The notes under the pieces are model-generated. The model saw only the letters and a list, made by a program, of their open reading frames with translations. It did not search any database and was not told where the DNA came from. The position numbers were made by a program, and so were the translations under genes. A stretch of 64,000 nucleotides of DNA, taken from assembly GCA_035765775.1 (NCBI GenBank), contig DASTWV010000043.1, positions 124,001 to 188,000 on the forward strand, read 5' to 3'. Shown piece by piece: positions 1 through 64,000 of this stretch. This DNA is from Actinomycetota bacterium (GTDB taxonomy: Bacteria > Actinomycetota > CADDZG01 > JAHWKV01 > JAOPZY01). The stretch's first letter is position 1. Every line of letters starts with the position of its first letter.

Positions 1-659
1 CATCGCCCCTCCTTCGCTGACGGCCCCGCCTGTACGAGACCGACGACCTCGTCGTCGGGAACCTGTTCGAAGTCGTGATACCAGAACCCGATGGCGAGGA
101 ACCGGGCGGGGCGGTGCAGGACGACGATGGCGTCGGCCAGACCGGCGAGGCCGGCGACCACCTCGGTAGGTGCGACTGGGGCGGCGACCACCACCCGACC
201 CGCACCTTGCGCCCGCAGAACATCGATGGCCGCCCTGACCGTGGCCCCGGTGGCGATGCCGTCGTCCACCAGGACCACGGTGCACCCGGCCACGCCGGGG
301 GCCGGCCGGTCGCCCCGGTAGCGGCGCACCCGGCGGTCCAGTTCGGCCTGCTCCCGAGCGGTGATGGCATCCACCTCATCCGGGGTCAGCCCCAGCTCGG
401 CCACCAGGGCATGGTTCAGCACCCGGGTCGGCCCTTCGGCGAGGGCCCCGAAGCCGAGCTCGGGCTGGCGGGGGGCGCCCAGCTTGCGAACCACCAGGAC
501 CCCGAGCTGGGCACCCAGCGCCCGGGCGACCGGGGCCGCCACCACCACCCCGCCCCGGGGCAGGCCGAGCACGATCGGATCGGTGAGGTGCAGCGCCGCC
601 ACCGCCCCCGCCAGCTGGCGGCCGGCGTCGGTGCGGTCCCGGAACGGCGCCTCAGGCAA
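1..659 (-). CDS. Phosphoribosyltransferase domain protein (3' end at window edge)
   Basis: Reads as a type I phosphoribosyltransferase. The PRPP-binding loop VVLVDDGIATGATV is complete, and an N-terminal LGLPRGGVVVAAPVA segment with a later RKLGAPRQPELGFGA stretch is typical of the actinobacterial PRTase family of unknown substrate. The best start is TTG at 659, inside the end of the upstream molybdenum hydroxylase gene, so the two are probably translationally coupled. The frame is open to base 1, where it reads CGA-TG; a next base A would give a stop (ATGA) and the start of a further gene. About 219 codons is close to the usual family length. The true substrate cannot be told from sequence. 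Confidence 0.8.
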   Translation of the reverse strand, partial: MPEAPFRDRTDAGRQLAGAVAALHLTDPIVLGLPRGGVVVAAPVARALGAQLGVLVVRKLGAPRQPELGFGALAEGPTRVLNHALVAELGLTPDEVDAITAREQAELDRRVRRYRGDRPAPGVAGCTVVLVDDGIATGATVRAAIDVLRAQGAGRVVVAAPVAPTEVVAGLAGLADAIVVLHRPARFLAIGFWYHDFEQVPDDEVVGLVQAGPSAKEGR

Positions 660-3126
660 GCGGCATCGTGCGCACCCGCCGGCCCGTCGCCCGGAACAGG
701 GCGTTGGCGATGGCGGGTGCCACAGCCAGGATGGGGGTCTCGCCCCCACCGGCTGGGGGCACGTCCCGGCGGTCGATGAGGATGGCCTCGACGTCGCCCA
801 CGTCCGAGAACCGGGGCACCCGGTACTGGCGCAGGCTCGGGTTGCAGATCTCGCCGTCCTCGAAGGTGACCGCCTCGAACAGGGCGCCGCCCAGCCCCAT
901 GATGGCGGCCCCCTCCACCTGGCGGGCGAGGTTCTCCGGGCTGACCACCGCCCCGGCATCGAAGGCGGTGACCAGGCGGGGCACGGTAATCGCACCCTCG
1001 CCGGTGACGGCGATCTGCACCGCCGTGGCCACGTAGGCACCCTTCTCCACACCGCAGGCGATCCCCACGGGACCGTCCGGCCAGCCGATGGCCTCGGCGG
1101 CGGCGGAGAGGACGGCGGTGAGCCGGGGATCGGGCAGGTGGCGCAGGCGCAGCTCGACGGGGTCGGCGCCCAGGCGGTGGGCCAGCTCGTCGATGTGCGA
1201 CTCGCGGGCGAAATGGTTGGCGGTGGCGGCCAGCGCCCGGTACGACCCCTGAGCCAGCGGCGACTGGGCGGGCTGGGAGACCAGGCGCTGGTTCGGGATG
1301 GCGTACGGGCACCCGATCCCGGGCGACCCGGCGTTGATGGTGGTGACCTCCCAGGCGGTGAGCGCGCCACCGGCGGCTGCAGTGCGGATGTCGATGACCG
1401 CCGCCGGCCGGAAATAGGACGAGGTGAACTCCTCCCGGCTGCTCCAGCGCACCTTGACCGGTCGCCCGGCAGCCCGGGCCAGGCGGGCCGCCTCGAGCGC
1501 GACGTCCGGGCGGTGCTTGCCGCCGAAGCCGGTCCCGGTGTCGGGCACGATCACCCGCACCGCCGTCTGGGGAACGCCCATCGCCTCAGCCAGGGCTTCC
1601 CGGACCGCGAAGGGGCGCTGGGTGCCCACCCAGACGGTGAGCCGGCCCCCCTCCCAGGCCGCGAGCGCCGCCCGGGTCTCCATGGGGACGTGGGCCAGGT
1701 AGGCCGTGCTGTAGGTCGCCGCCAGGGTGACGTCGGCGGTTGCCCGGGCGGCGTCCACGTCGCCGTCCTCGTGTGTGAATCCCCGGTCCCAGCCCTCGCC
1801 GGCGCTCAGGTGGGTGCGCAGGTACTCGGTGAGAGACTCGCTGACCCCACGGCCGGAGACCGAGGGCTGCCGGTCCCAGCTGGCCCGCAGCCCGTCCAGC
1901 GCCCGCCGCGCGGCCAGCCGGTCGGGGGCCGCCACCGCCACGAAGCCGTCCTCGTGCACGGCGACGACGCCGTTCATGGCATCCACGGCCGCCAGATCGA
2001 CCGACGCCAGCGTCGCCCCCGCCGCCGGCGCCCGGAGCACCGCCCCGTGCAGCATCCCGGGCAGGTGCACGTCGGTGGCGAAGCGCTTCGCGCCGGTCAC
2101 CACATCGACCGCCCCCACCGGGCCGGCGGCGCGGCCGGCCACCCGCCAGCTGTCCGGAGGCGTCACCCGGGGCTGGCGGGCGTGCACCACCAACCGGAGG
2201 CCCCGGACGAGGTCGCCGTAGGGCGCCTCCTCCCGCCCGGCCGCCAGGGTGCGCAGCTCCTCCCGCGCGGCTGCCGCCACCGCCTGGATGGCCGGTCCGG
2301 CCTGGGGCATCGAGAGGGACCCGAAGGTGCCCTCGTCGTAGGGGCAGAGATCGGTATCGCCCATGACCAGGCTGACGCTGGAGGGGGCGACGGCGAGTTC
2401 CTCAGCCGCCAGCAGCGTGAGGGCCGTACGCGTGCCCTGCCCCACCTCGACCTTGCCGATGAAGGCCGTGACGTGCCCGTCGCCGCCCACGTGCAGCCAG
2501 GCCCCCGGGCTCGGCGCCCACTGGCCGGGGCCGGGCGGCCGCGGGTCCAGCACCACGACGAGGCCCTCGGGGAGGACCGAGAACCACTCCCGCTCCTCAC
2601 CGGCGGCAAGATCCCAGGGTGAGGCGGGACGGGGGAGGTACGGCGCGGGTGGCGCCGCGGCGGGCGTCGCCGCCTGGCCGGCCCGCTGCACCGCCTCGAG
2701 GATCCTCGGGTAGCTGCCGCACCGGCAGATGTGGCCGTTGAGGGCCTCCCGGATGGCCGCGGGGTCCGGCTGGGGCATGCGTTCGAGTAGCGCAGCCGCC
2801 TCGACCACCATGCCCGGCGTGCAGTAGCCGCACTGGAAGGCCCCGGCCTCGGCGAAGGCGCCGGCCACCGGATGCAGCGTGCCCGGCGGGCTCAGCCCCT
2901 CGGCGGTCACCACCGCCCGGCCGTCGACTTCGGCGGCGGGCGTCACGCACGAGCGGACCGGCCGGCTGTCGACCAGGACGGTGCACGCCCCGCACACCCC
3001 CTCGCCGCAGCTGTACTTGGCGCCGGTGAGGCCGAGGTGCTCGCGCAGCAGTCCCAGGAGGGACTCGTCGGGATCGACATCCAGGGTGCGCCGGACGTCA
3101 TTGACGGTGAGGCGGAGCTGCCTCAG
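652..3126 (-). CDS. Fused molybdenum hydroxylase (2Fe-2S subunit + molybdopterin subunit, isoquinoline 1-oxidoreductase-like)
   Basis: One chain of about 824 residues joins an iron-sulfur subunit and a molybdopterin subunit of the xanthine dehydrogenase/CO dehydrogenase superfamily. The plant-type [2Fe-2S] site (CGEGVCGACT, later RSC) and the second cluster (FQCGYCTPGM, HICRCGSYPR) occupy roughly the first 130 residues. The rest begins with an IorB-type segment (KVEVGQGTRTALTLLAAEEL), contains TGFGGKHRPD and ends with a GGGETP motif holding the expected catalytic Glu. No FAD-binding subunit is adjacent, as in isoquinoline/nicotinate-type enzymes. The frame has no ATG/GTG/TTG before the first cluster: an in-frame TAA lies just upstream and the only plausible initiator is CTG at 3126-3124, overlapping the upstream gene's TGA as CTGA. 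Starting at the later GTG (2997) would delete cluster cysteines. Substrate unknown. Confidence 0.85.
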   Translation of the reverse strand: MRQLRLTVNDVRRTLDVDPDESLLGLLREHLGLTGAKYSCGEGVCGACTVLVDSRPVRSCVTPAAEVDGRAVVTAEGLSPPGTLHPVAGAFAEAGAFQCGYCTPGMVVEAAALLERMPQPDPAAIREALNGHICRCGSYPRILEAVQRAGQAATPAAAPPAPYLPRPASPWDLAAGEEREWFSVLPEGLVVVLDPRPPGPGQWAPSPGAWLHVGGDGHVTAFIGKVEVGQGTRTALTLLAAEELAVAPSSVSLVMGDTDLCPYDEGTFGSLSMPQAGPAIQAVAAAAREELRTLAAGREEAPYGDLVRGLRLVVHARQPRVTPPDSWRVAGRAAGPVGAVDVVTGAKRFATDVHLPGMLHGAVLRAPAAGATLASVDLAAVDAMNGVVAVHEDGFVAVAAPDRLAARRALDGLRASWDRQPSVSGRGVSESLTEYLRTHLSAGEGWDRGFTHEDGDVDAARATADVTLAATYSTAYLAHVPMETRAALAAWEGGRLTVWVGTQRPFAVREALAEAMGVPQTAVRVIVPDTGTGFGGKHRPDVALEAARLARAAGRPVKVRWSSREEFTSSYFRPAAVIDIRTAAAGGALTAWEVTTINAGSPGIGCPYAIPNQRLVSQPAQSPLAQGSYRALAATANHFARESHIDELAHRLGADPVELRLRHLPDPRLTAVLSAAAEAIGWPDGPVGIACGVEKGAYVATAVQIAVTGEGAITVPRLVTAFDAGAVVSPENLARQVEGAAIMGLGGALFEAVTFEDGEICNPSLRQYRVPRFSDVGDVEAILIDRRDVPPAGGGETPILAVAPAIANALFRATGRRVRTMPLA

Positions 3127-3368
3127 GACGTGCCTTTCTTAAAGTACCGGCCCGGATGGGTCAGCCAGTAGAAGTTCATGTCATAGCCCCAGCCGTAGGA
3201 CCTCGGCGTGAACAAGCGGGGATCGGCCGGATTCCACATCCGGCTCTTCACCCGGGCCGCCGTGGGCTTGCGCCAGTCGTAGGGCATGCCGAGGAACTTG
3301 CCTTGAGGATCGGGAATAGGATCGGGAATGGGATCGGGACTGGGATCGGGAACCGGGCCATCCGCCAT
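3123..3368 (-). CDS. DUF5808-like small protein
   Basis: An 81-residue protein with a low-complexity Pro-Asp N-terminus (PDPSPDPIPDPIPDP) followed by a compact conserved-looking module (GKFLGMPYDWRKPTAARVKS, then WNPADPRLFTP and WGYDMNFYWL). The module matches my recollection of DUF5808, a short actinobacterial domain with no assigned function. The Pro-Asp repeat arises from a tandem ATCGGGA-type DNA repeat at about 3308-3355. Its TGA overlaps the proposed CTG start of the downstream molybdenum hydroxylase, so the two probably share a transcript. Confidence 0.65.
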   Translation of the reverse strand: MADGPVPDPSPDPIPDPIPDPQGKFLGMPYDWRKPTAARVKSRMWNPADPRLFTPRSYGWGYDMNFYWLTHPGRYFKKGTS

Positions 3369-3408
3369 CGTGCTTCCAGTGTGCCACGCAAGCTGCCGGA
3401 TCTGGCTG

Positions 3409-3825
3409 CTACTTGGCCATCCGGATCGACAGCTTGCCGAAAGCCAGGCCGACCCGGCTCAGCTCCTCGAGGTGCTGGGCCGCCAGGGAGGCGAGGGCGC
3501 GCTCCCCGGCCTCGGTGACCGACAGGCGCACCCGGCGGTGATCCTCGTCGTCCCGGTCGCGCCGGACCAGCCCGGCCCGCTCCGCCCGGTCCACCAGCTG
3601 CACGGCGCTGTGGTGGCGCAGCAGGAGGTGGTCGGCGACCTCCCCCACGGTGGGCGCGTTCCCCGCCGGGTGGCCTCGGACGGCCAGCAGCAGCTGGTGC
3701 TGGGCGGCGGTCAGCCCTCCGGCCCGGGCCCGCTCCTCGCTCCAGCGCAGGAACCGGCGCAACCCGTCCCGGAGTTCCAGCAGCTGGCGATAATCCTCGT
3801 CGGTGACGTCCCGGTGACGTTGCAT
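3409..3825 (-). CDS. MarR family transcriptional regulator
   Basis: 138 residues with the winged-helix layout of MarR proteins: N-terminal dimerisation helix, a helix-turn-helix (NAPTVGEVADHLLLRHHSAV) and a wing with the signature RRDRDDEDHRRVRLSVTEAG. MarR regulators bind short palindromes and often control an adjacent divergent gene. Here the divergent gene is a ClC-type channel whose ATG lies only 28 bp away, and the gap holds an ATATC/GATAT inverted repeat. Autoregulation and control of the channel gene are therefore likely but inferred. Ligand unknown. Confidence 0.85.
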   Translation of the reverse strand: MQRHRDVTDEDYRQLLELRDGLRRFLRWSEERARAGGLTAAQHQLLLAVRGHPAGNAPTVGEVADHLLLRHHSAVQLVDRAERAGLVRRDRDDEDHRRVRLSVTEAGERALASLAAQHLEELSRVGLAFGKLSIRMAK

Positions 3826-3838
3826 ACCTCGAGTGAGT

Positions 3839-3855
3839 ATATCCTAACAAGATAT
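3839..3855. promoter_or_regulatory. Inverted repeat between divergent marR-like and ClC genes
   Basis: ATATC (3839-3843) and GATAT (3851-3855) form an inverted repeat with a 7-bp spacer in the 28-bp gap between two divergent start codons. The right arm overlaps the ATG of the ClC gene. Size and position fit a MarR operator; no binding data. Confidence 0.45.
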
Positions 3856-5170
3856 GTTGAAAACCCCCTTCCGCTGGGCCGCGGGCCGCGCGGGCACGAC
3901 CGAGGAAGCGGCGCGCTTCTGGCTGCTGGTCCTGGTGGTCGGCCTCATGTCGGGGCTGGCCGGCGGCCTGTACGTCGAGGCCCTGCGCGCCTTGACCCGG
4001 GTGCTCGGCCCGCAGCACTGGGCGCGCGCGACGCATCTCGTCCTGTTCGGTGTCGTGGGCGGCGCGATCGGCGTGCTGACGCTGCTGCTCGGCAACCCCG
4101 GCGACGTCGAGTTGCTGGTGGACAACATCCACATCCAAGGAGGCGCCGCCGACCTACGCAAGCTGCCGTCGCTGATCCCCATCTCCCTGCTGGGCATCGC
4201 CACCGGCAGCGCCATCGGGCCGGAGGCGCCGCTGGTGCAGACCACCGGGTCGCTGGGCAGCTGGATCGCCCGGCGGGGCAAGGTCTCGGTGATCGAGGCC
4301 CGCTCGCTCACGATCACCGGCATGGCGGCGGGGTTCACCGTGCTGTTCGGCACGCCGCTCGGCTCGGCGATCTTCGCCCTGGAGATCCTCCACCGCCGGG
4401 GCCTGCAGTACTACGAGGCCCTCGTGCCCGCCGCCCTGGGCTCCCTGTCGGGCTACGCCGTCTACGTCCTCACGACCCATCTCGGCCTCACCCCGATCTG
4501 GCACTTCCCCGAGGTGCGGGCGCTGCATGCCAGCGCCCTCGGCATCGCTGTCCTTGCCGGGGTCGCCGGGGCGGCGATCGCCTACGCCTTCAGCTACCTG
4601 ACCACCTGGCTCCGCCACGGCTTCCGGCTGCTCCCGGTGGCCCTGCGCCCGGTGGCCGGGGGGCTCGCCCTGGGCGGGCTGGCGTGGATGAGCCCCTACG
4701 CCCTCACCTTCGGGGAGGGCCAGATCCAGACCCTGGTCAACGGCCGGCTCCTGGTGAGCACCCTGCTGGTGGCCACGCTGGCGAAGCTCCTGGGCTCGTC
4801 CACCATCGTGTCGTCCGGGTGGCGGGGCGGGTTCATCATCCCGCTGTTCTTCATGGGGGCGGCGCTCGGCAAGGCGGGCGCCTCCGTGCTCCATGTCGAT
4901 GCCACGGTCGCCATGCTGTCCCTGATGGTGGCCGCCAACGTCGGGGTCACCAAGACCCCCTTCGGCTCGGCCCTCATCGTGGTCGAGATGGCGGGCGTGC
5001 GGATGTTCCCGCCGGTGCTGGCCGCCTCGCTCATTGCCTTCTTCCTCACCAGCCAGGTGTCGTTGATCCACACCCAGCGCGCCCGGGAGGGGGCCTTCGC
5101 CCCTGAGATCCACAGCCGCGACCCGAACCCGGGGGGCGGCGCCGACCGCTACGCCGGGCCGCCGGCTTGA
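3854..5170 (+). CDS. ClC-type chloride channel/transporter
   Basis: 438 residues with about ten hydrophobic segments, an integral membrane protein of the ClC (EriC/ClcA) family. Visible signatures are GSAIGPEAPLVQ, equivalent to the ClC GKEGP loop with its gating Glu, and WRGGFIIPLFFMGAALGK, equivalent to GGxFxP. The first ClC motif (GSGIPE) is degenerate (HIQGG), placing it among the divergent bacterial ClC-like proteins. No C-terminal CBS domains; a short hydrophilic tail follows the last helix. The start has almost no leader and no clear ribosome site, so the mRNA may be leaderless. Transport mode (channel or Cl-/H+ antiporter) cannot be told. Confidence 0.85.
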   Translation: MLKTPFRWAAGRAGTTEEAARFWLLVLVVGLMSGLAGGLYVEALRALTRVLGPQHWARATHLVLFGVVGGAIGVLTLLLGNPGDVELLVDNIHIQGGAADLRKLPSLIPISLLGIATGSAIGPEAPLVQTTGSLGSWIARRGKVSVIEARSLTITGMAAGFTVLFGTPLGSAIFALEILHRRGLQYYEALVPAALGSLSGYAVYVLTTHLGLTPIWHFPEVRALHASALGIAVLAGVAGAAIAYAFSYLTTWLRHGFRLLPVALRPVAGGLALGGLAWMSPYALTFGEGQIQTLVNGRLLVSTLLVATLAKLLGSSTIVSSGWRGGFIIPLFFMGAALGKAGASVLHVDATVAMLSLMVAANVGVTKTPFGSALIVVEMAGVRMFPPVLAASLIAFFLTSQVSLIHTQRAREGAFAPEIHSRDPNPGGGADRYAGPPA

Positions 5171-5292
5171 CCCCGTTCCGGAGGTTCACACCAGTGCCCA
5201 GGCACCGGCCGAACCGCTGAGCGGCGTGCGCACCGAGCCGGAGGGCCCGGGGAGAAGCTGAGAGGCCGGGCGCCCGGTAGGGTCAGCCCTCG

Positions 5293-6129
5293 ATGGACAG
5301 CCCCTCGGTTCCGGCCCTGCGCCTGGAGGGCATCGCCAAGGCGTACGGCGGTCTCGAGGTGCTCCGGGAGGTGGACCTCGACCTGCCCTCCGGCACCCTG
5401 GTGCACCTCCAGGGCTCCAACGGGAGCGGCAAGAGCACCCTGCTGCGCATCGTCGCCGGCGTGACCGCGCCCAGCGCCGGGAGGGTCGCCCGCCGCCCGC
5501 CCGGGGTGGGGTACGTGCCTGAGCGCTTCCCGCCCGCACTGCGCTTCACGCCCCGCGAGTACCTGCGCCACCTGGCCCGGATCCGGGGGCGGGCCGGGGA
5601 AGGAGCCCCCGACCACCTCGTGGATCGCCTCGGTCTCAGCGGGTTCCTCGACGTCCCGATGGCCCACCTGTCCAAAGGGACGGCGCAGAAGGTCGCCGTG
5701 CTCCAGGCGCTGGCCGCCCAGCCCGGCATGCTGGTATTGGACGAGGCGTGGACCGGCCTCGAGGCCAGTGCCCGGGAGGCGCTGTCCGAGGCCGCCGTGG
5801 CCCGCCGGGACGCCGGTGGCGTGGTGGTCTTCACCGACCACCGGCACCGGGCCGCCACGCTCGTCCCCGACGCCGCCTACCTGGTGGCGGACGGCGTCCT
5901 GCACGCCGGTGCCGTCGAGGCGCCCGCGCAGGGAGACGGAGCGGGCGGCGTGCTGGTAGAGCTGGCCGGGGCGGTCGACGAGCTCTCGCCAGCGGAGCTG
6001 GGCGCCGATGTCCTCGAGCGGCACGCCACCTCCGTGGTGCTCCGGGTCGATGCCGCCCGCAGCGATGCCCTCCTGGGGGCGGCCCTCGGCCTCGGCCTGC
6101 ACGTGGTGCGGGTGGAGCGGGCACCGTGA
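5293..6129 (+). CDS. ABC transporter ATP-binding protein
   Basis: 278 residues. Walker A GSNGSGKST, Walker B MLVLDEAW and an ABC signature region written LSKGTAQKVAVLQ, slightly atypical (LSKGT for LSGGQ), as in exporter-type ABC-2 ATPases. The last ~80 residues form an extra C-terminal domain seen in some of these ATPases. The stop overlaps the start of the permease gene (GTGA), so the two form a transporter operon. Substrate unknown. Confidence 0.9.
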   Translation: MDSPSVPALRLEGIAKAYGGLEVLREVDLDLPSGTLVHLQGSNGSGKSTLLRIVAGVTAPSAGRVARRPPGVGYVPERFPPALRFTPREYLRHLARIRGRAGEGAPDHLVDRLGLSGFLDVPMAHLSKGTAQKVAVLQALAAQPGMLVLDEAWTGLEASAREALSEAAVARRDAGGVVVFTDHRHRAATLVPDAAYLVADGVLHAGAVEAPAQGDGAGGVLVELAGAVDELSPAELGADVLERHATSVVLRVDAARSDALLGAALGLGLHVVRVERAP

Positions 6130-6779
6130 TCGCGCTGTGCCGCTACCAGGTGCACGATCTCACCCGGTCGCACCGCTGGGTGGCTCCCCTGCTGGTCTAC
6201 ATCCTGGTGCTGGCCATGGTCTACGCCCAGCCCGCCGGCCCTGCTCCCCTGGCCTTCGGGGTGACCGCCGGGGCCCTCATACCGATCGGCGCCTGGTTGA
6301 CCCGGGCGCTGCTCGGCACCGAGGACCCCATCGCCCAGCAGGTGACCGTGACCGCGGCAGGCAGCCGCGCCCGGGTGCAGGCCGCCCTGCTCGCCTCGGC
6401 CCTGGCGCTCACCGGCGTCCTCGCCGTCCTGGCGGTGCTGTGGGCGGCGGTGGCCAACCCGTCGTACACGGCCCACGGGGCGGCGGTCCTCGGCGGGCTC
6501 GGCATCCACGCCCTCTTCGGGCTGGCGGGCGTGGGCCTGGGCGCCCTGCTCAGCCCGCCCCTGGTGGTGGAGCCGGGGCCGGCGGTGCTGGGCATCGTGG
6601 GGGCCACGACCGTGAGCGTCATCCTCCGGGTGAGCCCGGCGGCCTGGGCGCTACGGGTCCTGGAGCACAACCGTCGGCATGGCTTCGCCGCCGCCATGGC
6701 GGGGCCGGTGGTCGCGCTGGGTGCCGCGGGCCTGGCCTGCGTCCTGATCGCGTTCTGGTTGGGTTCCCGGCGGCGCTGA
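6126..6779 (+). CDS. ABC transporter permease (membrane subunit)
   Basis: 217 residues starting at GTG 6126, overlapping the ATPase stop by four bases. It is almost entirely hydrophobic, with about six membrane segments (for example WVAPLLVYILVLAMVYA near the start and LACVLIAFWLG at the end). It is the membrane partner of the preceding ATPase, forming a small two-gene exporter. No sequence feature identifies the cargo. Confidence 0.85.
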   Translation: MIALCRYQVHDLTRSHRWVAPLLVYILVLAMVYAQPAGPAPLAFGVTAGALIPIGAWLTRALLGTEDPIAQQVTVTAAGSRARVQAALLASALALTGVLAVLAVLWAAVANPSYTAHGAAVLGGLGIHALFGLAGVGLGALLSPPLVVEPGPAVLGIVGATTVSVILRVSPAAWALRVLEHNRRHGFAAAMAGPVVALGAAGLACVLIAFWLGSRRR

Positions 6780-6796
6780 CCCGACCCCGGAAGGCA

Positions 6797-7105
6797 TTAC
6801 CCGTGCGCCACGGGGTGGTGCCAGTGGAACCGGTGGTGCTTGGACGATTCCCGCTCCGGGCGCGCCACCTGCTCCACGCCGCCCAGAGTGCCCAGTTCCT
6901 TGGCCAGCACCACGGCGCAGCCGATGAAGGTGCCGCCGATCAGGGAACCCCAGAAGGCGATGAAAACCGCCCCTGCCCCCCGGACGCCCACGCCGAACAT
7001 GATGATCAGGGTGACGATGAACACCGACGGGATCCCGATCAGGGTCCCCCGGCCCAAAATGTGGGCCATCTGGACTGCGTCGTCGTCGTTGAAGCCGGAG
7101 TCCAT
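6797..7105 (-). CDS. Small membrane protein, unknown
   Basis: 102 residues with two strong hydrophobic helices (GIPSVFIVTLIIMFGVGV and AGAVFIAFWGSLIGGTFIG) and a His-rich C-terminal tail (SSKHHRFHWHHPVAHG) that could bind metal. Family not recognised. It lies tail-to-tail with the ABC permease and downstream of the sigma factor gene on the same strand, about 100 bp away, so co-transcription with the sigma gene is possible. Confidence 0.6.
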   Translation of the reverse strand: MDSGFNDDDAVQMAHILGRGTLIGIPSVFIVTLIIMFGVGVRGAGAVFIAFWGSLIGGTFIGCAVVLAKELGTLGGVEQVARPERESSKHHRFHWHHPVAHG

Positions 7106-7210
7106 ACGGACCTCCCTCCCCGCAGACCGCCGCCCACGTTCTCAGGGGCCAATAACCACGATACGCCTCCCGGCGGCGATGTGTGCCGGCCGGCACCTCC
7201 CGCCCGGGGA

Positions 7211-8329
7211 CTACCCGGTGAAGTCGCGCAGCTGGTTCCCGGCGCAGGGGTGGCGCAGCTTGCACATCGCCCGGCGCTCCACGTGGCGCACCCGCTCCCG
7301 GCTGAGGCCCACCAGGCTCCCCACCTGGTCCAGCGTCCGGGGTACGCCGTCGGCGATGCCGTAGCGCAGCCCGACGATCTCGCGTTCGCGGTCCGACATC
7401 CCGGCCAGGGCAGAGGCCACCCGCTCCCGGAGCATGGCCACCGCCACCACGTCGGTGGCCTCGGGGGCCTCGGTGTCCTCGATGAAATCTCCCAGCCGGG
7501 CGCTGGTCTGGTCGCCGATCGGCACGTCGAGGGAGACCGGCTCCCGGGCGGCAGCCTGCAGGCGGCGCACCTCGTCGGCCGGGATCGCCATCCAGGCGGC
7601 GACATCCTCTACGGTCGGCTGCCGGCCGAGCTGCTGCACCAGGTCGCTCTGCACCCGGCGCAGGGCGTGCACCGCGTCCACCACGTGCACCGGGAGGCGC
7701 ACGGTGCGGTCCCGGTCGGCGATGGCCCGGGCGATGGCCTGGCGGATCCACCAGGTGGCATACGTCGAGAGCTTGAAGCCCCGGGTGACATCAAACTTCT
7801 CCACGCCCCGGATCAGGCCCAGGTTGCCCTCCTGCACCAGGTCGATCAGGTGCATGCCGTGGCCCCGGTAGCGCTTGGCGATCGAGACGACCAGCCGGAG
7901 GTTGGCCTCAATCATGTGGTCCTTGGCCGCCTGGCCATCGGCCCGCAGCCGGCGGCAGAGCGTGTAGGCCTCGCCCGGCCCCAGCGGCCGCTCCCCCGCC
8001 ACCCCGGCCCGGCGCGCCAAAGCGCCGACCGCGGCCAGGTCGAGCCCCGCCGGGTCGGCCAGCAGTTTCTCCGCCTCGTGCCCGACGCTCATCCGGGTGG
8101 CGAGGGCGACCTCCTGCTCGGCGGTGAGCAGGGCCACCCGGCCGATCTCCCGGAGGTAGGCCTCCAGCGTGTCCTGCGACCCCGACCGCAGCGGCCCGTC
8201 CTCGGATCGGGGGTTGAGCGGGGTCCGCACGGGGCGCTCGGGCGCGTGGGCCTCGGGCTCACCCCAGCCCAGCACGTTCGAATCCTGTGGTGCAGCTCGC
8301 GACATTCCGGCCACCGAGTCCTTCCGCAC
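7211..8329 (-). CDS. RNA polymerase sigma factor, sigma-70 group 2
   Basis: 372 residues containing regions 1.2 (DTLEAYLREIGRVALLTAEQ), 2 (NLRLVVSIAKRYRG, LIDLVQEGNLGLIRGVEKFD, STYATWWIRQAI), 3 and 4 (YGIADGVPRTLDQVGSLVGL then SRERVRHVE). There is no long region 1.1, so it resembles a principal-like alternative (group 2) factor rather than the housekeeping one. GTG at 8329 gives the full frame; ATG at 8305 is an alternative start. No anti-sigma gene is adjacent. Confidence 0.9.
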   Translation of the reverse strand: MRKDSVAGMSRAAPQDSNVLGWGEPEAHAPERPVRTPLNPRSEDGPLRSGSQDTLEAYLREIGRVALLTAEQEVALATRMSVGHEAEKLLADPAGLDLAAVGALARRAGVAGERPLGPGEAYTLCRRLRADGQAAKDHMIEANLRLVVSIAKRYRGHGMHLIDLVQEGNLGLIRGVEKFDVTRGFKLSTYATWWIRQAIARAIADRDRTVRLPVHVVDAVHALRRVQSDLVQQLGRQPTVEDVAAWMAIPADEVRRLQAAAREPVSLDVPIGDQTSARLGDFIEDTEAPEATDVVAVAMLRERVASALAGMSDREREIVGLRYGIADGVPRTLDQVGSLVGLSRERVRHVERRAMCKLRHPCAGNQLRDFTG

Positions 8330-8409
8330 TCCTCAGGCGCTCCGCCTGCGGGCAATGCTGGTTCTTTTCTCCGGCGCCCGGCAGGCCTGAACGGGGCGGG
8401 ACGGGCACG

Positions 8410-8441
8410 AAAAAAGCCGCGGCCAGGTGGGCCTGCGGCTT
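8410..8441 (-). terminator. Rho-independent terminator after the ANTAR regulator
   Basis: On the minus strand a GC-rich hairpin (AGCCGC 8435-8440 pairing with 8415-8420, extended by GGCC/GGCC) is followed by a run of T (the A-run 8410-8415 on the plus strand). It lies about 90 bp past the stop of the response regulator, correctly oriented to end that operon. Confidence 0.75.
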
Positions 8442-8530
8442 CGTGGCGTCACGCCACCGGTCGTCGTGGACCGGAGCGCGCCGAGCACTGACGATGATAG
8501 CTCAGGCTGCGGCTTGTCTGCTCGATGCCG

Positions 8531-9142
8531 TTACGCCCGGTGCTTGGGGGCGCCGGTCTGCAGCGTCTCGGTGAGCACTTCGACCGCCCGGATGACCTCC
8601 GCCGAGACGTCGGCCATGGTCCGTCCGGAGCGCCTCGCCCGCTGCTGGATCGAGGCGAACGCATCGCCCTCGGACATCTTGCCTTTGTCCATGAGGATCC
8701 CCTTGGCCCGCTCCACCAGCTTGCGGGTCTGCAAGGCCTCCCGCAGGTCGGCGTTCTCGGCCTGGAGCGCCTCGAACTCCCGCTGGCGGGAGACCGCCAA
8801 TTCCAGGGCGGAGCGCAGCTGTGCCCGGCTGACCGGCTTCATCAGGTAGGCCGCCACCCCGAGGGCAATGGCCTGGTCCACCAGCTGGGGATCCTCGTGG
8901 GCGGTGATCGCCACCACGGGGACGTGCACGCCGGCCGCCGAGATGCGCCGGGCGGCCTCGAGGCCGTCGATCTCGGGGATGACGAGGTCCAGCAGGATGG
9001 CGTCGGGGCGCAGCTCCAGCGCCCGCTCGACGGCCTGGGTCCCGGTGCTGGCCCGGCCCGCAACGCCGTAGCCCAGCTCGGCGAGCTTCTGCTCCAGGCC
9101 GAGGGCGATCACGGGGTCGTCCTCGACGATGAGGACCTTCAT
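8531..9142 (-). CDS. ANTAR-domain response regulator
   Basis: 203 residues: a receiver domain (VEDDP acid pocket, phospho-acceptor Asp in ILLDLVIPEID, Thr in VVAITAHED, Lys in YLMKPVS), a short coiled linker (QREFEALQAENADLREAL) and a C-terminal ANTAR RNA-binding domain (RKLVERAKGILMDKGKMSEGDAF). ANTAR proteins act by transcription antitermination at paired hairpins in target RNAs. It overlaps the kinase gene by four bases (ATGA), so the two form a two-component pair like PdtaR/PdtaS. Confidence 0.92.
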   Translation of the reverse strand: MKVLIVEDDPVIALGLEQKLAELGYGVAGRASTGTQAVERALELRPDAILLDLVIPEIDGLEAARRISAAGVHVPVVAITAHEDPQLVDQAIALGVAAYLMKPVSRAQLRSALELAVSRQREFEALQAENADLREALQTRKLVERAKGILMDKGKMSEGDAFASIQQRARRSGRTMADVSAEVIRAVEVLTETLQTGAPKHRA

Positions 9143-10413
9143 GGCCTACCGGGCGCCGTGCTGGTGGGGACCGGGACGGGCGCCGGGGCCGGGAAGCGGA
9201 TCCCCACCGCCGTCCCCCCGTCCCCCGAGTCGATCGTCAGCTCCCCGCGCAGGCCGTCCTGCACCAGGCGCCGTACCAGCCCGAGGCCCAGGCCCTCGAC
9301 CAGGCCGGTGCAGCCCTCGCCGTCGTCGGTGACCACCACCCGCCACTCGGGGCCCTCCTCGAGCGTGAGCACCAAGCGCCCACCCCTCGACCGGAATCCG
9401 TGCACCAGGGCATTGGTCACCAGCTCGTTGACGGCGACGCTGAGCCAAGTGGCCCGCTGGGGGTCGAGGTCCGGGATCGTGCCCTCGACCACCGCCTCGA
9501 TCGCCCCGCCCGGCGCCATCCGTTCGGTCAGGGTGTGCAGCACGCGCTCGCACACCACCCGGGTCTGGACCTGGCCGTTGTCACTGGAGGACAGCAGGGC
9601 GTGCACCGCCGCCACCGCCTGGACCCTGCCCAGGGTGACCTCGACCACGTCCGGCAGCGATGCCTGGGGCCGGGAGGCCTCGAAGGAGAGGAGGTCGCCG
9701 ACCAGCTGGAGGTTGTTCTTGATCCGGTGGTTGGCTTCGATGGCCAACACGTTCTTCAGGTCGGACTCCGCCTGCAGCCGGGCGCGGCGGGCGGACTCGG
9801 CCCGCAGGGAAGCGGCGAGGTAGCCGGCCAGGACCATGGCGCCGGCGAGGGTCCCCACCCGCAGCAGCAGGTTGCCCGGGTAGGTGTGCACCGGGGCCGC
9901 CCAGACCGCGCCGCTGTAGCCGGCCACCAGCAGGGCGAACAGCATCGCCTGTACCCGCGGGCGCTGGGTGGCGGCCACGAACGAGATCGCCAGGAAGGAC
10001 AGCAGGTAGTAGTCCGAGCTATAGCCCCCGCCGTAGTAGGTGAGCGCGGCGACCAGCCCGATGAGGGCCACACCCCACACCACCAGCAGCGGCTCCTCAC
10101 CCCGGCGCTCCGACCAGCGCAGCGCCAGCAGGCCGAAGACGGCGTTGGCGCCGGCGGCGACCGCGGTCAGCCCGTAGATGGCGGCGTCGTTCGTCGCCCG
10201 GTTCTGGTGGTGCGGCAGGGCGGTGGCCACCGCCACCGCGAGGGTCGAGGCGAAGCCGATCCAAATGGCCAGGCGGACCATGGTGCGGCGGGCGACCCCG
10301 AGACCGCCGTCGGCCACCGCCCGGGCGCGGACTGCGGGGCGCGCACCCGCAGGGGCTGCGCTCCGGCCCCAGCTCCCTGGCTTCGAGACTTCGGCCTGTG
10401 CGCCGCTCGCCAC
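9139..10413 (-). CDS. Membrane sensor histidine kinase, HisKA_2 type
   Basis: 424 residues. An N-terminal region with about six membrane helices is followed by the HisKA_2 phospho-acceptor motif EANHRIKNNLQLVGDLL and an HATPase domain with NELVTNALVHGF (N box) and DDGEGC/GLGLGLV (G boxes). The architecture and the coupled ANTAR regulator match the PdtaS class, but PdtaS is soluble (GAF-PAS), whereas this one senses through an integral membrane domain. Signal unknown. Confidence 0.88.
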   Translation of the reverse strand: MASGAQAEVSKPGSWGRSAAPAGARPAVRARAVADGGLGVARRTMVRLAIWIGFASTLAVAVATALPHHQNRATNDAAIYGLTAVAAGANAVFGLLALRWSERRGEEPLLVVWGVALIGLVAALTYYGGGYSSDYYLLSFLAISFVAATQRPRVQAMLFALLVAGYSGAVWAAPVHTYPGNLLLRVGTLAGAMVLAGYLAASLRAESARRARLQAESDLKNVLAIEANHRIKNNLQLVGDLLSFEASRPQASLPDVVEVTLGRVQAVAAVHALLSSSDNGQVQTRVVCERVLHTLTERMAPGGAIEAVVEGTIPDLDPQRATWLSVAVNELVTNALVHGFRSRGGRLVLTLEEGPEWRVVVTDDGEGCTGLVEGLGLGLVRRLVQDGLRGELTIDSGDGGTAVGIRFPAPAPVPVPTSTAPGRP

Positions 10414-10525
10414 CTGTGCCTCCCTACTTGAGCAACTGCTTCAATCCTACGCCGGGGGCCGGGCCATCCCGGACTCGGGGACGGATCCCCACGAGCATGC
10501 CGCCCGCCACCGGGATGTTATATTG

Positions 10526-10537
10526 AACCAATCGGTT
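10526..10537. promoter_or_regulatory. Short inverted repeat upstream of SRPBCC gene
   Basis: AACC-AATC-GGTT, a perfect 4-bp-arm repeat just after an AT-rich TTATATT stretch that could be a -10 element. Position suggests a repressor site at the promoter of the following gene; weak evidence. Confidence 0.3.
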
Positions 10538-11000
10538 GACCATCTGGAGGCACAGCATCGGCGTCGACGTCGTCACCGAGATCGAGATCCAGCGCCCACG
10601 TGCAGTGGTGGCCGCCTATGCCGCCGACCCGGACACCGCCACCGCCTGGTACGAGAACATCAAAGCGGTGGAGTGGCAGACCCCCAAGCCACTCGCTGTG
10701 GGGTCCCGGATCACCTTCGTGGCCCAGTTCCTCGGCCGGAGGATCGCCTACACCTACGAGATCGCCGAGCTGGTCCCCGGCGAGCGGCTGGTCATGGCCA
10801 CGAGCGAGGGCCCGTTCGCCATGGAAACCACCTACACCTGGGACGAGGCGGGCGAGGCCACCACGGTCATGACGCTGCGCAACCGGGGCGAGCCCTCCGG
10901 CTTCGCCAAGGTGACCGCCCCGATGATGGCCCGGGCGATGCGCACCGCCAACCGCAAGGACCTCGCCCGCTTGAAGGGGATCCTCGAAGCCGCCGGATGA
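10536..11000 (+). CDS. SRPBCC (START/polyketide cyclase-like) family protein
   Basis: About 147-154 residues with the beta-rich SRPBCC pattern (VTEIEIQRPRAVVAAYAADP at the start, GSRITFVAQFLGRRIAYTYEI, PGERLVMATSEGPFAMETTY, and a C-terminal helix RTANRKDLARLKGILEAAG). These proteins bind hydrophobic ligands; function unassigned. The start is unclear: TTG 10536 is in frame but upstream of the only good Shine-Dalgarno (GGAGG 10546-10550), while the codon at proper distance from it is ATC (10557). A gain-of-start error or a rare ATC initiator are both possible. Confidence 0.75.
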   Translation: MTIWRHSIGVDVVTEIEIQRPRAVVAAYAADPDTATAWYENIKAVEWQTPKPLAVGSRITFVAQFLGRRIAYTYEIAELVPGERLVMATSEGPFAMETTYTWDEAGEATTVMTLRNRGEPSGFAKVTAPMMARAMRTANRKDLARLKGILEAAG

Positions 11001-11045
11001 CCATGCTGGCAGCCCCGGTCGTCCCCGCAGTGGCAGAATCCGGGG

Positions 11046-11738
11046 ATGCGTGCTCCCGGCCGGGCAGCGGCCCCTGCGGCCTGGGCCGGCCTCCTGGTTA
11101 TCAGCACCCTCCTCGCCGGCCTGCTCGCCGCGTGCGGCACCAATACCGCTGACCTCCCCCACGCCGGTGGCGTCCTGCAGCGGGCCGCCCAGGCCATGGC
11201 CGGGGTCTCCAGCACGGCGTTCTCCCTCTCGGTGAGCGGGGACACCTCGGCCCTCCCCATCACCTCGGCCGACGGGCGCATCCAGAAGGATGGCCAAGCG
11301 GACGGCGATCTGGTGATCGGCGGCCAGAACTACCCCTTCCGCCTGCTCGGGGGGACCTTCTACCTGCAGAACCCGGACAACTCGTGGGTCAGCTCGCCGC
11401 CCGCCTACGACCCGACCACGTTGCTCGACCCCACCATCGGCCTCGCCTCGCTGCTGTCCGGGACCACCGGCGGGAAGACGGTGGGCCAGACGTCGATGCA
11501 GGGGCAGACCACCGACGAGGTACAGGCCCGGGTGCCGAACACCCTCATCAAGCAGCTCACCGACCTGACGAAGGGCCAGAACACGCTGGCGGCCACGATG
11601 TGGATCGGGGACACCACGGGGCTGCTCTACAAGTTCGCCATCCCGTTCCGGGCCCCCGACACCGACGGACCGACGACGGTCACGGTCACGTTGAAGGACT
11701 ACAACAAGCCCATCCACATCGTGGCGCCCAAGACCTGA
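11046..11738 (+). CDS. LppX/LprG-like lipoprotein
   Basis: 230 residues. A signal peptide ends in a lipobox LLAAC, so the mature protein is probably lipid-anchored from the Cys. The body (GVLQRAAQAMAGVSSTAFSL, ADGDLVIGGQNYPFRLLGG, LTDLTKGQNTLAATMWIG) follows the LppX_LprAFG fold, a hydrophobic-cavity carrier of lipids or lipoglycans at the actinobacterial envelope. It lies 45 bp after the SRPBCC gene on the same strand. Confidence 0.8.
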   Translation: MRAPGRAAAPAAWAGLLVISTLLAGLLAACGTNTADLPHAGGVLQRAAQAMAGVSSTAFSLSVSGDTSALPITSADGRIQKDGQADGDLVIGGQNYPFRLLGGTFYLQNPDNSWVSSPPAYDPTTLLDPTIGLASLLSGTTGGKTVGQTSMQGQTTDEVQARVPNTLIKQLTDLTKGQNTLAATMWIGDTTGLLYKFAIPFRAPDTDGPTTVTVTLKDYNKPIHIVAPKT

Positions 11739-11764
11739 CCCCGAAACCTACCCCAGGAGGAGCG

Positions 11765-12421
11765 ATGGCCAAGCTGCGGGTGCACAACCTCGCGATGTCG
11801 ATCGACGGCTACGTCGCCGGGCCCGACCAGAGCCGGGATGACCCCCTCGGGGTGGGCGGCCTCCGCCTGCACGAATGGGTCTTCGAGACCCGGAGCGGGC
11901 GGGCGATGATCGGCCAGGAGGGGGGCAGCGAGGAGCTGGACGACGAGTACCTGCGGACGGCGAACGACGGGGTCGGCGCCACCGTCATGGGGCGCAACAT
12001 GTTCGGTCCCATCCGGGGCCCCTGGGGCGACGACCCGTGGTCGGGTTGGTGGGGGGACGACCCGCCCTACCACCACCCGGTCTTCGTGCTCACCCACCAC
12101 GCCCGCCCGCCGATCGTGAAGGAGGGCGGGACGACCTTCCACTTCGTCACCGGCGGCATCGAGGCAGCCCTGGAGGCGGCAGTGGAGGCCGCCGCCGGGG
12201 CCGATGTGCGGCTGGGCGGCGGGGCCTCCACCGTGGCGCAGTACCTGCGGGCCGGGCTGGTGGACGTGCTCGGCCTGGCCCTGGTCCCCGTCCTCCTGGA
12301 GGCCGGCGAGCGGATCTTCGACGACATGCAGGGAGCTCTGGAGGGCTTTGCCTGCACCGGGTTCGCCGCCGGCGACTCAGTCCTGCATGCCACCTTCACC
12401 AAACCCAGGGCCGGGGCCTGA
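11765..12421 (+). CDS. RibD C-terminal/dihydrofolate reductase-like protein
   Basis: 218 residues. N-terminal HNLAMSIDGYVAGPDQS is the hallmark of the small DHFR-like RibD C-terminal family, followed by TVMGRNMFGPI, a central PVFVLTHHARPP strand and the nucleotide-binding AGADVRLGGGASTVAQYL. Probably an NADPH-dependent reductase of unknown substrate. ATG 11765 has a strong ribosome site (AGGAGG). It may be co-transcribed with the lipoprotein gene 26 bp upstream. Confidence 0.85.
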   Translation: MAKLRVHNLAMSIDGYVAGPDQSRDDPLGVGGLRLHEWVFETRSGRAMIGQEGGSEELDDEYLRTANDGVGATVMGRNMFGPIRGPWGDDPWSGWWGDDPPYHHPVFVLTHHARPPIVKEGGTTFHFVTGGIEAALEAAVEAAAGADVRLGGGASTVAQYLRAGLVDVLGLALVPVLLEAGERIFDDMQGALEGFACTGFAAGDSVLHATFTKPRAGA

Positions 12422-12796
12422 CTACATCGTGGCCGAGGCGTCGACGGCGAAGATGCCAATCGAGTTGCCCTCGGTGTCCTCGGCGACGGCGAAGTAGCCC
12501 ATCCCGGGGATCGGGGTCTTGCCCATGGTGATCTTGCCGCCCGCCGCGGTGATCTTCTCGGCGCCCTCCTCGATGGTGGGCACGCTCATCGTGATCCGGG
12601 TGGCCTCGTTGCCCGGCCCCCGCTGCATCAGGGCGCCGTCGATGCCCGGGTTGGAGTCGCCGGTGCTGGCCATCCCGTAGTACGACGGCGCGCCCGGGAA
12701 GGCGTTGATGGTCCAACCGAACACGCGGCTGTAGAACGCCGCCGCCCGGTCGGGGTCGTCGACGGGGATCTCGAAGTGGTTGGGACGCAAACCCAT
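12422..12796 (-). CDS. VOC family (glyoxalase/bleomycin-resistance fold) protein
   Basis: 124 residues of one VOC module pair: NHFEIPVDDPDRAAAFYSRV at the start and GMGYFAVAEDTEGNSIGIF at the end, with the metal-ligand His and Glu in the usual places. ATG 12796 is preferred over the ATG six bases upstream because AGGAGG sits at the right distance. Substrate unknown. The stop abuts the convergent RibD-like gene. Confidence 0.85.
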   Translation of the reverse strand: MGLRPNHFEIPVDDPDRAAAFYSRVFGWTINAFPGAPSYYGMASTGDSNPGIDGALMQRGPGNEATRITMSVPTIEEGAEKITAAGGKITMGKTPIPGMGYFAVAEDTEGNSIGIFAVDASATM

Positions 12797-12841
12797 GGCC
12801 ATCCTCCTTCTGCTCGGATGAGACAACCCTATCCCGGGAAA

Positions 12842-12861
12842 TGCCCCCCGGCGAGGGGGCA
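12842..12861. other. Hairpin between divergent VOC and aminotransferase genes
   Basis: TGCCCCC (12842-12848) pairs with GGGGGCA (12855-12861) around a 6-nt loop. No T-run follows on either strand. It lies in the intergenic region upstream of the serine-cycle module and could be regulatory; no further support. Confidence 0.3.
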
Positions 12862-12979
12862 CTGTGGACGGAGCAAGGCGGAAATTTCCAGCAGATTTCC
12901 GGCCACCGGTCTGGACCCAGGCGGGCCTCGGCGCCCCACCGCATGACTTTGCCGGCCAAGCCCGCGATAATCCCGCCCC

Positions 12980-14194
12980 ATGTCCACCCCACACGCCGCT
13001 GACGCTGCCGGCGCGCGGCCCGGGAGTACCTACCGGGCCGGGCGCCACTTCCTGTTCGTGCCCGGGCCCACCAACGTGCCCGACCGGGTGCTGCGGGCGA
13101 TGCACCGGCCGATGGAGGACCACCGGTCCTCGGCCTTCCCGGAGCTCACCCGCTCGCTGCTGGCCGACCTGCCGAAGATCGTCGCCACCGAGTCCGGCCA
13201 GCCGTTCATCTTCGCCGCCACCGGCACCGGCGGCTGGGAGGCCGCCCTGGTGAACACCTGCTCGCCGGGGGCCAAGCTGCTGGGGGTGCGCAACGGGCAG
13301 TTCAGCCACCTGTTCATCGAGACCGCCCGCAAGTTCGGCTTGGACGTCCAGGTCATCGAGGTCCCCTGGGGCGAAGCGGTGCCCGCCGATCAGGTCGAGG
13401 AGGCGCTCCGGGCCGACGCCGGCCACGAGATCACCGGCGTCCTCGTCGTGCACAACGAGACCGCCACCGGCGTCACCAGCGACATGGCGGCGGTCCGGGC
13501 GGCCATCGACGCCGCCGGCCACCCGGCCCTGCTCTACGTCGACGGGGTCAGCTCGATCGGCAGCCTGCCGTTCCAGATGGACGAGTGGGGCGTCGACCTG
13601 GCCATCTGCGGCTCCCAGAAGGGCCTCATGCTGCCGGGCGGGCTCGGGATGGTCTTCGCCAGCCCGAAGGCGATCGCGGCCGGGGAGACGGCCACCTGCC
13701 CCCGCAGCTTCTTCGACTTCGGCTGGATGGCGTCGGCCAACGCAACCGGCTACTTCCCGTACACCCCGGCCCTCGGCCTGCTGTTCGGGCTCCGGGAGGC
13801 GCTCGACATGCTCTTCGAAGAGGGGCTCGACAACGTCTTCGCCCGCCACGTCCGGCTCGCCGGCGGCGTGCGGGCGGCGGTGGATGCCTGGGGCCTCGCG
13901 CAGTGCTGCACGCAGCCCGACCGGGCCTCCAACAGCGTGACCGCGGTCATGACCGGCGCCAGCCCGGCGGTGATCGACATCGCCTTCAAGACCTACAACC
14001 TGTCGCTCGGCGGCGGCCTCGGCCAGATGGCCGGCAAGCTGTTCCGCATCGGCCACCTGGGCGACCTCAACGAGCTCATGCTCCTGGGGGCGATCGCCGG
14101 GGCCGAGATGGCACTGGCCGACGCCGGCGTGGCGGTCGAGCCCGGATCGGGCGTGGCGGCCGCCCAGGGCCACTACCGCGGGAGCGCCCGATGA
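12980..14194 (+). CDS. sgaA: Serine-glyoxylate aminotransferase
   Basis: 404 residues of class V aminotransferase. FVPGPTNVPDRVLRAMHRPM at the N-terminus and GSQKGLMLPGGLG around PLP-lysine 214 are typical of serine-glyoxylate/alanine-glyoxylate transaminases. The enzyme converts glyoxylate plus serine to glycine plus hydroxypyruvate, a serine-cycle step. First gene of an sgaA-mcl-mtkA-mtkB module; its stop overlaps the malyl-CoA lyase start by four bases (ATGA). The ATG has no obvious Shine-Dalgarno, so a leaderless transcript is possible. Assignment as serine-glyoxylate rather than alanine-glyoxylate transaminase rests partly on the neighbours. Confidence 0.88.
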   Translation: MSTPHAADAAGARPGSTYRAGRHFLFVPGPTNVPDRVLRAMHRPMEDHRSSAFPELTRSLLADLPKIVATESGQPFIFAATGTGGWEAALVNTCSPGAKLLGVRNGQFSHLFIETARKFGLDVQVIEVPWGEAVPADQVEEALRADAGHEITGVLVVHNETATGVTSDMAAVRAAIDAAGHPALLYVDGVSSIGSLPFQMDEWGVDLAICGSQKGLMLPGGLGMVFASPKAIAAGETATCPRSFFDFGWMASANATGYFPYTPALGLLFGLREALDMLFEEGLDNVFARHVRLAGGVRAAVDAWGLAQCCTQPDRASNSVTAVMTGASPAVIDIAFKTYNLSLGGGLGQMAGKLFRIGHLGDLNELMLLGAIAGAEMALADAGVAVEPGSGVAAAQGHYRGSAR

Positions 14195-15135
14195 GCTTCA
14201 CCCATCACCACCCCGCCCGCACCCGGCTGCAGCGCAGCGAGCTGTGCGTCCCGGGATCCCGCCCGGAGTTCTTCCCCAAGGCGCTCGGCGGTGCTGCCGA
14301 CACGATCATGCTCGACCTCGAGGACGCCGTCGCCCCCGACGACAAGGAGGCCGCCCGGCGTTATGTCATCACCGGCCTGCAGACCCTGGACTGGCGGGGC
14401 AGGGGCAAGACGGTGTCGTTGCGTATCAACGGGATCGACACCCACTACATGTACCGGGACGTCATTGACGTCGTCGAGCAGGCGGGCAACCACCTGGACA
14501 CCATCCTGATCCCGAAGGTGGGGGTCCCGGCCGACGTCTACCTGGTGGACGCCCTGCTCAGCCAGATCGAGGACGCCATGCGGATGAGCCACCGGGTGGG
14601 CATCGAGGTGCTGATCGAGACCGCCCTCGGGGTGGCCAACGTCGAAGCAATCGCCCAGTCCAGCCGGCGGTTGGAGGCCATGCACTTCGGCCCGGCCGAC
14701 CTGGCCGCCAGCCTCCGGGCGCGCACCACGAGCATCGGCGGGCTGAACCCGAACTACCCGGGCGACCAGTGGCACGCGTCGCTCAGCCGCATGGTGGTGG
14801 CCTGCCGGGCCTATGGCCTGCGCCCGATCGACGGCCCGTTCGGCGACTTCAGCGATCCCGCCGGCTTCGAGGCCGCCGCCCGCCGGGTGGCCGCCCTGGG
14901 CTACGAGGGCAAGTGGGCGATCCACCCCTCGCAGGTCGCCCTGGCCAACGGCGTGTTCACCCCGTCCACCGAGGAGATCGACCGGGCGGCGCGCATCCTG
15001 GTTGCCCTGGAGGAGGCCGCCGCCGCGGGCAAGGGTGCCGCCGTGCTCGATGGCAAGATGATCGACGCCGCATCGGCGCGCATGGCCGAGAACGTCGTGG
15101 CGCTGGCGGAGTTGCTCCCCAAAGTCGACGCGTAG
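14191..15135 (+). CDS. mcl: Malyl-CoA lyase (HpcH/HpaI-CitE superfamily)
   Basis: 314 residues. [20 protein letters not shown], the metal/substrate motif [38 protein letters not shown] and the C-terminal [19 protein letters not shown] are those of L-malyl-CoA/beta-methylmalyl-CoA lyases. The reaction splits malyl-CoA to acetyl-CoA and glyoxylate. It sits between the glyoxylate-consuming transaminase and the malyl-CoA-forming ligase, which favours malyl-CoA over citramalyl-CoA as substrate. Translationally coupled to the upstream gene. Confidence 0.88.
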
Positions 15136-15145
15136 TACACGACCG

Positions 15146-16321
15146 ATGGACCTGCACGAATACCAGGCCAAGGAGCTGCTGGCCCGCTTCGGCGTCCCGG
15201 TGCCCCTGGGCCAGGTCGCCAGCACCGAGGAGGAGGCCCGCCAGGCCGCCGAGCAGCTGGGCGGCGAACGCTGGGTGGTCAAGGCCCAGATCCACGCCGG
15301 CGGGCGGGGCAAGGCCGGGGGCATCCTCACCGCGTCCACCCACGACGAGGTCGCCCAGGCCGCCGGGCGCCTGCTGGGCAACCGGCTGGTCACGCTGCAG
15401 ACCGGGCCGGGCGGCAAGGTGGTGAGCCGGGTGTACATCGAGCCGGCGGTCGCCGTCGCCCGGGAGCTCTACGCCGCCTTCGTGCTGGACCGGGCCGCCG
15501 AGCGGGTGTGCGTCATGGCGTCGTCCTCGGGCGGCACCGAGGTGGAGGACCGGGCGCACGACGACCCCGGGGCGCTGCGCAAGGAGGTTGTCGAGCCCGC
15601 CGTCGGCCTGCAGGCCTTCCAGGCCCGGGAGCTCGCCTTCGGCCTCGGGCTGCGGGGGGCGCAGATCCGGACGGCGACCCAGACCCTGCTGGGCGCCTAC
15701 CGGGCGTTCCGGGACCTCGACGCCACCCTCATCGAGTTCAACCCGCTGGCGGTGACCGAGGCGGGCGACGTCGTCGTGCTCGATGCCAAGATGTCGATCG
15801 ACGACAACGCGCTCTTCCGCCAGCCCGCCCTCCGGGAGCTGCGGGACGCCACCCAGGAGGACGCCCGGGAGACCGAGGCGGTGCGCCACGGCCTGAGCTA
15901 CATCGGGCTCGACGGGTCGATCGGCTGCATCGTCAACGGCGCCGGGCTGGCGATGGCCACCATGGACCTCATCAAGCACGCCGGCGGGGAACCGGCCAAC
16001 TTCCTCGACATCGGGGGCGGGGCGTCGCCCGAACGGGTGGCCACCGCCTTTACCCTGGTGGTCTCCGACCCGCAGGTCAAAGCGGTGCTGGTGAACATCT
16101 TCGCCGGGATCAACCGGTGCGACTGGGTGGCCACCGGCATCGTGGAAGCCGCCCGCAAGGTGGGGCTGAACGTGCCCCTGGTGGTGCGGCTGGCCGGCAC
16201 CCACGTCGAGGAGGGCCGCCGGATCCTCAAGGAGAGCGGGATCGCGGTCGAGGTGGCCGCCGAACTGGCCGAGGCCGCGTCGCTGGTGGTCACCGCAGCC
16301 GGGGCGGCGGTGGCGGGGTGA
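15146..16321 (+). CDS. mtkA: Malate-CoA ligase beta subunit (SucC-like)
   Basis: 391 residues with the ATP-grasp layout of succinyl-CoA synthetase beta subunits: [60 protein letters not shown] and [20 protein letters not shown]. SucC and MtkA cannot be separated by motif, but adjacency to malyl-CoA lyase and serine-glyoxylate transaminase supports malate-CoA ligase (malate + CoA + ATP to malyl-CoA). The gene overlaps mtkB (GTGA). Confidence 0.85.
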
Positions 16322-17208
16322 GCATCCTCATCGACTCCACCACCAAGCTCATCCTGCAGGGCTTCACCGGGGACAAGGGGACCTTCCACGCCCAGGAGGC
16401 GATGGACTACGGGACCGATGTCGTCGGGGGCGTGACGCCCGGCAAGGGGGGCTACGTCCACCTCGGGCTGCCGGTGTTCGACACCGTCAAGCAGGCGGTG
16501 CACGCCACCGGGGCGACGGTGTCGCTGAACTTCGTCCCCGCCCCGTTCTGCGCCGACGCCATCATGGAAGCGGCCGACGCCGGGGTCCGCCTGGCGGTGG
16601 TGATCACCGAGGGGATCCCGCTGCAGGACATGATGCGGGTGAAGAACTACCTGCTGCGCTACCCGCCCGGCGACCGCATGATGCTGGTGGGCCCCAACTG
16701 CGCCGGGGTGATCAGCGTGGGCCAGGCGATGGTCGGCATCATGGCCGGACACATCTACCAGCCCGGCCCGGTGGGCATCGTCGCCCGGTCCGGCACGCTG
16801 GGCTACGAGGCGGCCGCCCAGATGGCCGCCCTCGGGATCGGGGTGACCACCAGCGTGGGCATCGGCGGCGACCCGATTGGCGGGTGCTCCTTCGTGGATG
16901 TCCTGCGCCTCTTCGAGAACGACCCCGAGACCAAGGCGGTCATGCTGATCGGCGAGATCGGCGGCGCCTCCGAGGTGGCGGCCGCGGTGTACGCCAAGGA
17001 CGAGATGACCAAGCCGGTGGCGGGCTTCATCGCCGGGCGGACCGCTCCCCCGGGCCGGCGGATGGGCCACGCCGGGGCGATCATCGCCCACCGGGGCGAC
17101 TCGGCGGCCGAGAAGTCGGCGGCGATGGCGGCGCTCGGGATGGAGATGGCGCCCAGCGCCTCGGAGCTGGGCTCGGTCATGGCCCGGGTGCTGGGGACCG
17201 CCGGGTAG
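16318..17208 (+). CDS. mtkB: Malate-CoA ligase alpha subunit (SucD-like)
   Basis: 296 residues from GTG 16318, overlapping mtkA by four bases. CoA-binding N-terminus ([19 protein letters not shown]), [24 protein letters not shown], and the phospho-acceptor histidine 251 in [13 protein letters not shown]. Forms the ligase with the preceding beta subunit. Last gene of the module: no hydroxypyruvate reductase, glycerate kinase or PEP carboxylase gene lies within the window, so the rest of a serine cycle would have to be elsewhere. Confidence 0.85.
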
Positions 17209-17213
17209 TTGCG

Positions 17214-18089
17214 CTACACGAAGTGGTAGGCGTCATACGGCGAACCGTCGTTGGAGGGGTCGTAAGCCACCTGGGTGTAGCCGCCATCGGGTGTGGCTGC
17301 CATGCCGACGATGAACCGGGTCCGGCGCACGTCGGGTGGCAACGCATTGAAGCCACCGTGGTACTGGGCATCACCGAAGGAGTAGATCGCTCCGTCAGCA
17401 GCCGTCAGCCAGTAGCCGTTCCCGCTCATGGTCCAGGCACCCCCGACGATGTTGGAGCCGAGGGCGGCCGGCAGGTTGAGGTCGGGGATTGACCCCAGCG
17501 ACGGCGCCCCGTCGTAGGCGGTGATGCTGCCATCGTTGCCGACCGCGATGAAGCCGCCGTGCAGGCGCTGGATGACCGCTCCCATCTCTGCCTCCTCATC
17601 GGAAAGGTGGACCGCCGCGGGCGCATCTACCGCTTCGTAGTCGGGAATCCCGTAGCCGACGATGTGGGCGGGGTTCCGCTCCCGTGCGTAGAACCCGCCG
17701 CCGTTGTCCTGCGACCCACCGTCGCCGCTCGACGTGTTGCCCTCGTAGGTCTGCACGCGGGGCTGCACCTGGTCCGTCCGCACGATCCCGACGTGCTGGA
17801 TGCCCATTTGCCGGTCCGGGAAGTCAAAGAACGCCACCCGCCCGGCGGCGGGGGTGTCGGTCCAGCGACCTGCCCGCTTGAAACCATCGGCCATCGTCGG
17901 CGTATAGGCCGACTCGGAGGGAAGTTTGATGCCGACCTGGCGCATGAGCCAGACGACCGCGTCGGCACACCAGGCTTGACAGGGTCTGCCGACCTTCTTG
18001 GAGAACTTCTGGCAGTTGCTGTCCCGCGGTGACTCCGTGATCCCGATCTGCTGCTCGGCAAGCTTCAGGACGTCGTCAGCGGTTGCCAT
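17214..18089 (-). CDS. CHAP-domain amidase with C-terminal propeller-type repeats
   Basis: 291 residues. The first ~140 form a CHAP/NlpC-like cysteine amidase: catalytic Cys in CQAWCADAVVWLMRQVGIK, His in MGIQHVGIVRTD, and a downstream acidic/Asn residue in YEGNTSSGDGG. The rest carries repeats of the GFIAVGNDGSITAYDGA and GNGYWLTAADGAIYSFGDA type, abundant in Acidimicrobiia secreted proteins. No signal peptide is visible, which is odd for a wall hydrolase; a phage-type endolysin or a non-classical export route is possible. Confidence 0.78.
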   Translation of the reverse strand: MATADDVLKLAEQQIGITESPRDSNCQKFSKKVGRPCQAWCADAVVWLMRQVGIKLPSESAYTPTMADGFKRAGRWTDTPAAGRVAFFDFPDRQMGIQHVGIVRTDQVQPRVQTYEGNTSSGDGGSQDNGGGFYARERNPAHIVGYGIPDYEAVDAPAAVHLSDEEAEMGAVIQRLHGGFIAVGNDGSITAYDGAPSLGSIPDLNLPAALGSNIVGGAWTMSGNGYWLTAADGAIYSFGDAQYHGGFNALPPDVRRTRFIVGMAATPDGGYTQVAYDPSNDGSPYDAYHFV

Positions 18090-18113
18090 GAGTTGCCCCC
18101 ACCTTGCCCCCGG

Positions 18114-18764
18114 TCATTCGGTCAGCCCCGGGACCGCCGGTGCCTTGCGGGTCAACTCGACCGCCCGCCAGCAGTACCAGGCGGCGACGCTGCGGTAGGG
18201 CCGGAACACCTCGCCCTCGGGCAGGAGTGCCTTGGGGGTCGGGATCGCCGGCAGGCCGTGCATGATCGACCACCCGTTGCGGACGCCGTAGTCGAGGATG
18301 GGCCACACGTCGAGGCGGTGGAGGTCGAAGAGGAGGAACATCTCGGCGGTCCACGGGCCGATGCCCCGCACCACGGTGAGGCGCCGGACCACCTCCTCGT
18401 CGCTGGCCCGGCTGATGCCCCGCAACGGGACCGTGCCGTCCAGCACCTTGGCGGCCAGGTCCTTGATCGACTTCGCCTTGTTGGCCGACAGCCCCGCCGC
18501 CCGCAGCACCTCGTCGGGGGTGGCGGCAACCGCCTCCGGGATCATCCCGTCCGGGAAGGCCGCGACCACCCGAGCCCAGATCGCGCTGGCCGCCGCCCCG
18601 GCCAGCTGCTGGAAGACGATGGCCTCGGCGAGGGAGAGGAACGGGTCGGGCTGGCGGGCTTTCGGCAGGTGCATCGGCCCGGCCCGCTCGATGACGGCGG
18701 CGAGAGCCGGGTCCCGCCGGGCCACCTCGGCGGTGGCCGCTGCGAGTCCCACCCGTCCTCCCAT
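18114..18764 (-). CDS. DNA-3-methyladenine glycosylase II-like (AlkA, HhH-GPD)
   Basis: 216 residues from ATG 18764. The HhH motif VVRGIGPWTAEMFLLF is followed by the catalytic-Asp segment LDVWPILDYGVRNGW of the HhH-GPD superfamily. Removes alkylated bases in base-excision repair. The open frame extends to 18830 but would overlap the divergent DUF72 gene, so the internal ATG is preferred. The AlkA N-terminal beta domain is absent, as in compact actinobacterial versions. Confidence 0.88.
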   Translation of the reverse strand: MGGRVGLAAATAEVARRDPALAAVIERAGPMHLPKARQPDPFLSLAEAIVFQQLAGAAASAIWARVVAAFPDGMIPEAVAATPDEVLRAAGLSANKAKSIKDLAAKVLDGTVPLRGISRASDEEVVRRLTVVRGIGPWTAEMFLLFDLHRLDVWPILDYGVRNGWSIMHGLPAIPTPKALLPEGEVFRPYRSVAAWYCWRAVELTRKAPAVPGLTE

Positions 18765-18810
18765 GGCCGCGAATGGTAGCCGCGCAACGGTATCGGGGTA
18801 GAACCTTTCC

Positions 18811-19581
18811 ATGCCGGTGATCATCGGCACCTCCGGCTGGCAGTACCGCCACTGGCGGGGCCTCTTCTACCCCCAGGAGTTGGCAGCCGCGCACTGGCTG
18901 CCCTACTACGCCGAGCGCTTCGCCGCCGTCGAGGTGAACAACACCTTCTACCACCTGCCCGAGAAGTCGACCTTCGCCGGGTGGGCGGAGCGGACCCCGG
19001 CCGGCTTCCGGGTGGCGGCCAAGATGAGCCGCTACCTCACCCACCTGAAGCGCCTGCACGAACCGCAGGAGCCCGCCGCCCGGTTCCTGGAGCGGGCTGC
19101 CGGCCTCGGGGACAAGCTGGCGGTGGTGCTGCTGCAGCTGCCCCCCCGGATGCGGGCGGACCCGGGCGCCCTGGACGAGACCCTGTCGGCGCTGCAGGCG
19201 GGCCCGCCGGTGGCGGTCGAGTTCCGGGACGACTCCTGGGACACCGAGGAGGTGCACGGGGTGCTGGAGCGGCACCAGGCCGCCTGGTGCCTGGCGGACA
19301 GCCAGCGGCGAGGGGTGGCGTTCCGGCGGACCGCCGGGTGGACCTACATCCGCTTCCACGACGGGGAGGGCTCACCGGAGGGCTGCTACCAGCCCCACCA
19401 GCTCAAGGCCTGGGCGGGCCGCCTCGCCGAGACCTGGGGGCCGCGGGCCACGATCTACGCCTTCTTCAACAACGACGGCAACGGGTGCGCCCCCCGGGAC
19501 GCCGGGGTCTTCGCCGACGCCTGCCGGGATGCGGGCCTGGACCCGACCCGGACGCCCGAGGCGGGAGCCCCTCTCGTGTGA
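18811..19581 (+). CDS. DUF72 (YecE-like) protein
   Basis: 256 residues of the DUF72 TIM-barrel family: IIGTSGWQYRHWRGLFYPQE at the start, FAAVEVNNTFYHLPEKSTF, PAGFRVAAKMSRYLTH, and a YAFFNNDGNGCAPRDA C-terminus. Biochemical function unsettled; a nuclease role has been suggested for the superfamily. Divergent from the AlkA glycosylase by 46 bp, suggesting a shared promoter region. Confidence 0.88.
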   Translation: MPVIIGTSGWQYRHWRGLFYPQELAAAHWLPYYAERFAAVEVNNTFYHLPEKSTFAGWAERTPAGFRVAAKMSRYLTHLKRLHEPQEPAARFLERAAGLGDKLAVVLLQLPPRMRADPGALDETLSALQAGPPVAVEFRDDSWDTEEVHGVLERHQAAWCLADSQRRGVAFRRTAGWTYIRFHDGEGSPEGCYQPHQLKAWAGRLAETWGPRATIYAFFNNDGNGCAPRDAGVFADACRDAGLDPTRTPEAGAPLV

Positions 19582-19680
19582 ATCCTGCGCCGCATCTTCA
19601 ACGTTGGAGCGGCGAAAGGAGCGAGTCCTAGGCCGGCCCAGCGGCCCAACGGGTTGGCGACCGGAGCTACCCTGGGCGGC

Positions 19681-21330
19681 ATGGATGCCGACGACGCCCG
19701 TTTCCCGACTCTCGACGAGCACGAGATGGCAGCCCTGGATGCCCTGGGGACCCGCCGCCTGGTCGCCGCCGGCGAGTACCTCTACCGCTCGGGCGACGCC
19801 ACCTACGACTTCTACGCCGTGGTGTCGGGGACCGTCGAGATCACGGTTCCCGACGACGCCGGTGGCCAGTACGTCCTCACCCAGCACACCCCCGGCCGAT
19901 TCCTGGGCGAGCTCAACCTGGTGACCGGCCTGCGGGTCTTCGCCACCGCCCGGGCGGTGGAGGCGGGCGAGGTCATCCAGGTGCCGAGAGCGGTGCTCCG
20001 CCACCTGATCGCCACCAGCCCCACGCTGGGGGACAAGGTCCTGGGCGCCTTCCTCGCCCGCCGGGAGGGCCTGCTGACCCAGGCGCGAGCGGCCATCCAG
20101 GTGGTCGGCAGCCGGTTCTCGCCCGGCACCCCGGAGCTCCTGGAGTTCCTCAACCGGCTGCAGGTGCCCTACGCCTGGCGGGACCCGGACCGGGAGGACG
20201 AGGTGGAGCAGGCGCTTCCGGCATTCAACATCGAGCCGGGCGACCTCCCGGCGGTCATCGTCTCCGGGAAGGTGCTGAAGCGGCCGACCCCGGGAGAGCT
20301 GTCGGAGTACCTCGGGCTCACCCTGGCCAGCCTGCCGGGCCGGTGCTTCGACCTGGTGGTGGTCGGCAGCGGCCCAGCCGGGCTGGCTGCCGTGGTGTAC
20401 GGCGCCTCGGAGGGCCTGCGGACCCTCGGCTTGGAGATGGCCGGGGTGGGCGGCCAGGCCGGGTCCAGCTCCCGCATCGAGAACTACCTGGGCTTCCCCC
20501 GGGGCGTGTCGGGCACCGAGCTGACCACACGTGCCGTGGTGCAGGCGGAGAAGTTCGGGGCCAACCTGTCGGTCCCGTGCACCGCCGTGTCGCTCGACGA
20601 GCGGGCCGGCCACCTGGTCGTCACGCTGTCCGACGGGACCGAGGTGGGCGCCCGGGCGGTCATCGCCGCCACCGGTGCCCGCTACCGTCGGCTGGAGGCG
20701 GAGGGCCTCGCCGACTTCGAGGGCAACGGGGTGCACTACTCGGCGACGAAACTGGAGGCCGCCATGTGTGCCGGCTCCCCGGTGGTGGTGGTCGGGGGCG
20801 GCAACTCCGCCGGCCAGGCGGCGGTCTTCCTGGCGGAGAACGGCAGCCCCACGACGGTCGCGATCCGGGGGTCCGACCTGGGTGCCAGCATGTCCCGGTA
20901 CCTGGTGGACCGCATCGAGGACGACCACCGCATCCAGGTCCTGACCGGGACGACGGTGACCGCCCTGCAGGGTGAGCGGGCGCTGGCCTCGATCCGGGTC
21001 TCCGGGGGGGACGGGGAACGGGTCCTGCCGTGCCTCGGCCTGTTCTCGTTCATCGGGGCCGAGCCGTCGTCCGGCTGGCTGTCGGGCTGTGCCGCCCTCG
21101 ATGACCGGGGCTTCGTCCTCACCGACCGGTCGCTGACCGCCGACCAGCTCGACGGGCGGTGGATCACCGGCCGGGACCCGCTGCCCTTCGAGACCAGCTT
21201 CCCGGGACTGTTCGCGGTCGGCGACCTGCGGGCCGGCTCGATGAAGCGGGTGGCGGCCGCCGTGGGTGAGGGCTCCTCAGCGGTCCGGTCGGTGCACGAG
21301 TACCTGGCGTTCGACCACTCGACCCCCTAA
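19681..21330 (+). CDS. Cyclic-nucleotide-domain / glutaredoxin-like / thioredoxin-reductase-like fusion
   Basis: 549 residues in three parts. Residues 1-125 are a cNMP-binding (CRP-type) fold (YRSGDATYDFYAVVSGTVEI, GRFLGELNLVTG). About 135-215 are a glutaredoxin-like fold without the CxxC. From 220 on is a two-dinucleotide flavoprotein (VVVGSGPAGLAAVVYGASEG, VVVVGGGNSAGQAAVFLAEN, GLFAVGDLRAGSMKRVAAAV) of the thioredoxin reductase family. The disulfide CxxC of true reductases is replaced (HYSATKLEAAMC), so it cannot reduce thioredoxin by the standard route. The next gene encodes a UBP zinc finger, a pairing I recall as recurrent. Substrate and ligand unknown. Confidence 0.85.
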   Translation: MDADDARFPTLDEHEMAALDALGTRRLVAAGEYLYRSGDATYDFYAVVSGTVEITVPDDAGGQYVLTQHTPGRFLGELNLVTGLRVFATARAVEAGEVIQVPRAVLRHLIATSPTLGDKVLGAFLARREGLLTQARAAIQVVGSRFSPGTPELLEFLNRLQVPYAWRDPDREDEVEQALPAFNIEPGDLPAVIVSGKVLKRPTPGELSEYLGLTLASLPGRCFDLVVVGSGPAGLAAVVYGASEGLRTLGLEMAGVGGQAGSSSRIENYLGFPRGVSGTELTTRAVVQAEKFGANLSVPCTAVSLDERAGHLVVTLSDGTEVGARAVIAATGARYRRLEAEGLADFEGNGVHYSATKLEAAMCAGSPVVVVGGGNSAGQAAVFLAENGSPTTVAIRGSDLGASMSRYLVDRIEDDHRIQVLTGTTVTALQGERALASIRVSGGDGERVLPCLGLFSFIGAEPSSGWLSGCAALDDRGFVLTDRSLTADQLDGRWITGRDPLPFETSFPGLFAVGDLRAGSMKRVAAAVGEGSSAVRSVHEYLAFDHSTP

Positions 21331-21344
21331 GTGGACGAGCCGCC

Positions 21345-21641
21345 CTACGGGTGGGAGGGCGCCGGCGGGGCACCCTCGAGCTCGAAGGCGAAATCCTCGA
21401 TGTAGCAGTAGTACCAGTCCTCGCCCGGCTCGTACGAACGGATGATGGGATGGTGCGCCGAGTGGTAGTGCCCGGTGGCATGGCGCCCCGGTGAGTTGTC
21501 GCAGCACCCCACGTGGCCACACTCCTGGCAGACCCGCAGGTGGACCCAGTTGCGTTTGCCGGCCGCGAGGCAGTCCTCGCAGCCCGGGGACGAGGGCGTG
21601 ACGTCGTGGATCGTGTCCAGGTGGGCGCAGTTCTCGGCCAT
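21345..21641 (-). CDS. UBP-type zinc finger protein
   Basis: 98 residues with the Zn-UBP pattern: CAHLDTIHDV, CEDCLAAGKRNWVHLRVCQE, CGHVGCCDNSPGRHATGHYH and HPIIRSYEPGEDWYYCYIED. In eukaryotes this fold binds the ubiquitin C-terminus; in bacteria its ligand is unknown. It is convergent with the flavoprotein gene, stops 14 bp apart. Confidence 0.85.
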   Translation of the reverse strand: MAENCAHLDTIHDVTPSSPGCEDCLAAGKRNWVHLRVCQECGHVGCCDNSPGRHATGHYHSAHHPIIRSYEPGEDWYYCYIEDFAFELEGAPPAPSHP

Positions 21642-21939
21642 GGGAGGACCTCCGTTGGTGGCAAGCGGCACAGTCGTGCCACGGTAGCTCGGGCCGCCGC
21701 CCAGCGCCGGGCTCAGATGCATCGCGGGCGGGTGCGCCGTGGAAGAGAGCGCTCCTGCCATTCTTGTGAGCATGAACCACCATATATAGGTGGCTCAGCG
21801 TCACAGGAAACTCCGGAAGTGGCGCTGGCCCTGCTCACCCACCCGCGCCGCGTCGGCAAGCCCCTGAACCCGCCGTTGAGGTCACTGGCATTCGGCACCG
21901 GAGCGACGCTTGCCGCGACTAGATTCGGCTGCCGCCGCC

Positions 21940-22188
21940 TCAGCCCGCCCGCCAGGCCCGGTAGAGGTCGGTCAGCTCCTCCTGGGCCTCGGGCGCCAGG
22001 TCGTCGGGCGTGATCCGACCCGCCAGCTCGATGGTGGTCCGGATCTGGTCCAGGTACGCCGAGCAGTTCCCGCACGCCTTCAGGTGAGCCTCCAACCGGC
22101 GCCGATCGCGGCGCGAGAGCCCGCCGTCGAGGTAGGCGGCCATCAGCTCCACGGCCTGCTGGCAGGCGATCTTCCGCAGCGACAGCAT
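21940..22188 (-). CDS. Zinc-finger anti-sigma factor (zf-HC2)
   Basis: 82 residues. The ZAS motif HLKACGNCSAYL (HxxxCxxC) follows the helix QQAVELMAAYLDGGLSRRDR. No membrane segment, so a cytosolic redox- or zinc-responsive anti-sigma factor is likely. It begins two bases after the stop of the ECF sigma gene, the standard arrangement of a cognate pair. Confidence 0.85.
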   Translation of the reverse strand: MLSLRKIACQQAVELMAAYLDGGLSRRDRRRLEAHLKACGNCSAYLDQIRTTIELAGRITPDDLAPEAQEELTDLYRAWRAG

Positions 22189-22190
22189 CG

Positions 22191-22760
22191 TCAGCCCTCC
22201 CCCATGGCAGCACCGACCACGTCGCGTAGCTGGTGGCGGCCCCGGTGCAGCAGGATGCGCTGGTTGCCCGGGGTGATCCCCAGCACGGCGCACACCTCCT
22301 CGCCCGACAGGCCCTCGACGTCGCGCAGCAGCACCACCTGGCGCTGGCGGGGCGGCAGCCCGTCCAGGGCGGCCTTGAGGACGCCGGCCCAGGCGGCGGC
22401 GTCCAGGCGGTCCTCCACGTCGTCCCAGGCGTCGATGGGCGTCGCCCACGATCCGCTGGCGTCGAAGGCGGCGGGGTCCACCGAGCGGGACTCGGGCGGG
22501 GCCTGGCGGTGCTCCTGCTCGCCGGCCGAGCGCGCCCGGTTGGCGAGGATCCGGAAGAGCCAGGTCTTCAGCGCCGCCCGGCCCTCGAACCGGTCCAGCC
22601 CGCGCACGACCCCCATCCAGGTGTCCTGGACCGCCTCCTCGGCGACCGCCTGGCTGGGCACCAGCGAGCGGGCGAAGCGCAGCATGGGCTGCTGGTAGCG
22701 GGACACCAGCAGCACGAAGGCCCGCTCGTCCCCGTCCCGCAGGCGACCGAGCAGCTCCAT
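22191..22760 (-). CDS. ECF-family RNA polymerase sigma factor
   Basis: 189 residues from ATG 22760 (a GGTGGAG ribosome site precedes it; the open frame reaches 22832). Region 2 is SRYQQPMLRFARSLV with AVQDTWMGVVRGLDRFEGRA and KTWLFRILANRAR; region 4 is LDGLPPRQRQVVLLRDVEGL followed by SGEEVCAVLGITPGNQR. Co-transcribed with the zf-HC2 anti-sigma gene. A 16-bp palindrome lies about 95 bp upstream. Confidence 0.9.
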   Translation of the reverse strand: MELLGRLRDGDERAFVLLVSRYQQPMLRFARSLVPSQAVAEEAVQDTWMGVVRGLDRFEGRAALKTWLFRILANRARSAGEQEHRQAPPESRSVDPAAFDASGSWATPIDAWDDVEDRLDAAAWAGVLKAALDGLPPRQRQVVLLRDVEGLSGEEVCAVLGITPGNQRILLHRGRHQLRDVVGAAMGEG

Positions 22761-22853
22761 GTCGGTCTCCACCTCCCGGAGTGTAGGCCGGGGCCTGCCT
22801 CCACCGGTCGCGGGCGCGCTGAACACGCACAACAGTCCGGCCCGGCCCCGCTT

Positions 22854-22869
22854 GCGTTACATGTAACGC
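22854..22869. promoter_or_regulatory. Perfect 16-bp palindrome between sigma and propeller genes
   Basis: GCGTTACATGTAACGC reads identically on both strands. It lies in the 170-bp region between the divergent ECF sigma gene and the secreted propeller gene, so a dimeric regulator bound here could control both. Confidence 0.5.
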
Positions 22870-22931
22870 GCTCATGGGGCGCCCGGACTTCCCTACGCAA
22901 GCAACGGGCATCCGGACAAAAGGAGGCAGCG

Positions 22932-24068
22932 ATGGGCAACATGACCCGCCTCGCCGTCGGGGCGAGTGCGGCACTGGGCTTTCTGGCATGGGTTCTCCCG
23001 CTCCCGGCGAGCGCAGCACCGGTGGCAGCGGGGGCTGACCGCGCGGTCTTCGTCCAGACCGACAACCCGGCCGGCAACCAGCTCGTCGCATACGACCGGT
23101 CCAGCGACGGGACCCTGGCCTGGGAAGCCACCTACGACACCGGCGGGCTGGGCGGCGTGCTGAGCGGGTCGGTGGTGGACCACCTGGCGTCGCAGGGCTC
23201 GCTGGCCTACGACGCCGGCCCCGGTCTGGTCCTGGCGGTCAACGCCGGGAGCAATACCGTGTCGGTGTTCTCGGTCAACGGGGACGACCTGGCGTTGCGC
23301 CAGGTGGTCGGCTCGGGCGGCACCTTCCCGGCCAGCATCGCGGTCTCGGGTGGCCTGGTCTACGTGCTGAACGCCGAGGACGGCGGCAGCGTCAGCGGCT
23401 TCCGGGTGGCGGGGGGCCGGCTGCACGCCATCCCCGGATCGACCCGGGCGCTCGGGCTCACCACACCCACCGACACCAGCCAGTTCACCCACACCCCGGG
23501 CCAGGTCGCCTTCTCCCCCGACGGGTCGCAGCTGGTGGTGACCACCAAGGCGGCCAGCAACGCCATCGACGTCTTCGCCGTGGCCCCCAGCGGGCGCCTC
23601 TCCGCCGACCCGGTGGTGAACAGCGAGCCGGGGGCCGTCCCCTTCGCGGTGAGCTGGGATGCGGCGGGCCACCTGGTCGTGGCCGAGGCCGGCACCAACG
23701 CGGTCGCCACATTCGCCCTGGATGACGAGGGCACCCTCGCCCCGATCGACTCGGTGGCGACGGGCCAGGCCGCCACCTGCTGGGTGGCCCGGGCGCGGGG
23801 CTACTTCTTCGCCTCCAACGCCGGGAGCCCGTCGGTCAGCGGCGTCTCGGCGGACGGCGCCGGCCAGCTGACCCTGCTGGGCGCCACCACCACCGACCCC
23901 GGAGCGGTGGACGCCGCCGCTGCCGCCGGCGGGCACTACCTGTACGTGCAGTCCGGTGGGCCGGGAGCGGTGGACGAGTTCGCCGTCCACAGCGACGGGT
24001 CGCTGACCACGGTCGGCTCGGTGACCGTCCCCGGGGCCGCGGGCGGGGAGGGGATCCTCGCCTTCTGA
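22932..24068 (+). CDS. Secreted lactonase-like beta-propeller protein
   Basis: 378 residues. A signal peptide (hydrophobic stretch then PASAAPVAAGA) and at least six propeller blades with YVTN/6-phosphogluconolactonase-type repeats such as GLVLAVNAGSNTVSVFSV and HLVVAEAGTNAVATFAL. Strong ribosome site AGGAGG before ATG 22932. Possibly a binding protein rather than an enzyme. Divergent from the ECF sigma gene and perhaps in its regulon. Confidence 0.82.
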   Translation: MGNMTRLAVGASAALGFLAWVLPLPASAAPVAAGADRAVFVQTDNPAGNQLVAYDRSSDGTLAWEATYDTGGLGGVLSGSVVDHLASQGSLAYDAGPGLVLAVNAGSNTVSVFSVNGDDLALRQVVGSGGTFPASIAVSGGLVYVLNAEDGGSVSGFRVAGGRLHAIPGSTRALGLTTPTDTSQFTHTPGQVAFSPDGSQLVVTTKAASNAIDVFAVAPSGRLSADPVVNSEPGAVPFAVSWDAAGHLVVAEAGTNAVATFALDDEGTLAPIDSVATGQAATCWVARARGYFFASNAGSPSVSGVSADGAGQLTLLGATTTDPGAVDAAAAAGGHYLYVQSGGPGAVDEFAVHSDGSLTTVGSVTVPGAAGGEGILAF

Positions 24069-24111
24069 GCCTTCTGAGGGCACCAGCGGCAGGGAGGGGG
24101 CGGCGGCCGGC

Positions 24112-24406
24112 TCAGCCGAGCAGATCGTGCTGCACGGCGAAGAGCGCCGCCGCCCCCCGGGCCCCCCCGGGTGGAGCACCCGATCTTGGTGGAGATGTGC
24201 TGGATGTGGCTGCCGGCGGTCTTCGGCGACACCACCTGCGTCTCGGTCACCGCCTTGGTGGTCTTGCCGAGGGCGATCAGCGCCACCACCTCGACCTGCC
24301 GGGCGGTGAGCCCGGCGGCCGCCAGGAGGCGGGCCGGGAGCCGCGGCGACTTTCGCCGGCGGCTCCGGTCTGTGAGTGTTTGGGGGTGCCCTAGGGACCT
24401 CACCAC
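24112..24406 (-). pseudogene. LuxR-type DNA-binding domain remnant, frameshifted
   Basis: The minus strand encodes a LuxR helix-turn-helix (LTARQVEVVALIALGKTTKA, VVSPKTAGSHIQHISTKIG). After CSTRGG the frame breaks in a G/C homopolymer (24153-24171); one base shifted, it continues AAALFAVQHDLLG and stops at 24112, the usual end of HD-domain/LuxR proteins like the one at 42,102-43,619. The HD part is absent upstream. Either decay or an assembly error in the homopolymer, but the missing N-terminus argues for a remnant. Confidence 0.6.
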
Positions 24407-24642
24407 TCACAGACTTCAAATTCCGACAAATTGAGGGGCAGCTACCGGTCACAGGCGTGTGGGGGGGCCGTCCCGCGAGCTTCCAGCTGGTCGGACCGGC
24501 GCACGGCGAGGAGCTGCTCCGCGCCACCGCCGGGCGGATCGAGGTGGCAACCCGCCGACCCGCCGAGGGCGCCCCGCTGAAAAGAGTCGTGCTAGCACCC
24601 CTTACACGCGCCGACTCTGTCGTTAAAGTCGCCTGTGCATGT

Positions 24643-24680
24643 GGCGCCGGGCACCGGGTGGTGGGCCCGTGCCCGGCGCC
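24643..24680 (+). other. Strong hairpin in the leader of the metalloprotease gene
   Basis: GGCGCCGGGCAC (24643-24654) and GTGCCCGGCGCC (24669-24680) form a perfect 12-bp stem with a 14-nt loop, 48 bp before the protease ATG. Without a following T-run it is unlikely to be a terminator; an RNA structure controlling translation or mRNA stability is plausible. Confidence 0.5.
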
Positions 24681-24727
24681 GTGCACCAATGCTTGGGCGG
24701 GTCGTGACGACTGCGGAAGGGGGAGGC

Positions 24728-27700
24728 ATGCGACGTTTCTTGGCCGCGCGCGCACTGCTGGCGCTCGTGCTCACCTGTGGACTGTTCGGCGGGATAGGCC
24801 TGGTGGTGGCACCGCCGGTGTCGGCGGCGCCGTACAGCGACACCGTGCGGGTGACCATCCAGCAGGTGGACGCCATCACCTGCTTCGACCCGGCGGTTGT
24901 CACCTGCAACGCGGCCGACTTCTACCCCGTCGTGCACATCGACGGGCAGGACTTCGGCGGCGACAGCCTGCAGATCGACGACCAGGACCACATCCAGCCC
25001 AACTGGCAGTTCTCCAAGTCGGTCGACCTGAGCCGGGGCCGGATCCCGGTGTCCATCGAGATCTGGGACAGCGACGGCGGCCTGCGCTTCGACGACGACC
25101 AGGCCGACCTCGTCCCGGGCGCGGGCATGAACGTCGACCTGCAGGTGAACCTGGCGCCGTGCGGGCTCACCGGCTCGGTGACCACCGACTGCACCGCCAA
25201 CAACACGCTGACCGATTCCGGCTCGCAGACCCTGCAGGGCGACAACGGCGACATCGCCCGGATCAAGTTCACAGTCGAGGTGCTGGACACCGACACCGAC
25301 GGCGACGGCCTGCTCGACGGCTGGGAGACCCACGGCCTCGACGTCAACGGCGACGGCATCGTCGATGTCGACCTCGCCTCGATGGGGGCCGATCCCCGGC
25401 GCAAGGACATCTTCATCGAGATCGACTGCCTGGTGGCGGCCGACCACAGCCACTGCCCCCAGTCCGGTGCCTTGAGCGACGTGGTCCAGGCCTTCGCCAA
25501 TGCCCCGATCCCCAACCCCGACGGGACCACCGGCATCCAGCTCCATCTCGATACCGGGACGTTGTTCAGCACCGCGGTGACCAGCGTCAACGGGACCGCA
25601 GGCGTCGTGGGCAACTACGGGAACATGGGCGGGGGCGGGGACAAGATCCCGGAGGCGGGCAACACCGTCGTGGACTGGGACGGCGCCACGGGGAACCCCG
25701 GCACCAGCTTCTACACGCTGAAGAGCACCTACTTCAATGCGAACCGGCGCTTCGCCTTCCGCTACGCCCTCTTTGTCCACCAGACCAACCTGCGGGCGGC
25801 ATCGAACGACTGCACCAGCGGGTGGACCGAGGGGATCCCGGCCAACGACTTCATGATTAGCCTGGGCGGGACCAACGGCAGCGGCAACCCGTGCTGGACC
25901 ACGGATGCCAACGGCTTCTCGGTGGGCAGCCGGGCGGAGCAGGCGGGGACCTTCATGCACGAGATGGGCCACGCCCTCGGGCTCCAGCACGGCGGTACCG
26001 ACGGCATCAACAACAAACCCAACTATCTGAGCGTCATGAACTACAGCTTCCAGATGTGCTCGGTGCCGGTCAGCGGGACCGCACTGCCGGGCGGGTGCGA
26101 CTACTCCCGGCGGGCCCTCCCTAATCTCGAGGAACGCCTCAACCCATCCGCCAGCCCGCCGCTCGCCGGACTCGACGAATGCGCCGGGTTCGACGGCGGC
26201 GTCTACGGCTTTGGCCCGGTGGACTGGAACAAGAACGGCGCGATCACCGGCGCCTCGTGTACACCGGGAAGTGCCAACGTCTCCGCCGACATCAACGGCG
26301 ACAACGGATGTGTCGGTGCGGGAGCCAACGGGAAGCTCGACACCGCGGCGTCGGGCGACGACCAGGTGGTGGGCTCCGAAATCGTCGACGGTCCCGATCT
26401 CACCTGCCAGACCACGGCGACCGGCGACGATTCGCAGGACAACAGCGTGGGCTACGTCGAACCGTCGCCGCTCACGAGTGCCTTCGACTGGGCCAACATC
26501 GTGTACCAGTTCCAGACCAATCCCGACTTCGCCAGCGGGGTTTCCAGCCCGCCCGACGACGAGGCCAACCCGGAGATCATCGCGGCGGCGCATGCCGTCT
26601 TGGAAGCCGACTTCGCCACCGACTTGTCCATCGACGTCTCCGGCCCGGCGAACGCCGCCCCCGGGGACACCGTGACTTACACGGTGACGGTCAGGAACGC
26701 CGGGCCGGGGGAGGCAGAGAACGTCTCCGTGGCCAACACCGCCCCCGACGGGAGCCCGACCACCATCCCCCTCGGGACCCTGCAGGTCAACGACGTGGCC
26801 ACCCGCACCGTCTCGTACCTGGTGCCCTGCACCGCCGCCGATGCCTCGGTGCTGACCGACACGGCCACCGTGACCGGCAACGACATCCTGGGGGACCCGG
26901 ACACCAACAGCGCCAACGACACCGACAGCCAGTCGACGACGGTGCACGCCCCGGTGCTGTCGGTGACGAAGACCGCCACGCCGGCCGTGAACGCCGGGGA
27001 GGCGATCACCTACCGCATCACCTACGCCAACACCGGCTCCGCGCCGGCCACCGGGACCGTCATCACCGACGTCCTGCCGGCCGACGTGTACTACAGCACC
27101 GCCCTCGACCAAGGCGCCGGGCCCCGGCCGACCACGGTCACCCGCAACGCCAATGGCACTACGACGCTGACGTGGGCGGTCGGAGCCGTGCCGGCGACGT
27201 CCGGGCCGATCACCATCGCCTACACCGCCCGTCCCAGCCTGCTGTTCCTGGGCGGGGCGTCGGTGACCAACAACGTGACGCTCACCTTCGGCAACGCCAA
27301 CGGGTGCACGTACGCCCCGGTGACGGCGTCGGCGCCGAGCTCGATCACGGTGGTCGCCCCCACCCGCAACCCGCTGTCCTTGGGTTACTTCAAGACCCAC
27401 CCGGCGGAGTGGACCGCCGAGTTCCTCGCCCGCATCCAGGCCACCGACCAGCGTTTCGACGGGGCCGACGGATCCACCCCGGACGGCATGCTGAGCGCTG
27501 CCGAGGTGATGGCGGTGCTCAACGGCACCGGCCAGCCGGGCACCTTGAAGGCGCAGCTGCTGGCCACCGACTTCAACCTCGCCGAGCGCCGGATCAACGC
27601 CGGGACGCTGATCGTGTCGCCCACCGATACGGTGCTCGGCCTCACCAACGTCCGGGACGCCGACCGCTACGCGATGGCAACCCTGGGGCTGGCCTTCAGT

Positions 27701-27775
27701 TCCAACACCACTCGCTACAGCAACATCACGAAGTCGCTGGACGAGATCAACAACAACCGCAGCGAGCACTACTGA
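24728..27775 (+). CDS. Large secreted zinc metalloprotease with Ca-binding loops and DUF11 repeats
   Basis: 1015 residues from ATG 24728 (GGGGGAGG ribosome site). Signal peptide ends near VSAAPYSD. DTDGDGLLDGWE and DVNGDGIVDVD are thrombospondin-type-3-like calcium loops. The zinc site HEMGHALGLQHGG fits the HExxHxxGxxH metzincin consensus and LSVMNYSFQM supplies the Met-turn. Two DUF11-like repeats follow (GDTVTYTVTVRNAGPGEAEN, GEAITYRITYANTGSAPATG), then a C-terminal module LGYFKTHPAEWT with an EF-hand-like DGSTPDGMLSAAE. Probably extracellular; target unknown. Confidence 0.85.
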   Translation: MRRFLAARALLALVLTCGLFGGIGLVVAPPVSAAPYSDTVRVTIQQVDAITCFDPAVVTCNAADFYPVVHIDGQDFGGDSLQIDDQDHIQPNWQFSKSVDLSRGRIPVSIEIWDSDGGLRFDDDQADLVPGAGMNVDLQVNLAPCGLTGSVTTDCTANNTLTDSGSQTLQGDNGDIARIKFTVEVLDTDTDGDGLLDGWETHGLDVNGDGIVDVDLASMGADPRRKDIFIEIDCLVAADHSHCPQSGALSDVVQAFANAPIPNPDGTTGIQLHLDTGTLFSTAVTSVNGTAGVVGNYGNMGGGGDKIPEAGNTVVDWDGATGNPGTSFYTLKSTYFNANRRFAFRYALFVHQTNLRAASNDCTSGWTEGIPANDFMISLGGTNGSGNPCWTTDANGFSVGSRAEQAGTFMHEMGHALGLQHGGTDGINNKPNYLSVMNYSFQMCSVPVSGTALPGGCDYSRRALPNLEERLNPSASPPLAGLDECAGFDGGVYGFGPVDWNKNGAITGASCTPGSANVSADINGDNGCVGAGANGKLDTAASGDDQVVGSEIVDGPDLTCQTTATGDDSQDNSVGYVEPSPLTSAFDWANIVYQFQTNPDFASGVSSPPDDEANPEIIAAAHAVLEADFATDLSIDVSGPANAAPGDTVTYTVTVRNAGPGEAENVSVANTAPDGSPTTIPLGTLQVNDVATRTVSYLVPCTAADASVLTDTATVTGNDILGDPDTNSANDTDSQSTTVHAPVLSVTKTATPAVNAGEAITYRITYANTGSAPATGTVITDVLPADVYYSTALDQGAGPRPTTVTRNANGTTTLTWAVGAVPATSGPITIAYTARPSLLFLGGASVTNNVTLTFGNANGCTYAPVTASAPSSITVVAPTRNPLSLGYFKTHPAEWTAEFLARIQATDQRFDGADGSTPDGMLSAAEVMAVLNGTGQPGTLKAQLLATDFNLAERRINAGTLIVSPTDTVLGLTNVRDADRYAMATLGLAFSSNTTRYSNITKSLDEINNNRSEHY

Positions 27776-27945
27776 TCACCCCGCCGGCCCCGCTCCGGAC
27801 TGTAAGGCATCCTGCACCCCAAGCTGCACCATCGGGTGGACGATTCCTCACAGAACGGGCGGGGCCGGCCGGCACTCCCTGGGCTTGGGTCGCCGCCGGG
27901 GAGCCGGAGGCAGCTCATTCCTGCCGCCGGGGTAGGGTGCCCCAG

Positions 27946-28368
27946 GTGCGCCAAGATCGCTCGAGCGCCCGCCCGGTCGCCCCCGGGCAGTCCCCTGGGG
28001 CGTCGCAGGCCCCCGCGCTGGGGCTGGCGGCCCTGTTCACCGCCACCGGCATCACCCACCTCGTGGTCCCGAGCTTCTACGACGCGATCGTCCCGCCCTG
28101 GCTGCCGGGATCACCCGGGATGTGGACCCTGGTCAGTGGCCTCGCCGAGCTGGCCTGCGCCCTGGCGCTCTGCGTGCCTGCCACACGCCGGGCGGGAGCC
28201 ACGGCCGCCGCCCTCCTGCTCGTGGCGGTCTTCCCGGCCAACATCCAGATGGCCGTTGACTGGCGGCACCGGGGCCTGGCGGAGCAGCTCGTCGCCTACG
28301 GGCGGCTCCCGCTGCAGGTCCCCCTCGTCGCCTGGGCCCTGTGGGCGCGCCGGTGGGCAGGGCGTTGA
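27946..28368 (+). CDS. DoxX-like small membrane protein
   Basis: 140 residues with about four hydrophobic segments (LAALFTATGITHLVVPSFYD, WTLVSGLAELACALALCV, ATAAALLLVAVFPANIQMAV). The VVPSFYDAIVPPWLPG segment is typical of the DoxX/MauE-like family, whose roles are mostly unknown. GTG at 27946 or 27937 could start it. Confidence 0.7.
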   Translation: MRQDRSSARPVAPGQSPGASQAPALGLAALFTATGITHLVVPSFYDAIVPPWLPGSPGMWTLVSGLAELACALALCVPATRRAGATAAALLLVAVFPANIQMAVDWRHRGLAEQLVAYGRLPLQVPLVAWALWARRWAGR

Positions 28369-28447
28369 GCGCCGGACAGGCGGGGCGCCTCGCCCGCCCG
28401 GTGGCATCCTGTTCCGGTGACGAGTCAGGGAAGGGGCGGGACCGGCC

Positions 28448-28897
28448 GTGGCCTCCTGGGCTGAGTTCGCTGCCCGGGAGCCGGCTCTGGCGGGCGTCGT
28501 GCGCCGGGCCTTCGCGGTGCGCAAGCACGCCACCATGGCCACCGTCCGAGCGAGTGGGGCACCCCGCATCAGCGGCACCGAGGTGGAGTTCGCCGACGAC
28601 GGCGAGATCTATCTCGGCATGATGAAGGGCGCCCGGCGGGTCCAGGACCTGCGCCGGGATCCCCGGATGGCGCTGCACTCCCCCACCAACGACGCCCCCG
28701 ACGGCGACCCGGCCGGCTGGCTGGGCGAAGCGAAGATCAATGCCCGGGCCGTTGAAGTGGCATCGGCGGACTCCCACTGCTTCCGGCTGGACATCGAGGA
28801 CGTCGTGCACACCAAGGTGGCCGCCGACGCCCAGGCACTCGAGATCACCACCTGGCGCCCGGGCTCGGGCGCCACGGTCGTCCGCCGGGCGGACTGA
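28448..28897 (+). CDS. Pyridoxamine 5'-phosphate oxidase-like flavin/F420-binding protein
   Basis: 149 residues of the split-barrel FMN-binding fold: RKHATMATVRASGAPRISGT and GEIYLGMMKGARRVQDLRRD, then LGEAKINARAVEV and a WRPGSG end. In actinobacteria such proteins are often F420- or heme-binding. GTG start. Substrate unknown. Confidence 0.82.
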   Translation: MASWAEFAAREPALAGVVRRAFAVRKHATMATVRASGAPRISGTEVEFADDGEIYLGMMKGARRVQDLRRDPRMALHSPTNDAPDGDPAGWLGEAKINARAVEVASADSHCFRLDIEDVVHTKVAADAQALEITTWRPGSGATVVRRAD

Positions 28898-28930
28898 CGT
28901 AGGGTGGCCTCCGACAGAGGAGGTGCACCC

Positions 28931-29341
28931 ATGCAGGTCACCAGGAACTCCCGTGCCACCACGCCGGGCCCAGCCGACTGGTTCACCGGCGCGGTCTACC
29001 TCGACCCCATCACCACGCCCACCGGGGCCTCCCGGCTGTCGGCCACCAGCGTCCGCTTCACCCCGGGCGCCCGGACGGCGTGGCACACGCACCCCAACGG
29101 GCAGACGATCTACGTCACCGAGGGGATCGGCCGGGCCCAGCGCCGGGGCGGCTCGGTCGAGGAGATCCGACCCGGGGACCGGGTCTTCTTCGAGCCGGGC
29201 GAGGAGCACTGGCACGGGGCGGCGCCGGACCGGTTCATGACCCACCTGGCGATGCAGGAAGTGGGCGACGACGGCACTGCCGCGGTCTGGGGCGACCACG
29301 TCACCGACGAGGAGTACGGGGCGGCCCCGGCGGCCGGGTAG
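28931..29341 (+). CDS. Cupin-domain protein
   Basis: 136 residues. Cupin motif 1 is TAWHTHPNGQTIYVTEGIG and motif 2 is PGDRVFFEPGEEHWHGAAPD, giving the usual His/Glu metal ligands. This compact, YhhW/AraC-free cupin type resembles quercetinase-like or carboxymuconolactone-associated cupins. ATG 28931 follows GAGGTGC. Confidence 0.85.
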   Translation: MQVTRNSRATTPGPADWFTGAVYLDPITTPTGASRLSATSVRFTPGARTAWHTHPNGQTIYVTEGIGRAQRRGGSVEEIRPGDRVFFEPGEEHWHGAAPDRFMTHLAMQEVGDDGTAAVWGDHVTDEEYGAAPAAG

Positions 29342-29353
29342 GGCCCGGCTCGG

Positions 29354-30265
29354 CTACCTGCCGACGGCCTTCTGCAACCGTGCCAGCCGGGCGAGGTGGC
29401 CGTCGAGGTCGGCGGAGTGCATGTCGGAGAACAGGACCTGAGTCACCCCGAGGTCCTCGATGCCGGCGAGGTCACCAGCGATCTGCTCCGGGGATCCACC
29501 GAGGAACTGGCGGCCGTCGGCGACCGGGGCGTCGGTGAGCTGGGCGTTGACCCGGACGTAGACGGGCAGGGCAGCCGGGTCCCGCCCGGCCGCCGTCGCC
29601 GCCGCCCGGAACTGGCCCACAAGGCCCCGCAGCAGCTCCGGCGAGGCGCCGATGGGGTTGAGGCCGTCCGCCGTCCGGCCGGCCCGCTCCAGTGCGGCGG
29701 GGGCGAACACGCCCATGACGATGGGGATGCCGCCGGCCCGGGCCGGCTTGGGGTTGATGTTGGACTCCGGGATGGTGAAGAAGCGGCCTTCAAAGTGGAC
29801 CGGGTCGGGCCCCCACACGCCTCGGAGGGCAGCGAAGAACTCCGTGGTCCGGCTGACGAGGTGCTCCTTGGTGGCGCCGACGGTGGCGAACTCTTGGTCC
29901 ATCCACCCGTGGCCGAAGCCCGCCACCACCCGGCCGCCGCTGAGCTGGTCCAGGGTGGCCAGGCGCTTGCCCAGCTGGACGGGGTTGTGGAAGGGGGCAT
30001 CAAGCACGCTGGTGCCGAGGATCGCCGAGGACGTGTGCCCGGCCACGAACGCCAGCGTCTCGATGGGCTCGTAGGTCTGGCGGTAGGCGTCGGGCAGCGG
30101 CCGGGGCGGGCCGCCCGGCTGCGGGATGTCGCCCAGGGCGTAGAGCAGGCGCTCGTAGGTCCACAGCCCGCGGTATCCCAGCTGCTCGGCCTCCTGGGCA
30201 ACCCGGAGGATGGCTGCGGGTGAGGCGAGCGGCCCCGAGGTGGGGAGAGAGACGCCGAGATCCAT
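29354..30265 (-). CDS. LLM-class F420-dependent oxidoreductase
   Basis: 303 residues of the luciferase-like TIM barrel: MDLGVSLPTSGPLASPAAIL, GYRGLWTYERLLYALG, LATLDQLSGGRVVAGFGHGW, and PIVMGVFAPAALERAGRTAD. The GGRVVAGFGHGW segment is the classical F420/FMN binding region of actinobacterial LLM enzymes (TIGR03619-like). Convergent with the cupin gene. Substrate unknown. Confidence 0.88.
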   Translation of the reverse strand: MDLGVSLPTSGPLASPAAILRVAQEAEQLGYRGLWTYERLLYALGDIPQPGGPPRPLPDAYRQTYEPIETLAFVAGHTSSAILGTSVLDAPFHNPVQLGKRLATLDQLSGGRVVAGFGHGWMDQEFATVGATKEHLVSRTTEFFAALRGVWGPDPVHFEGRFFTIPESNINPKPARAGGIPIVMGVFAPAALERAGRTADGLNPIGASPELLRGLVGQFRAAATAAGRDPAALPVYVRVNAQLTDAPVADGRQFLGGSPEQIAGDLAGIEDLGVTQVLFSDMHSADLDGHLARLARLQKAVGR

Positions 30266-30391
30266 GGGGAAGTCCTTTCTTCAGGGGGGTTCGCCCACGC
30301 TACCGGAGGCCTGCCGGGCTCGCCGATCCTTCGGTGACCGCGCCCGGTCCCCCGACCTCCCCTACCCGCACGCCCTATCGTTGGTCCCCAC

Positions 30392-31297
30392 ATGCGGATC
30401 TCTCGCACAGCTGCGGTGTCCCTGGCGGTTGCTGCTGCCGTGCTGCTCGGCGTGTGGGCCGCACTACCCATGCTCACCTCGGTCCCGGGCGCGGGCCCCG
30501 CTCCCGTGGTGACGCCCAGCCTGAGGCCGAGCCCGATGCATGCCCCCCCAGGCCCATCGCCCACCGCCCACTTGCCCACCGCCCACTTGCCCACCGCCCA
30601 AGGCAAGACCGGCGGCAAAGCGCATCATGCCGCCCGAACCGTGGCCTCGAAGCCGAAACCGAGCCCGTCGGCGACCGTTCCTCTCCAACCGGTGAGCACT
30701 GTGCCCGAGGTTCCCGGCAGCGGGGCGCAGCCTGGCCAGCGGGTGATTGCCCTGACGTTTGACGATGGGCCGGACCCCGTCTACACGCCCCAGGTGCTGC
30801 AGGTTCTTACGCAATCGGGCGTCACCGCCACCTTCTTCATGATCGGCTGGGAGGCGGCGGCGGACCCTGACCTGGTGCACCAGGTGGCGGGGGCCAGCAA
30901 TGGCGTCGGCAACCACACCTGGAACCACGTCGATCTCACCAGGCTGAACCCGGCGGACTTCGCCGCCCAGGTCGACCGCACCGCGCAGCTCCTGGACTCG
31001 CTCACCGGCCGGAAGGTCACCTGCGTCCGCCCTCCCCAGGGGCACATCAACGGGACCGTGGAAGCGGAGTTGGCTCCCCGGGGCCTGACCGCCGTGCTCT
31101 GGAACGATGACCCCCGGGACTGGACGCGCCCGGGGACCGGGGCGATCGTGCGCCGGGCGCTGAGCGAGGCCAGCCCCGGCGGCATCGTCGAGCTGCACGA
31201 CGGCGGGGGGGACCGAAGCGAGACGGTCCAGGCGCTCCCGGCGATCATCGCCGGCCTGCGGGCACAGGGTTACACCTTCGTGCCGCTCTGCCGCTAA
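30392..31297 (+). CDS. Membrane-anchored polysaccharide deacetylase (NodB domain)
   Basis: 301 residues. An N-terminal helix anchors it; a Pro/His-rich linker with SPTAHLPTAHLPTAQ repeats (a 15-bp DNA repeat at about 30,558-30,600) precedes the NodB domain from about residue 115. Motifs: TFDDGPD, the metal site NHTWNH, RPPQGHING and the late LHDGGGD. Probably deacetylates peptidoglycan or another wall glycan. Its last ~105 bp are duplicated at 32,108-32,275. Confidence 0.88.
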   Translation: MRISRTAAVSLAVAAAVLLGVWAALPMLTSVPGAGPAPVVTPSLRPSPMHAPPGPSPTAHLPTAHLPTAQGKTGGKAHHAARTVASKPKPSPSATVPLQPVSTVPEVPGSGAQPGQRVIALTFDDGPDPVYTPQVLQVLTQSGVTATFFMIGWEAAADPDLVHQVAGASNGVGNHTWNHVDLTRLNPADFAAQVDRTAQLLDSLTGRKVTCVRPPQGHINGTVEAELAPRGLTAVLWNDDPRDWTRPGTGAIVRRALSEASPGGIVELHDGGGDRSETVQALPAIIAGLRAQGYTFVPLCR

Positions 31298-31329
31298 ATG
31301 GCGGCTGCCCGCTAAGAAACCGTCGGGAT

Positions 31330-31926
31330 TTGCCCGCCAGGCACCAAGAATTCGTCAACACCACTTTTCGAGCTGCCGCGGTGGCGTACCCCGTTGGGGT
31401 GGGCGTTCGAGAGTTCTCCCAGCGCGGGGTCGGCGCAGTGCCCGAAGCGCTCAATGGGTGGGCGCACGAGAGTCGGTGGTGCCTGCCGGGTGGCGGCCGG
31501 GACCTCCAGGAGCCGCCCTGCTTTTTCCGGAGCGTCATCGTTCTTCGGGCTGGGGAGACCATCGATCGCTCTGAGCTGGCGGCCTGCATCTCCCGTGAGG
31601 CCGAGGTGATCGTGCTCAGCGTTGGCTTCCCGCAGACAGACGTCCAGATCGGTGAAGTCGAGGCCGCGCTGACGCTGGCGATTGAACGACTGTCCCCCTT
31701 GGAAGCTCTGCTGGTGGGAACCGTGGACGAGGCCCTCGACCTGTTGTTGCCCGGCGACTACGTGGTTGCCGCCAGAGCGCCCAGGGCCCTAGTGCCAGAG
31801 CGGCTCAGGGCCGACACGGTCGGTCCCCAGTTCGCCGGCGATGGGAAGCCCGAAGATCGCCAGCGTCATGCCGCCTCCACAAGCGAGGAGAAGGGTTGTT
31901 TACTGTCTACGGCGCCTGCGCGTTGA
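31330..31926 (+). CDS. Hypothetical ORF, weak
   Basis: An open frame whose second half has protein-like composition (SVIVLRAGETIDRSELAACI, ALTLAIERLSPLEALLVGTV). No family recognised, no good ribosome site, and the first ~65 codons look like non-coding sequence. It could be a remnant or entirely spurious. It overlaps the next small gene's start. Confidence 0.3.
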   Translation: MPARHQEFVNTTFRAAAVAYPVGVGVREFSQRGVGAVPEALNGWAHESRWCLPGGGRDLQEPPCFFRSVIVLRAGETIDRSELAACISREAEVIVLSVGFPQTDVQIGEVEAALTLAIERLSPLEALLVGTVDEALDLLLPGDYVVAARAPRALVPERLRADTVGPQFAGDGKPEDRQRHAASTSEEKGCLLSTAPAR

Positions 31927-32105
31927 CGTTCATGATGGCGATGTACGCCCTAGAGCGGCGGGGCTCGGCGTTCATCCTCGGATTCGCGCTCGGCTGCGCC
32001 CTTTCCAGCTCCTACGGCTTCCTGAGTGGGGCCTGGCCGTTCGGGGTCATCGAGGCCGTCTGGGCGGTGCTGGCCGTACGCCGGTTCCTGCATGCCCGAC
32101 CCTGA
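31896..32105 (+). CDS. Small membrane protein, conserved in actinobacteria
   Basis: 69 residues from TTG 31896 with a good ribosome site (GAGGAGAAGG). Two or three hydrophobic helices (YGACALTFMMAMYALERRG, SAFILGFALGCALSSSYGFL, GAWPFGVIEAVWAVLAVRRF). I recall similar short proteins in many actinobacterial genomes without assigned function. Confidence 0.7.
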   Translation: MFTVYGACALTFMMAMYALERRGSAFILGFALGCALSSSYGFLSGAWPFGVIEAVWAVLAVRRFLHARP

Positions 32106-32107
32106 GC

Positions 32108-32275
32108 GTTGAGCTGCACGTTCGCGGGTGGGGACCGCAGCGAGACGGTCCAGGCACGTTTCGTGCGAGCTTCGCCGCCATTTTGGCGGTCAAACTCGCA
32201 GGAAACGCTCCCTCCCGGCGATACTCGCCGGCCTGCGGGCACACGGCTACACCTTCGTCCCGCTCTGCCGCTGAG
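32108..32275 (+). repeat. Duplicated 3' tail of the deacetylase gene, interrupted by an insert
   Basis: From GTTGAGCTGCACG to CCGCTCTGCCGCTGA the sequence repeats the last ~105 bp of the deacetylase gene (31,188-31,297) with few changes, including the stop. It is interrupted by about 51-60 extra bases. There is no start or upstream domain, so this is a dead copy. It shares the odd property of a second dead tail at 34,215-34,345. Confidence 0.75.
32157..32207. repeat. 51-bp palindromic insert inside the duplicated deacetylase tail
   Basis: The insert begins CGTTTCGTGCGAG and ends CTCGCAGGAAACG (12 of 13 bases complementary), with an inner CCGCCA/TGGCGG arm. The whole can fold into a long hairpin with four mismatches per 24-bp arm. 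Size and symmetry resemble a REP/MITE-like sequence. No second copy was noticed in the window. Confidence 0.5.
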
Positions 32276-32334
32276 GGCTGACCCGTTCGCGGGTGGCGCC
32301 CGGGCCTCGCTACCCTGGAGGGAAAGGAGGTGGC

Positions 32335-32763
32335 ATGGCAGCGGAGATCGTCGCGTGCCCGGCGTGCGGGGCCAAGAACCGGGTTCCGGCCGCGGCTAAG
32401 GGCGTGCCGCATTGCGGCCGCTGCGGGTCGGGAGTGCCGTGGGTCGCCGAGGCGGGCGACGACACCTTCGCCGCCGTCGTCGAGCAGTCAAAGTTGCCCG
32501 TTCTGGTGGACCTCTGGGCGCCGTGGTGCGGGCCGTGCCGGAGCGTGAGCCCGGTACTGGAGCGCCTGGCCGAGACCCACGCCGGCAAGCTGAAACTGGC
32601 GAAGATCAACGTGGATGAGTCCCCCCGGCTCTCGCAGCGGTTCGGCGTGCAGAGCATCCCGATGCTGCTCCTCATGCGGGGCGGAGAGTTGGTCGCCCGC
32701 AGGGTGGGGGCAGCGCCCGAGCACGTGTTGGCGGCCTGGCTCGAAGAGACCTTTGCGTCGTAG
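32335..32763 (+). CDS. Thioredoxin with N-terminal zinc ribbon (Trx2-like)
   Basis: 142 residues. An N-terminal zinc ribbon (CPACG at 8-12, CGRCG further on) precedes a thioredoxin domain with the active site WAPWCGPCRS and cis-Pro in QSIPMLLLMRGGE. Same layout as E. coli thioredoxin 2. Strong AAAGGAGG ribosome site. The last third of the gene is duplicated at 34,215-34,345 at about 95% identity. Confidence 0.92.
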   Translation: MAAEIVACPACGAKNRVPAAAKGVPHCGRCGSGVPWVAEAGDDTFAAVVEQSKLPVLVDLWAPWCGPCRSVSPVLERLAETHAGKLKLAKINVDESPRLSQRFGVQSIPMLLLMRGGELVARRVGAAPEHVLAAWLEETFAS

Positions 32764-32779
32764 GACACTGCGGAGCTGA

Positions 32780-33220
32780 TCAAGCAGCGCTAGGCGCCCC
32801 CGGGTGGCGCCAACGCACCCCGGCGAATCGGCCAAAGTCTCGGTCGTAGCTGATCACCGTCCCCCGGTGTTCGATCGCCAGTGCAGCCAGGTGCGCATCG
32901 TTCACCAGGTTCCCGCCGGTGCCCACTGAGGCGATGAGGTCGACGAAGACGTCGAGGTGACGGGCCGTGGGTTGGATGATGACAGCCGCCGGGGCGCCGA
33001 TCCACGCCCGCACTTGGCCGATGGCCTGCTCGACCGTGAGGGGGTTGGGAAACAGACCGACTTTGGTGGAGAGCCGAACAAATGCAGTGAGCACGAGCCA
33101 GGCGAACCCAACCGACTCGGCCCCGACAAGGGCGGCGTCAAGCCACTCGCGGGTGCCTTCACTCCTCGGCTCGGCCTCGTTGACCGCGTAGAGGAGGACG
33201 TTGGCGTCGACCAGGTTCAC
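32780..33220 (-). CDS. PIN-domain toxin (VapC-like)
   Basis: 146 residues. PIN signature: MNLVDANVLLYAVNEAEP at the start, then the acidic residues in GGNLVNDAHLAALAIEHRGT and ISYDRDFGRFAGVRWRHPGA. PIN toxins cleave RNA. The antitoxin gene ends 10 bp upstream on the same strand, the standard VapBC order. Confidence 0.85.
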   Translation of the reverse strand: MNLVDANVLLYAVNEAEPRSEGTREWLDAALVGAESVGFAWLVLTAFVRLSTKVGLFPNPLTVEQAIGQVRAWIGAPAAVIIQPTARHLDVFVDLIASVGTGGNLVNDAHLAALAIEHRGTVISYDRDFGRFAGVRWRHPGAPSAA

Positions 33221-33230
33221 CGCGAACCGG

Positions 33231-33485
33231 TCACTTCCGGAGACGCATCTTCCTAATCAGTTCCTCGTCCTCAAGCTCGCCTGCGAGTTGCAGTGCCTGG
33301 TCAAGGTTGACCGCAGGGATTCCGAGGTTGGCGGTTTTGGTCCGGAAGGGCACCGCGGGCGACGTGACCCGGAGGCCCTCTCGGATGGCATCGTTCAGGG
33401 TGCGCTTGAACGAGGTGCCCCGCTCCTGCATCCGCTGCCGGATGAGGGCCTCCGTATCGGCGTCGAGAGTTACCGTCGTCCTCAT
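33231..33485 (-). CDS. VapB-like antitoxin
   Basis: 84 residues from ATG 33485 (a second ATG lies 12 bases upstream). MRTTVTLDADTEALIRQRMQ is a ribbon-helix-helix N-terminus; the C-terminal half (LGIPAVNLDQALQLAGELED) would wrap the toxin. Partner of the PIN toxin downstream. Confidence 0.78.
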   Translation of the reverse strand: MRTTVTLDADTEALIRQRMQERGTSFKRTLNDAIREGLRVTSPAVPFRTKTANLGIPAVNLDQALQLAGELEDEELIRKMRLRK

Positions 33486-33659
33486 GGTGTGCATCATAGC
33501 ATCATGTGGATTGACAGCATGACTTCACTGATCGGCACCTTCCAGCCAGCGCCACCACATGGGAGGCGACTGCCGATGCCGGGGGGCCGGCAGAGTTCGA
33601 AGGTGGAGACGAACGCCTACGCCAGGTGCGCTCCCTCGACGGTCGGCACGTGCGGCAGG

Positions 33660-34055
33660 TCAGCGCCACCGTACGGGGCCGGAGACGCGCGACGTCGGCC
33701 GCCCGGAGGGGATCCGGATGTACTTCGTCGTCGCCCGTGCTTTACGGCAGCCGTCGCCAGCTTCTCCCTCCAAGCCTACGGAGCCGGTGTAGCCCGCCGC
33801 CTTCGCCTGCGGCAGCAGCCGCTTGGCGCTGATCCGCCCGTTGGTGGCGTCGCTCCTGGCCGCCACCAGCTCTGCCACCTCGTTGTAGTTGTGGCCCCGG
33901 GCCGGGCGTTGGCGGGCGGCGGCCCCGGCCCGGTGGCGGGCGACGGCCCGCCGGACGGTCTTGTGGTCGCAACCGCACATGACGGCCGCTCCCCGGTACG
34001 TGCCCACCTCCTGGTAGGCGGCGATCAGGTCCATGTCTTCCTCCGCTGACTTCAC
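33660..34055 (-). pseudogene. IS21-family transposase (IstA) N-terminal remnant
   Basis: From GTG 34055 the frame reads KSAEEDMDLIAAYQEVGTYR, CGCDHKTVRRAVARHRAG, HNYNEVAELVAARSDATNGR, ISAKRLLPQAKAAGYTG: the helix-turn-helix N-terminus of IS21-type IstA. Beyond GYTG homology moves to another frame and is lost; no DDE catalytic domain or istB follows. The IS is therefore truncated and frameshifted. Confidence 0.75.
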
Positions 34056-34214
34056 AATGAGGCTCCCTCCGGTCGGTGTGGTGCTGGCGGACACCGACAC
34101 TTTCACCGGCCGGAGAGGCCAGGACTTGGATTTCAGGCGGAGGTGGGGGCTTCCTTGCGGCCACCCGTGGGGCGTTCTAAGTGGCCACCACTGGGGACTT
34201 TCTCATGGGCCACG

Positions 34215-34345
34215 GACACCCCGGCTCTTGCAGCGGTTCGGGGTGCAGAGCATCCCGATGCTGCTCCTCATGCGGGGCGGAGAGTTGGTTGCCCGCAGGG
34301 TGGGGGCAGCGCCCGAGCACGTGTTGGCGGCGTGGCTTGAAGAGT
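34215..34345 (+). repeat. Duplicated 3' tail of the thioredoxin gene
   Basis: About 120 bp repeat the end of the thioredoxin gene at 32,617-32,745 with five or so substitutions and still encode QRFGVQSIPMLLLMRGGELV. It lacks the active site and zinc ribbon. It lies just downstream of the IS21 remnant, so it may mark an old rearrangement endpoint. Confidence 0.85.
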
Positions 34346-34393
34346 CCCTTGCTCAGCCACTGGCTGAAGAACCGGGGGCCCGCCCTGAATCTC

Positions 34394-37300
34394 CTAGCGG
34401 GCCGCCGTGCGATCGAGGGCGGCGAGTTGCGCCATGAGGTGGCTCATGCCGCACTCCGTCGCGATTGCCCGGGCCCGGCCCGCCAGCTCCGCCGCCAGCT
34501 CGAGGTCCCCCGGATCGGCGCGCCGCTCGAGAAGCTCGGCGTAGCGGTGGCAGGTGTGGGCCACCCACGGCGTGGCCCCCATGGCTTCGTTGCGAGCGAG
34601 GGCGTGGCGGTAGTGCTCCTCGGCTCGGGCGTCCTGGCCGAGGGTCGCGGCCAGCATGCCGAGGTACAGCGGTGCCGCCCCCCAGCTGTTCCGGTCGGCG
34701 GCGAGTACGCTGTGATCGGCGAATGGGGCGAGCAACGCGTAGAGGTCCCGGCACCGGGCGGTGTCCCCGAGGTGGGTGGCGACCTCGGTGAGCATGACGA
34801 CCCCCGAGAGCCAGGCGAAGTTGCGCGGCTGGTCGGCGAAGCCGTTGACCATGAGCCGGTCGAAGAGCTCCCGGGCCTCGTCATCGTTGCCGGACCGGGC
34901 CGCCAGGAAGCTGAGGGCCGCGCTCCACGTGGGGGTGTCGGGGAACTCTGCCGCCAGACCCCGGAGCGCCGGGATGATCTCCTCGGGATGGCCCTGCTCG
35001 AGCCGTACCGTGCCGTACTGCGTTCCGAAGACGCCGAGGGCGTCGGGTTCCTCCGCCCGCTGGCCGATCTCGAGGGCCTCGAACGCCAGGCGCTCGGCAT
35101 CGGCGAAGCGGCCGGTGAACAGTGCCTGGAGGGCACGGAAGCGCCTCGCCTCCCACAGGTAGAGCGGCTGGCGCAGCCGCTCGGCCGCCGCCTCGAAGCG
35201 GTCCAAGGTGGCATCGGCCCGGACGATGTCGCCCGCCTCCATCTCGGCGACGAAGAGGTGCTGGCGACCGAAGATCTCGAGCTCGTGGTCGCCGAGCTGC
35301 CCGGCCAGCTCCAGGATCTCGGCGGTCACCGCCAGGCGCTCCCCGAGGTGGTCCGGGTCCCAGATCGCCAGGCACCGGCTGCAGAGCGCCAGCGCAAGGG
35401 TTCGGGGGTCCCCCAGGTCCCGGGCCAGGGCCACGGCCTCGCCGCTCAACGAGATGCGCCGCTCCGAGTGCAGGTAGTACATCTCCTCGGCGAGCCGGCC
35501 GAGGAGGCGTACCCGCAGGTCTCCGGCCTCGTCGCCCAGGCCCGCCAGTGCCTCCTCCAGCAGCTCGACCATGCGGTCACGCAGGTGCATGTCCCGGGTG
35601 GCGTGCCAGGCCCGCAGGAGCCCGCCCCCATAGCCGAGGACGGCTCGGGCAAGCAGTTCGGTTTCCCCGACCTCGCGGGCGAGCTCGGCCGCTCGGAGGA
35701 ACACACCCCGTGCCTTGCCGACCTCGCCCGCCCGCCAGTGCGCCTCTCCGAGCCGCAGCAGGAGAGGTCCGGCGCCAGACCTTTCGGCGGCGGCGGTGCG
35801 GCGCCCGGCGAGCTCCACCGCCCGCTGGAGGTGGGCGACGGCGTCCTCATAGGCGAGGGCGGCGGTGGCCTGGTCGGCGGCCTCGACGGCGTACCGGACG
35901 GCGGCCTCGACCGGGCCTCCACCCTCGGCGGCCAGGTGGAAGTGGTGGGCGAGCTCGGCGACGGCGCCGTGCGGGGCTCCGGGAAGCGCCCGCCGCGACT
36001 CCAGGGCCTCGGCGATGCGGCGGTGCATGCGTCTGCGGCGGATCGTCCGTAGCTCGTTGTAGACGGTCTCGCGGACGATGTCGTGGGCGAAGCGGTAGGT
36101 CCCGGCCCCCGCCGGCCCCTCCCGCAGCAGGCCGGCGTCCAGCGCCACCTCCGTCGAGGTGACCACCGTGTCCTCGTCGAGAGCGGAGACCTCGCTGACC
36201 AGATCGAGATCGAAGTCCCGCCCCACGACGGCGCCGATATCCAGCACCTGTCGGACGGCGTCGCCGAGGAGTGCCAGCCGCCCACGGACGACGTCGCGCA
36301 CCCCGCACGGGATGGCGTTGACCGCACCGTCCCCGGTGGTGCCGACCCCGTCGGCCGGCTGGTCGGCGGCGATCAGGCGCACGACCTCGCGTACGAAGAA
36401 GGGGTTCCCCGCCGTCCGCCGGTGCACCACCCCCGGGACCTCGGTCCCCACACTGGGGGCGGTGGCGTCCAGAAAGGCGGCGACGTCGTCCACGGCCAGC
36501 CCTCCGAGGGGGATCCGGCGCGTGCTGCGCAGTGGGGCCAGCCGTGCCAGGGCGCCGACGAGTGGGTGGCGGGCATCGATGCCCACGTCGCGGTGGGTGC
36601 CGATCACCAGAAGAGGAGCCCCCGTGACGTGGGAGGCGAGGAACTGCAGGAACAGCAACGACGCCGTGTCGGCCCACTGCAGGTCGTCCAGGACGATGGC
36701 GAGGGGCCGGCGCCAGGCGGCCTCGGCAAGGGCATCGGCCAGCCGGGTGAACATCTGGAGGCGGGCGGCTTCCGGGATGGTCTCCGCCTCGATGCCTCCG
36801 AGGGCCGGTTCGGTGGCGAGGGCGGCGAGGTTGGGGTCGTCGCCGCCAGCCGCCAGGGCCGAGAGCACCTGGGACCACGGCCACAGCGGGGGGGCGGCGC
36901 CCGCCTCGTAGCACCGGCCCCAGACGACGACGGCACCTTGCGGGGTCGCCCGGCTCGAGAGTTCCTCGGCGAGGCGGGTCTTGCCGATGCCCGGCTCTCC
37001 GGAAATCACGACGACCCGGCTGTCGCCCCCGAGGGCATCGCGCAGGGCCCCCTCGAGCATCGCCAGCTCAACAGCGCGGCCGACGAACGGGACCGACTCC
37101 GGCGCGGGGCCAGCTGGCGCCGGGAGTTCTGCAGACGACCGAGCCTCATCCCGCCCGGAGGCCCGGCCGAGGGCGGTCCCCGTCCGGCCCTGCCAGTCCA
37201 GCTCGGGGCTCTGGCGCAGGATCGCCGCCTCAAGCTGCTGGAGGTCGGGGCCGGGGCTGATGCCCAGCTCCTCGGCGAGCTCGTGACGGAGACGCTGGTA

Positions 37301-37939
37301 GGCGGCCAGCGCCTCGGCCTGGCGGCCACTTCGGTACAGGGCCAGCATCAGCAGGCTCCACCGGCGCTCCCGCAGCGGCTCCGCCTCAGCGAGGGCCGCG
37401 GCCTGACCCGCAACCTCGGCATGCAGCCCGAGGGCCAGCCGTGCCTCGAGCAGGTCCTCGGCGGCGATCCGGCGCAGCTCCTCGGCGGCGCTCGCTGCCG
37501 CCTGGCAAAACGCCTCCTCGGCGAAGCTGCCGAACGCCGGGCCCCGCCAGAGCGACAGCGCCCGCTCGAGGTGCTCGGTCGCCTCGCCCGCCCTGCCCGC
37601 CAGAAGGTGCGCCCGGCCCTCGCGGACCATGCGTTCGAACCGGTGCAGGTCGATGCTCTCCGGCGGGGTCGCCAGAACGTAGCCAGGGGCCCGGGTGACA
37701 AGCAGGCCGGGCTCGAGTGCCCGGCGCAGGCGGCTGACTCGTGCATGCAGGGCCGTCGTGGCCCCCGGTGGAGGGTCGTCGCCCCAGAGGGTGTCGGCGA
37801 TCCGGCCGGCATCGACCACCTCGCCGGCGTGGAGGACCAGCAGGGCGAGGAGACGGCCCTGGCCGGGGCCGCCCAGGTCCACCTCACGTCCCGCCCGGAC
37901 GGCTCCGACGTTGCCCAGCAACAGGAATTCCACCAGCAC
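34394..37939 (-). CDS. BTAD/SARP-type regulator with AAA ATPase and TPR-like C-terminus
   Basis: 1181 residues. N-terminal OmpR-type DNA-binding fold (RLLALLVLHAGEVVDAGRIA, LHARVSRLRRALEP), a BTAD helical domain to about 250, then an ATPase module with Walker A ISGEPGIGKTRLAEEL, Walker B LAIVLDDLQWAD and FVGRAVELAMLEGAL. The last ~600 residues form helical repeats. Such regulators activate secondary-metabolism or stress genes. The start (GTG 37939, or GTG 37933) is not resolved. The divergent SGNH esterase gene may be a target. Confidence 0.88.
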   Translation of the reverse strand: MLVEFLLLGNVGAVRAGREVDLGGPGQGRLLALLVLHAGEVVDAGRIADTLWGDDPPPGATTALHARVSRLRRALEPGLLVTRAPGYVLATPPESIDLHRFERMVREGRAHLLAGRAGEATEHLERALSLWRGPAFGSFAEEAFCQAAASAAEELRRIAAEDLLEARLALGLHAEVAGQAAALAEAEPLRERRWSLLMLALYRSGRQAEALAAYQRLRHELAEELGISPGPDLQQLEAAILRQSPELDWQGRTGTALGRASGRDEARSSAELPAPAGPAPESVPFVGRAVELAMLEGALRDALGGDSRVVVISGEPGIGKTRLAEELSSRATPQGAVVVWGRCYEAGAAPPLWPWSQVLSALAAGGDDPNLAALATEPALGGIEAETIPEAARLQMFTRLADALAEAAWRRPLAIVLDDLQWADTASLLFLQFLASHVTGAPLLVIGTHRDVGIDARHPLVGALARLAPLRSTRRIPLGGLAVDDVAAFLDATAPSVGTEVPGVVHRRTAGNPFFVREVVRLIAADQPADGVGTTGDGAVNAIPCGVRDVVRGRLALLGDAVRQVLDIGAVVGRDFDLDLVSEVSALDEDTVVTSTEVALDAGLLREGPAGAGTYRFAHDIVRETVYNELRTIRRRRMHRRIAEALESRRALPGAPHGAVAELAHHFHLAAEGGGPVEAAVRYAVEAADQATAALAYEDAVAHLQRAVELAGRRTAAAERSGAGPLLLRLGEAHWRAGEVGKARGVFLRAAELAREVGETELLARAVLGYGGGLLRAWHATRDMHLRDRMVELLEEALAGLGDEAGDLRVRLLGRLAEEMYYLHSERRISLSGEAVALARDLGDPRTLALALCSRCLAIWDPDHLGERLAVTAEILELAGQLGDHELEIFGRQHLFVAEMEAGDIVRADATLDRFEAAAERLRQPLYLWEARRFRALQALFTGRFADAERLAFEALEIGQRAEEPDALGVFGTQYGTVRLEQGHPEEIIPALRGLAAEFPDTPTWSAALSFLAARSGNDDEARELFDRLMVNGFADQPRNFAWLSGVVMLTEVATHLGDTARCRDLYALLAPFADHSVLAADRNSWGAAPLYLGMLAATLGQDARAEEHYRHALARNEAMGATPWVAHTCHRYAELLERRADPGDLELAAELAGRARAIATECGMSHLMAQLAALDRTAAR

Positions 37940-38077
37940 CCCTCCGCCCGCCTGCCGCCGGAGAGCGAGCGGGCCAATGATAAGGCCGCGGTCAGGATCC
38001 GGTCAGGGGCCCCCGGGAAGATCGCCATATCGCCGCGGGGAGGCCGCGGGGCGGGTGGAACGAAGGGGGAGACGACG

Positions 38078-39622
38078 ATGACGGAGACACAGAGGGGCAC
38101 CGGATCCCGGGCCGGCCGGGTTCGGCGCCGGCGGGCGACAGGTGGGCTTCTGACCGCACTGGCGATCGCGGGAACGGTGCTTCCGGCCCTGGCCGGCTTC
38201 AGCGCCGGGTCGGCCTACGCCGACGGTCCCGGGGCCGGGTCCCCGTGGGTCGTGAGCGTCGGGGATTCCTACATCTCCGGCGAGTCCGGGCGCTGGGCGG
38301 GCAATACCAATGGCACGTCGACAAACATCGATGCGCTGGGCTACCAGGCCTACTTCGACAACGCCGACCACAGCGCCGAGACCTTCCCGGGCTGCCACCG
38401 CTCGGCGAAGCCGGAGATCTACAACACCTTCGGCAACGGGGCCAACTGGGCGAACCTCGCCTGCTCGGGCGCCGAGATCGACAGCACATTCGTCAACGGC
38501 GTCATCACCAAGCCGGGCATCGACTGGGCGGCGGACTCCCAGGGCCACCAGGGCCAGGCCGCCATGCTCCAGAGCTTCGCCGCGTCCCACAACGTCAAGC
38601 TCGTCACGATGTCCATCGGCGGCAACAACTTCCACTTCGCCGACATGGTCTCGACCTGCGTGCAGGACTACCTCTTGACCCCGGTGTGGTGGCAGGCGCA
38701 CTGCAGCAGCGACTCGTCGGTGACCAGCAACTTCACGCCCTCCTACGCGGCCGCCCAGGCATATGCGATCCGGGGCGCCATCCTCAACGTCCATCAGGCG
38801 ATGCGCAATGCCGGCTATGCCGAGGGGTCCTACACCATCCTCGTGCAGGACTACCCGTCGCCCCTGGCCTCGAGCACCTCGTTCCGCTACCCGGAGTCTG
38901 CTTCCTGGGCCACCGACGTCCGCCAGCAGATCGGTGGGTGCGGGTTCTGGAATGCCGATGCCGACTTCGTGAACGGCACCGCCGTGCCCGTCATCGACGG
39001 AGCGGTCCAAAGCGGTGTGGCCCAGGCCGCCCAGTTCTTCCAGGGAACCTACGGCACTTCGAACGTCCAGTTCCTGGAGCTGTCCTCGGCGCTCAACGGC
39101 CACCGGCTGTGCGAGAACACCGTCGGCCTGCTGGAGGAGAAGGGCATTGCCAACTGGACCAGCCCCGGGGCAGCCGACGCCAGCGAGTGGGTCAACCAGA
39201 TCCGCACCCTCTCGGCCGGCGGCAGCGGTCCCTACCAGCAGCAGGAGTCCCTGCATCCGGACTACTGGGCGCAGCGGGCGATCAGCAACTGCCTGCGGCA
39301 GGCCTACAGCGCCGGGTCGCCGAGCGGCCGGTGCACCATCGCCGGGCCCGGCCTCAACGGGGCTGGAGAGCCGAACATGGTCTTCGCCCGCAAGCTGACC
39401 GTGCCGAGCGTCGTGGGGATGTCCACGGCCCAGGGAAGCACTGTCATCTCGAATGCCGGCTTCAGCCCGCACGTCTACCAGCTGCCGACGTGTGACTCCT
39501 TCACGCCTGGCCTCGTGATCGACCAGAGCCCGGCGGCCGGTTCCTCGGCGTACGCCGGCGACCTCGTTGCCATGACCGTGAACGTCGCGAAGTCGCTGAG
39601 GCTGTGTGCACTGTACGGATAG
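38078..39622 (+). CDS. Secreted SGNH hydrolase with C-terminal PASTA domain
   Basis: 514 residues. Signal peptide ends about SAYADGPG. The SGNH blocks are VVSVGDSYISGESGRW (Ser), MSIGGNNFHFADM (GGN) and EQ-free block V ESLHPDYWAQRA with the His. A C-terminal PASTA domain (VPSVVGMSTAQGSTVISNAG) suggests wall attachment by binding peptidoglycan. Probably an esterase or lipase acting at the cell surface. Divergent from the BTAD regulator by 138 bp. Confidence 0.88.
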   Translation: MTETQRGTGSRAGRVRRRRATGGLLTALAIAGTVLPALAGFSAGSAYADGPGAGSPWVVSVGDSYISGESGRWAGNTNGTSTNIDALGYQAYFDNADHSAETFPGCHRSAKPEIYNTFGNGANWANLACSGAEIDSTFVNGVITKPGIDWAADSQGHQGQAAMLQSFAASHNVKLVTMSIGGNNFHFADMVSTCVQDYLLTPVWWQAHCSSDSSVTSNFTPSYAAAQAYAIRGAILNVHQAMRNAGYAEGSYTILVQDYPSPLASSTSFRYPESASWATDVRQQIGGCGFWNADADFVNGTAVPVIDGAVQSGVAQAAQFFQGTYGTSNVQFLELSSALNGHRLCENTVGLLEEKGIANWTSPGAADASEWVNQIRTLSAGGSGPYQQQESLHPDYWAQRAISNCLRQAYSAGSPSGRCTIAGPGLNGAGEPNMVFARKLTVPSVVGMSTAQGSTVISNAGFSPHVYQLPTCDSFTPGLVIDQSPAAGSSAYAGDLVAMTVNVAKSLRLCALYG

Positions 39623-39646
39623 GGGGCAGAGTCCCTCACGAAGCAC

Positions 39647-39679
39647 GGGAGGGCCGGACCTGTGCAGGCCGGCCCTCCC
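39647..39679. terminator. Hairpin, possible terminator, after the SGNH gene
   Basis: GGGAGGGCCGG (39647-39657) pairs perfectly with CCGGCCCTCCC (39669-39679); the loop itself closes further. There is no T-run, so it would be an atypical (L-shaped) terminator. It lies between the SGNH stop and the glycosylase start. Confidence 0.45.
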
Positions 39680-39708
39680 GACTCCGCCTACCGGAAGGGA
39701 ACACGCCA

Positions 39709-40317
39709 GTGCCATCCCGCAACGCTGAAGGGGGACCATGGCGGCCGACCCGCGACCAGCTCGAGGCCGCTCAGGGCAAGGCGATCGACGACGTCATCGC
39801 ACCCGGCCTCGATGTGCTGTTCAGTGGGATCAACCCCGGCCTCTACTCGGGCGCGGTCGGCCATCACTTCGCCCGTCCAGGCAATCGCTTCTGGAAGGCG
39901 CTGCACCTCGCTGGCTTCACCCCCGAGGTGCTCTCCCCGTTTGACGACCGGCGCCTCCTCGACCTCGGCCTGGGGATCACCAACCTGGTCGGAAGGACGA
40001 CGCGCTCAGCCAACGAGCTCACCACCGAAGAGCTGCGGGAGGGGGCAGGACACCTCGAGCGCACGGTGCGGCGCTGCGGGCCGCGCTTTCTGGCCTTCCT
40101 CGGGATGAGCACCTACCGCACTGCGTTCCAGCGGCCGAAGGCGGCGCTCGGCCGTCAGCAGGAAAGCATCGGCGCCACCCCGATCTGGCTGCTGCCCAAC
40201 CCGAGCGGCGCCCAGGCCCGCTACCAGCTTCCCGACCTCGTGGCGGCCTTCGCCCAACTGCGCGAGGCGTCAAGAACGAGCTCGCGCACTGCCGATACCG
40301 GGTCTAAGGGTTATTGA
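39709..40317 (+). CDS. Mug-like G/U mismatch-specific uracil-DNA glycosylase
   Basis: 202 residues from GTG 39709. Family signatures are DVLFSGINPGLYSGAVGHHF (the GINPG motif), ARPGNRFWKALHLAGFTP, GITNLVGRTTRSANEL and the C-terminal LLPNPSGAQARYQ. Excises uracil or thymine from G mismatches. No operon partner. Confidence 0.9.
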   Translation: MPSRNAEGGPWRPTRDQLEAAQGKAIDDVIAPGLDVLFSGINPGLYSGAVGHHFARPGNRFWKALHLAGFTPEVLSPFDDRRLLDLGLGITNLVGRTTRSANELTTEELREGAGHLERTVRRCGPRFLAFLGMSTYRTAFQRPKAALGRQQESIGATPIWLLPNPSGAQARYQLPDLVAAFAQLREASRTSSRTADTGSKGY

Positions 40318-40486
40318 CAAATGGGCCACATGCTTCTGCTACATCGAAACTATGGAAACTGCGGACCAGAATGCGTTCCCCCGTCTTCAACGTAATCTCA
40401 AGGGCATTGCCGGGCTTAATCCTCTGTCCCCTGAGGAACAGGTTCCCCGGGAATGGAAGCCCTGTCCCTGCGCCGACTTCTCGCAA
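40304..40486 (-). CDS. Small ORF overlapping the synthetase end, uncertain
   Basis: 60 residues (NLFLRGQRIKPGNALEITLK then TGERILVRSFHSFD) with a plausible beta-rich pattern resembling a short bacterial PH-like segment. It overlaps the last 100 bp of the acyl-CoA synthetase frame, whose own C-terminal ~38 residues look unlike the family. One of the two readings is probably spurious. Confidence 0.25.
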   Translation of the reverse strand: MREVGAGTGLPFPGNLFLRGQRIKPGNALEITLKTGERILVRSFHSFDVAEACGPFVNNP

Positions 40487-41988
40487 AACAGCAGATCCTG
40501 GGCAAGCGCGCGCAGCGCCCGCTTCTCGACCTTGCCGATGCCAGTTCGCGGCATCGCTTCAAGGAAGAAGACCCGGCGCGGATGCTTGTAGGCGGCGAGG
40601 CGGCCCGCGAAGAGGCCCAGGGCCTCCTCCTCGTCGAGCGACGCGCCCGGCGCTCGGACCACGAACGCAACCGGAACTTCCCCGAGCTCGTCGTCGGTCA
40701 CCCCGATTGCGGCGGCATCGGCAACGCTCGGCGACGAAGCCAGCACGGCCTCGAGGTCGGCCGGGTACACGTTCGACACACCCACGATGATGATGTCCTT
40801 GATGCGGCCGATGAGGTGCAGGTAGCCCTCGTCGTCGAGAAAGCCCAGGTCGCCGGTGCGCAACCAACCGTCGGGGATCGCCTCCCGGGTGGCCTCCGGG
40901 TTCTGCCAGTAGCCCGTCGTCACGCTCGGGCCTCGGATCACAACCTCGCCGGATCGCCCCGCGGGCACGTCGTGCCCGAACCGATCGATGATGCGCAGCC
41001 GCGTGTGCAGGGTCGGCTTTCCGGCCGTGAGGCTCTTCCGCGGCACATCATGGAGTGGCACCAGGGTCGCGGCCGGGCCGGCCTCGGTCATGCCGTAGCC
41101 CTGGACGACCGGCACACCCCGCTCGCGCCAGGGATCGATCGCTTCCTCCGTCACGATGGTTCCGCCAACCAGCTGAGCCCGGAGGCTCGCCAGATCGGCT
41201 GCTGCCCACTCCTCGACGGCGGTCATGCTCTTCGTCATCGGCGGCGTTGCCATGAACAGGGTGATCTTGTACCGCTGGATGTCGTGCAGGGCCGCCGACG
41301 GATCGAAGTGGCGGTGCACGGTGACCGTGGCCCCCGACCGCAGGGCGGGAAGCGTGAGGACGCCGGTGCCCGCGATGTGGAACATCGGCAGCGCCATCAG
41401 GATTTCGTCGGCAGCGGTGATTCCAAGCCCGGCGATGGCGTCGAGCGCGTTAGAGGCCACACCGGCGTTGGTGTGCACCGCTCCCTTTGGTGTCCCGGTC
41501 GTACCCGAGGTGAAGACGATGAGTATCGGGGCAGCCGGATCGGCCTCTGGGTTTGCTGGAATCGGCGACCTGGTTGCGCGGGCCACCAGGTCGCCCCGAC
41601 CGACGAAAAACAGCTCGATCGCCTCGGATGAAAGGTGGGCGGCGCAGGCGGCGGCGGTCTCGGCGAGGTGTTCTTCAGCAACCAGGAGGCGGGGACCGCT
41701 CAGCCCGAGGAACACCCGAAGCTCGGCGGGCGGCATGCGCGCGTTGAGAGGGACAAAGATGGCGCCGATGCGTGCACAGGCGAAGAACACCTCGAGGAGC
41801 TCCGGGCAGTTCGACCCCAGATACGCAACGCGGTCGCCAGGAGTCACTCCCCTGTCCCTGAGTGTGGCAGCGGTTCGGGCGATCGCCTCTTCCAACTGGC
41901 GGTAGCCGATCGATCGTCCCTCGAAGCGCAGGGCGGTCTTCTCCGGCGTCCAGCCGGCCCAGTAGGCAATCCAGGTCGAGATGTCCAT
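40387..41988 (-). CDS. Acyl-CoA synthetase (AMP-forming)
   Basis: 533 residues of the ANL superfamily. P-loop-like A3 motif FTSGTTGTPKGAVHTNAGV, A5 QGYGMTEAGPAATL, A7 WLRTGDLGFLDDEGYL, A8 GRIKDIIIVGVSNVYPADLE and A10 PRTGIGKVEKRALR. It forms an acyl-adenylate and transfers it to CoA; fatty or aromatic acids are possible. The last ~38 residues after ALAQDLL do not look family-like and may be a frameshifted tail. Upstream neighbour is an HD-LuxR regulator on the same strand. Confidence 0.88.
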   Translation of the reverse strand: MDISTWIAYWAGWTPEKTALRFEGRSIGYRQLEEAIARTAATLRDRGVTPGDRVAYLGSNCPELLEVFFACARIGAIFVPLNARMPPAELRVFLGLSGPRLLVAEEHLAETAAACAAHLSSEAIELFFVGRGDLVARATRSPIPANPEADPAAPILIVFTSGTTGTPKGAVHTNAGVASNALDAIAGLGITAADEILMALPMFHIAGTGVLTLPALRSGATVTVHRHFDPSAALHDIQRYKITLFMATPPMTKSMTAVEEWAAADLASLRAQLVGGTIVTEEAIDPWRERGVPVVQGYGMTEAGPAATLVPLHDVPRKSLTAGKPTLHTRLRIIDRFGHDVPAGRSGEVVIRGPSVTTGYWQNPEATREAIPDGWLRTGDLGFLDDEGYLHLIGRIKDIIIVGVSNVYPADLEAVLASSPSVADAAAIGVTDDELGEVPVAFVVRAPGASLDEEEALGLFAGRLAAYKHPRRVFFLEAMPRTGIGKVEKRALRALAQDLLFCEKSAQGQGFHSRGTCSSGDRGLSPAMPLRLR

Positions 41989-42101
41989 GCCTTCCGTCCT
42001 CCCTTGCGTGCTCCACCTCTTTTCGGACAGGCAGGAGCATGCGCTCGACGGTGGGCAGGCGACATCGGTAGACCTACCAATGTTTTTGGGGGCAAGGGTT
42101 C

Positions 42102-43619
42102 TCAGAGAAGATCGTGCTCAGACGCAAAGAGGGCCGCTCCGGCCCGGGATGCGACTCCGATCTTGACGTAGATGTCCTGGACGTGGTGCTCCGCGGTGCG
42201 GGGCGATACCACCAGCCGATCGGCGATCTGGCGGTTGGTCAGCCCGTGCGCGACGAGGCGGAGCACCTCGACCTGGCGCTCGCTCAAGTCAGCGGGCAGC
42301 GTGCGCCGGCGCCTGGGCGTGGAGCCTTGAGCGGCAGCGACCACCGATGCCACCGCGTCGGCGTCGAGGCCCGTGTCCCCGGTGAGCTGCGCGCACGCCT
42401 CGTCCAGGCTCAAGGCCGCTCGTTGCGGCCGTGGCTGGGTCATGGCGACCAGCGCATCGGCGGCGGCGATCAGGCGAGCCGCCATCGGGATCGCTGGCCC
42501 GCTCAGTCCTCGGTGGTAGCCGTTGCCGTCCTGACGTTCGTGGTGCATGCTGGCGAGCGTTGCTTCGCTGGCCAGGGCAGGAGCGCGGCGGAGCACCCGC
42601 TCGCTCTGGTAAGCGTGCAGCCGCACCTGCTCGCGATCGATCTCGGTCAGCGGCCCCGGCTTTTCGAGGACCGCATTATTGAGAGCGGCCTTGCCGATGT
42701 CCCGGAGTGCTGCGGCCCGGCGGGCCTGGACGACCACCGCCGCCTCCAGGCCGACGCCGGCGGCCGCCGCCCCGACGAGCTCAAAGGCCCGCCTGGCGGC
42801 CCCTTGGGTGTAGGGCGTTTTCAGATCGACGGCTTCCCCGAACGCGACGGCGATCTCGTCGACACCGTCCTCGCCGACGATGCTCTTGGGATCCGGCTCC
42901 TCGTCGGGGAGCGACTTCAGGACGTCGCCGTCGGCAAGCTCCTTCAGGAGGCCCCGCCCCTCGCGGATGAAGCAGTCGGCGACCTCGGGGTCGAGCATCT
43001 TGCCCGCGCGGGCGCGCGCCGTTTCCAGCGCGGCCTCGGGACCCACTAGCAGGTCGAAGATCGACACCGTGAACGCAGCCAGCACGACGCGGGCCGCGAG
43101 CGGGATCTCCTCGCCCTTGCGCCGCAAATAGCCGCCTTTGCCGTTGTACCACTCCGCCATGTGGCGAAGAGCAACCTGCACCTCGGAGGAAAGGCCGAGG
43201 CGCCGAGCCGTGGCCTCTCCCACCTCGCACGAGGTGCGCGCCACGACCTTGGCCATGCGAGCCGCGGGCATGAGCAACCGGAGACGGGTAAGAAGGCCGG
43301 CGCCGTTGCTGAGCTCAGCCAAGAACGTGGTCAGGATGTCGGCGGGCCGCGAGAAGTCCGTACGATCGGCGGCCACGTTCATTGGGATGGTGCGTCCCTC
43401 GTCGAGCTCGGCGGTCTCATGAGCATGGGCAATGCACCCGATGTGCTGCAGCAGGGCGGCGTAGAACACCGCCCGTACGGTGTCGTCTCCAGCCTCAAGG
43501 CCTCGGGCGAGCCGGCAGCCGATGAAGCACGTGCGGGCGGCGTGGCCGGGCTCCAGCCCCCTGCCGAGATCCCCGATGGCCGAGAGCCCGATAAGCGGAT
43601 CCGCGATCCTGAGCTGCAC
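42102..43619 (-). CDS. HD domain / LuxR-type regulator
   Basis: 505 residues. Residues ~20-400 resemble a duplicated HD-GYP-type fold: the N-terminal copy has ALLQHIGCIAH; the C-terminal copy has RDIGKAALNNAVLEKPGPLT and MHHERQDGNGYHRG (the GYP-like element). The end carries a LuxR helix-turn-helix (LSERQVEVLRLVAHGLTNRQ, SPRTAEHHVQDIYVKIG). Possibly a nucleotide-responsive regulator. A related LuxR tail, without the HD part, persists at 24.1 kb. Confidence 0.85.
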   Translation of the reverse strand: MQLRIADPLIGLSAIGDLGRGLEPGHAARTCFIGCRLARGLEAGDDTVRAVFYAALLQHIGCIAHAHETAELDEGRTIPMNVAADRTDFSRPADILTTFLAELSNGAGLLTRLRLLMPAARMAKVVARTSCEVGEATARRLGLSSEVQVALRHMAEWYNGKGGYLRRKGEEIPLAARVVLAAFTVSIFDLLVGPEAALETARARAGKMLDPEVADCFIREGRGLLKELADGDVLKSLPDEEPDPKSIVGEDGVDEIAVAFGEAVDLKTPYTQGAARRAFELVGAAAAGVGLEAAVVVQARRAAALRDIGKAALNNAVLEKPGPLTEIDREQVRLHAYQSERVLRRAPALASEATLASMHHERQDGNGYHRGLSGPAIPMAARLIAAADALVAMTQPRPQRAALSLDEACAQLTGDTGLDADAVASVVAAAQGSTPRRRRTLPADLSERQVEVLRLVAHGLTNRQIADRLVVSPRTAEHHVQDIYVKIGVASRAGAALFASEHDLL

Positions 43620-43701
43620 AATGGAATTGTGGCAGGGCGCCGTCGTCGGGTCGAGTGCCGGCTGTGTCCGGCAGCCCGTGCGGGCGCTACCATCAGGGCC
43701 A

Positions 43702-45020
<1,319 letters not shown>

Positions 45021-45065
45021 CCTCGTGGTATTTGAATTGTCGTCACGCCATGAGGGAGGGGCTTC

Positions 45066-46124
45066 GTGGAGCAGGTTTGGATCAGGTCGGCAGGAGGCCC
45101 AGAAGTCCTGGAGGTGCGTGAGGCTCCGGACCTCCATCCCCGGGCGGGGCAGATAAGGATCGCCGTCTCCGCCGCCGGTGTCTGCTTCGCCGACGTGCTG
45201 GCTCGAGCCGGGTTGTATCCGGATGCGCCCAAGCCGCCGACGGTCGTGGGCTACGAGGTCGCCGGGCACGTCGACGAGGTGGGCGCTGGGGTCGCCGGCC
45301 TCACGGAGGGCGAGCGGGTCATCGCGCTCACGCACTTTGGAGGGTACTCCAGCTCCGTCGTTGTCCCGGCCGACCGCGTTCAGGTCGTGCCGGCGGGGAA
45401 GGATCTCAAGAAAGCGGCGGGTCTACCGGTCAATTTCCTCTCCGCGTACCTGATGCTGCAGCGCCTCGGTTCCCTTCGCTCTGGGGAATGGGTCCTCATC
45501 CACGCCGCAGCCGGGGGCATTGGGCTGGCGGCCCTTCAACTCGCCAAGAACCGTGGCGCGGTGACGATCGGTACCGCCCGCGAGGAGAAGCACGAACGGC
45601 TGCGAGGGATGGGCCTCGACCATGCGATCGACTACCGGACGCAGGACTTCGAGACCCAAGTCAAGGAAATCACGGCCGGCCGCGGCGTCGACGTGGCGCT
45701 CGACTCCATCGGCGGTACCACGATGCGCAAGAGCTACCGCTGTCTGGCGCCTTTGGGAAGGCTCTTTTGTTTTGGATTCTCGGCGGGGGCCGCCCGTTCC
45801 CGACGGAGAGCGTGGCGAACCATGCCCCCTGCGCTGGCGACGACGCCGCTGTTCCATCCCCTCCAGCTGATGAACGCCAACAAGGGGGTGTTCGGATTCA
45901 ACCTGGGTCACTTGTGGGATCTCACCGAAGAACTGCGCTCAAGCTTCGGTGAGCTGATTGAGATGTGGGCACTCGGACAGATCGACCCCGTGATCGACTC
46001 AATCTTCCCCTTCGAGCGAGCCGGGGAAGCCCACGCTCAACTCGAGGACGGACGTAACTTCGGCAAAGTGCTCCTGGTTCCAACCCCCTTGGCCGCTTCG
46101 GACGCAAGCCAGCCAGGCGGTTAG
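45066..46124 (+). CDS. NADPH:quinone oxidoreductase-like MDR protein
   Basis: 352 residues of the medium-chain dehydrogenase family without the zinc-ligand cysteines. Key segments: PPTVVGYEVAGHVDEVGAGV, LIHAAAGGIGLAALQLAKNR (NADPH site), GVDVALDSIGGTTMRKS, and LEDGRNFGKVLLVP. QOR/zeta-crystallin type. GTG start with AGGGGC upstream. Only the seven-base gap to the next gene suggests a common transcript with the STAND-LuxR regulator. Confidence 0.88.
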   Translation: MEQVWIRSAGGPEVLEVREAPDLHPRAGQIRIAVSAAGVCFADVLARAGLYPDAPKPPTVVGYEVAGHVDEVGAGVAGLTEGERVIALTHFGGYSSSVVVPADRVQVVPAGKDLKKAAGLPVNFLSAYLMLQRLGSLRSGEWVLIHAAAGGIGLAALQLAKNRGAVTIGTAREEKHERLRGMGLDHAIDYRTQDFETQVKEITAGRGVDVALDSIGGTTMRKSYRCLAPLGRLFCFGFSAGAARSRRRAWRTMPPALATTPLFHPLQLMNANKGVFGFNLGHLWDLTEELRSSFGELIEMWALGQIDPVIDSIFPFERAGEAHAQLEDGRNFGKVLLVPTPLAASDASQPGG

Positions 46125-46130
46125 GACGGG

Positions 46131-48473
46131 GTGGCGCGACCGCCACCACCCGCAGGCGCTTCGGTAGTGTTGCGGCGTGTGGTGATGGAGCGCATGTGGC
46201 CAACCAGCTTCGTCGGCCGCCGGGAAGAGCTTGAGAACGCCCGACGGCTCCTACAGGCCGGCCGGGTCCTGACCCTGGTTGGTGCCGGCGGTGCGGGCAA
46301 GACTCGGCTGGCAACCGAGCTCGCCGAGGCGATCGCCCCCGAGTTCCGGGACGGGTCGACGTTCGTCAGCCTGGCGTCCATCACCGATCCCGGGCTCGTT
46401 CTGCCCACCATCGCTCAGAGCGTGGGTCTGCGGGCCCTCGCCGGGGAGGAGCTGGCTGAAGCTCTGGCCGGGCTCCTGGCAAAGCGGCGCTGCCTGCTGA
46501 TCCTGGACAACTTCGAGCACCTCTTGCCGGCCGCGCCGGCGGTCGCGATGCTCGTGCAGCGAACAGCCTGGCTCCGGTTCCTCGTCACCAGCCGGGCTCC
46601 GCTGCGTATCCAGGGCGAGCGCCTGCTGACGGTGCGCCCGCTGCATGTCCCGCTCGCCGAGGATCTGGCCAGCGTCGCAGGCAGCGAGGCCGCGCAGCTC
46701 TTCGTGGCACGCGCCGCGGCGGTGGTTCCCGAGTTCAGCCTTGACGAGGACAACGCAGCGGAGATCGCGCGCATTGTCCGGCGGCTGGATGGGCTGCCCC
46801 TGGCGCTCGAGCTGGCCGCGGCGCGGGTTCGGGTGCTGCCGCCGAGCGCAATGCTGACCCGGCTCGAGCGATCGCTTCCGATCCTGGTGGGCGGCCCCCA
46901 GGATGCCCCCGAGCGGCAACGCACGCTCAGAGCCACGCTCGAGTGGAGTGAGGCGCTGCTGACAGCCACCGGGAGATCCGTGCTGGCGGCGTGCTCGGTC
47001 TTCCGAGGCGGGATCGGGCTGGACGAGCTGGAGAACGTCGCTGCCGCCGCAGGACTCGACGACGTGCTCGCCGGGGCCGCCGAGTTGGTCGACCACAGCC
47101 TCCTCTTTCCTTCGGATCCGGGGCGCCGGGCCCGCTTCACCATGCTGGAACCCGTGCGTCAGTTCGCGGCCGAGCGATTGGCGCAGACCGGCTCCGAGGA
47201 GAGGGTCGGGGTAGCTCACGCCGATGCCTTCATGGCGCTGGCGATCGAGGCGGAGCCCAAGCTGTTCGGCCCCGCCGTGAAGCCCGCGCTCGATTGGTTC
47301 GAGCTCGAGCACGACAACCTTCGTGCCGCCTTCGGCTGGCTCCACGAGCGCGATCCGGCACGTGCACTGGAGCTGGGCGTGGCCTGCTACCCGTTCTGGG
47401 CGTTGCGTGGCCACTTCGCCGAGGGCCGCGCTCGGCTTGGGATGGCCCTTCTGGCGGAGGGCCAACCGGGCGCAACCCGCGTTCGCGCCCTCAACGCAGC
47501 CGCCGATCTGGCCATCGACCAAGGCGATCTGGCCGGCGTCCCGGGCCTACTGGAGGAGAGCATGGCGCTTGCCCGACCCATCGACGACCGCGCTGGGCTG
47601 GCGATGGCCATGATCTGGTCGGGTCACGAGATGACCTGTCGCGGACGCCACGAACAAGCCCTGCCGCTGCTGGCAGAGGCAGGCAAGGCCGTAGCGCAAT
47701 CCGCGGATCGGATCGCCGAGGCCCGCTGGCGGTTCTTCACCGGCATCGCCCTCTACCGCGCCGGCGGACTGGAGGAGGCGCGCGGGCAGTTCCAAGACAC
47801 CCTCGAGCTCTGCCGCGGGATCGGCTGGAGGGCATTCGAGGCTCAGGCGCTGACCATGCTGGGCGCGGTTCTCGGCGAGGCCGGCGATCTGGAGGCGGCG
47901 CAGGAGGCGTTGGAGGCCGCGCTTGCCGTATCCCTGGAGCTCAGCGATCACTGGCATATCGCAATGCAGCTCTCCCGGTTGGCGACCCTCGCCTCGGCGC
48001 GCGGGCGACCCCGGAGCGCGATGCGAGTCGCCGGCGCGGCGGCGGCCTACGCCGCGGCCAGAGGTGCGCGGCTACCGCCGGCCTGGACCTGGCAACAGGA
48101 CGCGTTGCTGGAGCCCGCCCGGCGGGTCCTGGGTCCGGCGGCACGGCGGCTCGTCGCCGAGGGCCGGCGGCTGTCAGCGAGAGAAGCGCATGCCGTGGCC
48201 GTGTCGGACGATCCCGAGGACGGCGCCCCCTCGGGCTGGCACCAGCTCACGCCTCGGGAGCGGGAGGTCGCCGGTTTCGTCGCCCAGGGTCTCACCAACC
48301 GTGAGATCGCGGAGCGGCTGTATCTGTCGGTGCGCACGGTGGACGTGCACGTCGAACGTGTGCTGCGCAAGCTCGACCTCAGGAACCGGACGCAGCTGGC
48401 GGCGTTGGTGCGCGACGCGAGCTCAGAACCGACCCTCAGGAATGGGAGGCGCTCATTCGTTCCAGACTCCTAG
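46131..48473 (+). CDS. STAND ATPase / LuxR-type transcriptional regulator
   Basis: 780 residues. An NB-ARC-like ATPase ([20 protein letters not shown], Walker [19 protein letters not shown], Walker [12 protein letters not shown]) is followed by helical repeats and a C-terminal LuxR HTH ([40 protein letters not shown]). Large ATP-binding LuxR-type regulators of this sort respond to unknown signals. GTG 46131 is the longest start; the family usually starts a little before TSFVGR, so a start near MERMWPTSF is also possible. Confidence 0.88.
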
Positions 48474-48818
48474 CCAGGTGCGCGTTGACCTGTTCCAGGT
48501 CGGCCGTTGGGCTGAACGTGATGAGCTCGGTGCCGGCGTCAGCAATGGGCAGGTGACCGGGCGGCGAGTAGAAGACGTCGTCCGCCTCGAACGTCTCCTC
48601 GTGATCTCGGTAGCGCAAGGTCATACGCCCGCGCACCACGATCCCCCAGTGCGGACAAGGACAGCGGTCGTCCGGCAGCCCTGGAAGAGGGGAGCCGCGT
48701 CTCCGCCCCTACGAATCGTCTCGAACGCAACGGTCCAGTCGCCCAGCGCTACGGTCCGACAGGCGTACGCGGGAGTGTCGATGGTGATCGGTGCTGTGTC
48801 CTTTCGAGCTTTGGCCAT
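48436..48818 (-). pseudogene. Cupin-domain protein broken by a single frameshift
   Basis: From ATG 48818 the frame reads ITIDTPAYACRTVALGDWTV and FETIRRGGDAAPLFQG; one base later in the series, LPDDRCPCPHWGIVVRGRMT and ADDVFYSPPGHLPIADAG continue the same cupin to its stop. A one-base loss near 48,677-48,683 explains the break. Assembly error is possible, but the neighbouring genes are broken too. Confidence 0.7.
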
Positions 48819-48834
48819 GTCGTGCTCCTTTCTC

Positions 48835-49608
48835 TTACACCATGGATCGGGCCGAGGCGCTGACGCCGGATTCCAGGAAGCGGTCGAGCATCGCGTTCAC
48901 CTGATCGGGAGCTGAGAGGGTCATCCAGTGGCCGGTGCCGACCACCTGGCCGACCCACGCCTCCGGCTGCAGCGCATGCAGCCGCTGCAGGTCGTGAGGG
49001 GTTTCGTGCCGACGGATCACCAGGATCGGACACCGCACCTGGGCCAGGGCCTCCGAGCCGTCGCCCGACATCCCGGCCCGCATCACCTGAGCGGCCAGAA
49101 CGCGCGGAATCTCCGGGAGCTCGCCCAGCACCTTGGACCTCACCTCCGGCGGGTCGAAGGGGCTCAGCAGGGCTGAGAAGTAATTCTCCAGCGCCGTGCG
49201 CCACCCATCGGAATCGAGCGCCGCAGCGAGCATGGTGGCCCCCTCGCGGACGACCGCCGGGAAGAGGAGCACAGGGTCCAACAAGGCGGCTCCGGCGATG
49301 CGCCCGGGATAGGCCGCGGCGACCTCCACCGCGAGCCGGCCCCCGAAGCTGTGGCCGCAGACGACCGCCAGTTCGATCCCGGTCGCGTCAAGAACACCCC
49401 CGATCGCCGCAGCGCAGTCCGCGAATGCGAAGCCTGCCGGAGCGGGGTCGCTCCCGCCCTGGCCAGGCAGGTCGAGCAGGATCACGCGCCGGGTCGCCGC
49501 CAAGTGTTCGAACTGGGGGACCAGATGTGAGCGGTTGCCGAAGGCCTATCCGTGGATGAGCACGAGAGCTGGCTCACCCGTCCCTGCATCGTCATACGAC
49601 AGGTGCAT
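48835..49608 (-). pseudogene. Alpha/beta hydrolase with in-frame amber codon
   Basis: From ATG 49608 the frame is HLSYDDAGTGEPALVLIHG, then TAG (49546-49548), then AFGNRSHLVPQFEHLAATRR and VILLDLPGQGGSDPAP, VVCGHSFGGRLAVEVAAAYP (nucleophile elbow GHSFGG) and TGHWMTLSAPDQVNAMLDRF with the catalytic His. Everything except codon 21 is intact. The shorter frame after the stop could still be translated from TTG 49503, but would lack the first strand and oxyanion residues. Confidence 0.75.
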
Positions 49609-49800
49609 GGGACTCCTTCGTGGTGTAGTCGTCAATCTCATGACGCTCCGCCTCCGGCTCCGCTGCTCGGCTCGCGGCAAAAGTGTGCCGAAAAAGGCCT
49701 TACCGGGTCGTCCGCAAGATTACGTACAGGGCATGCGTAATTCCTCCGGCGGAAGACGAGTGGGGGCTTGCTGCGGGAAGATCGCGCTCGTCAGCGCGCA

Positions 49801-49841
49801 TCAGCAGCGCACTGACCGGGCTAGTCACTGTGCGCTGCTGA
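49801..49841. other. Long perfect inverted repeat
   Basis: TCAGCAGCGCAC (49801-49812) pairs perfectly with GTGCGCTGCTGA (49830-49841), and inside it TGAC pairs with GTCA. No T-run. It lies about 110 bp from the tRNA-like fragment, so it could be a structured attachment or transfer sequence, or a terminator. Confidence 0.5.
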
Positions 49842-49947
49842 CAGCGCGTACCGAGACTTCCTGCAGCAGCCCGGCCTGAACGCGGCCTCAGATCGCACTC
49901 CTGGGACGACCGACAGCCCCAATTAGGTGAGCATGTGGTTTCGTCGG

Positions 49948-49990
49948 GGAGCGACGGAGCTTCGAACCCCGGACGTCTTCCGTGCGAGGG
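49948..49990 (-). other. tRNA-Val-like 3' fragment (possible att scar, copy A)
   Basis: On the minus strand this reads like the 3' half of a tRNA: an anticodon-stem end CGCACGGAAGA, a T-loop GGGGTTCGAAGC and an acceptor-type CGCTCC. The D-arm and 5' acceptor are missing. Two similar fragments lie at 60.2 and 60.9 kb. Confidence 0.45.
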
Positions 49991-50051
49991 AATTCCCTCC
50001 CTGCCTCCATCGTGGGAACCGTGAACTGTGACTGATCACTTCTACACTGTA

Positions 50052-50740
50052 CTACCCTACTTTACAGCCATCAGTTGTCATACCCAGATGTTCACCCGCC
50101 CCCGAACACTGGTTCGTCAGAGTTCGTTGCAGGCCGTTGGAGCGCGTCAGATCGAGCGACGACCGCACGACGCTCCGCAGTCCGGTGGTTGGCCCCGGCC
50201 CAGCCAGATCCGTACCGGCCAAGAGGCGAACTCCTCTTCCCATCGCTTGTTCGACAGGTTCCATGGGGCGCCACGAGATGAACCCCTGATGCTCGCGTGG
50301 CCCAAGTCGACACGCCAAGCCAAGACCAATCGCGAGGGCCTCGCCTCCCCGCTCGTTGTGGTGGTCGACCGACGCCACGACCGCCCGCCGGATGCGTTCC
50401 GGATGGTCAATGAGCAACTGGTAAGCCGTCAGGCCGCCGAGGCTGAACCCGAACACGTCCGCCCATTCGATGCCGAGGTGGTCGAGCAGACCCACGACGT
50501 CGCCGGCCAGATGCTCGAACGTCATGGGCCGCTGGACGTCGGCAGTGCGGCCGTGGCCCTGAAGCTCGACGGCGATGACCCGGCGCTGCTTCGCCAGGGT
50601 GGGGAGCGCGGTGCCAAAGCAGAGCTCGATGGTCTGCAGCTCGCCGTGGAGCAGGACGAGCGGAGTGCCCTTTCCGTGCTGCTGACCGTACACCTGGTAG
50701 AAGAGGTGGAGCCCGTTGACACCGGCGTAGCGATAGGGGA
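50052..50740 (-). pseudogene. Truncated alpha/beta hydrolase
   Basis: Recognisable from PYRYAGVNGLHLFYQVYGQQ, then TPLVLLHGELQTIELCFG, FGFSLGGLTAYQLLIDHPER (nucleophile elbow GFSLGG) and REHQGFISW. After about residue 150 homology stops, so the cap and catalytic His are missing. No clear start codon upstream of GTG 50693; a stop separates it from the CocE fragment next to it. Confidence 0.65.
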
Positions 50741-50753
50741 CGTCAGTCTCCGG

Positions 50754-51090
50754 CTATTGGCTGATGGCGAGGTACGAGACGCCGTCGAGGCCCACCTTGC
50801 CTTGCACCAGCTCCCGCCGACGGCCCAGGCGATCAGCTCGACGCAGCCCCGAGGCACCCAGACGGCCCGGTCCGGCGCCTCCCAGCCGCTCCACGTCGAG
50901 AAATTGACGACATCGCGCTGCGGCAGCATCCGGCACTTCGATGTTGAGCGCCTTGCCGTTGCGTCCCGCGGCCGGAATGTTGTCCTTGTTGTAGGGGTGC
51001 GCCGACACGATGGCGGGCCCCGGCTGGTCGGTAGGGGACGGAACACGTCGACCCGGCAGGGTCACGCCGTCGCACATCTTCGCCGGCACA
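50754..51090 (-). pseudogene. CocE/NonD-type hydrolase N-terminal remnant
   Basis: Frame one gives CDGVTLPGRR, PAIVSAHPYNKDNIPAAGRN and, near its end, GKVGLDGVSYLAISQ, the CocE nucleophile motif GxSYxG-like region. The middle (FSTWSGWEAPDRAVWVPRG) is in another frame, so at least two frameshifts are needed, and everything after SYLAISQ is lost. Confidence 0.65.
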
Positions 51091-51339
51091 TTGCAGTCCA
51101 CCTTGTGCCGGTGGGCGGAGGGGCGATCTCCATCAACCGCCGGCGGATTCGGTTGACCCGCCACACCAGCTGTGCCCACGTCCCTCCTGGATGCGGTCAC
51201 ACGGGAAGCGTACGAGGCGCCCATACGGCAGTCAAAAGTCGGCAACTCCTTTCGCCGATCGGAAACGCAGCCACCCGGCTCAGAGCCGATGCATCCAAGT
51301 CGTGGAGGGCCTTGTCGCCGAAGGTGAGAGGATTCGGCC

Positions 51340-52190
51340 GTGAGCCGACCCCGGGAGTTGCCCCGCACGACCATCGCCGTGAACGGCCTCTCCATGGCCC
51401 TTGTCGACGCCGGGCAGGGCCCGCCGGTCGTGCTGCTGCACGGCTTTCCCGACTCCGCCGACCTCTGGCGCCACCAGGTGCCGGCCCTCGCCGGGGCGGG
51501 GTTCCGGGTCATCGCTCCCGACCTACGCGGCATGGGGGAGACCGACGCCCCTCCGGACACCGCGTCCTATACCAACCAGCACTTCTTCGCCGACTTCGTC
51601 GCACTGATCGACCAGCTCGGCCTGAGCCATGTCGACCTCGTCGGCCACGATATCGGGGCGGCGGCCGCCTGAGGGATCGCCGCGCTCATGCCGGATCGGG
51701 TACGCCGGCTGGCCGTGCTCTCCGTGGGCCATCCGGCGGATTACTGGATCGAGGGGGTTCCCCAGCGGGCGAGGTCCTGGTACATGTGGTTCGTGCGCCA
51801 CGAAGGTTTCGCCGACGAGGCCTTCCGCAAAGACGACTGGCGGCTGTTCCGGGAGTGGGCGGCGGGGGCTCCCGATCTGGAGCGCTATCTGGAGGACCTG
51901 TCCCGGCCCGGCCGGCTGAAGGCGGCGCTGGACTGGTATCGGGGCCGCCAGAGTCCTGAGTTCCTGGTCGATGGCGCGGTCGGCCTGCCCGGCGTCACCT
52001 GCCCGACCTGGCCCTGTGGGGTGCCCACGACCCGTACTGCGGGGAGGCGCAAGTGCGGGCCTCCGCCGACCGGGTCGCCGACGAGTGGCACTACCGGCGC
52101 ATCGAATCCGCCGGCCACTGGATCCCGCTGGACGCCCCTGGCCGGGTCAACGAGCTGCTGCTCGAGTTCTTCACGGGCGGGCGGCCCTGA
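51340..52190 (+). pseudogene. Epoxide-hydrolase-type alpha/beta hydrolase with opal stop and frameshift
   Basis: From GTG 51340: TTIAVNGLSMALVDAGQGPP, VVLLHGFPDSADLWRHQVPA, the Asp nucleophile motif GHDIGAAAA, then TGA (51670-51672) where the family has Trp, then GIAALMPDRVRRLAVLSVGH and RLKAALDWYRGRQ in the same frame. At about 52,005 the frame shifts; LALWGAHDPYCGEAQVRASA and IESAGHWIPLDAPGRVNELL complete the protein at 52,190. One point mutation (TGG to TGA) and one indel are the only defects seen. Confidence 0.8.
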
Positions 52191-52194
52191 GCCG

Positions 52195-52470
52195 CGCGGC
52201 CCAGAGCGCCAACCTCCTCCTGAACCCGGGGGCCGAGACCGGCGAATGCGCCCCAATGGCGAACAGGGCGTCACGATCCCCGGCTGGACCATCACCGAGG
52301 GCATGCCCAACATCGTCTGCTACGGTGCTCCGGGCGGGTTCCCGACGCAGAGCACCCCAGGCCCCAGCAACCGGGGCAACACCTTCTTCACCCGCGGCGC
52401 ACCGGCAACGGCGCACCCAGCAGAGGCGTTCCGAAGTTGCGCTGGAGCCACCGGCTCCGCCCATCCCTAA
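52195..52470 (+). pseudogene. Secreted-protein fragment (NPGAETG type)
   Basis: Two frames read NLLLNPGAETGECAP and GVTIPGWTITEGMPNIVCYG, the start of an extracellular carbohydrate-binding-like domain found in actinobacterial secreted proteins. No signal peptide, no continuation beyond about 52,470, and a frame change inside. A fragment only. Confidence 0.5.
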
Positions 52471-52484
52471 GGTGGGGATCGCCT

Positions 52485-52500
52485 GGTCAAGCGCTTGACC
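52485..52500. repeat. Perfect 16-bp palindrome
   Basis: GGTCAAGCGCTTGACC at 52485-52500 is identical on both strands. It sits in a 360-bp stretch (52,470-52,828) with no recognisable gene. Function unknown. Confidence 0.45.
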
Positions 52501-52827
52501 TTGGCCACCACCACTTCCGGCAACAAGGATGCGGTTGCTCACGCCGGATCCTCCCCCACGCACATCGGACGCGCCCCTGCCGGAAAAGCCCGGGGAGGAG
52601 TCCTGCCCGCCGCCGTTCGTGCCGTCGGTTCCGCCAACCCACACAATGAGGGTCTCCCAGCGGTCACTTGGGTCTTCGAGAGCACCCGGCCACCTGGGCC
52701 GCCGGCGGGACCACCGCGCTGCGTGTCAATGGACATGGGGAAATCCGGGTGGGCGGACAACGATCAGGGCCGTGCCCCGTGGAGTGGTGGAATTTGAAGG
52801 CCACACGCTGATCCTCAGCGGCGCTTG

Positions 52828-53190
52828 CTACGACGCCAGCAAATCGTTGTTGGCCTTCTCCACCTCCTTTCGCTCAGCCCCATCCTTGCCGGTTTCGTAC
52901 AGCTGCGCCATGGAGGCTTGGGACAGGTAGCGGCAATCGCCGACGGCCCACTCGTCGTGGATCTCCAGCAACACTGAACCCGCCAGGCGCAGCACCGCGG
53001 CCTCGTTGGGGAAGATGCCGACGACATCGCTGCGGCGCTTGATCTCCTTGTTCACCCGCTCGAGGGGGTTCGTCGACCACAACTTCTTCCAGTGAGCGGC
53101 GGGGAAGGCGGCGAAGGCGAGCAGCTCCTCTTTGTGCTCGGCTTCGTGGTGGGACCGCGGCCCGGCCCGTGTCCCTAAGTCCTCTCCGGT
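52828..53190 (-). pseudogene. IS256-family (Mutator) transposase C-terminal remnant
   Basis: AAFPAAHWKKLWSTNPLERV, NKEIKRRSDVVGIFPNEAAV and LRLAGSVLLEIHDEW are the C-terminal signature of IS256/Mutator transposases. The DDE catalytic part is missing; only the last ~110 residues remain. Confidence 0.8.
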
Positions 53191-53210
53191 TCCGCATGTG
53201 GTATAGATGC

Positions 53211-55079
53211 TCAGCCATTGGCGTCGCCGCGCTTCGCATACGCCTTTAGGATCCGCGCGGTATCTGTGCCGTCGATGAAACAGAGAAGAGTTGGACGATC
53301 CTTGGGCGCATAGGCCTGCGCGGTGGCTCGAACCCTTGAGTGCACCGAGGAATCAATCTTGCCATTGAACTGCACGACAAACAGCTCAGCAGGTTCGGCA
53401 AATAGCCGGAGATCCTGGTCACCCCTCTTACCAAGATCTCTCGGATACATCGTGTTCCGCCTGGTGCCTGGTCCCTTGAGAAGAAATGCAGCTGTGACAC
53501 GCCTGCCGCGGTACCTGAGTTGAGTCGAGAAGACATCCGAGCGTTCGCCGCCCCAGTCCTTATGTTCGAAGTTCTCGCCAAGAATCTCCCGGAAACGCTC
53601 CTTGACACGGGACTCAGGTACGCTAAGAAGGCCACCGACAAGTTCGCTTGCTACTTCCCGCGCCGGAACGTCGGTCACTCTGCTGAAACTATCGATATCG
53701 TCAACATAGATGACTTTAAGGGCTCCCGCATCGGTCTCAGCACGAAGCGCTCTCAACCCCTGTCCCGTAATGCGACAGCACCCATCTTCCGCAACGCAGC
53801 CGTACGTCTCCAGGTAAGGCTCGACTAGCCGCTCCGTGACAAGAAGCCGGATAAGCCCGCGAACGCGTGAGAGAGACACGCCCCAAATATCCGTACATCC
53901 CGGAATGTCGAGTTGGAGCACTGTAGTCGTGGTGCCCTGCTTCATTTCGAGGCGCCTGAGGGCGGTTAATAGTTCAACGCGCAGCAATTCATCGTCGAGG
54001 TCCGTTTCGGAGAAGTTTGGCTCCCACGCCTCGGTCCGCTCCAAGTCATAGGTCCGGCCCAAGTCGTAGCGCTCCGTATCGACAAGTCCGTGGACCCAGC
54101 GGAGACCCAGCTCACGAGCCAGCTTCGATGCTGCCTCCCCTGGCTGGACCGCGGGGAGTTCTCGGAGCGCGTAGCTGAAGTGCACACGCATACGCACACT
54201 GAAAGCTCCCTGATTGGGCCGATCCGCAGGAGAAGCCTCAAACGAGTGATCCCGATAGGCCCGGGCGGCATCGGCGGACGGCTCATGGTCGATGCGGAAA
54301 CCGTTGTAAGACTCTCGGATCATCCCGAACATCTCCTGGGACACTGAACCAGGATCGGCCCCTGCGGCCTCGATTTGCGAGCCTTCGGTGATGTCTAGAC
54401 CTTGGCGCACTTCCCGCTGCCACCTGAGGTCGGACCGTCGACGTTCCACAAGGTACCGCAGGCGCGCGGCAGCCTCCTCCTGGACGCCCGCAGCCGTCTT
54501 GAGAACAGCATCCAAGTATCCGGCAAGCATTTGCGTTCGCTCGGCTACCCGTTGTTCACGGATGGCCTGGGGGTCAGCTTCCTCGCTTCGGGGCACCTCC
54601 ACGAAGCTGGTTACCGCCGAACCCTGTCGCTGGTATAGATTGGAGCTCAGTTCACTCAATCGGTTCCAATCGGCCCTATCTGCCTCCCTGTGGAGGTCGG
54701 GAGGCAGGAAGATCTCATCGATCGCCTTGAGGGATACAGCGTCTTGGCCATGATCCGGCCAGTAGTCAAGCCACTCCGCCCTACCGCAGATCTCCCATCG
54801 AAGTGAGAAGCGGACCGAGGGGACGAATGTGGTTGGCTTCTCCCCCCGCTGCCGAGGATGAGGTGCACCTTGCCCTGCCATTTCAACCGTGACCGCACCG
54901 AGCATCGGGGGCTGCCAGTAGGCCTCCAGAAGCTGTGCGACCACCGCCTCATCCGACCGATCTTTGAAGTTCTCCTCGTCTAGGCGTGCAATCTGGCCGG
55001 CGACGGGTGAGAGCAACTCTCCGACTAGCGCTGCCGAAAGCGGCTTTAAACGCCGAACGTCAGTGAAAAGTCCGGTCAT
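53211..55079 (-). CDS. Unknown protein: winged-helix middle and nuclease-like C-terminal domain
   Basis: 622 residues from ATG 55079 (the ATG two codons upstream, 55085, is alternative). N-terminus MTGLFTDVRRLKPLSAALVG; a helical middle with QEEAAARLRYLVERRRSDLR; a winged-helix-like segment at about 367-450 (VSLSRVRGLIRLLVTERLVE, CRITGQGLRALRA); and a C-terminal domain at about 490-622 with ENFEHKDWGGERSDVFST, VTAAFLLKGPGT, LGKRGDQDLRLFAEPAELFV and LLCFIDGTDTARILKAY. Acidic residues followed by a strand ending in Lys fit a restriction-endonuclease-like fold, but I could not name a family. Its ATG overlaps the integrase stop (ATGA), so the pair is translationally coupled. Confidence 0.7.
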   Translation of the reverse strand: MTGLFTDVRRLKPLSAALVGELLSPVAGQIARLDEENFKDRSDEAVVAQLLEAYWQPPMLGAVTVEMAGQGAPHPRQRGEKPTTFVPSVRFSLRWEICGRAEWLDYWPDHGQDAVSLKAIDEIFLPPDLHREADRADWNRLSELSSNLYQRQGSAVTSFVEVPRSEEADPQAIREQRVAERTQMLAGYLDAVLKTAAGVQEEAAARLRYLVERRRSDLRWQREVRQGLDITEGSQIEAAGADPGSVSQEMFGMIRESYNGFRIDHEPSADAARAYRDHSFEASPADRPNQGAFSVRMRVHFSYALRELPAVQPGEAASKLARELGLRWVHGLVDTERYDLGRTYDLERTEAWEPNFSETDLDDELLRVELLTALRRLEMKQGTTTTVLQLDIPGCTDIWGVSLSRVRGLIRLLVTERLVEPYLETYGCVAEDGCCRITGQGLRALRAETDAGALKVIYVDDIDSFSRVTDVPAREVASELVGGLLSVPESRVKERFREILGENFEHKDWGGERSDVFSTQLRYRGRRVTAAFLLKGPGTRRNTMYPRDLGKRGDQDLRLFAEPAELFVVQFNGKIDSSVHSRVRATAQAYAPKDRPTLLCFIDGTDTARILKAYAKRGDANG

Positions 55080-56016
55080 CTGCAACGGCCCAAACTCCCA
55101 GAGAAACCGCGAGCCTCGGGATCGTTGCGCGCCGTCATGTCTGCTATTGCCGCAGGCCCCGGCCGGGCGTAGCGCTGCAGCGTCTGCAGGGAGCGGTGCC
55201 GACTCTGGCCATCAGCATCACCTCCGACACCCCCGCTTCGGCGAGATGGGTCAGGGCCGAGTGGCGCAGCTGGTGCAGCGTGCGGCCGCCGGAGTAGCGA
55301 TCGAAGAGCTCCTCGGCCTGACGGTAAGACAAGCGCGCCCGGCCGAGGACGGGATCGAGGTCGGTCGCCGCCGGCGCCCGGGCGGGAACCGGCCGGAGCG
55401 ACGCCAGAAACAGGGGGCCCTCCTTGCGGTCGCGGATGACCCGGGGCAGCAGGCGGGCGGATCCGGAGGCAAAATGCACCCATTCGATGGCGCCGCCCTT
55501 AGAGACCACCCGTGCCCTCCGGTTGGGCAGGTCCACGTCGTCGACGTCCAGAGCGAGGATCTCACTGGCCCGGGCGGCGGTGTCGTAGAGCGGCCGCCAC
55601 AGCGCCTTCTCCCGCACGGGCACGTCGCGGCGGCCCCACAGGGCCTCGAGCTCGGGGAAGTCGATCGCCCGCGTTTCGTCGACGTCGACCCGCCGCCGCT
55701 CGATCGGCCCGGTCGGATCCGACACCATCCAGCCCTGGCGCCGACAGTAGCCACAGAAGCTCTTCAAGGTGGCCACGTTGCGGTTCCAGGTCGCTGGCTT
55801 GACGTTGGGGTAAGCGGTGGCCAAGAACTGCTTGAGCGTGGCGGCGTCGAGCTCCCCCGCCGGGAACGCCGAGCCGACCGCCATCTCGAGGCGGCCCAGG
55901 GTGAGGGCGTACACCCGCCGGCTTGTCCTGGCCAGCGAGCACTCGCCCAGGAAGGCGGCTGCCGCCTCGGCCAGCCCGACCGGCTCGACCGAGAACGAAA
56001 GCACCTGTGCGGCCAT
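55076..56016 (-). pseudogene. Tyrosine recombinase/integrase, frameshifted before the catalytic Tyr
   Basis: From ATG 56016: SAM-like N-terminal domain (EAAAAFLGECSLARTSRRVY), catalytic Arg in TAARASEILALDVDD, then GRTLHQLRHSALTHLAEAGV (H-x-x-R). Frame zero ends wrongly (GTAPCRRCSATPG); one base shifted it reads RHRSLQTLQRYARPGPAAIA with the catalytic Tyr and stops at 55,076. The missing base is near 55,197-55,200. If this is an assembly error the integrase is intact and is followed by ATGA coupling to the next gene. Confidence 0.8.
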
Positions 56017-56161
56017 GGGACCTCCTACTTCGCAGTAAACGTACGGGCTTCATCCTGCGGCCACGTGCCTGGCGGGAGCCGGATTTCGGGGCGACTCCCC
56101 AGTGAAACGCAGATTCACGGCTGAGCCAATCTCGCGCAAAACACTTCCTGGCAATGGCTCG

Positions 56162-56181
56162 GCCCGGATCATGATCCGGGC
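56162..56181. promoter_or_regulatory. Perfect 20-bp palindrome upstream of the DUF3644-like gene
   Basis: GCCCGGATCATGATCCGGGC is identical on both strands. It lies 145 bp after the integrase start and 121 bp before the next gene. It is long enough for a dimeric repressor operator. Confidence 0.55.
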
Positions 56182-56302
56182 TCCGGGTGGTGGGTCGCTG
56201 GGATGCAAGCGTCCCTCGACGAACGCCTTTGATCGGGCCTACGGATCGCGCTGGGTACGCCTTGGCGAGTCAAGGGTCCCCCGATGGGTCAAAATTGCCC
56301 GC

Positions 56303-57382
56303 GTGAGACTACGGCGCGAGGCAGCCATCCTGAAGGGCAAGGCGCTGTCGTCCCTACGCCGAGCTCTCGCCAGCTTCAACAGTCATGACGACGATGGTCG
56401 GGCCGCAGATGTTCTTCTTAAGCTGCAACACTCATTTGAGATGCTTCTCAAGGCTGGGTTAGTGCAGAGGCGTGTAGCGGTTTTTGATGCGCAACTCGAC
56501 CAGTCGATTGGGTTCGAGAAGTGCGTGAACTTGTCTAGGGAGCACCTGGCGGTTACCGAAGGCGAGGCAGGAACTCTACGCGCAATAGATGCGCTTCGCG
56601 ATGAAGCCCAGCACTGGTTCAACGAGGTGTCAGAAGGCCTCCTTTACGCCCACACTCGTGCGGCAGTGACCCTATTTGACGATCTCCTCCAACGGTGCTT
56701 CGGGGATCGCCTGGTGAACTACCTCCCCCATCGGGTTCTGCCGATCTCCGCCGAGGCGCCGCGTGATATCCAGTTGCTAATCGACGAGGAGTACCATCAG
56801 GTTGCCGCACTCCTTCGACCGGGACTCCGGCGAAGGCCAGAGGCGCGAGCTCGGATCCGGACATTGCTAGCGATGGAAGCACATGCTGCTGACAACGTCC
56901 GGGTCAGCCGACGCGATGTGGATCGGGTTGAGTCCGGGATTCGCAGTGGGCTGCCCCTCCAACAAGTGTTTCCGCGCCTAGGTGAGGTCGCTACCGACAT
57001 CGCAGGCGAAGGCATCAATGTCGCTGTGCGATTCGTGCGGAGCGCTTCTGAGCCTGCTGCTCCGGTGCGGTTCATCGGCCCCGATGACCCCACTGAGGCG
57101 GCCGCAGTGCGGGAGGTCGACCTCCAGCGTAAGTACCATTGGGCGCCCAGTGAACTCGCTCGCCGTCTCGGCTTAGACACGGGACGCCTCAAGGCCCTCC
57201 GATGGAAGCTCGATGTGGAGAATGATCCTGACTGCACCCACACCTTCGTGTTCGGATCGCAGAGCATCAAGCGCTTCTCGGACAATGCGTTCACTCGAAT
57301 CCGTGACGCCCTCCCTCATGCCGACGTTGATTCAGTTAGACGCGAATATCTTGCCCACTCTCGCCGCATCGACCAGGGTTAA
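56303..57382 (+). CDS. DUF3644-like protein
   Basis: 359 residues from GTG 56303; the open frame extends further upstream but that part looks non-coding. The N-terminal half matches my recollection of DUF3644: ALSSLRRALASFNSHDDDGR, VLLKLQHSFEMLLKAGLVQR, RDEAQHWFNEVSEGLLYAHT. The C-terminal half (REVDLQRKYHWAPSELARRL, LGLDTGRLKALRWKLDVEND) looks like a helix-turn-helix-like module. DUF3644 proteins are often found in defence or abortive-infection contexts, but no activity is known. Confidence 0.65.
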   Translation: MRLRREAAILKGKALSSLRRALASFNSHDDDGRAADVLLKLQHSFEMLLKAGLVQRRVAVFDAQLDQSIGFEKCVNLSREHLAVTEGEAGTLRAIDALRDEAQHWFNEVSEGLLYAHTRAAVTLFDDLLQRCFGDRLVNYLPHRVLPISAEAPRDIQLLIDEEYHQVAALLRPGLRRRPEARARIRTLLAMEAHAADNVRVSRRDVDRVESGIRSGLPLQQVFPRLGEVATDIAGEGINVAVRFVRSASEPAAPVRFIGPDDPTEAAAVREVDLQRKYHWAPSELARRLGLDTGRLKALRWKLDVENDPDCTHTFVFGSQSIKRFSDNAFTRIRDALPHADVDSVRREYLAHSRRIDQG

Positions 57383-57569
57383 TAGGCGGGTCCGCGCGCA
57401 TCGCCGCAGACTCATCCTGAACGAGCAAGGGCCGCCCGAGGAAGCCTAGCAGTAGTGTGCCCCCGACCCTGGTCCTCCGCCGTGCGTGCAAATGCCACCA
57501 AGCCGCCGGCACCAATCCACGCTTCTAGGTGCGACGATCAATGGGATCTTAGGAGGGGAGGTCGGGACG

Positions 57570-58706
57570 ATGCTCGCCGGCAGGACCGCCGTATTTCTGA
57601 GTTGCTCGGAAGCTTACAAGTTGTCCGTCGCATGTAAATTCCGGGATACTCTCGACGCGATGGGGATCAAAGGAATCATCGTCACCGAAGAGCCGAACCT
57701 AGTCGGGGTCTTCACCCTAGAAGACAAGGTCGACGCCTACCTGGACGCCTCGGACGCCTTCGTTGCGCTTTGTACGCCCGATAACACGCTATCGACTGGC
57801 GACGTGGAAACTCGACGGAACATAATCGACGAGATCCAGCGGGCGCGGTCGAGACCCCTGAGGGACAGAGTTGCCGTATTCAAATCTCAAGCCGTCAAAC
57901 TCCCCAGCAATATTCAGCCTGTCTACGAGAGACTCGACCCCGATGACCTTGCGCCCGCCCTCGAGAAGTTGCGGCTCCAAATTGAGGCATGGGACCTCCG
58001 TTCGTCCCACCCGGCCGGCCCAGCTATCCCCCGCCCAATTCACCTGAACGACCCCACGAAAGGGCTGCAGGTGGGAGAGCCGGAGCAAGCCGAGAGGAGA
58101 GTTCTTAATCTGTTCCTAGACTCTAGCAAGGATGACCAACGTGCTTATGTGGAGCGCCTTGTGGGCCTCATCACCGACGAACGGTCGAGCCAAACTGATC
58201 AATTGATTGCAGGCGCACTCCTCGAAGCCGCCTTAGGGCTGGACCCCGAGCTTATCGGCACGGAACCGATTGAGAAACTTGCGCGTAGCGACGACCCGAC
58301 GTGCCGAATAGCGGCGGTGGGAGCGCTCTGGACGCTGGCCCTCACGCTGCCTGGGAGGGTTCCTCTTGACTTAGTAGCCATCCTTTGCCGCCCAGCCGTA
58401 GAAGATTGGTATGTATGGGCCCCAGCACTGGCAACCCTTCAGGAACTTGCCCTGTCCCGGCCCGAAGCTCTCGCCATTATCGCCGAATTGACTAGCAGCG
58501 GAAACGTCGATGACCGCTACGCCGCGACGCGAGCCCTTCTCGATCTGGCGAAGGTCCGTCCAGAGATCATTCCTCCGTCCATTGTTGAGAAGCTTAAGAG
58601 GGATCGTGAGGAATCGATCCGCGAGTCCGCACGCGTCCTCGAGGCCGAAGCAGCGAGAGCCAGCGCTCACGCCAGGGATCGCGCCTATCGGCGGTTCTTC
58701 ATCTGA
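57570..58706 (+). CDS. TIR-like nucleotide-binding domain fused to HEAT-like repeats
   Basis: 378 residues; ATG 57570 has GGAGGGGAG upstream. Residues 1-140 have TIR-like order: GRTAVFLSCSEAYKLSVACK, DAYLDASDAFVALCTPDN, RNIIDEIQRARSRPLRDRVA, VKLPSNIQPVYERL. Residues 190-378 are helical repeats (HEAT/ARM-like: PTCRIAAVGALWTLALTLPG, DRYAATRALLDLAKVRPEII). TIR enzymes in anti-phage defence cut NAD or make signals; the repeats could sense a trigger. Catalytic Glu not assignable by eye. Lies 188 bp after the DUF3644-like gene, same strand. Confidence 0.65.
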   Translation: MLAGRTAVFLSCSEAYKLSVACKFRDTLDAMGIKGIIVTEEPNLVGVFTLEDKVDAYLDASDAFVALCTPDNTLSTGDVETRRNIIDEIQRARSRPLRDRVAVFKSQAVKLPSNIQPVYERLDPDDLAPALEKLRLQIEAWDLRSSHPAGPAIPRPIHLNDPTKGLQVGEPEQAERRVLNLFLDSSKDDQRAYVERLVGLITDERSSQTDQLIAGALLEAALGLDPELIGTEPIEKLARSDDPTCRIAAVGALWTLALTLPGRVPLDLVAILCRPAVEDWYVWAPALATLQELALSRPEALAIIAELTSSGNVDDRYAATRALLDLAKVRPEIIPPSIVEKLKRDREESIRESARVLEAEAARASAHARDRAYRRFFI

Positions 58707-58790
58707 CCCCCATTTGATGAACGGTGAGCTTGCCCCGGTTTCCCGGACACCTACGATGAGGAGGCTATCCCTCCTCGGAAAGGAGCCCGG

Positions 58791-59062
58791 GTGCCAGCAC
58801 CTCACCCAGCAGAGTTCCGCCAGCGAGCCATCGAGCTCGGCCGGGAGCGGGCCAAGCCCGTCGCCGAGATCGCCAAGGACTTAGGCCTCTCGAAGTCCTG
58901 TCTGCGCAACTGGATGCACCAGGCCGACATCGACGACGGCCACCGGGAGGGACTGAGCACCGACGAGCGCAAGGAGCTCGTCGCGCTGCGCCGGGAGAAC
59001 CGGGTGCTCAGGATAGAAAGGAGATCCTGGGAAAAGCCGCGGCCTTCGTCGCCAACGAGAGC
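58791..59062 (+). pseudogene. IS3 orfA (helix-turn-helix), frameshifted at the end
   Basis: From GTG 58791: HPAEFRQRAIELGRERAKPV, AEIAKDLGLSKSCLRNWMHQ and ELVALRRENRVL. One base is missing near 59,026; in the correct frame the usual EILGKAAAFVANESNYKTK end follows, with a TGA at about 59,080. Confidence 0.75.
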
Positions 59063-59079
59063 AACTACAAGACAAAGTG

Positions 59080-59956
59080 ACCTTTGCCTTCATCGAGGTG
59101 GAGAAGGCCACCTACCCTGTCGCCACCTGCTGCCGGGTGCTCGGGGTGTCCACCAGCGGTTGCTACGAATGGCGCCACGTCAGACCCACCCGTCGGCGCG
59201 TTCGGTGGACGACGCCTCGCTGACCGAGAAGATCATCGTGCACAAGAGAGCTCCCGGGGCACCTACGGAGCGCCGCGGGTGCACGCCGAGCTGGTCCTCG
59301 GCGAGGGCCTCCGGGTCGGCCGCAAGCGCATCGCCCGACTGATGGCCGCCGCAGGCATCCAAGGGATCTTCACCCGGCGGCGCAAGGGCTGCACCCGTCG
59401 CAACCCCGCTGACGCCCCAGCCGACGACCTGGTGAAGCGCGATTTCAACGCCACCGGGCAGGGCCAGCTGTGGGTGAGCGACGTGACCGAGCACCCGACC
59501 CACGAGGGCAAGGTGTACTTGGCCGTTGTGCTGGATGCCTGGAGCCGGCGGGTGGTCGGCTGGTCGATCGCCGACCATATGCGCACCGAGCTGGTCGTCG
59601 ACGCCCTGCAGATGGCCATCTGGCGGAGGCGCCCGGCGGGCCAGACCATCGTGCACTCGGACCGGGGCAGCCAGTACACCGCCTGGGCGTTCGGCCGCCG
59701 GCCGCGGGCCGCCGGGCTGCTCGGCTCGATGGGGGCGGTTGGCGACGCCCTGGACAACGCCATGGCCGAGTCGTTTTTCGGGACCCTGCAGCGCGAGCTG
59801 CTCGACCGCCGACAGTGGGCCAGCCGCAAGGAGCTGGCCCAGGCGATCTTCGACTACATCGAGGCCTTCTACAACCCCCGCCGCCACTCCTCGATCGGCA
59901 ACCTCAGCCCAGTCGAGTTCGAGGCCCTTCACTCCTACAAGCAAGACGCGGCATGA
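59080..59956 (+). pseudogene. IS3 orfB (DDE transposase), frameshifted near its N-terminus
   Basis: The DDE catalytic triad is readable: Asp in LWVSDVTEHPTHEGKVYLAV, Asp in IVHSDRGSQYTAWA, Glu in NAMAESFFGTLQRELL. The region before HKRARGTYGAPRVHAEL has changed frame around 59,185 and 59,250, so the N-terminal part is broken. Stop at 59,956. Confidence 0.8.
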
Positions 59957-60179
59957 TCACCTCAGCCAACCTGTCCGGTGAACTGGGGCAAGTTCATGAT
60001 GCTTGAGTTTTCAATGGGGGCCGCCCTGCCGTCCAAGGGGCTCGGCTACTCATCCCTTTGTTCGCCAGCCGTTCGCTGGCCGCAATGTTCGCTCGAACCG
60101 TTCGGAGTCAGCCCCGTTTGCAGATGGAAGACAAGCCGTAAATTGCGGTGTCTGTAAGCGATTAGCGCATCCTTACACT

Positions 60180-60224
60180 GTGGAGCGACGCGGATTTGAA
60201 CCCCGGACCTCTACCGTGCGAGGT
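60180..60224 (-). other. tRNA-Val-like 3' fragment (possible att scar, copy B)
   Basis: Minus strand: CGCACGGTAGAGGTCC, the T-loop GGGGTTCAAATCC and CGCTCCACA, the last shared with copy C. No 5' half is present. Confidence 0.45.
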
Positions 60225-60555
60225 AGGCTGGGTCAAACCCATTGACCCTTGGTGACCTGCGGGAACGGTCCAAAGCGAATTGGGCAGGAGCGACGCTCCT
60301 GGCCCATCTCGGCCGGTCCCCCGGGGATCCCAGATGGGTTGCGCCCTTTTCTGCGCCCCATGATCCCCCCAGACGGCTGTTTGCCGACGCGCCGCCGAGC
60401 CTACAGAGCGCCCATGGGCGGCAGTTCGGCCGTTGGCTGGGATCGCGTCCCGCCAACTCGAAGCGTCTTCGTTGACGCAAAGGTAAGGGGCATGGAATAG
60501 GATCGCCAGGCGACGCTTACCGTTGTCGCCACGCAGACGACACCGAGGAGGCACC

Positions 60556-60812
60556 ATGCCGACCATAATCGGACGCCACGATATATCGAAGGGCAAGGAC
60601 CATTGCCTTGCTTCGCCAAAGCGTGAAGAGTTTTTCGGTCCCTTCGGCGTCACCAACGTCGGGAGTTTCCTCAACCCATATAATCCGACACAAATGCCGA
60701 TTCTGATGGCGTGGAAGCCCTCATGGCCGCGATGGAGACCGGGGCAGCGGGCGAGGCGATGCAGTACGACGGCGTCGTGCCCGAGACCCTGGTAATCCTC
60801 GTCGAAGAGTGA
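60556..60812 (+). pseudogene. Small YciI/EthD-sized protein, frameshifted
   Basis: ATG 60556, ribosome site GAGGAGG. MPTIIGRHDISKGKDHCLAS, KREEFFGPFGVTNVGSFLNP, then a break near 60,700 and, in a second frame, DGVEALMAAMETGAAGEAMQ and YDGVVPETLVILVEE. The pattern is of a dimeric ferredoxin-like ligand-binding protein. The central part is missing or shifted. Confidence 0.6.
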
Positions 60813-61406
60813 TCCGAGATTCACGTAATCCGGCTGCGCGGTTCCTCGGCGCCTAACTGGGCGTACTCGTGTACCGATGGAGGATCGCATAGGTCCTTAC
60901 TCCAATCATCTGGCTTATGTCTGTGGAGCGGAGGAGATTCGAACTCCCGGCCTCTTCCGTGCGGGAAAGTCTGGCGCAGTTACGAAGGGGCTCCCAGACG
61001 GCGAACTGTCTTCCTTGACCTGGGCAACCGCCTAGCCGATGGTCTCAGCGCATGCGGACGTTACCCACTGTTCACGGCCAAAAACGGCCAAATGACAACC
61101 AGAGGACGGCCACCGCCCTGCCAGCGAATTCGTCTGCTGACCAGGATGCATGTGCTCAGGGACGAACCGTGGTGAACACGGATGGGCCACGGTGCCGCCA
61201 GCGAGAGACGGGTTCTTGGCGGCCTCCGGTCCTTCCTGATCCAGCGCGTCCCGGGAGCCGGCGTCCGGAGCCGATCCGTGGGCACCAGCAAATCGGCCCG
61301 GGGCGTGTCGGCCCCGAAGCCCAACCCTAGGGCCGACCCGAGGATCCGCCCCGCCCGAGCTAGCCGAGGTATGATGGCGCCGCTTGCAAAGAATGGAGGG
61401 GTTGAG
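60812..61406. other. Intergenic stretch
   Basis: No supported gene. It contains tRNA-like fragment C (60923-60967) and a GC-rich segment (61,170-61,380) with open frames on both strands but no recognisable protein features. Confidence 0.4.
60923..60967 (-). other. tRNA-Val-like 3' fragment (possible att scar, copy C)
   Basis: Minus strand: CCCGCACGGAAGAGGCC, T-loop GGGAGTTCGAATCTCC and TCCGCTCCACAG, the best of three copies. The anticodon-stem end CACGGAAGAGG matches actinobacterial tRNA-Val. No matching 5' acceptor is seen upstream. Confidence 0.5.
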
Positions 61407-61600
61407 TGCAAGAGTTCGCAGGAGCACACAGCGTAGATTTGGAGTTCCAGTCCGTCCTCGAGGAAGCTCGAAGGCTTTACTCGAACTATCTCGCTCTAGC
61501 CCAGGTGGCCGACCTCGGCTATGCCCAGTCACTCCTGGGTGATGATAAGGCGGACTTTCCGGACACGCATAGTCCCTTGACCTTGGAAATTCACTCCTAA
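61406..61600 (+). CDS. Small protein preceding the serine protease, unknown
   Basis: 64 residues from GTG 61406 with GGAGGGG upstream. LEFQSVLEEARRLYSNYLAL is a predicted helix; LGYAQSLLGDDKADFPDTHS follows. The stop is one base from the GTG of the serine protease, so the two are tightly coupled. It could be a partner, adaptor or substrate of the protease. Family not recognised. Confidence 0.55.
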   Translation: MQEFAGAHSVDLEFQSVLEEARRLYSNYLALAQVADLGYAQSLLGDDKADFPDTHSPLTLEIHS

Positions 61601-61601
61601 C

Positions 61602-62558
61602 GTGCCGACCTGGAATAAACTGCTTAACGAGCTGGCAGACCAGGCTTCAGACACTGCCAAAGCGACCTGGCTGTCGCAGAAGACTCAGCAAGTACTCACT
61701 TCTATCGGACAACTAAGGGGTAATCTTAACGCAATTGTATATGCATCCGCATTTTTGCAGAAACCGCAGGCTCCTCCTCCGCTAATCAGTATCACGCACG
61801 AAGACCTTGACGGATTGATGGCCGCAGTACATGGCACGGATTCATCGAGAGGGTTGGCGCTGATCCTGCACACCCCTGGCGGTGTGACAATTGCGGCGGA
61901 AACCTTGGTTGCTTACCTGCGATCGAAGTTCACCCACATCGAGGTTATCATTCCGGCTCTTGCTATGTCTGCAGGCACGATGATGGCCCTAGCTGCCAAT
62001 TCGATTTACATGGGTCGGCAGAGTCAACTAGGGCCGATAGACCCACAAATGCCGGTTGGAGGGCGAAGTATCTCCGCCCGCGCTGTGGTTGAGCAGTTCG
62101 AGCGCGCGAAACTTGAAATCAGAGGCGATGCGTCCAAGGAGTTACCAGGCGACCTGCTTCTCGCTCATGTGTGGGCACCTATTTTGGCATCGATGGGACC
62201 GGCCCTGCTGCAGGAGGCACAAAACGCTCTCGACTACTCGGAGCGAATGGTGGCAGGTTGGCTTGCACAATACATGTTTGCGGGAACTCCCGAAGCCGAG
62301 GAGAAAGGCAAAGCCGTGGCGCATTATTTCAACGATGCCACGCAACACAAGAGTCACGGACGACGCATTGATCTGCGGGAGGCGAGGAGCCAAGGGTTGA
62401 ATGTGCACCCCTTGGAAGACAGCCAGCCACTTCAGGAATCCGTTCTTACTCTTTACCATCTAATGACAATTGCTTTCCAACAGAGCCCAGCGACGAAGGT
62501 CGTCCAGAGCAGCAGCGGGGGCGTCTGGCTTAAGAATTGGACTCCCGGCCAAGCATGA
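61602..62558 (+). CDS. ClpP-class serine protease (SDH_sah-like)
   Basis: 318 residues. LALILHTPGGVTIAAETLVA, the nucleophile Ser123 in LAMSAGTMMALAANSIYMG and QLGPIDPQMPVGG are hallmarks of the SDH_sah/ClpP-like periplasmic-type family. No signal peptide, one weak hydrophobic segment around 113-130. SDH_sah proteins also occur in defence-type loci. Visibly lower GC than the chromosome to the left. Confidence 0.85.
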   Translation: MPTWNKLLNELADQASDTAKATWLSQKTQQVLTSIGQLRGNLNAIVYASAFLQKPQAPPPLISITHEDLDGLMAAVHGTDSSRGLALILHTPGGVTIAAETLVAYLRSKFTHIEVIIPALAMSAGTMMALAANSIYMGRQSQLGPIDPQMPVGGRSISARAVVEQFERAKLEIRGDASKELPGDLLLAHVWAPILASMGPALLQEAQNALDYSERMVAGWLAQYMFAGTPEAEEKGKAVAHYFNDATQHKSHGRRIDLREARSQGLNVHPLEDSQPLQESVLTLYHLMTIAFQQSPATKVVQSSSGGVWLKNWTPGQA

Positions 62559-62786
62559 CCGATCGTTTTCCCACCGGGCTCCGCATCGGCGTCGCCAAAC
62601 TAAGTTCGGGGTCATCGGGTGTTTGCGCAGTCCAACGTGATCGTCGGGTCAACCCCCTGTCAGCATGTCCCTGGCGGCCCGGTAGCGGCGACCTCCGCGG
62701 TGGCCTGCCGGGGGAGGGTTAGCCGTCGGTAGCGCACGTGACTAAGATGCGCTGTCCTCAGGCCCAAGAAGGAGACTTGCCTACCC

Positions 62787-64000
62787 GTGGCCGAACCTCC
62801 CGCAGACCTCTGCTGCGTGTTGCCAGAGCAATACGTGCGCAAAGCCGTCGAAGAATACGGGTGGATTCTGGGTCCAAGGGTGCGACCTGAGCAGTACCAA
62901 CCCGCAAGTTTGGATCTTCGCCTTGGGCCCTACGCCTATCGCCTGCAGTCAAGCTTCCTTCCCGAGGACGACCGAGTGATGGATCGACTTGCCGGCTCGA
63001 ACATGGGCCGGATCGACCTCCGTAGCGGTGCAATCCTTGAGAAGCGTCGCCCATACCTCATACCTTTGGTCGAGCAGCTGCGTTTGCCAAAAGGAGTGCG
63101 GGCACGCTGCAACCCGCGGAGTTCAACTGGGCGACTCGATATATTCACCAGAACGATTAGTGACAAAAGCCACAGATTCGATGATATAGCCGATGGGTAT
63201 TCAGGCCAACTCTTCCTTGAGGTGGTGTCTCGCTCCTTCACAATCAGGGTGCGGTCAGGCCTCAGACTGAATCAGGTTCGGCTGATAGCGAGTCCTTCGA
63301 GGCTTTCTGATGATGAACTTCTCAAGACCCAAAGTCGGAATCCAATTCTGCACGAGAATGGCGTCCCTTTGCCGGCTGACTCGGTGACAGTTTCTGATGG
63401 GTTGTTCTTGAGTGTCGCGCTGGAGGGGGATAGAGCAAAACGGGTAGGCTACGTGGCTAAGAAGAATAGCCGGGAGCTGGATTTGTCGAAAGAATCAGCA
63501 TATTTGGTGGAGGATTTCTGGGATCCAGTGTATCCGGAAAAAGGAAATCGCCTCATTCTTGAACCCGAAGACTTCTACCTCCTGATTTCGAAGGAGGGAG
63601 TTCGTATTCCACCTGAGTTTGCTGCCGAAATGACGGCGTACGACCCTACCAGCGGAGAACTGAGGACCCACTATGCAGGGTTCTTCGACCCGGGGTTTGG
63701 GCACGACCCGACTGGCCGACACGGGACAAGGGCCGTCATGGAAGTAAGAGCGCACGACGTGGCGTTCATGATTGAACATGGGCAGAAAGTATGCAAGCTT
63801 AGCTTTGAGAAAATGTACGAGCCACCGAACCGCCTCTATGGGCCGGACATCGGGTCGGCCTATCAAGGTCAAATTCGAACGGTGAGCAGGCATTTTCGAG
63901 CCACCAGTGTGGAGGTTCGACCACTACCACTAACGGATTTCGAGGCTTCAGCCGACAAAGGCTCTGGCGTTGCGGTGAGCGAGGACCAGTTGAGGATGCT
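62787..64000 (+). CDS. dCTP deaminase-like protein (PF06559 type), 3' end beyond window
   Basis: At least 404 residues from GTG 62787 (ribosome site AAGGAG). The N-terminal two-domain Dcd/dUTPase-type fold shows YQPASLDLRLGPYAYRLQSS, RARCNPRSSTGRLDIFTRTI and GYSGQLFLEVVSRSFTIRVR. The second half (AAEMTAYDPTSGELRTHYAG, HDVAFMIEHGQKVCKLSFEK) is the symmetric repeat of the long form. Bacterial dCTP deaminases can deplete dCTP during phage infection. AT-richer than the chromosome. The frame is open at the window end. Confidence 0.8.
   Translation, partial: MAEPPADLCCVLPEQYVRKAVEEYGWILGPRVRPEQYQPASLDLRLGPYAYRLQSSFLPEDDRVMDRLAGSNMGRIDLRSGAILEKRRPYLIPLVEQLRLPKGVRARCNPRSSTGRLDIFTRTISDKSHRFDDIADGYSGQLFLEVVSRSFTIRVRSGLRLNQVRLIASPSRLSDDELLKTQSRNPILHENGVPLPADSVTVSDGLFLSVALEGDRAKRVGYVAKKNSRELDLSKESAYLVEDFWDPVYPEKGNRLILEPEDFYLLISKEGVRIPPEFAAEMTAYDPTSGELRTHYAGFFDPGFGHDPTGRHGTRAVMEVRAHDVAFMIEHGQKVCKLSFEKMYEPPNRLYGPDIGSAYQGQIRTVSRHFRATSVEVRPLPLTDFEASADKGSGVAVSEDQLRM

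Follow-up and report, generated by a model that had tools for sequence, protein, structure and literature searches.

A gene for a 622-aa protein lies directly downstream of a tyrosine integrase gene in the stretch of Actinomycetota DNA analysed here (the window, 64,000 nt), and the locus raises the question of whether the two genes form one module. An initial annotation had described them as translationally coupled, i.e. as an integrase operon that carries a nuclease for mobile defence or element maintenance. According to our analysis, the 622-aa protein is, with a probability of about 60%, a modular defence effector (a sensor, a putative winged helix and a predicted DNA nuclease) on a tRNA-bounded island rather than an integrase-coupled maintenance module; in the same reading, and with the same confidence, the neighbouring integrase gene is distinct from it, has been frame-shifted, and is not linked to it in function. 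This reading draws on homology, invariant residues, the predicted fold, the operon contexts of relatives and the anatomy of the island, from which we infer a DNA substrate, infection-triggered activation and catalytic competence.

The gene for the 622-aa protein (53211..55079, minus strand; ATG at 55079, stop ending at 53211; GC 59.7%, GC3 64.5%) is a real gene, as its length is beyond chance (about 3e-9 for an open frame of 622 codons at the local base composition) and its C-terminal part has homologues. The tyrosine-recombinase ORF upstream of it (55144..56016, minus strand; 290 aa; PF00589 E 1.3e-13) ends with a TAG at 55146-55144, 64 nt before the ATG of the 622-aa ORF and without overlap. 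An ATGA in which a stop codon lies over this ATG does exist (55076..55079, minus strand), but it ends only the frame encoding HRSLQTLQRYARPG, the continuation of the integrase that holds the catalytic Tyr and is out of frame with the remainder of the enzyme. Comparison of the frames with intact relatives from Nocardia and Streptomyces plasmids (about 40–43% identical), which run in a single frame through to the catalytic Tyr, places a one-base frame shift at 55193..55203 (minus strand). The integrase as sequenced therefore ends short of the GH/Y portion of its active site, and its coupling to the 622-aa gene exists in name only: the overlap that had been reported belongs to the shifted frame, and translational coupling is not borne out in the sequence as it stands. 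Programmed frameshifting was considered and rejected, since the site lacks a slippery heptamer and the intact relatives stay in one frame across it; without such a heptamer, a mutation or a sequence error is likelier. The 622-aa gene could have its own translation, since a TTG at 55085, in frame with the ORF, is preceded by GGGAG at a distance of 9 nt; starting from this codon, the protein may have 624 aa.

The two genes also differ in base composition (GC3 89% for the integrase versus 65% for the 622-aa gene), and a conserved integrase–nuclease module was not recovered among relatives: a tyrosine recombinase is the immediate neighbour of the gene with the C-terminal domain at none of the 78 loci compared. 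At nine loci one is found somewhere in the fetched DNA, never directly adjacent, and at two loci that represent the same element (L005 and L056) a serine recombinase is found two ORFs off. Homologues thus occur without an integrase, a role in element maintenance is not supported, and the link between integrase and nuclease-like gene is local and broken.

The mobile setting that the initial annotation had proposed, on the other hand, stands. GC content drops from about 70–72% to 55–62% between about 52.8 kb and 64.0 kb (except at the integrase and an IS3 element) and is back at about 71–74% beyond the window. A remnant of a Mutator/IS256-type transposase (52828..53165, minus strand; PF00872 E 1.2e-15 for 52828-53082, the upstream extension being assigned by eye) abuts the 3' end of the 622-aa gene. 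The divergent neighbour (56102..57382, plus strand) encodes a DUF3644 protein (E 5e-6) that matches PADLOC PDC-S19 with an E-value of 1e-151; DUF3644 belongs to the HEPN family (PMC3710099). It is followed by a gene for a TIR (CAP12/Pycsar type) and HEAT-like protein (57486..58706, plus strand; PF10137 E 4e-6) and by an IS3-type transposase gene with rve and HTH_21 domains (58791..59956, plus strand). The 622-aa, DUF3644 and TIR genes are alike in composition (GC about 60%, GC3 about 65%). The right part of the island includes a gene for an SDH-type ClpP-like serine protease (61602-62558; PF01972 E 2.3e-19; GC 55%).

A tRNA-Ala(CGC) gene is located 612 bp past the window (64612-64685; L128:612-685), and three degenerate copies of its 3' end, all on the minus strand, suggest several successive insertions. 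An att-like copy at 49948..49992 (93% over 45 nt) marks the left island boundary, a second one (60174..60223; 94% over 50 nt) lies within a 230-nt repeat, and the third (60921..60963) is 86% identical to the own tRNA, and its segment 60923-60963 (41 nt) is 100% identical to the corresponding tRNA-Ala in G001, a genome of the same family. The two copies of the 230-nt repeat (59993-60223 and 64426-64655) suggest related right ends. G001 has the orthologous tRNA-Ala with the same right flank. An empty left junction was sought there and not found, the site being occupied by an unrelated integrative element (L174, 9901-14076) that starts directly at the tRNA and contains genes for a 405-aa integrase and for excisionase-like, replication-type and FtsK-like proteins (names assigned by eye). 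Different elements at the same tRNA-Ala in both genomes make this tRNA gene an insertion hotspot. The features of a tRNA-bounded island (direct repeats of the tRNA 3' end, a shift in composition and host synteny beyond) are all present, and the 622-aa gene arrived on this island.

Searches of Pfam, NCBIfam, PHROGs and the PDB sequences with the whole 622-aa protein were negative, PADLOC gave a weak match, and no full-length relative was found in about 400 genomes of the same phylum, plasmids, phages and IMG/VR. Its C-terminal part, residues 457-616 (53232..53711, minus strand), belongs to an un-named family and resembles a PD-(D/E)XK domain, as judged by homologues, invariant residues and a structural model. 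Using tblastn, this segment matched one Gordonia plasmid, one Rhodococcus plasmid and one faecal contig, and five starting sequences led to 74 loci from more than 10 phyla in the genome collection (78 loci in all were used for context counts). Most family proteins have a length of about 350 aa, of which the N-domain takes up about 185 aa. Our searches of Pfam, NCBIfam, PHROGs and PADLOC gave no match for the domain, 64 family members had no convincing match to Pfam and PADLOC, and sequence searches of the PDB were negative.

Across 66 sequences of this family (referred to as KDWGGE/GDQ), 13 columns are invariant and several more are kept in all but one sequence. The invariant residues that look catalytic are E489 (motif I Glu), D508, E512, D515 (motif II Asp), K535 (motif III Lys), D554, Q555 and R558; the segments AAFLLKG (530), GDQ (553) and IDGTD (602), which had been singled out as hints of a nuclease, are all present in the protein. 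Motif III of PD-(D/E)XK nucleases is by textbook (D/E/Q)xK. Two positions before K535, where the motif III acid is expected, 64 of the 66 sequences have L, A, I or V and the other two have Q; E512 may stand in for the missing acid. Column 571 is His in 61 of 66 relatives and is not His in the 622-aa protein, which has Phe at the His of QHCH. In a tree of the domain, the copy from the 622-aa protein is on a long branch without a supported position. Matches of the domain to Windbeutel/ERp29 were at chance level and were discarded. We also observed a distant variant of the domain at the start of a 451-aa protein (L127:418-1770, minus strand), with E..D..K and Q..R kept and GDQ as HQF; its gene adjoins an HExxH-type gene and another short gene, and a close relative is found on a Paenibacillus plasmid.

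AlphaFold2 modelled a family protein (locus L032) with a pLDDT of 93.4, and in the model of the 622-aa protein the C-terminal domain has a pLDDT of about 78–97 and the N-terminus is unusable. The modelled domain consists of a helix (with E489), two strands, a helix (GDQ..R), a strand, a helix, a strand (IDG) and a helix, with D515 starting the first strand and K535 ending the second. Mrr-type PD-(D/E)XK domains have the same order of elements. Using Foldseek, no match at E<=0.001 was found for these models; ranks 2–4 in the viral library had probabilities of 0.99–1.00 over 144–154 columns (E 0.009–0.04; query location unreported), and two of these three are phage proteins named restriction endonuclease. 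Against the PDB, the model of the 622-aa protein gave weak matches including EcoT38I (probability 0.41) and Avs4 (probability 0.44, 4.6 A over 141 columns; query location unreported for both). Fold matches to lysyl-tRNA synthetase and an ABC transporter were disregarded for their low TM-scores. Mrr_cat (PF04471) did not match above the model cut-off, and profile–profile comparison of the domain with Mrr and PDC-S54 nucleases was not significant; since Mrr and PDC-S54, both real PD-(D/E)XK nucleases, score no better against each other, this comparison has no power here. Taken together, the model is suggestive of a Mrr-like PD-(D/E)XK fold. The restriction-endonuclease fold proposed at the outset is thus upheld as a nuclease-like domain with matches up to probability 0.99–1.0, none of which reaches E<=0.001.

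Residues 21-230 of the protein (54390..55019, minus strand) form a module with remote homology to the N-terminus of PDC-S54, candidate defence nucleases in PADLOC. The PADLOC match is weak and covers residues 29-230 only (E 0.0074); an HMM of the PDC-S54 module made with the 622-aa protein left out gave a co-linear match of 17.0 bits, the top score among 2000 shuffles being 9.4. In the PDC-S54 members compared (from the same phylum and from plasmids), the N-module combines a part rich in strands with a G-x-x-E-L-x-x-x-x-P segment and a long helical hairpin that terminates in RR, and is followed by a classical PD-(D/E)XK end (GKTD...ECKFW). On two plasmids (L153:1474-2079 and L156:1435-2040) a PDC-S54-type N-module forms a protein of its own (201 aa), encoded immediately upstream of a DEAD/DEAH helicase gene; in L156, its gene also adjoins two TIR genes and a caspase gene. 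No relative was detected for residues 231-361 of the 622-aa protein (53997..54389, minus strand; model pLDDT <50). The winged helix that had been placed ahead of the nuclease-like domain can be kept as a putative one (residues 362-447; 53739..53996, minus strand), by sequence pattern only and with a model pLDDT of about 45–75. Five related proteins of 293–329 aa (L068, L069, L071, L073 and L074) have an HTH-like N-terminus ahead of the same C-terminal domain.

The operon partners of relatives support the link to defence. Neighbours were clustered at the 78 loci and a domain scan was run on a chosen set of them; a recognisable defence partner is found at at least 20 of the 78 loci, in part through homology to a scanned neighbour. 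In actinomycetes, a Ser/Thr kinase gene is found just upstream of the family gene at nine loci, usually with a gene for a 1030-aa protein before the kinase. In alphaproteobacteria, genes for a type III-type methylase, the family protein and a UvrD-like helicase make up an operon at five loci (L008, L010, L021, L026 and L029). Other operons with a family gene include a GajA-GajB pair at a gap of 3 nt (L054, single example), SIR2 and HerA (L004, single example), a Dsr1-like gene (L052) and Eco57I-type methylases (L024 and L069). Since relatives of its C-terminal domain lie inside many known anti-phage systems, the 622-aa protein probably serves as an enzyme of defence and does not belong to an integrase module. 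The protein of about 1030 aa has no Pfam match (L034:2970-6062; similar ones in L014–L017, L019, L020 and L025) and is encoded upstream of the kinase and KDWGGE genes; these three genes possibly form a defence operon in actinomycetes.

If the protein is a defence effector, it would have been brought in alongside the HEPN and TIR defence genes when the island inserted at tRNA-Ala(CGC), and would act against a phage or another element, as a single protein or assisted by the island. The PDC-S54-like N-module would serve as sensor or adaptor. Contact with DNA would be made through the putative winged helix, and the Mrr-like PD-(D/E)XK domain would cut the DNA via E489, D515 and K535, with E512 and the invariant D554-Q555/R558 helix assisting. 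The alternative of an integrase operon, with the nuclease made from the integrase mRNA to maintain or defend the element, would explain why the two genes share a strand at so short a distance, the ATGA of the shifted frame and the att-like repeats. We regard it as quite improbable given an integrase broken before its catalytic Tyr and sharply unlike the 622-aa gene in composition, the lack of any homologue paired with a tyrosine integrase, and a position in mid-island, whereas the tRNA-Ala element of the relative has its integrase right at the tRNA.

The protein could instead be a transcription regulator or a DNA-binding accessory of the island, i.e. a winged helix with a nuclease fold whose activity is lost, as the hydrophobic residue at the motif III acid position and the loss of the near-invariant His might indicate. 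This is improbable, as the strict retention of E489, E512, D515, K535, D554, Q555 and R558, both across a divergent family and in the 622-aa protein, points to selection for catalysis. The protein might also be an active nuclease with this fold but another target (RNA, or host DNA in an abortive response), or a subunit in need of a helicase such as UvrD or GajB. Relatives often lie beside UvrD-like helicases or ATPases, most have an OB-like N-domain (weak OB fold matches), and the HEPN and TIR proteins encoded nearby are effectors of the abortive type, all of which favour these options; no helicase gene adjoins the 622-aa gene, and we find them unlikely for this protein. A modular defence effector is thus the reading that we prefer.

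More tentatively, the KDWGGE/GDQ domain as a whole may be an undescribed plug-in nuclease, used as an extra effector in unrelated systems (Gabija, type III-like RM, kinase, SIR2-HerA and Eco57I-type), where an OB-, HTH- or PDC-S54-like N-domain would set the partner or trigger and the 622-aa protein would be the largest, single-chain form. In any case, our searches of Pfam, NCBIfam, PHROGs and PADLOC recovered no entry for a nuclease-like family that is found in more than 10 phyla and repeatedly in operons with defence genes. Should the family prove active, systems considered complete, e.g. Gabija, would gain a further effector or a supplementary cleavage step. The 622-aa protein illustrates how sensor modules and nuclease ends recombine.

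Compared with known systems, the 622-aa protein shares with Mrr-type enzymes (PF04471) the plan of a winged helix and a C-terminal nuclease and a similar order of secondary structures, and the IDG segment and helix I are in register in weak, non-significant profile matches. It differs from them in having KDWGGExxD in place of GxxGDxGxD and L-x-K or A-x-K in place of Q-x-K, and in the invariant GDQ..R helix. The C-terminal 160 residues are homologous to those of the family members of about 350 aa (31–47% identical, with the same invariant residues), whose N-terminal part is either OB-like (about 185 aa) or short and HTH-like instead of a PDC-S54-like module. PDC-S54 proteins, in turn, have an N-module remotely homologous to residues 21-230 and, like the 622-aa protein, a nuclease-like end after it, but they are shorter (about 410 aa versus 622 aa) and their C-terminal nuclease is of another family; the 622-aa protein adds a middle part of 130 aa and the putative winged helix.
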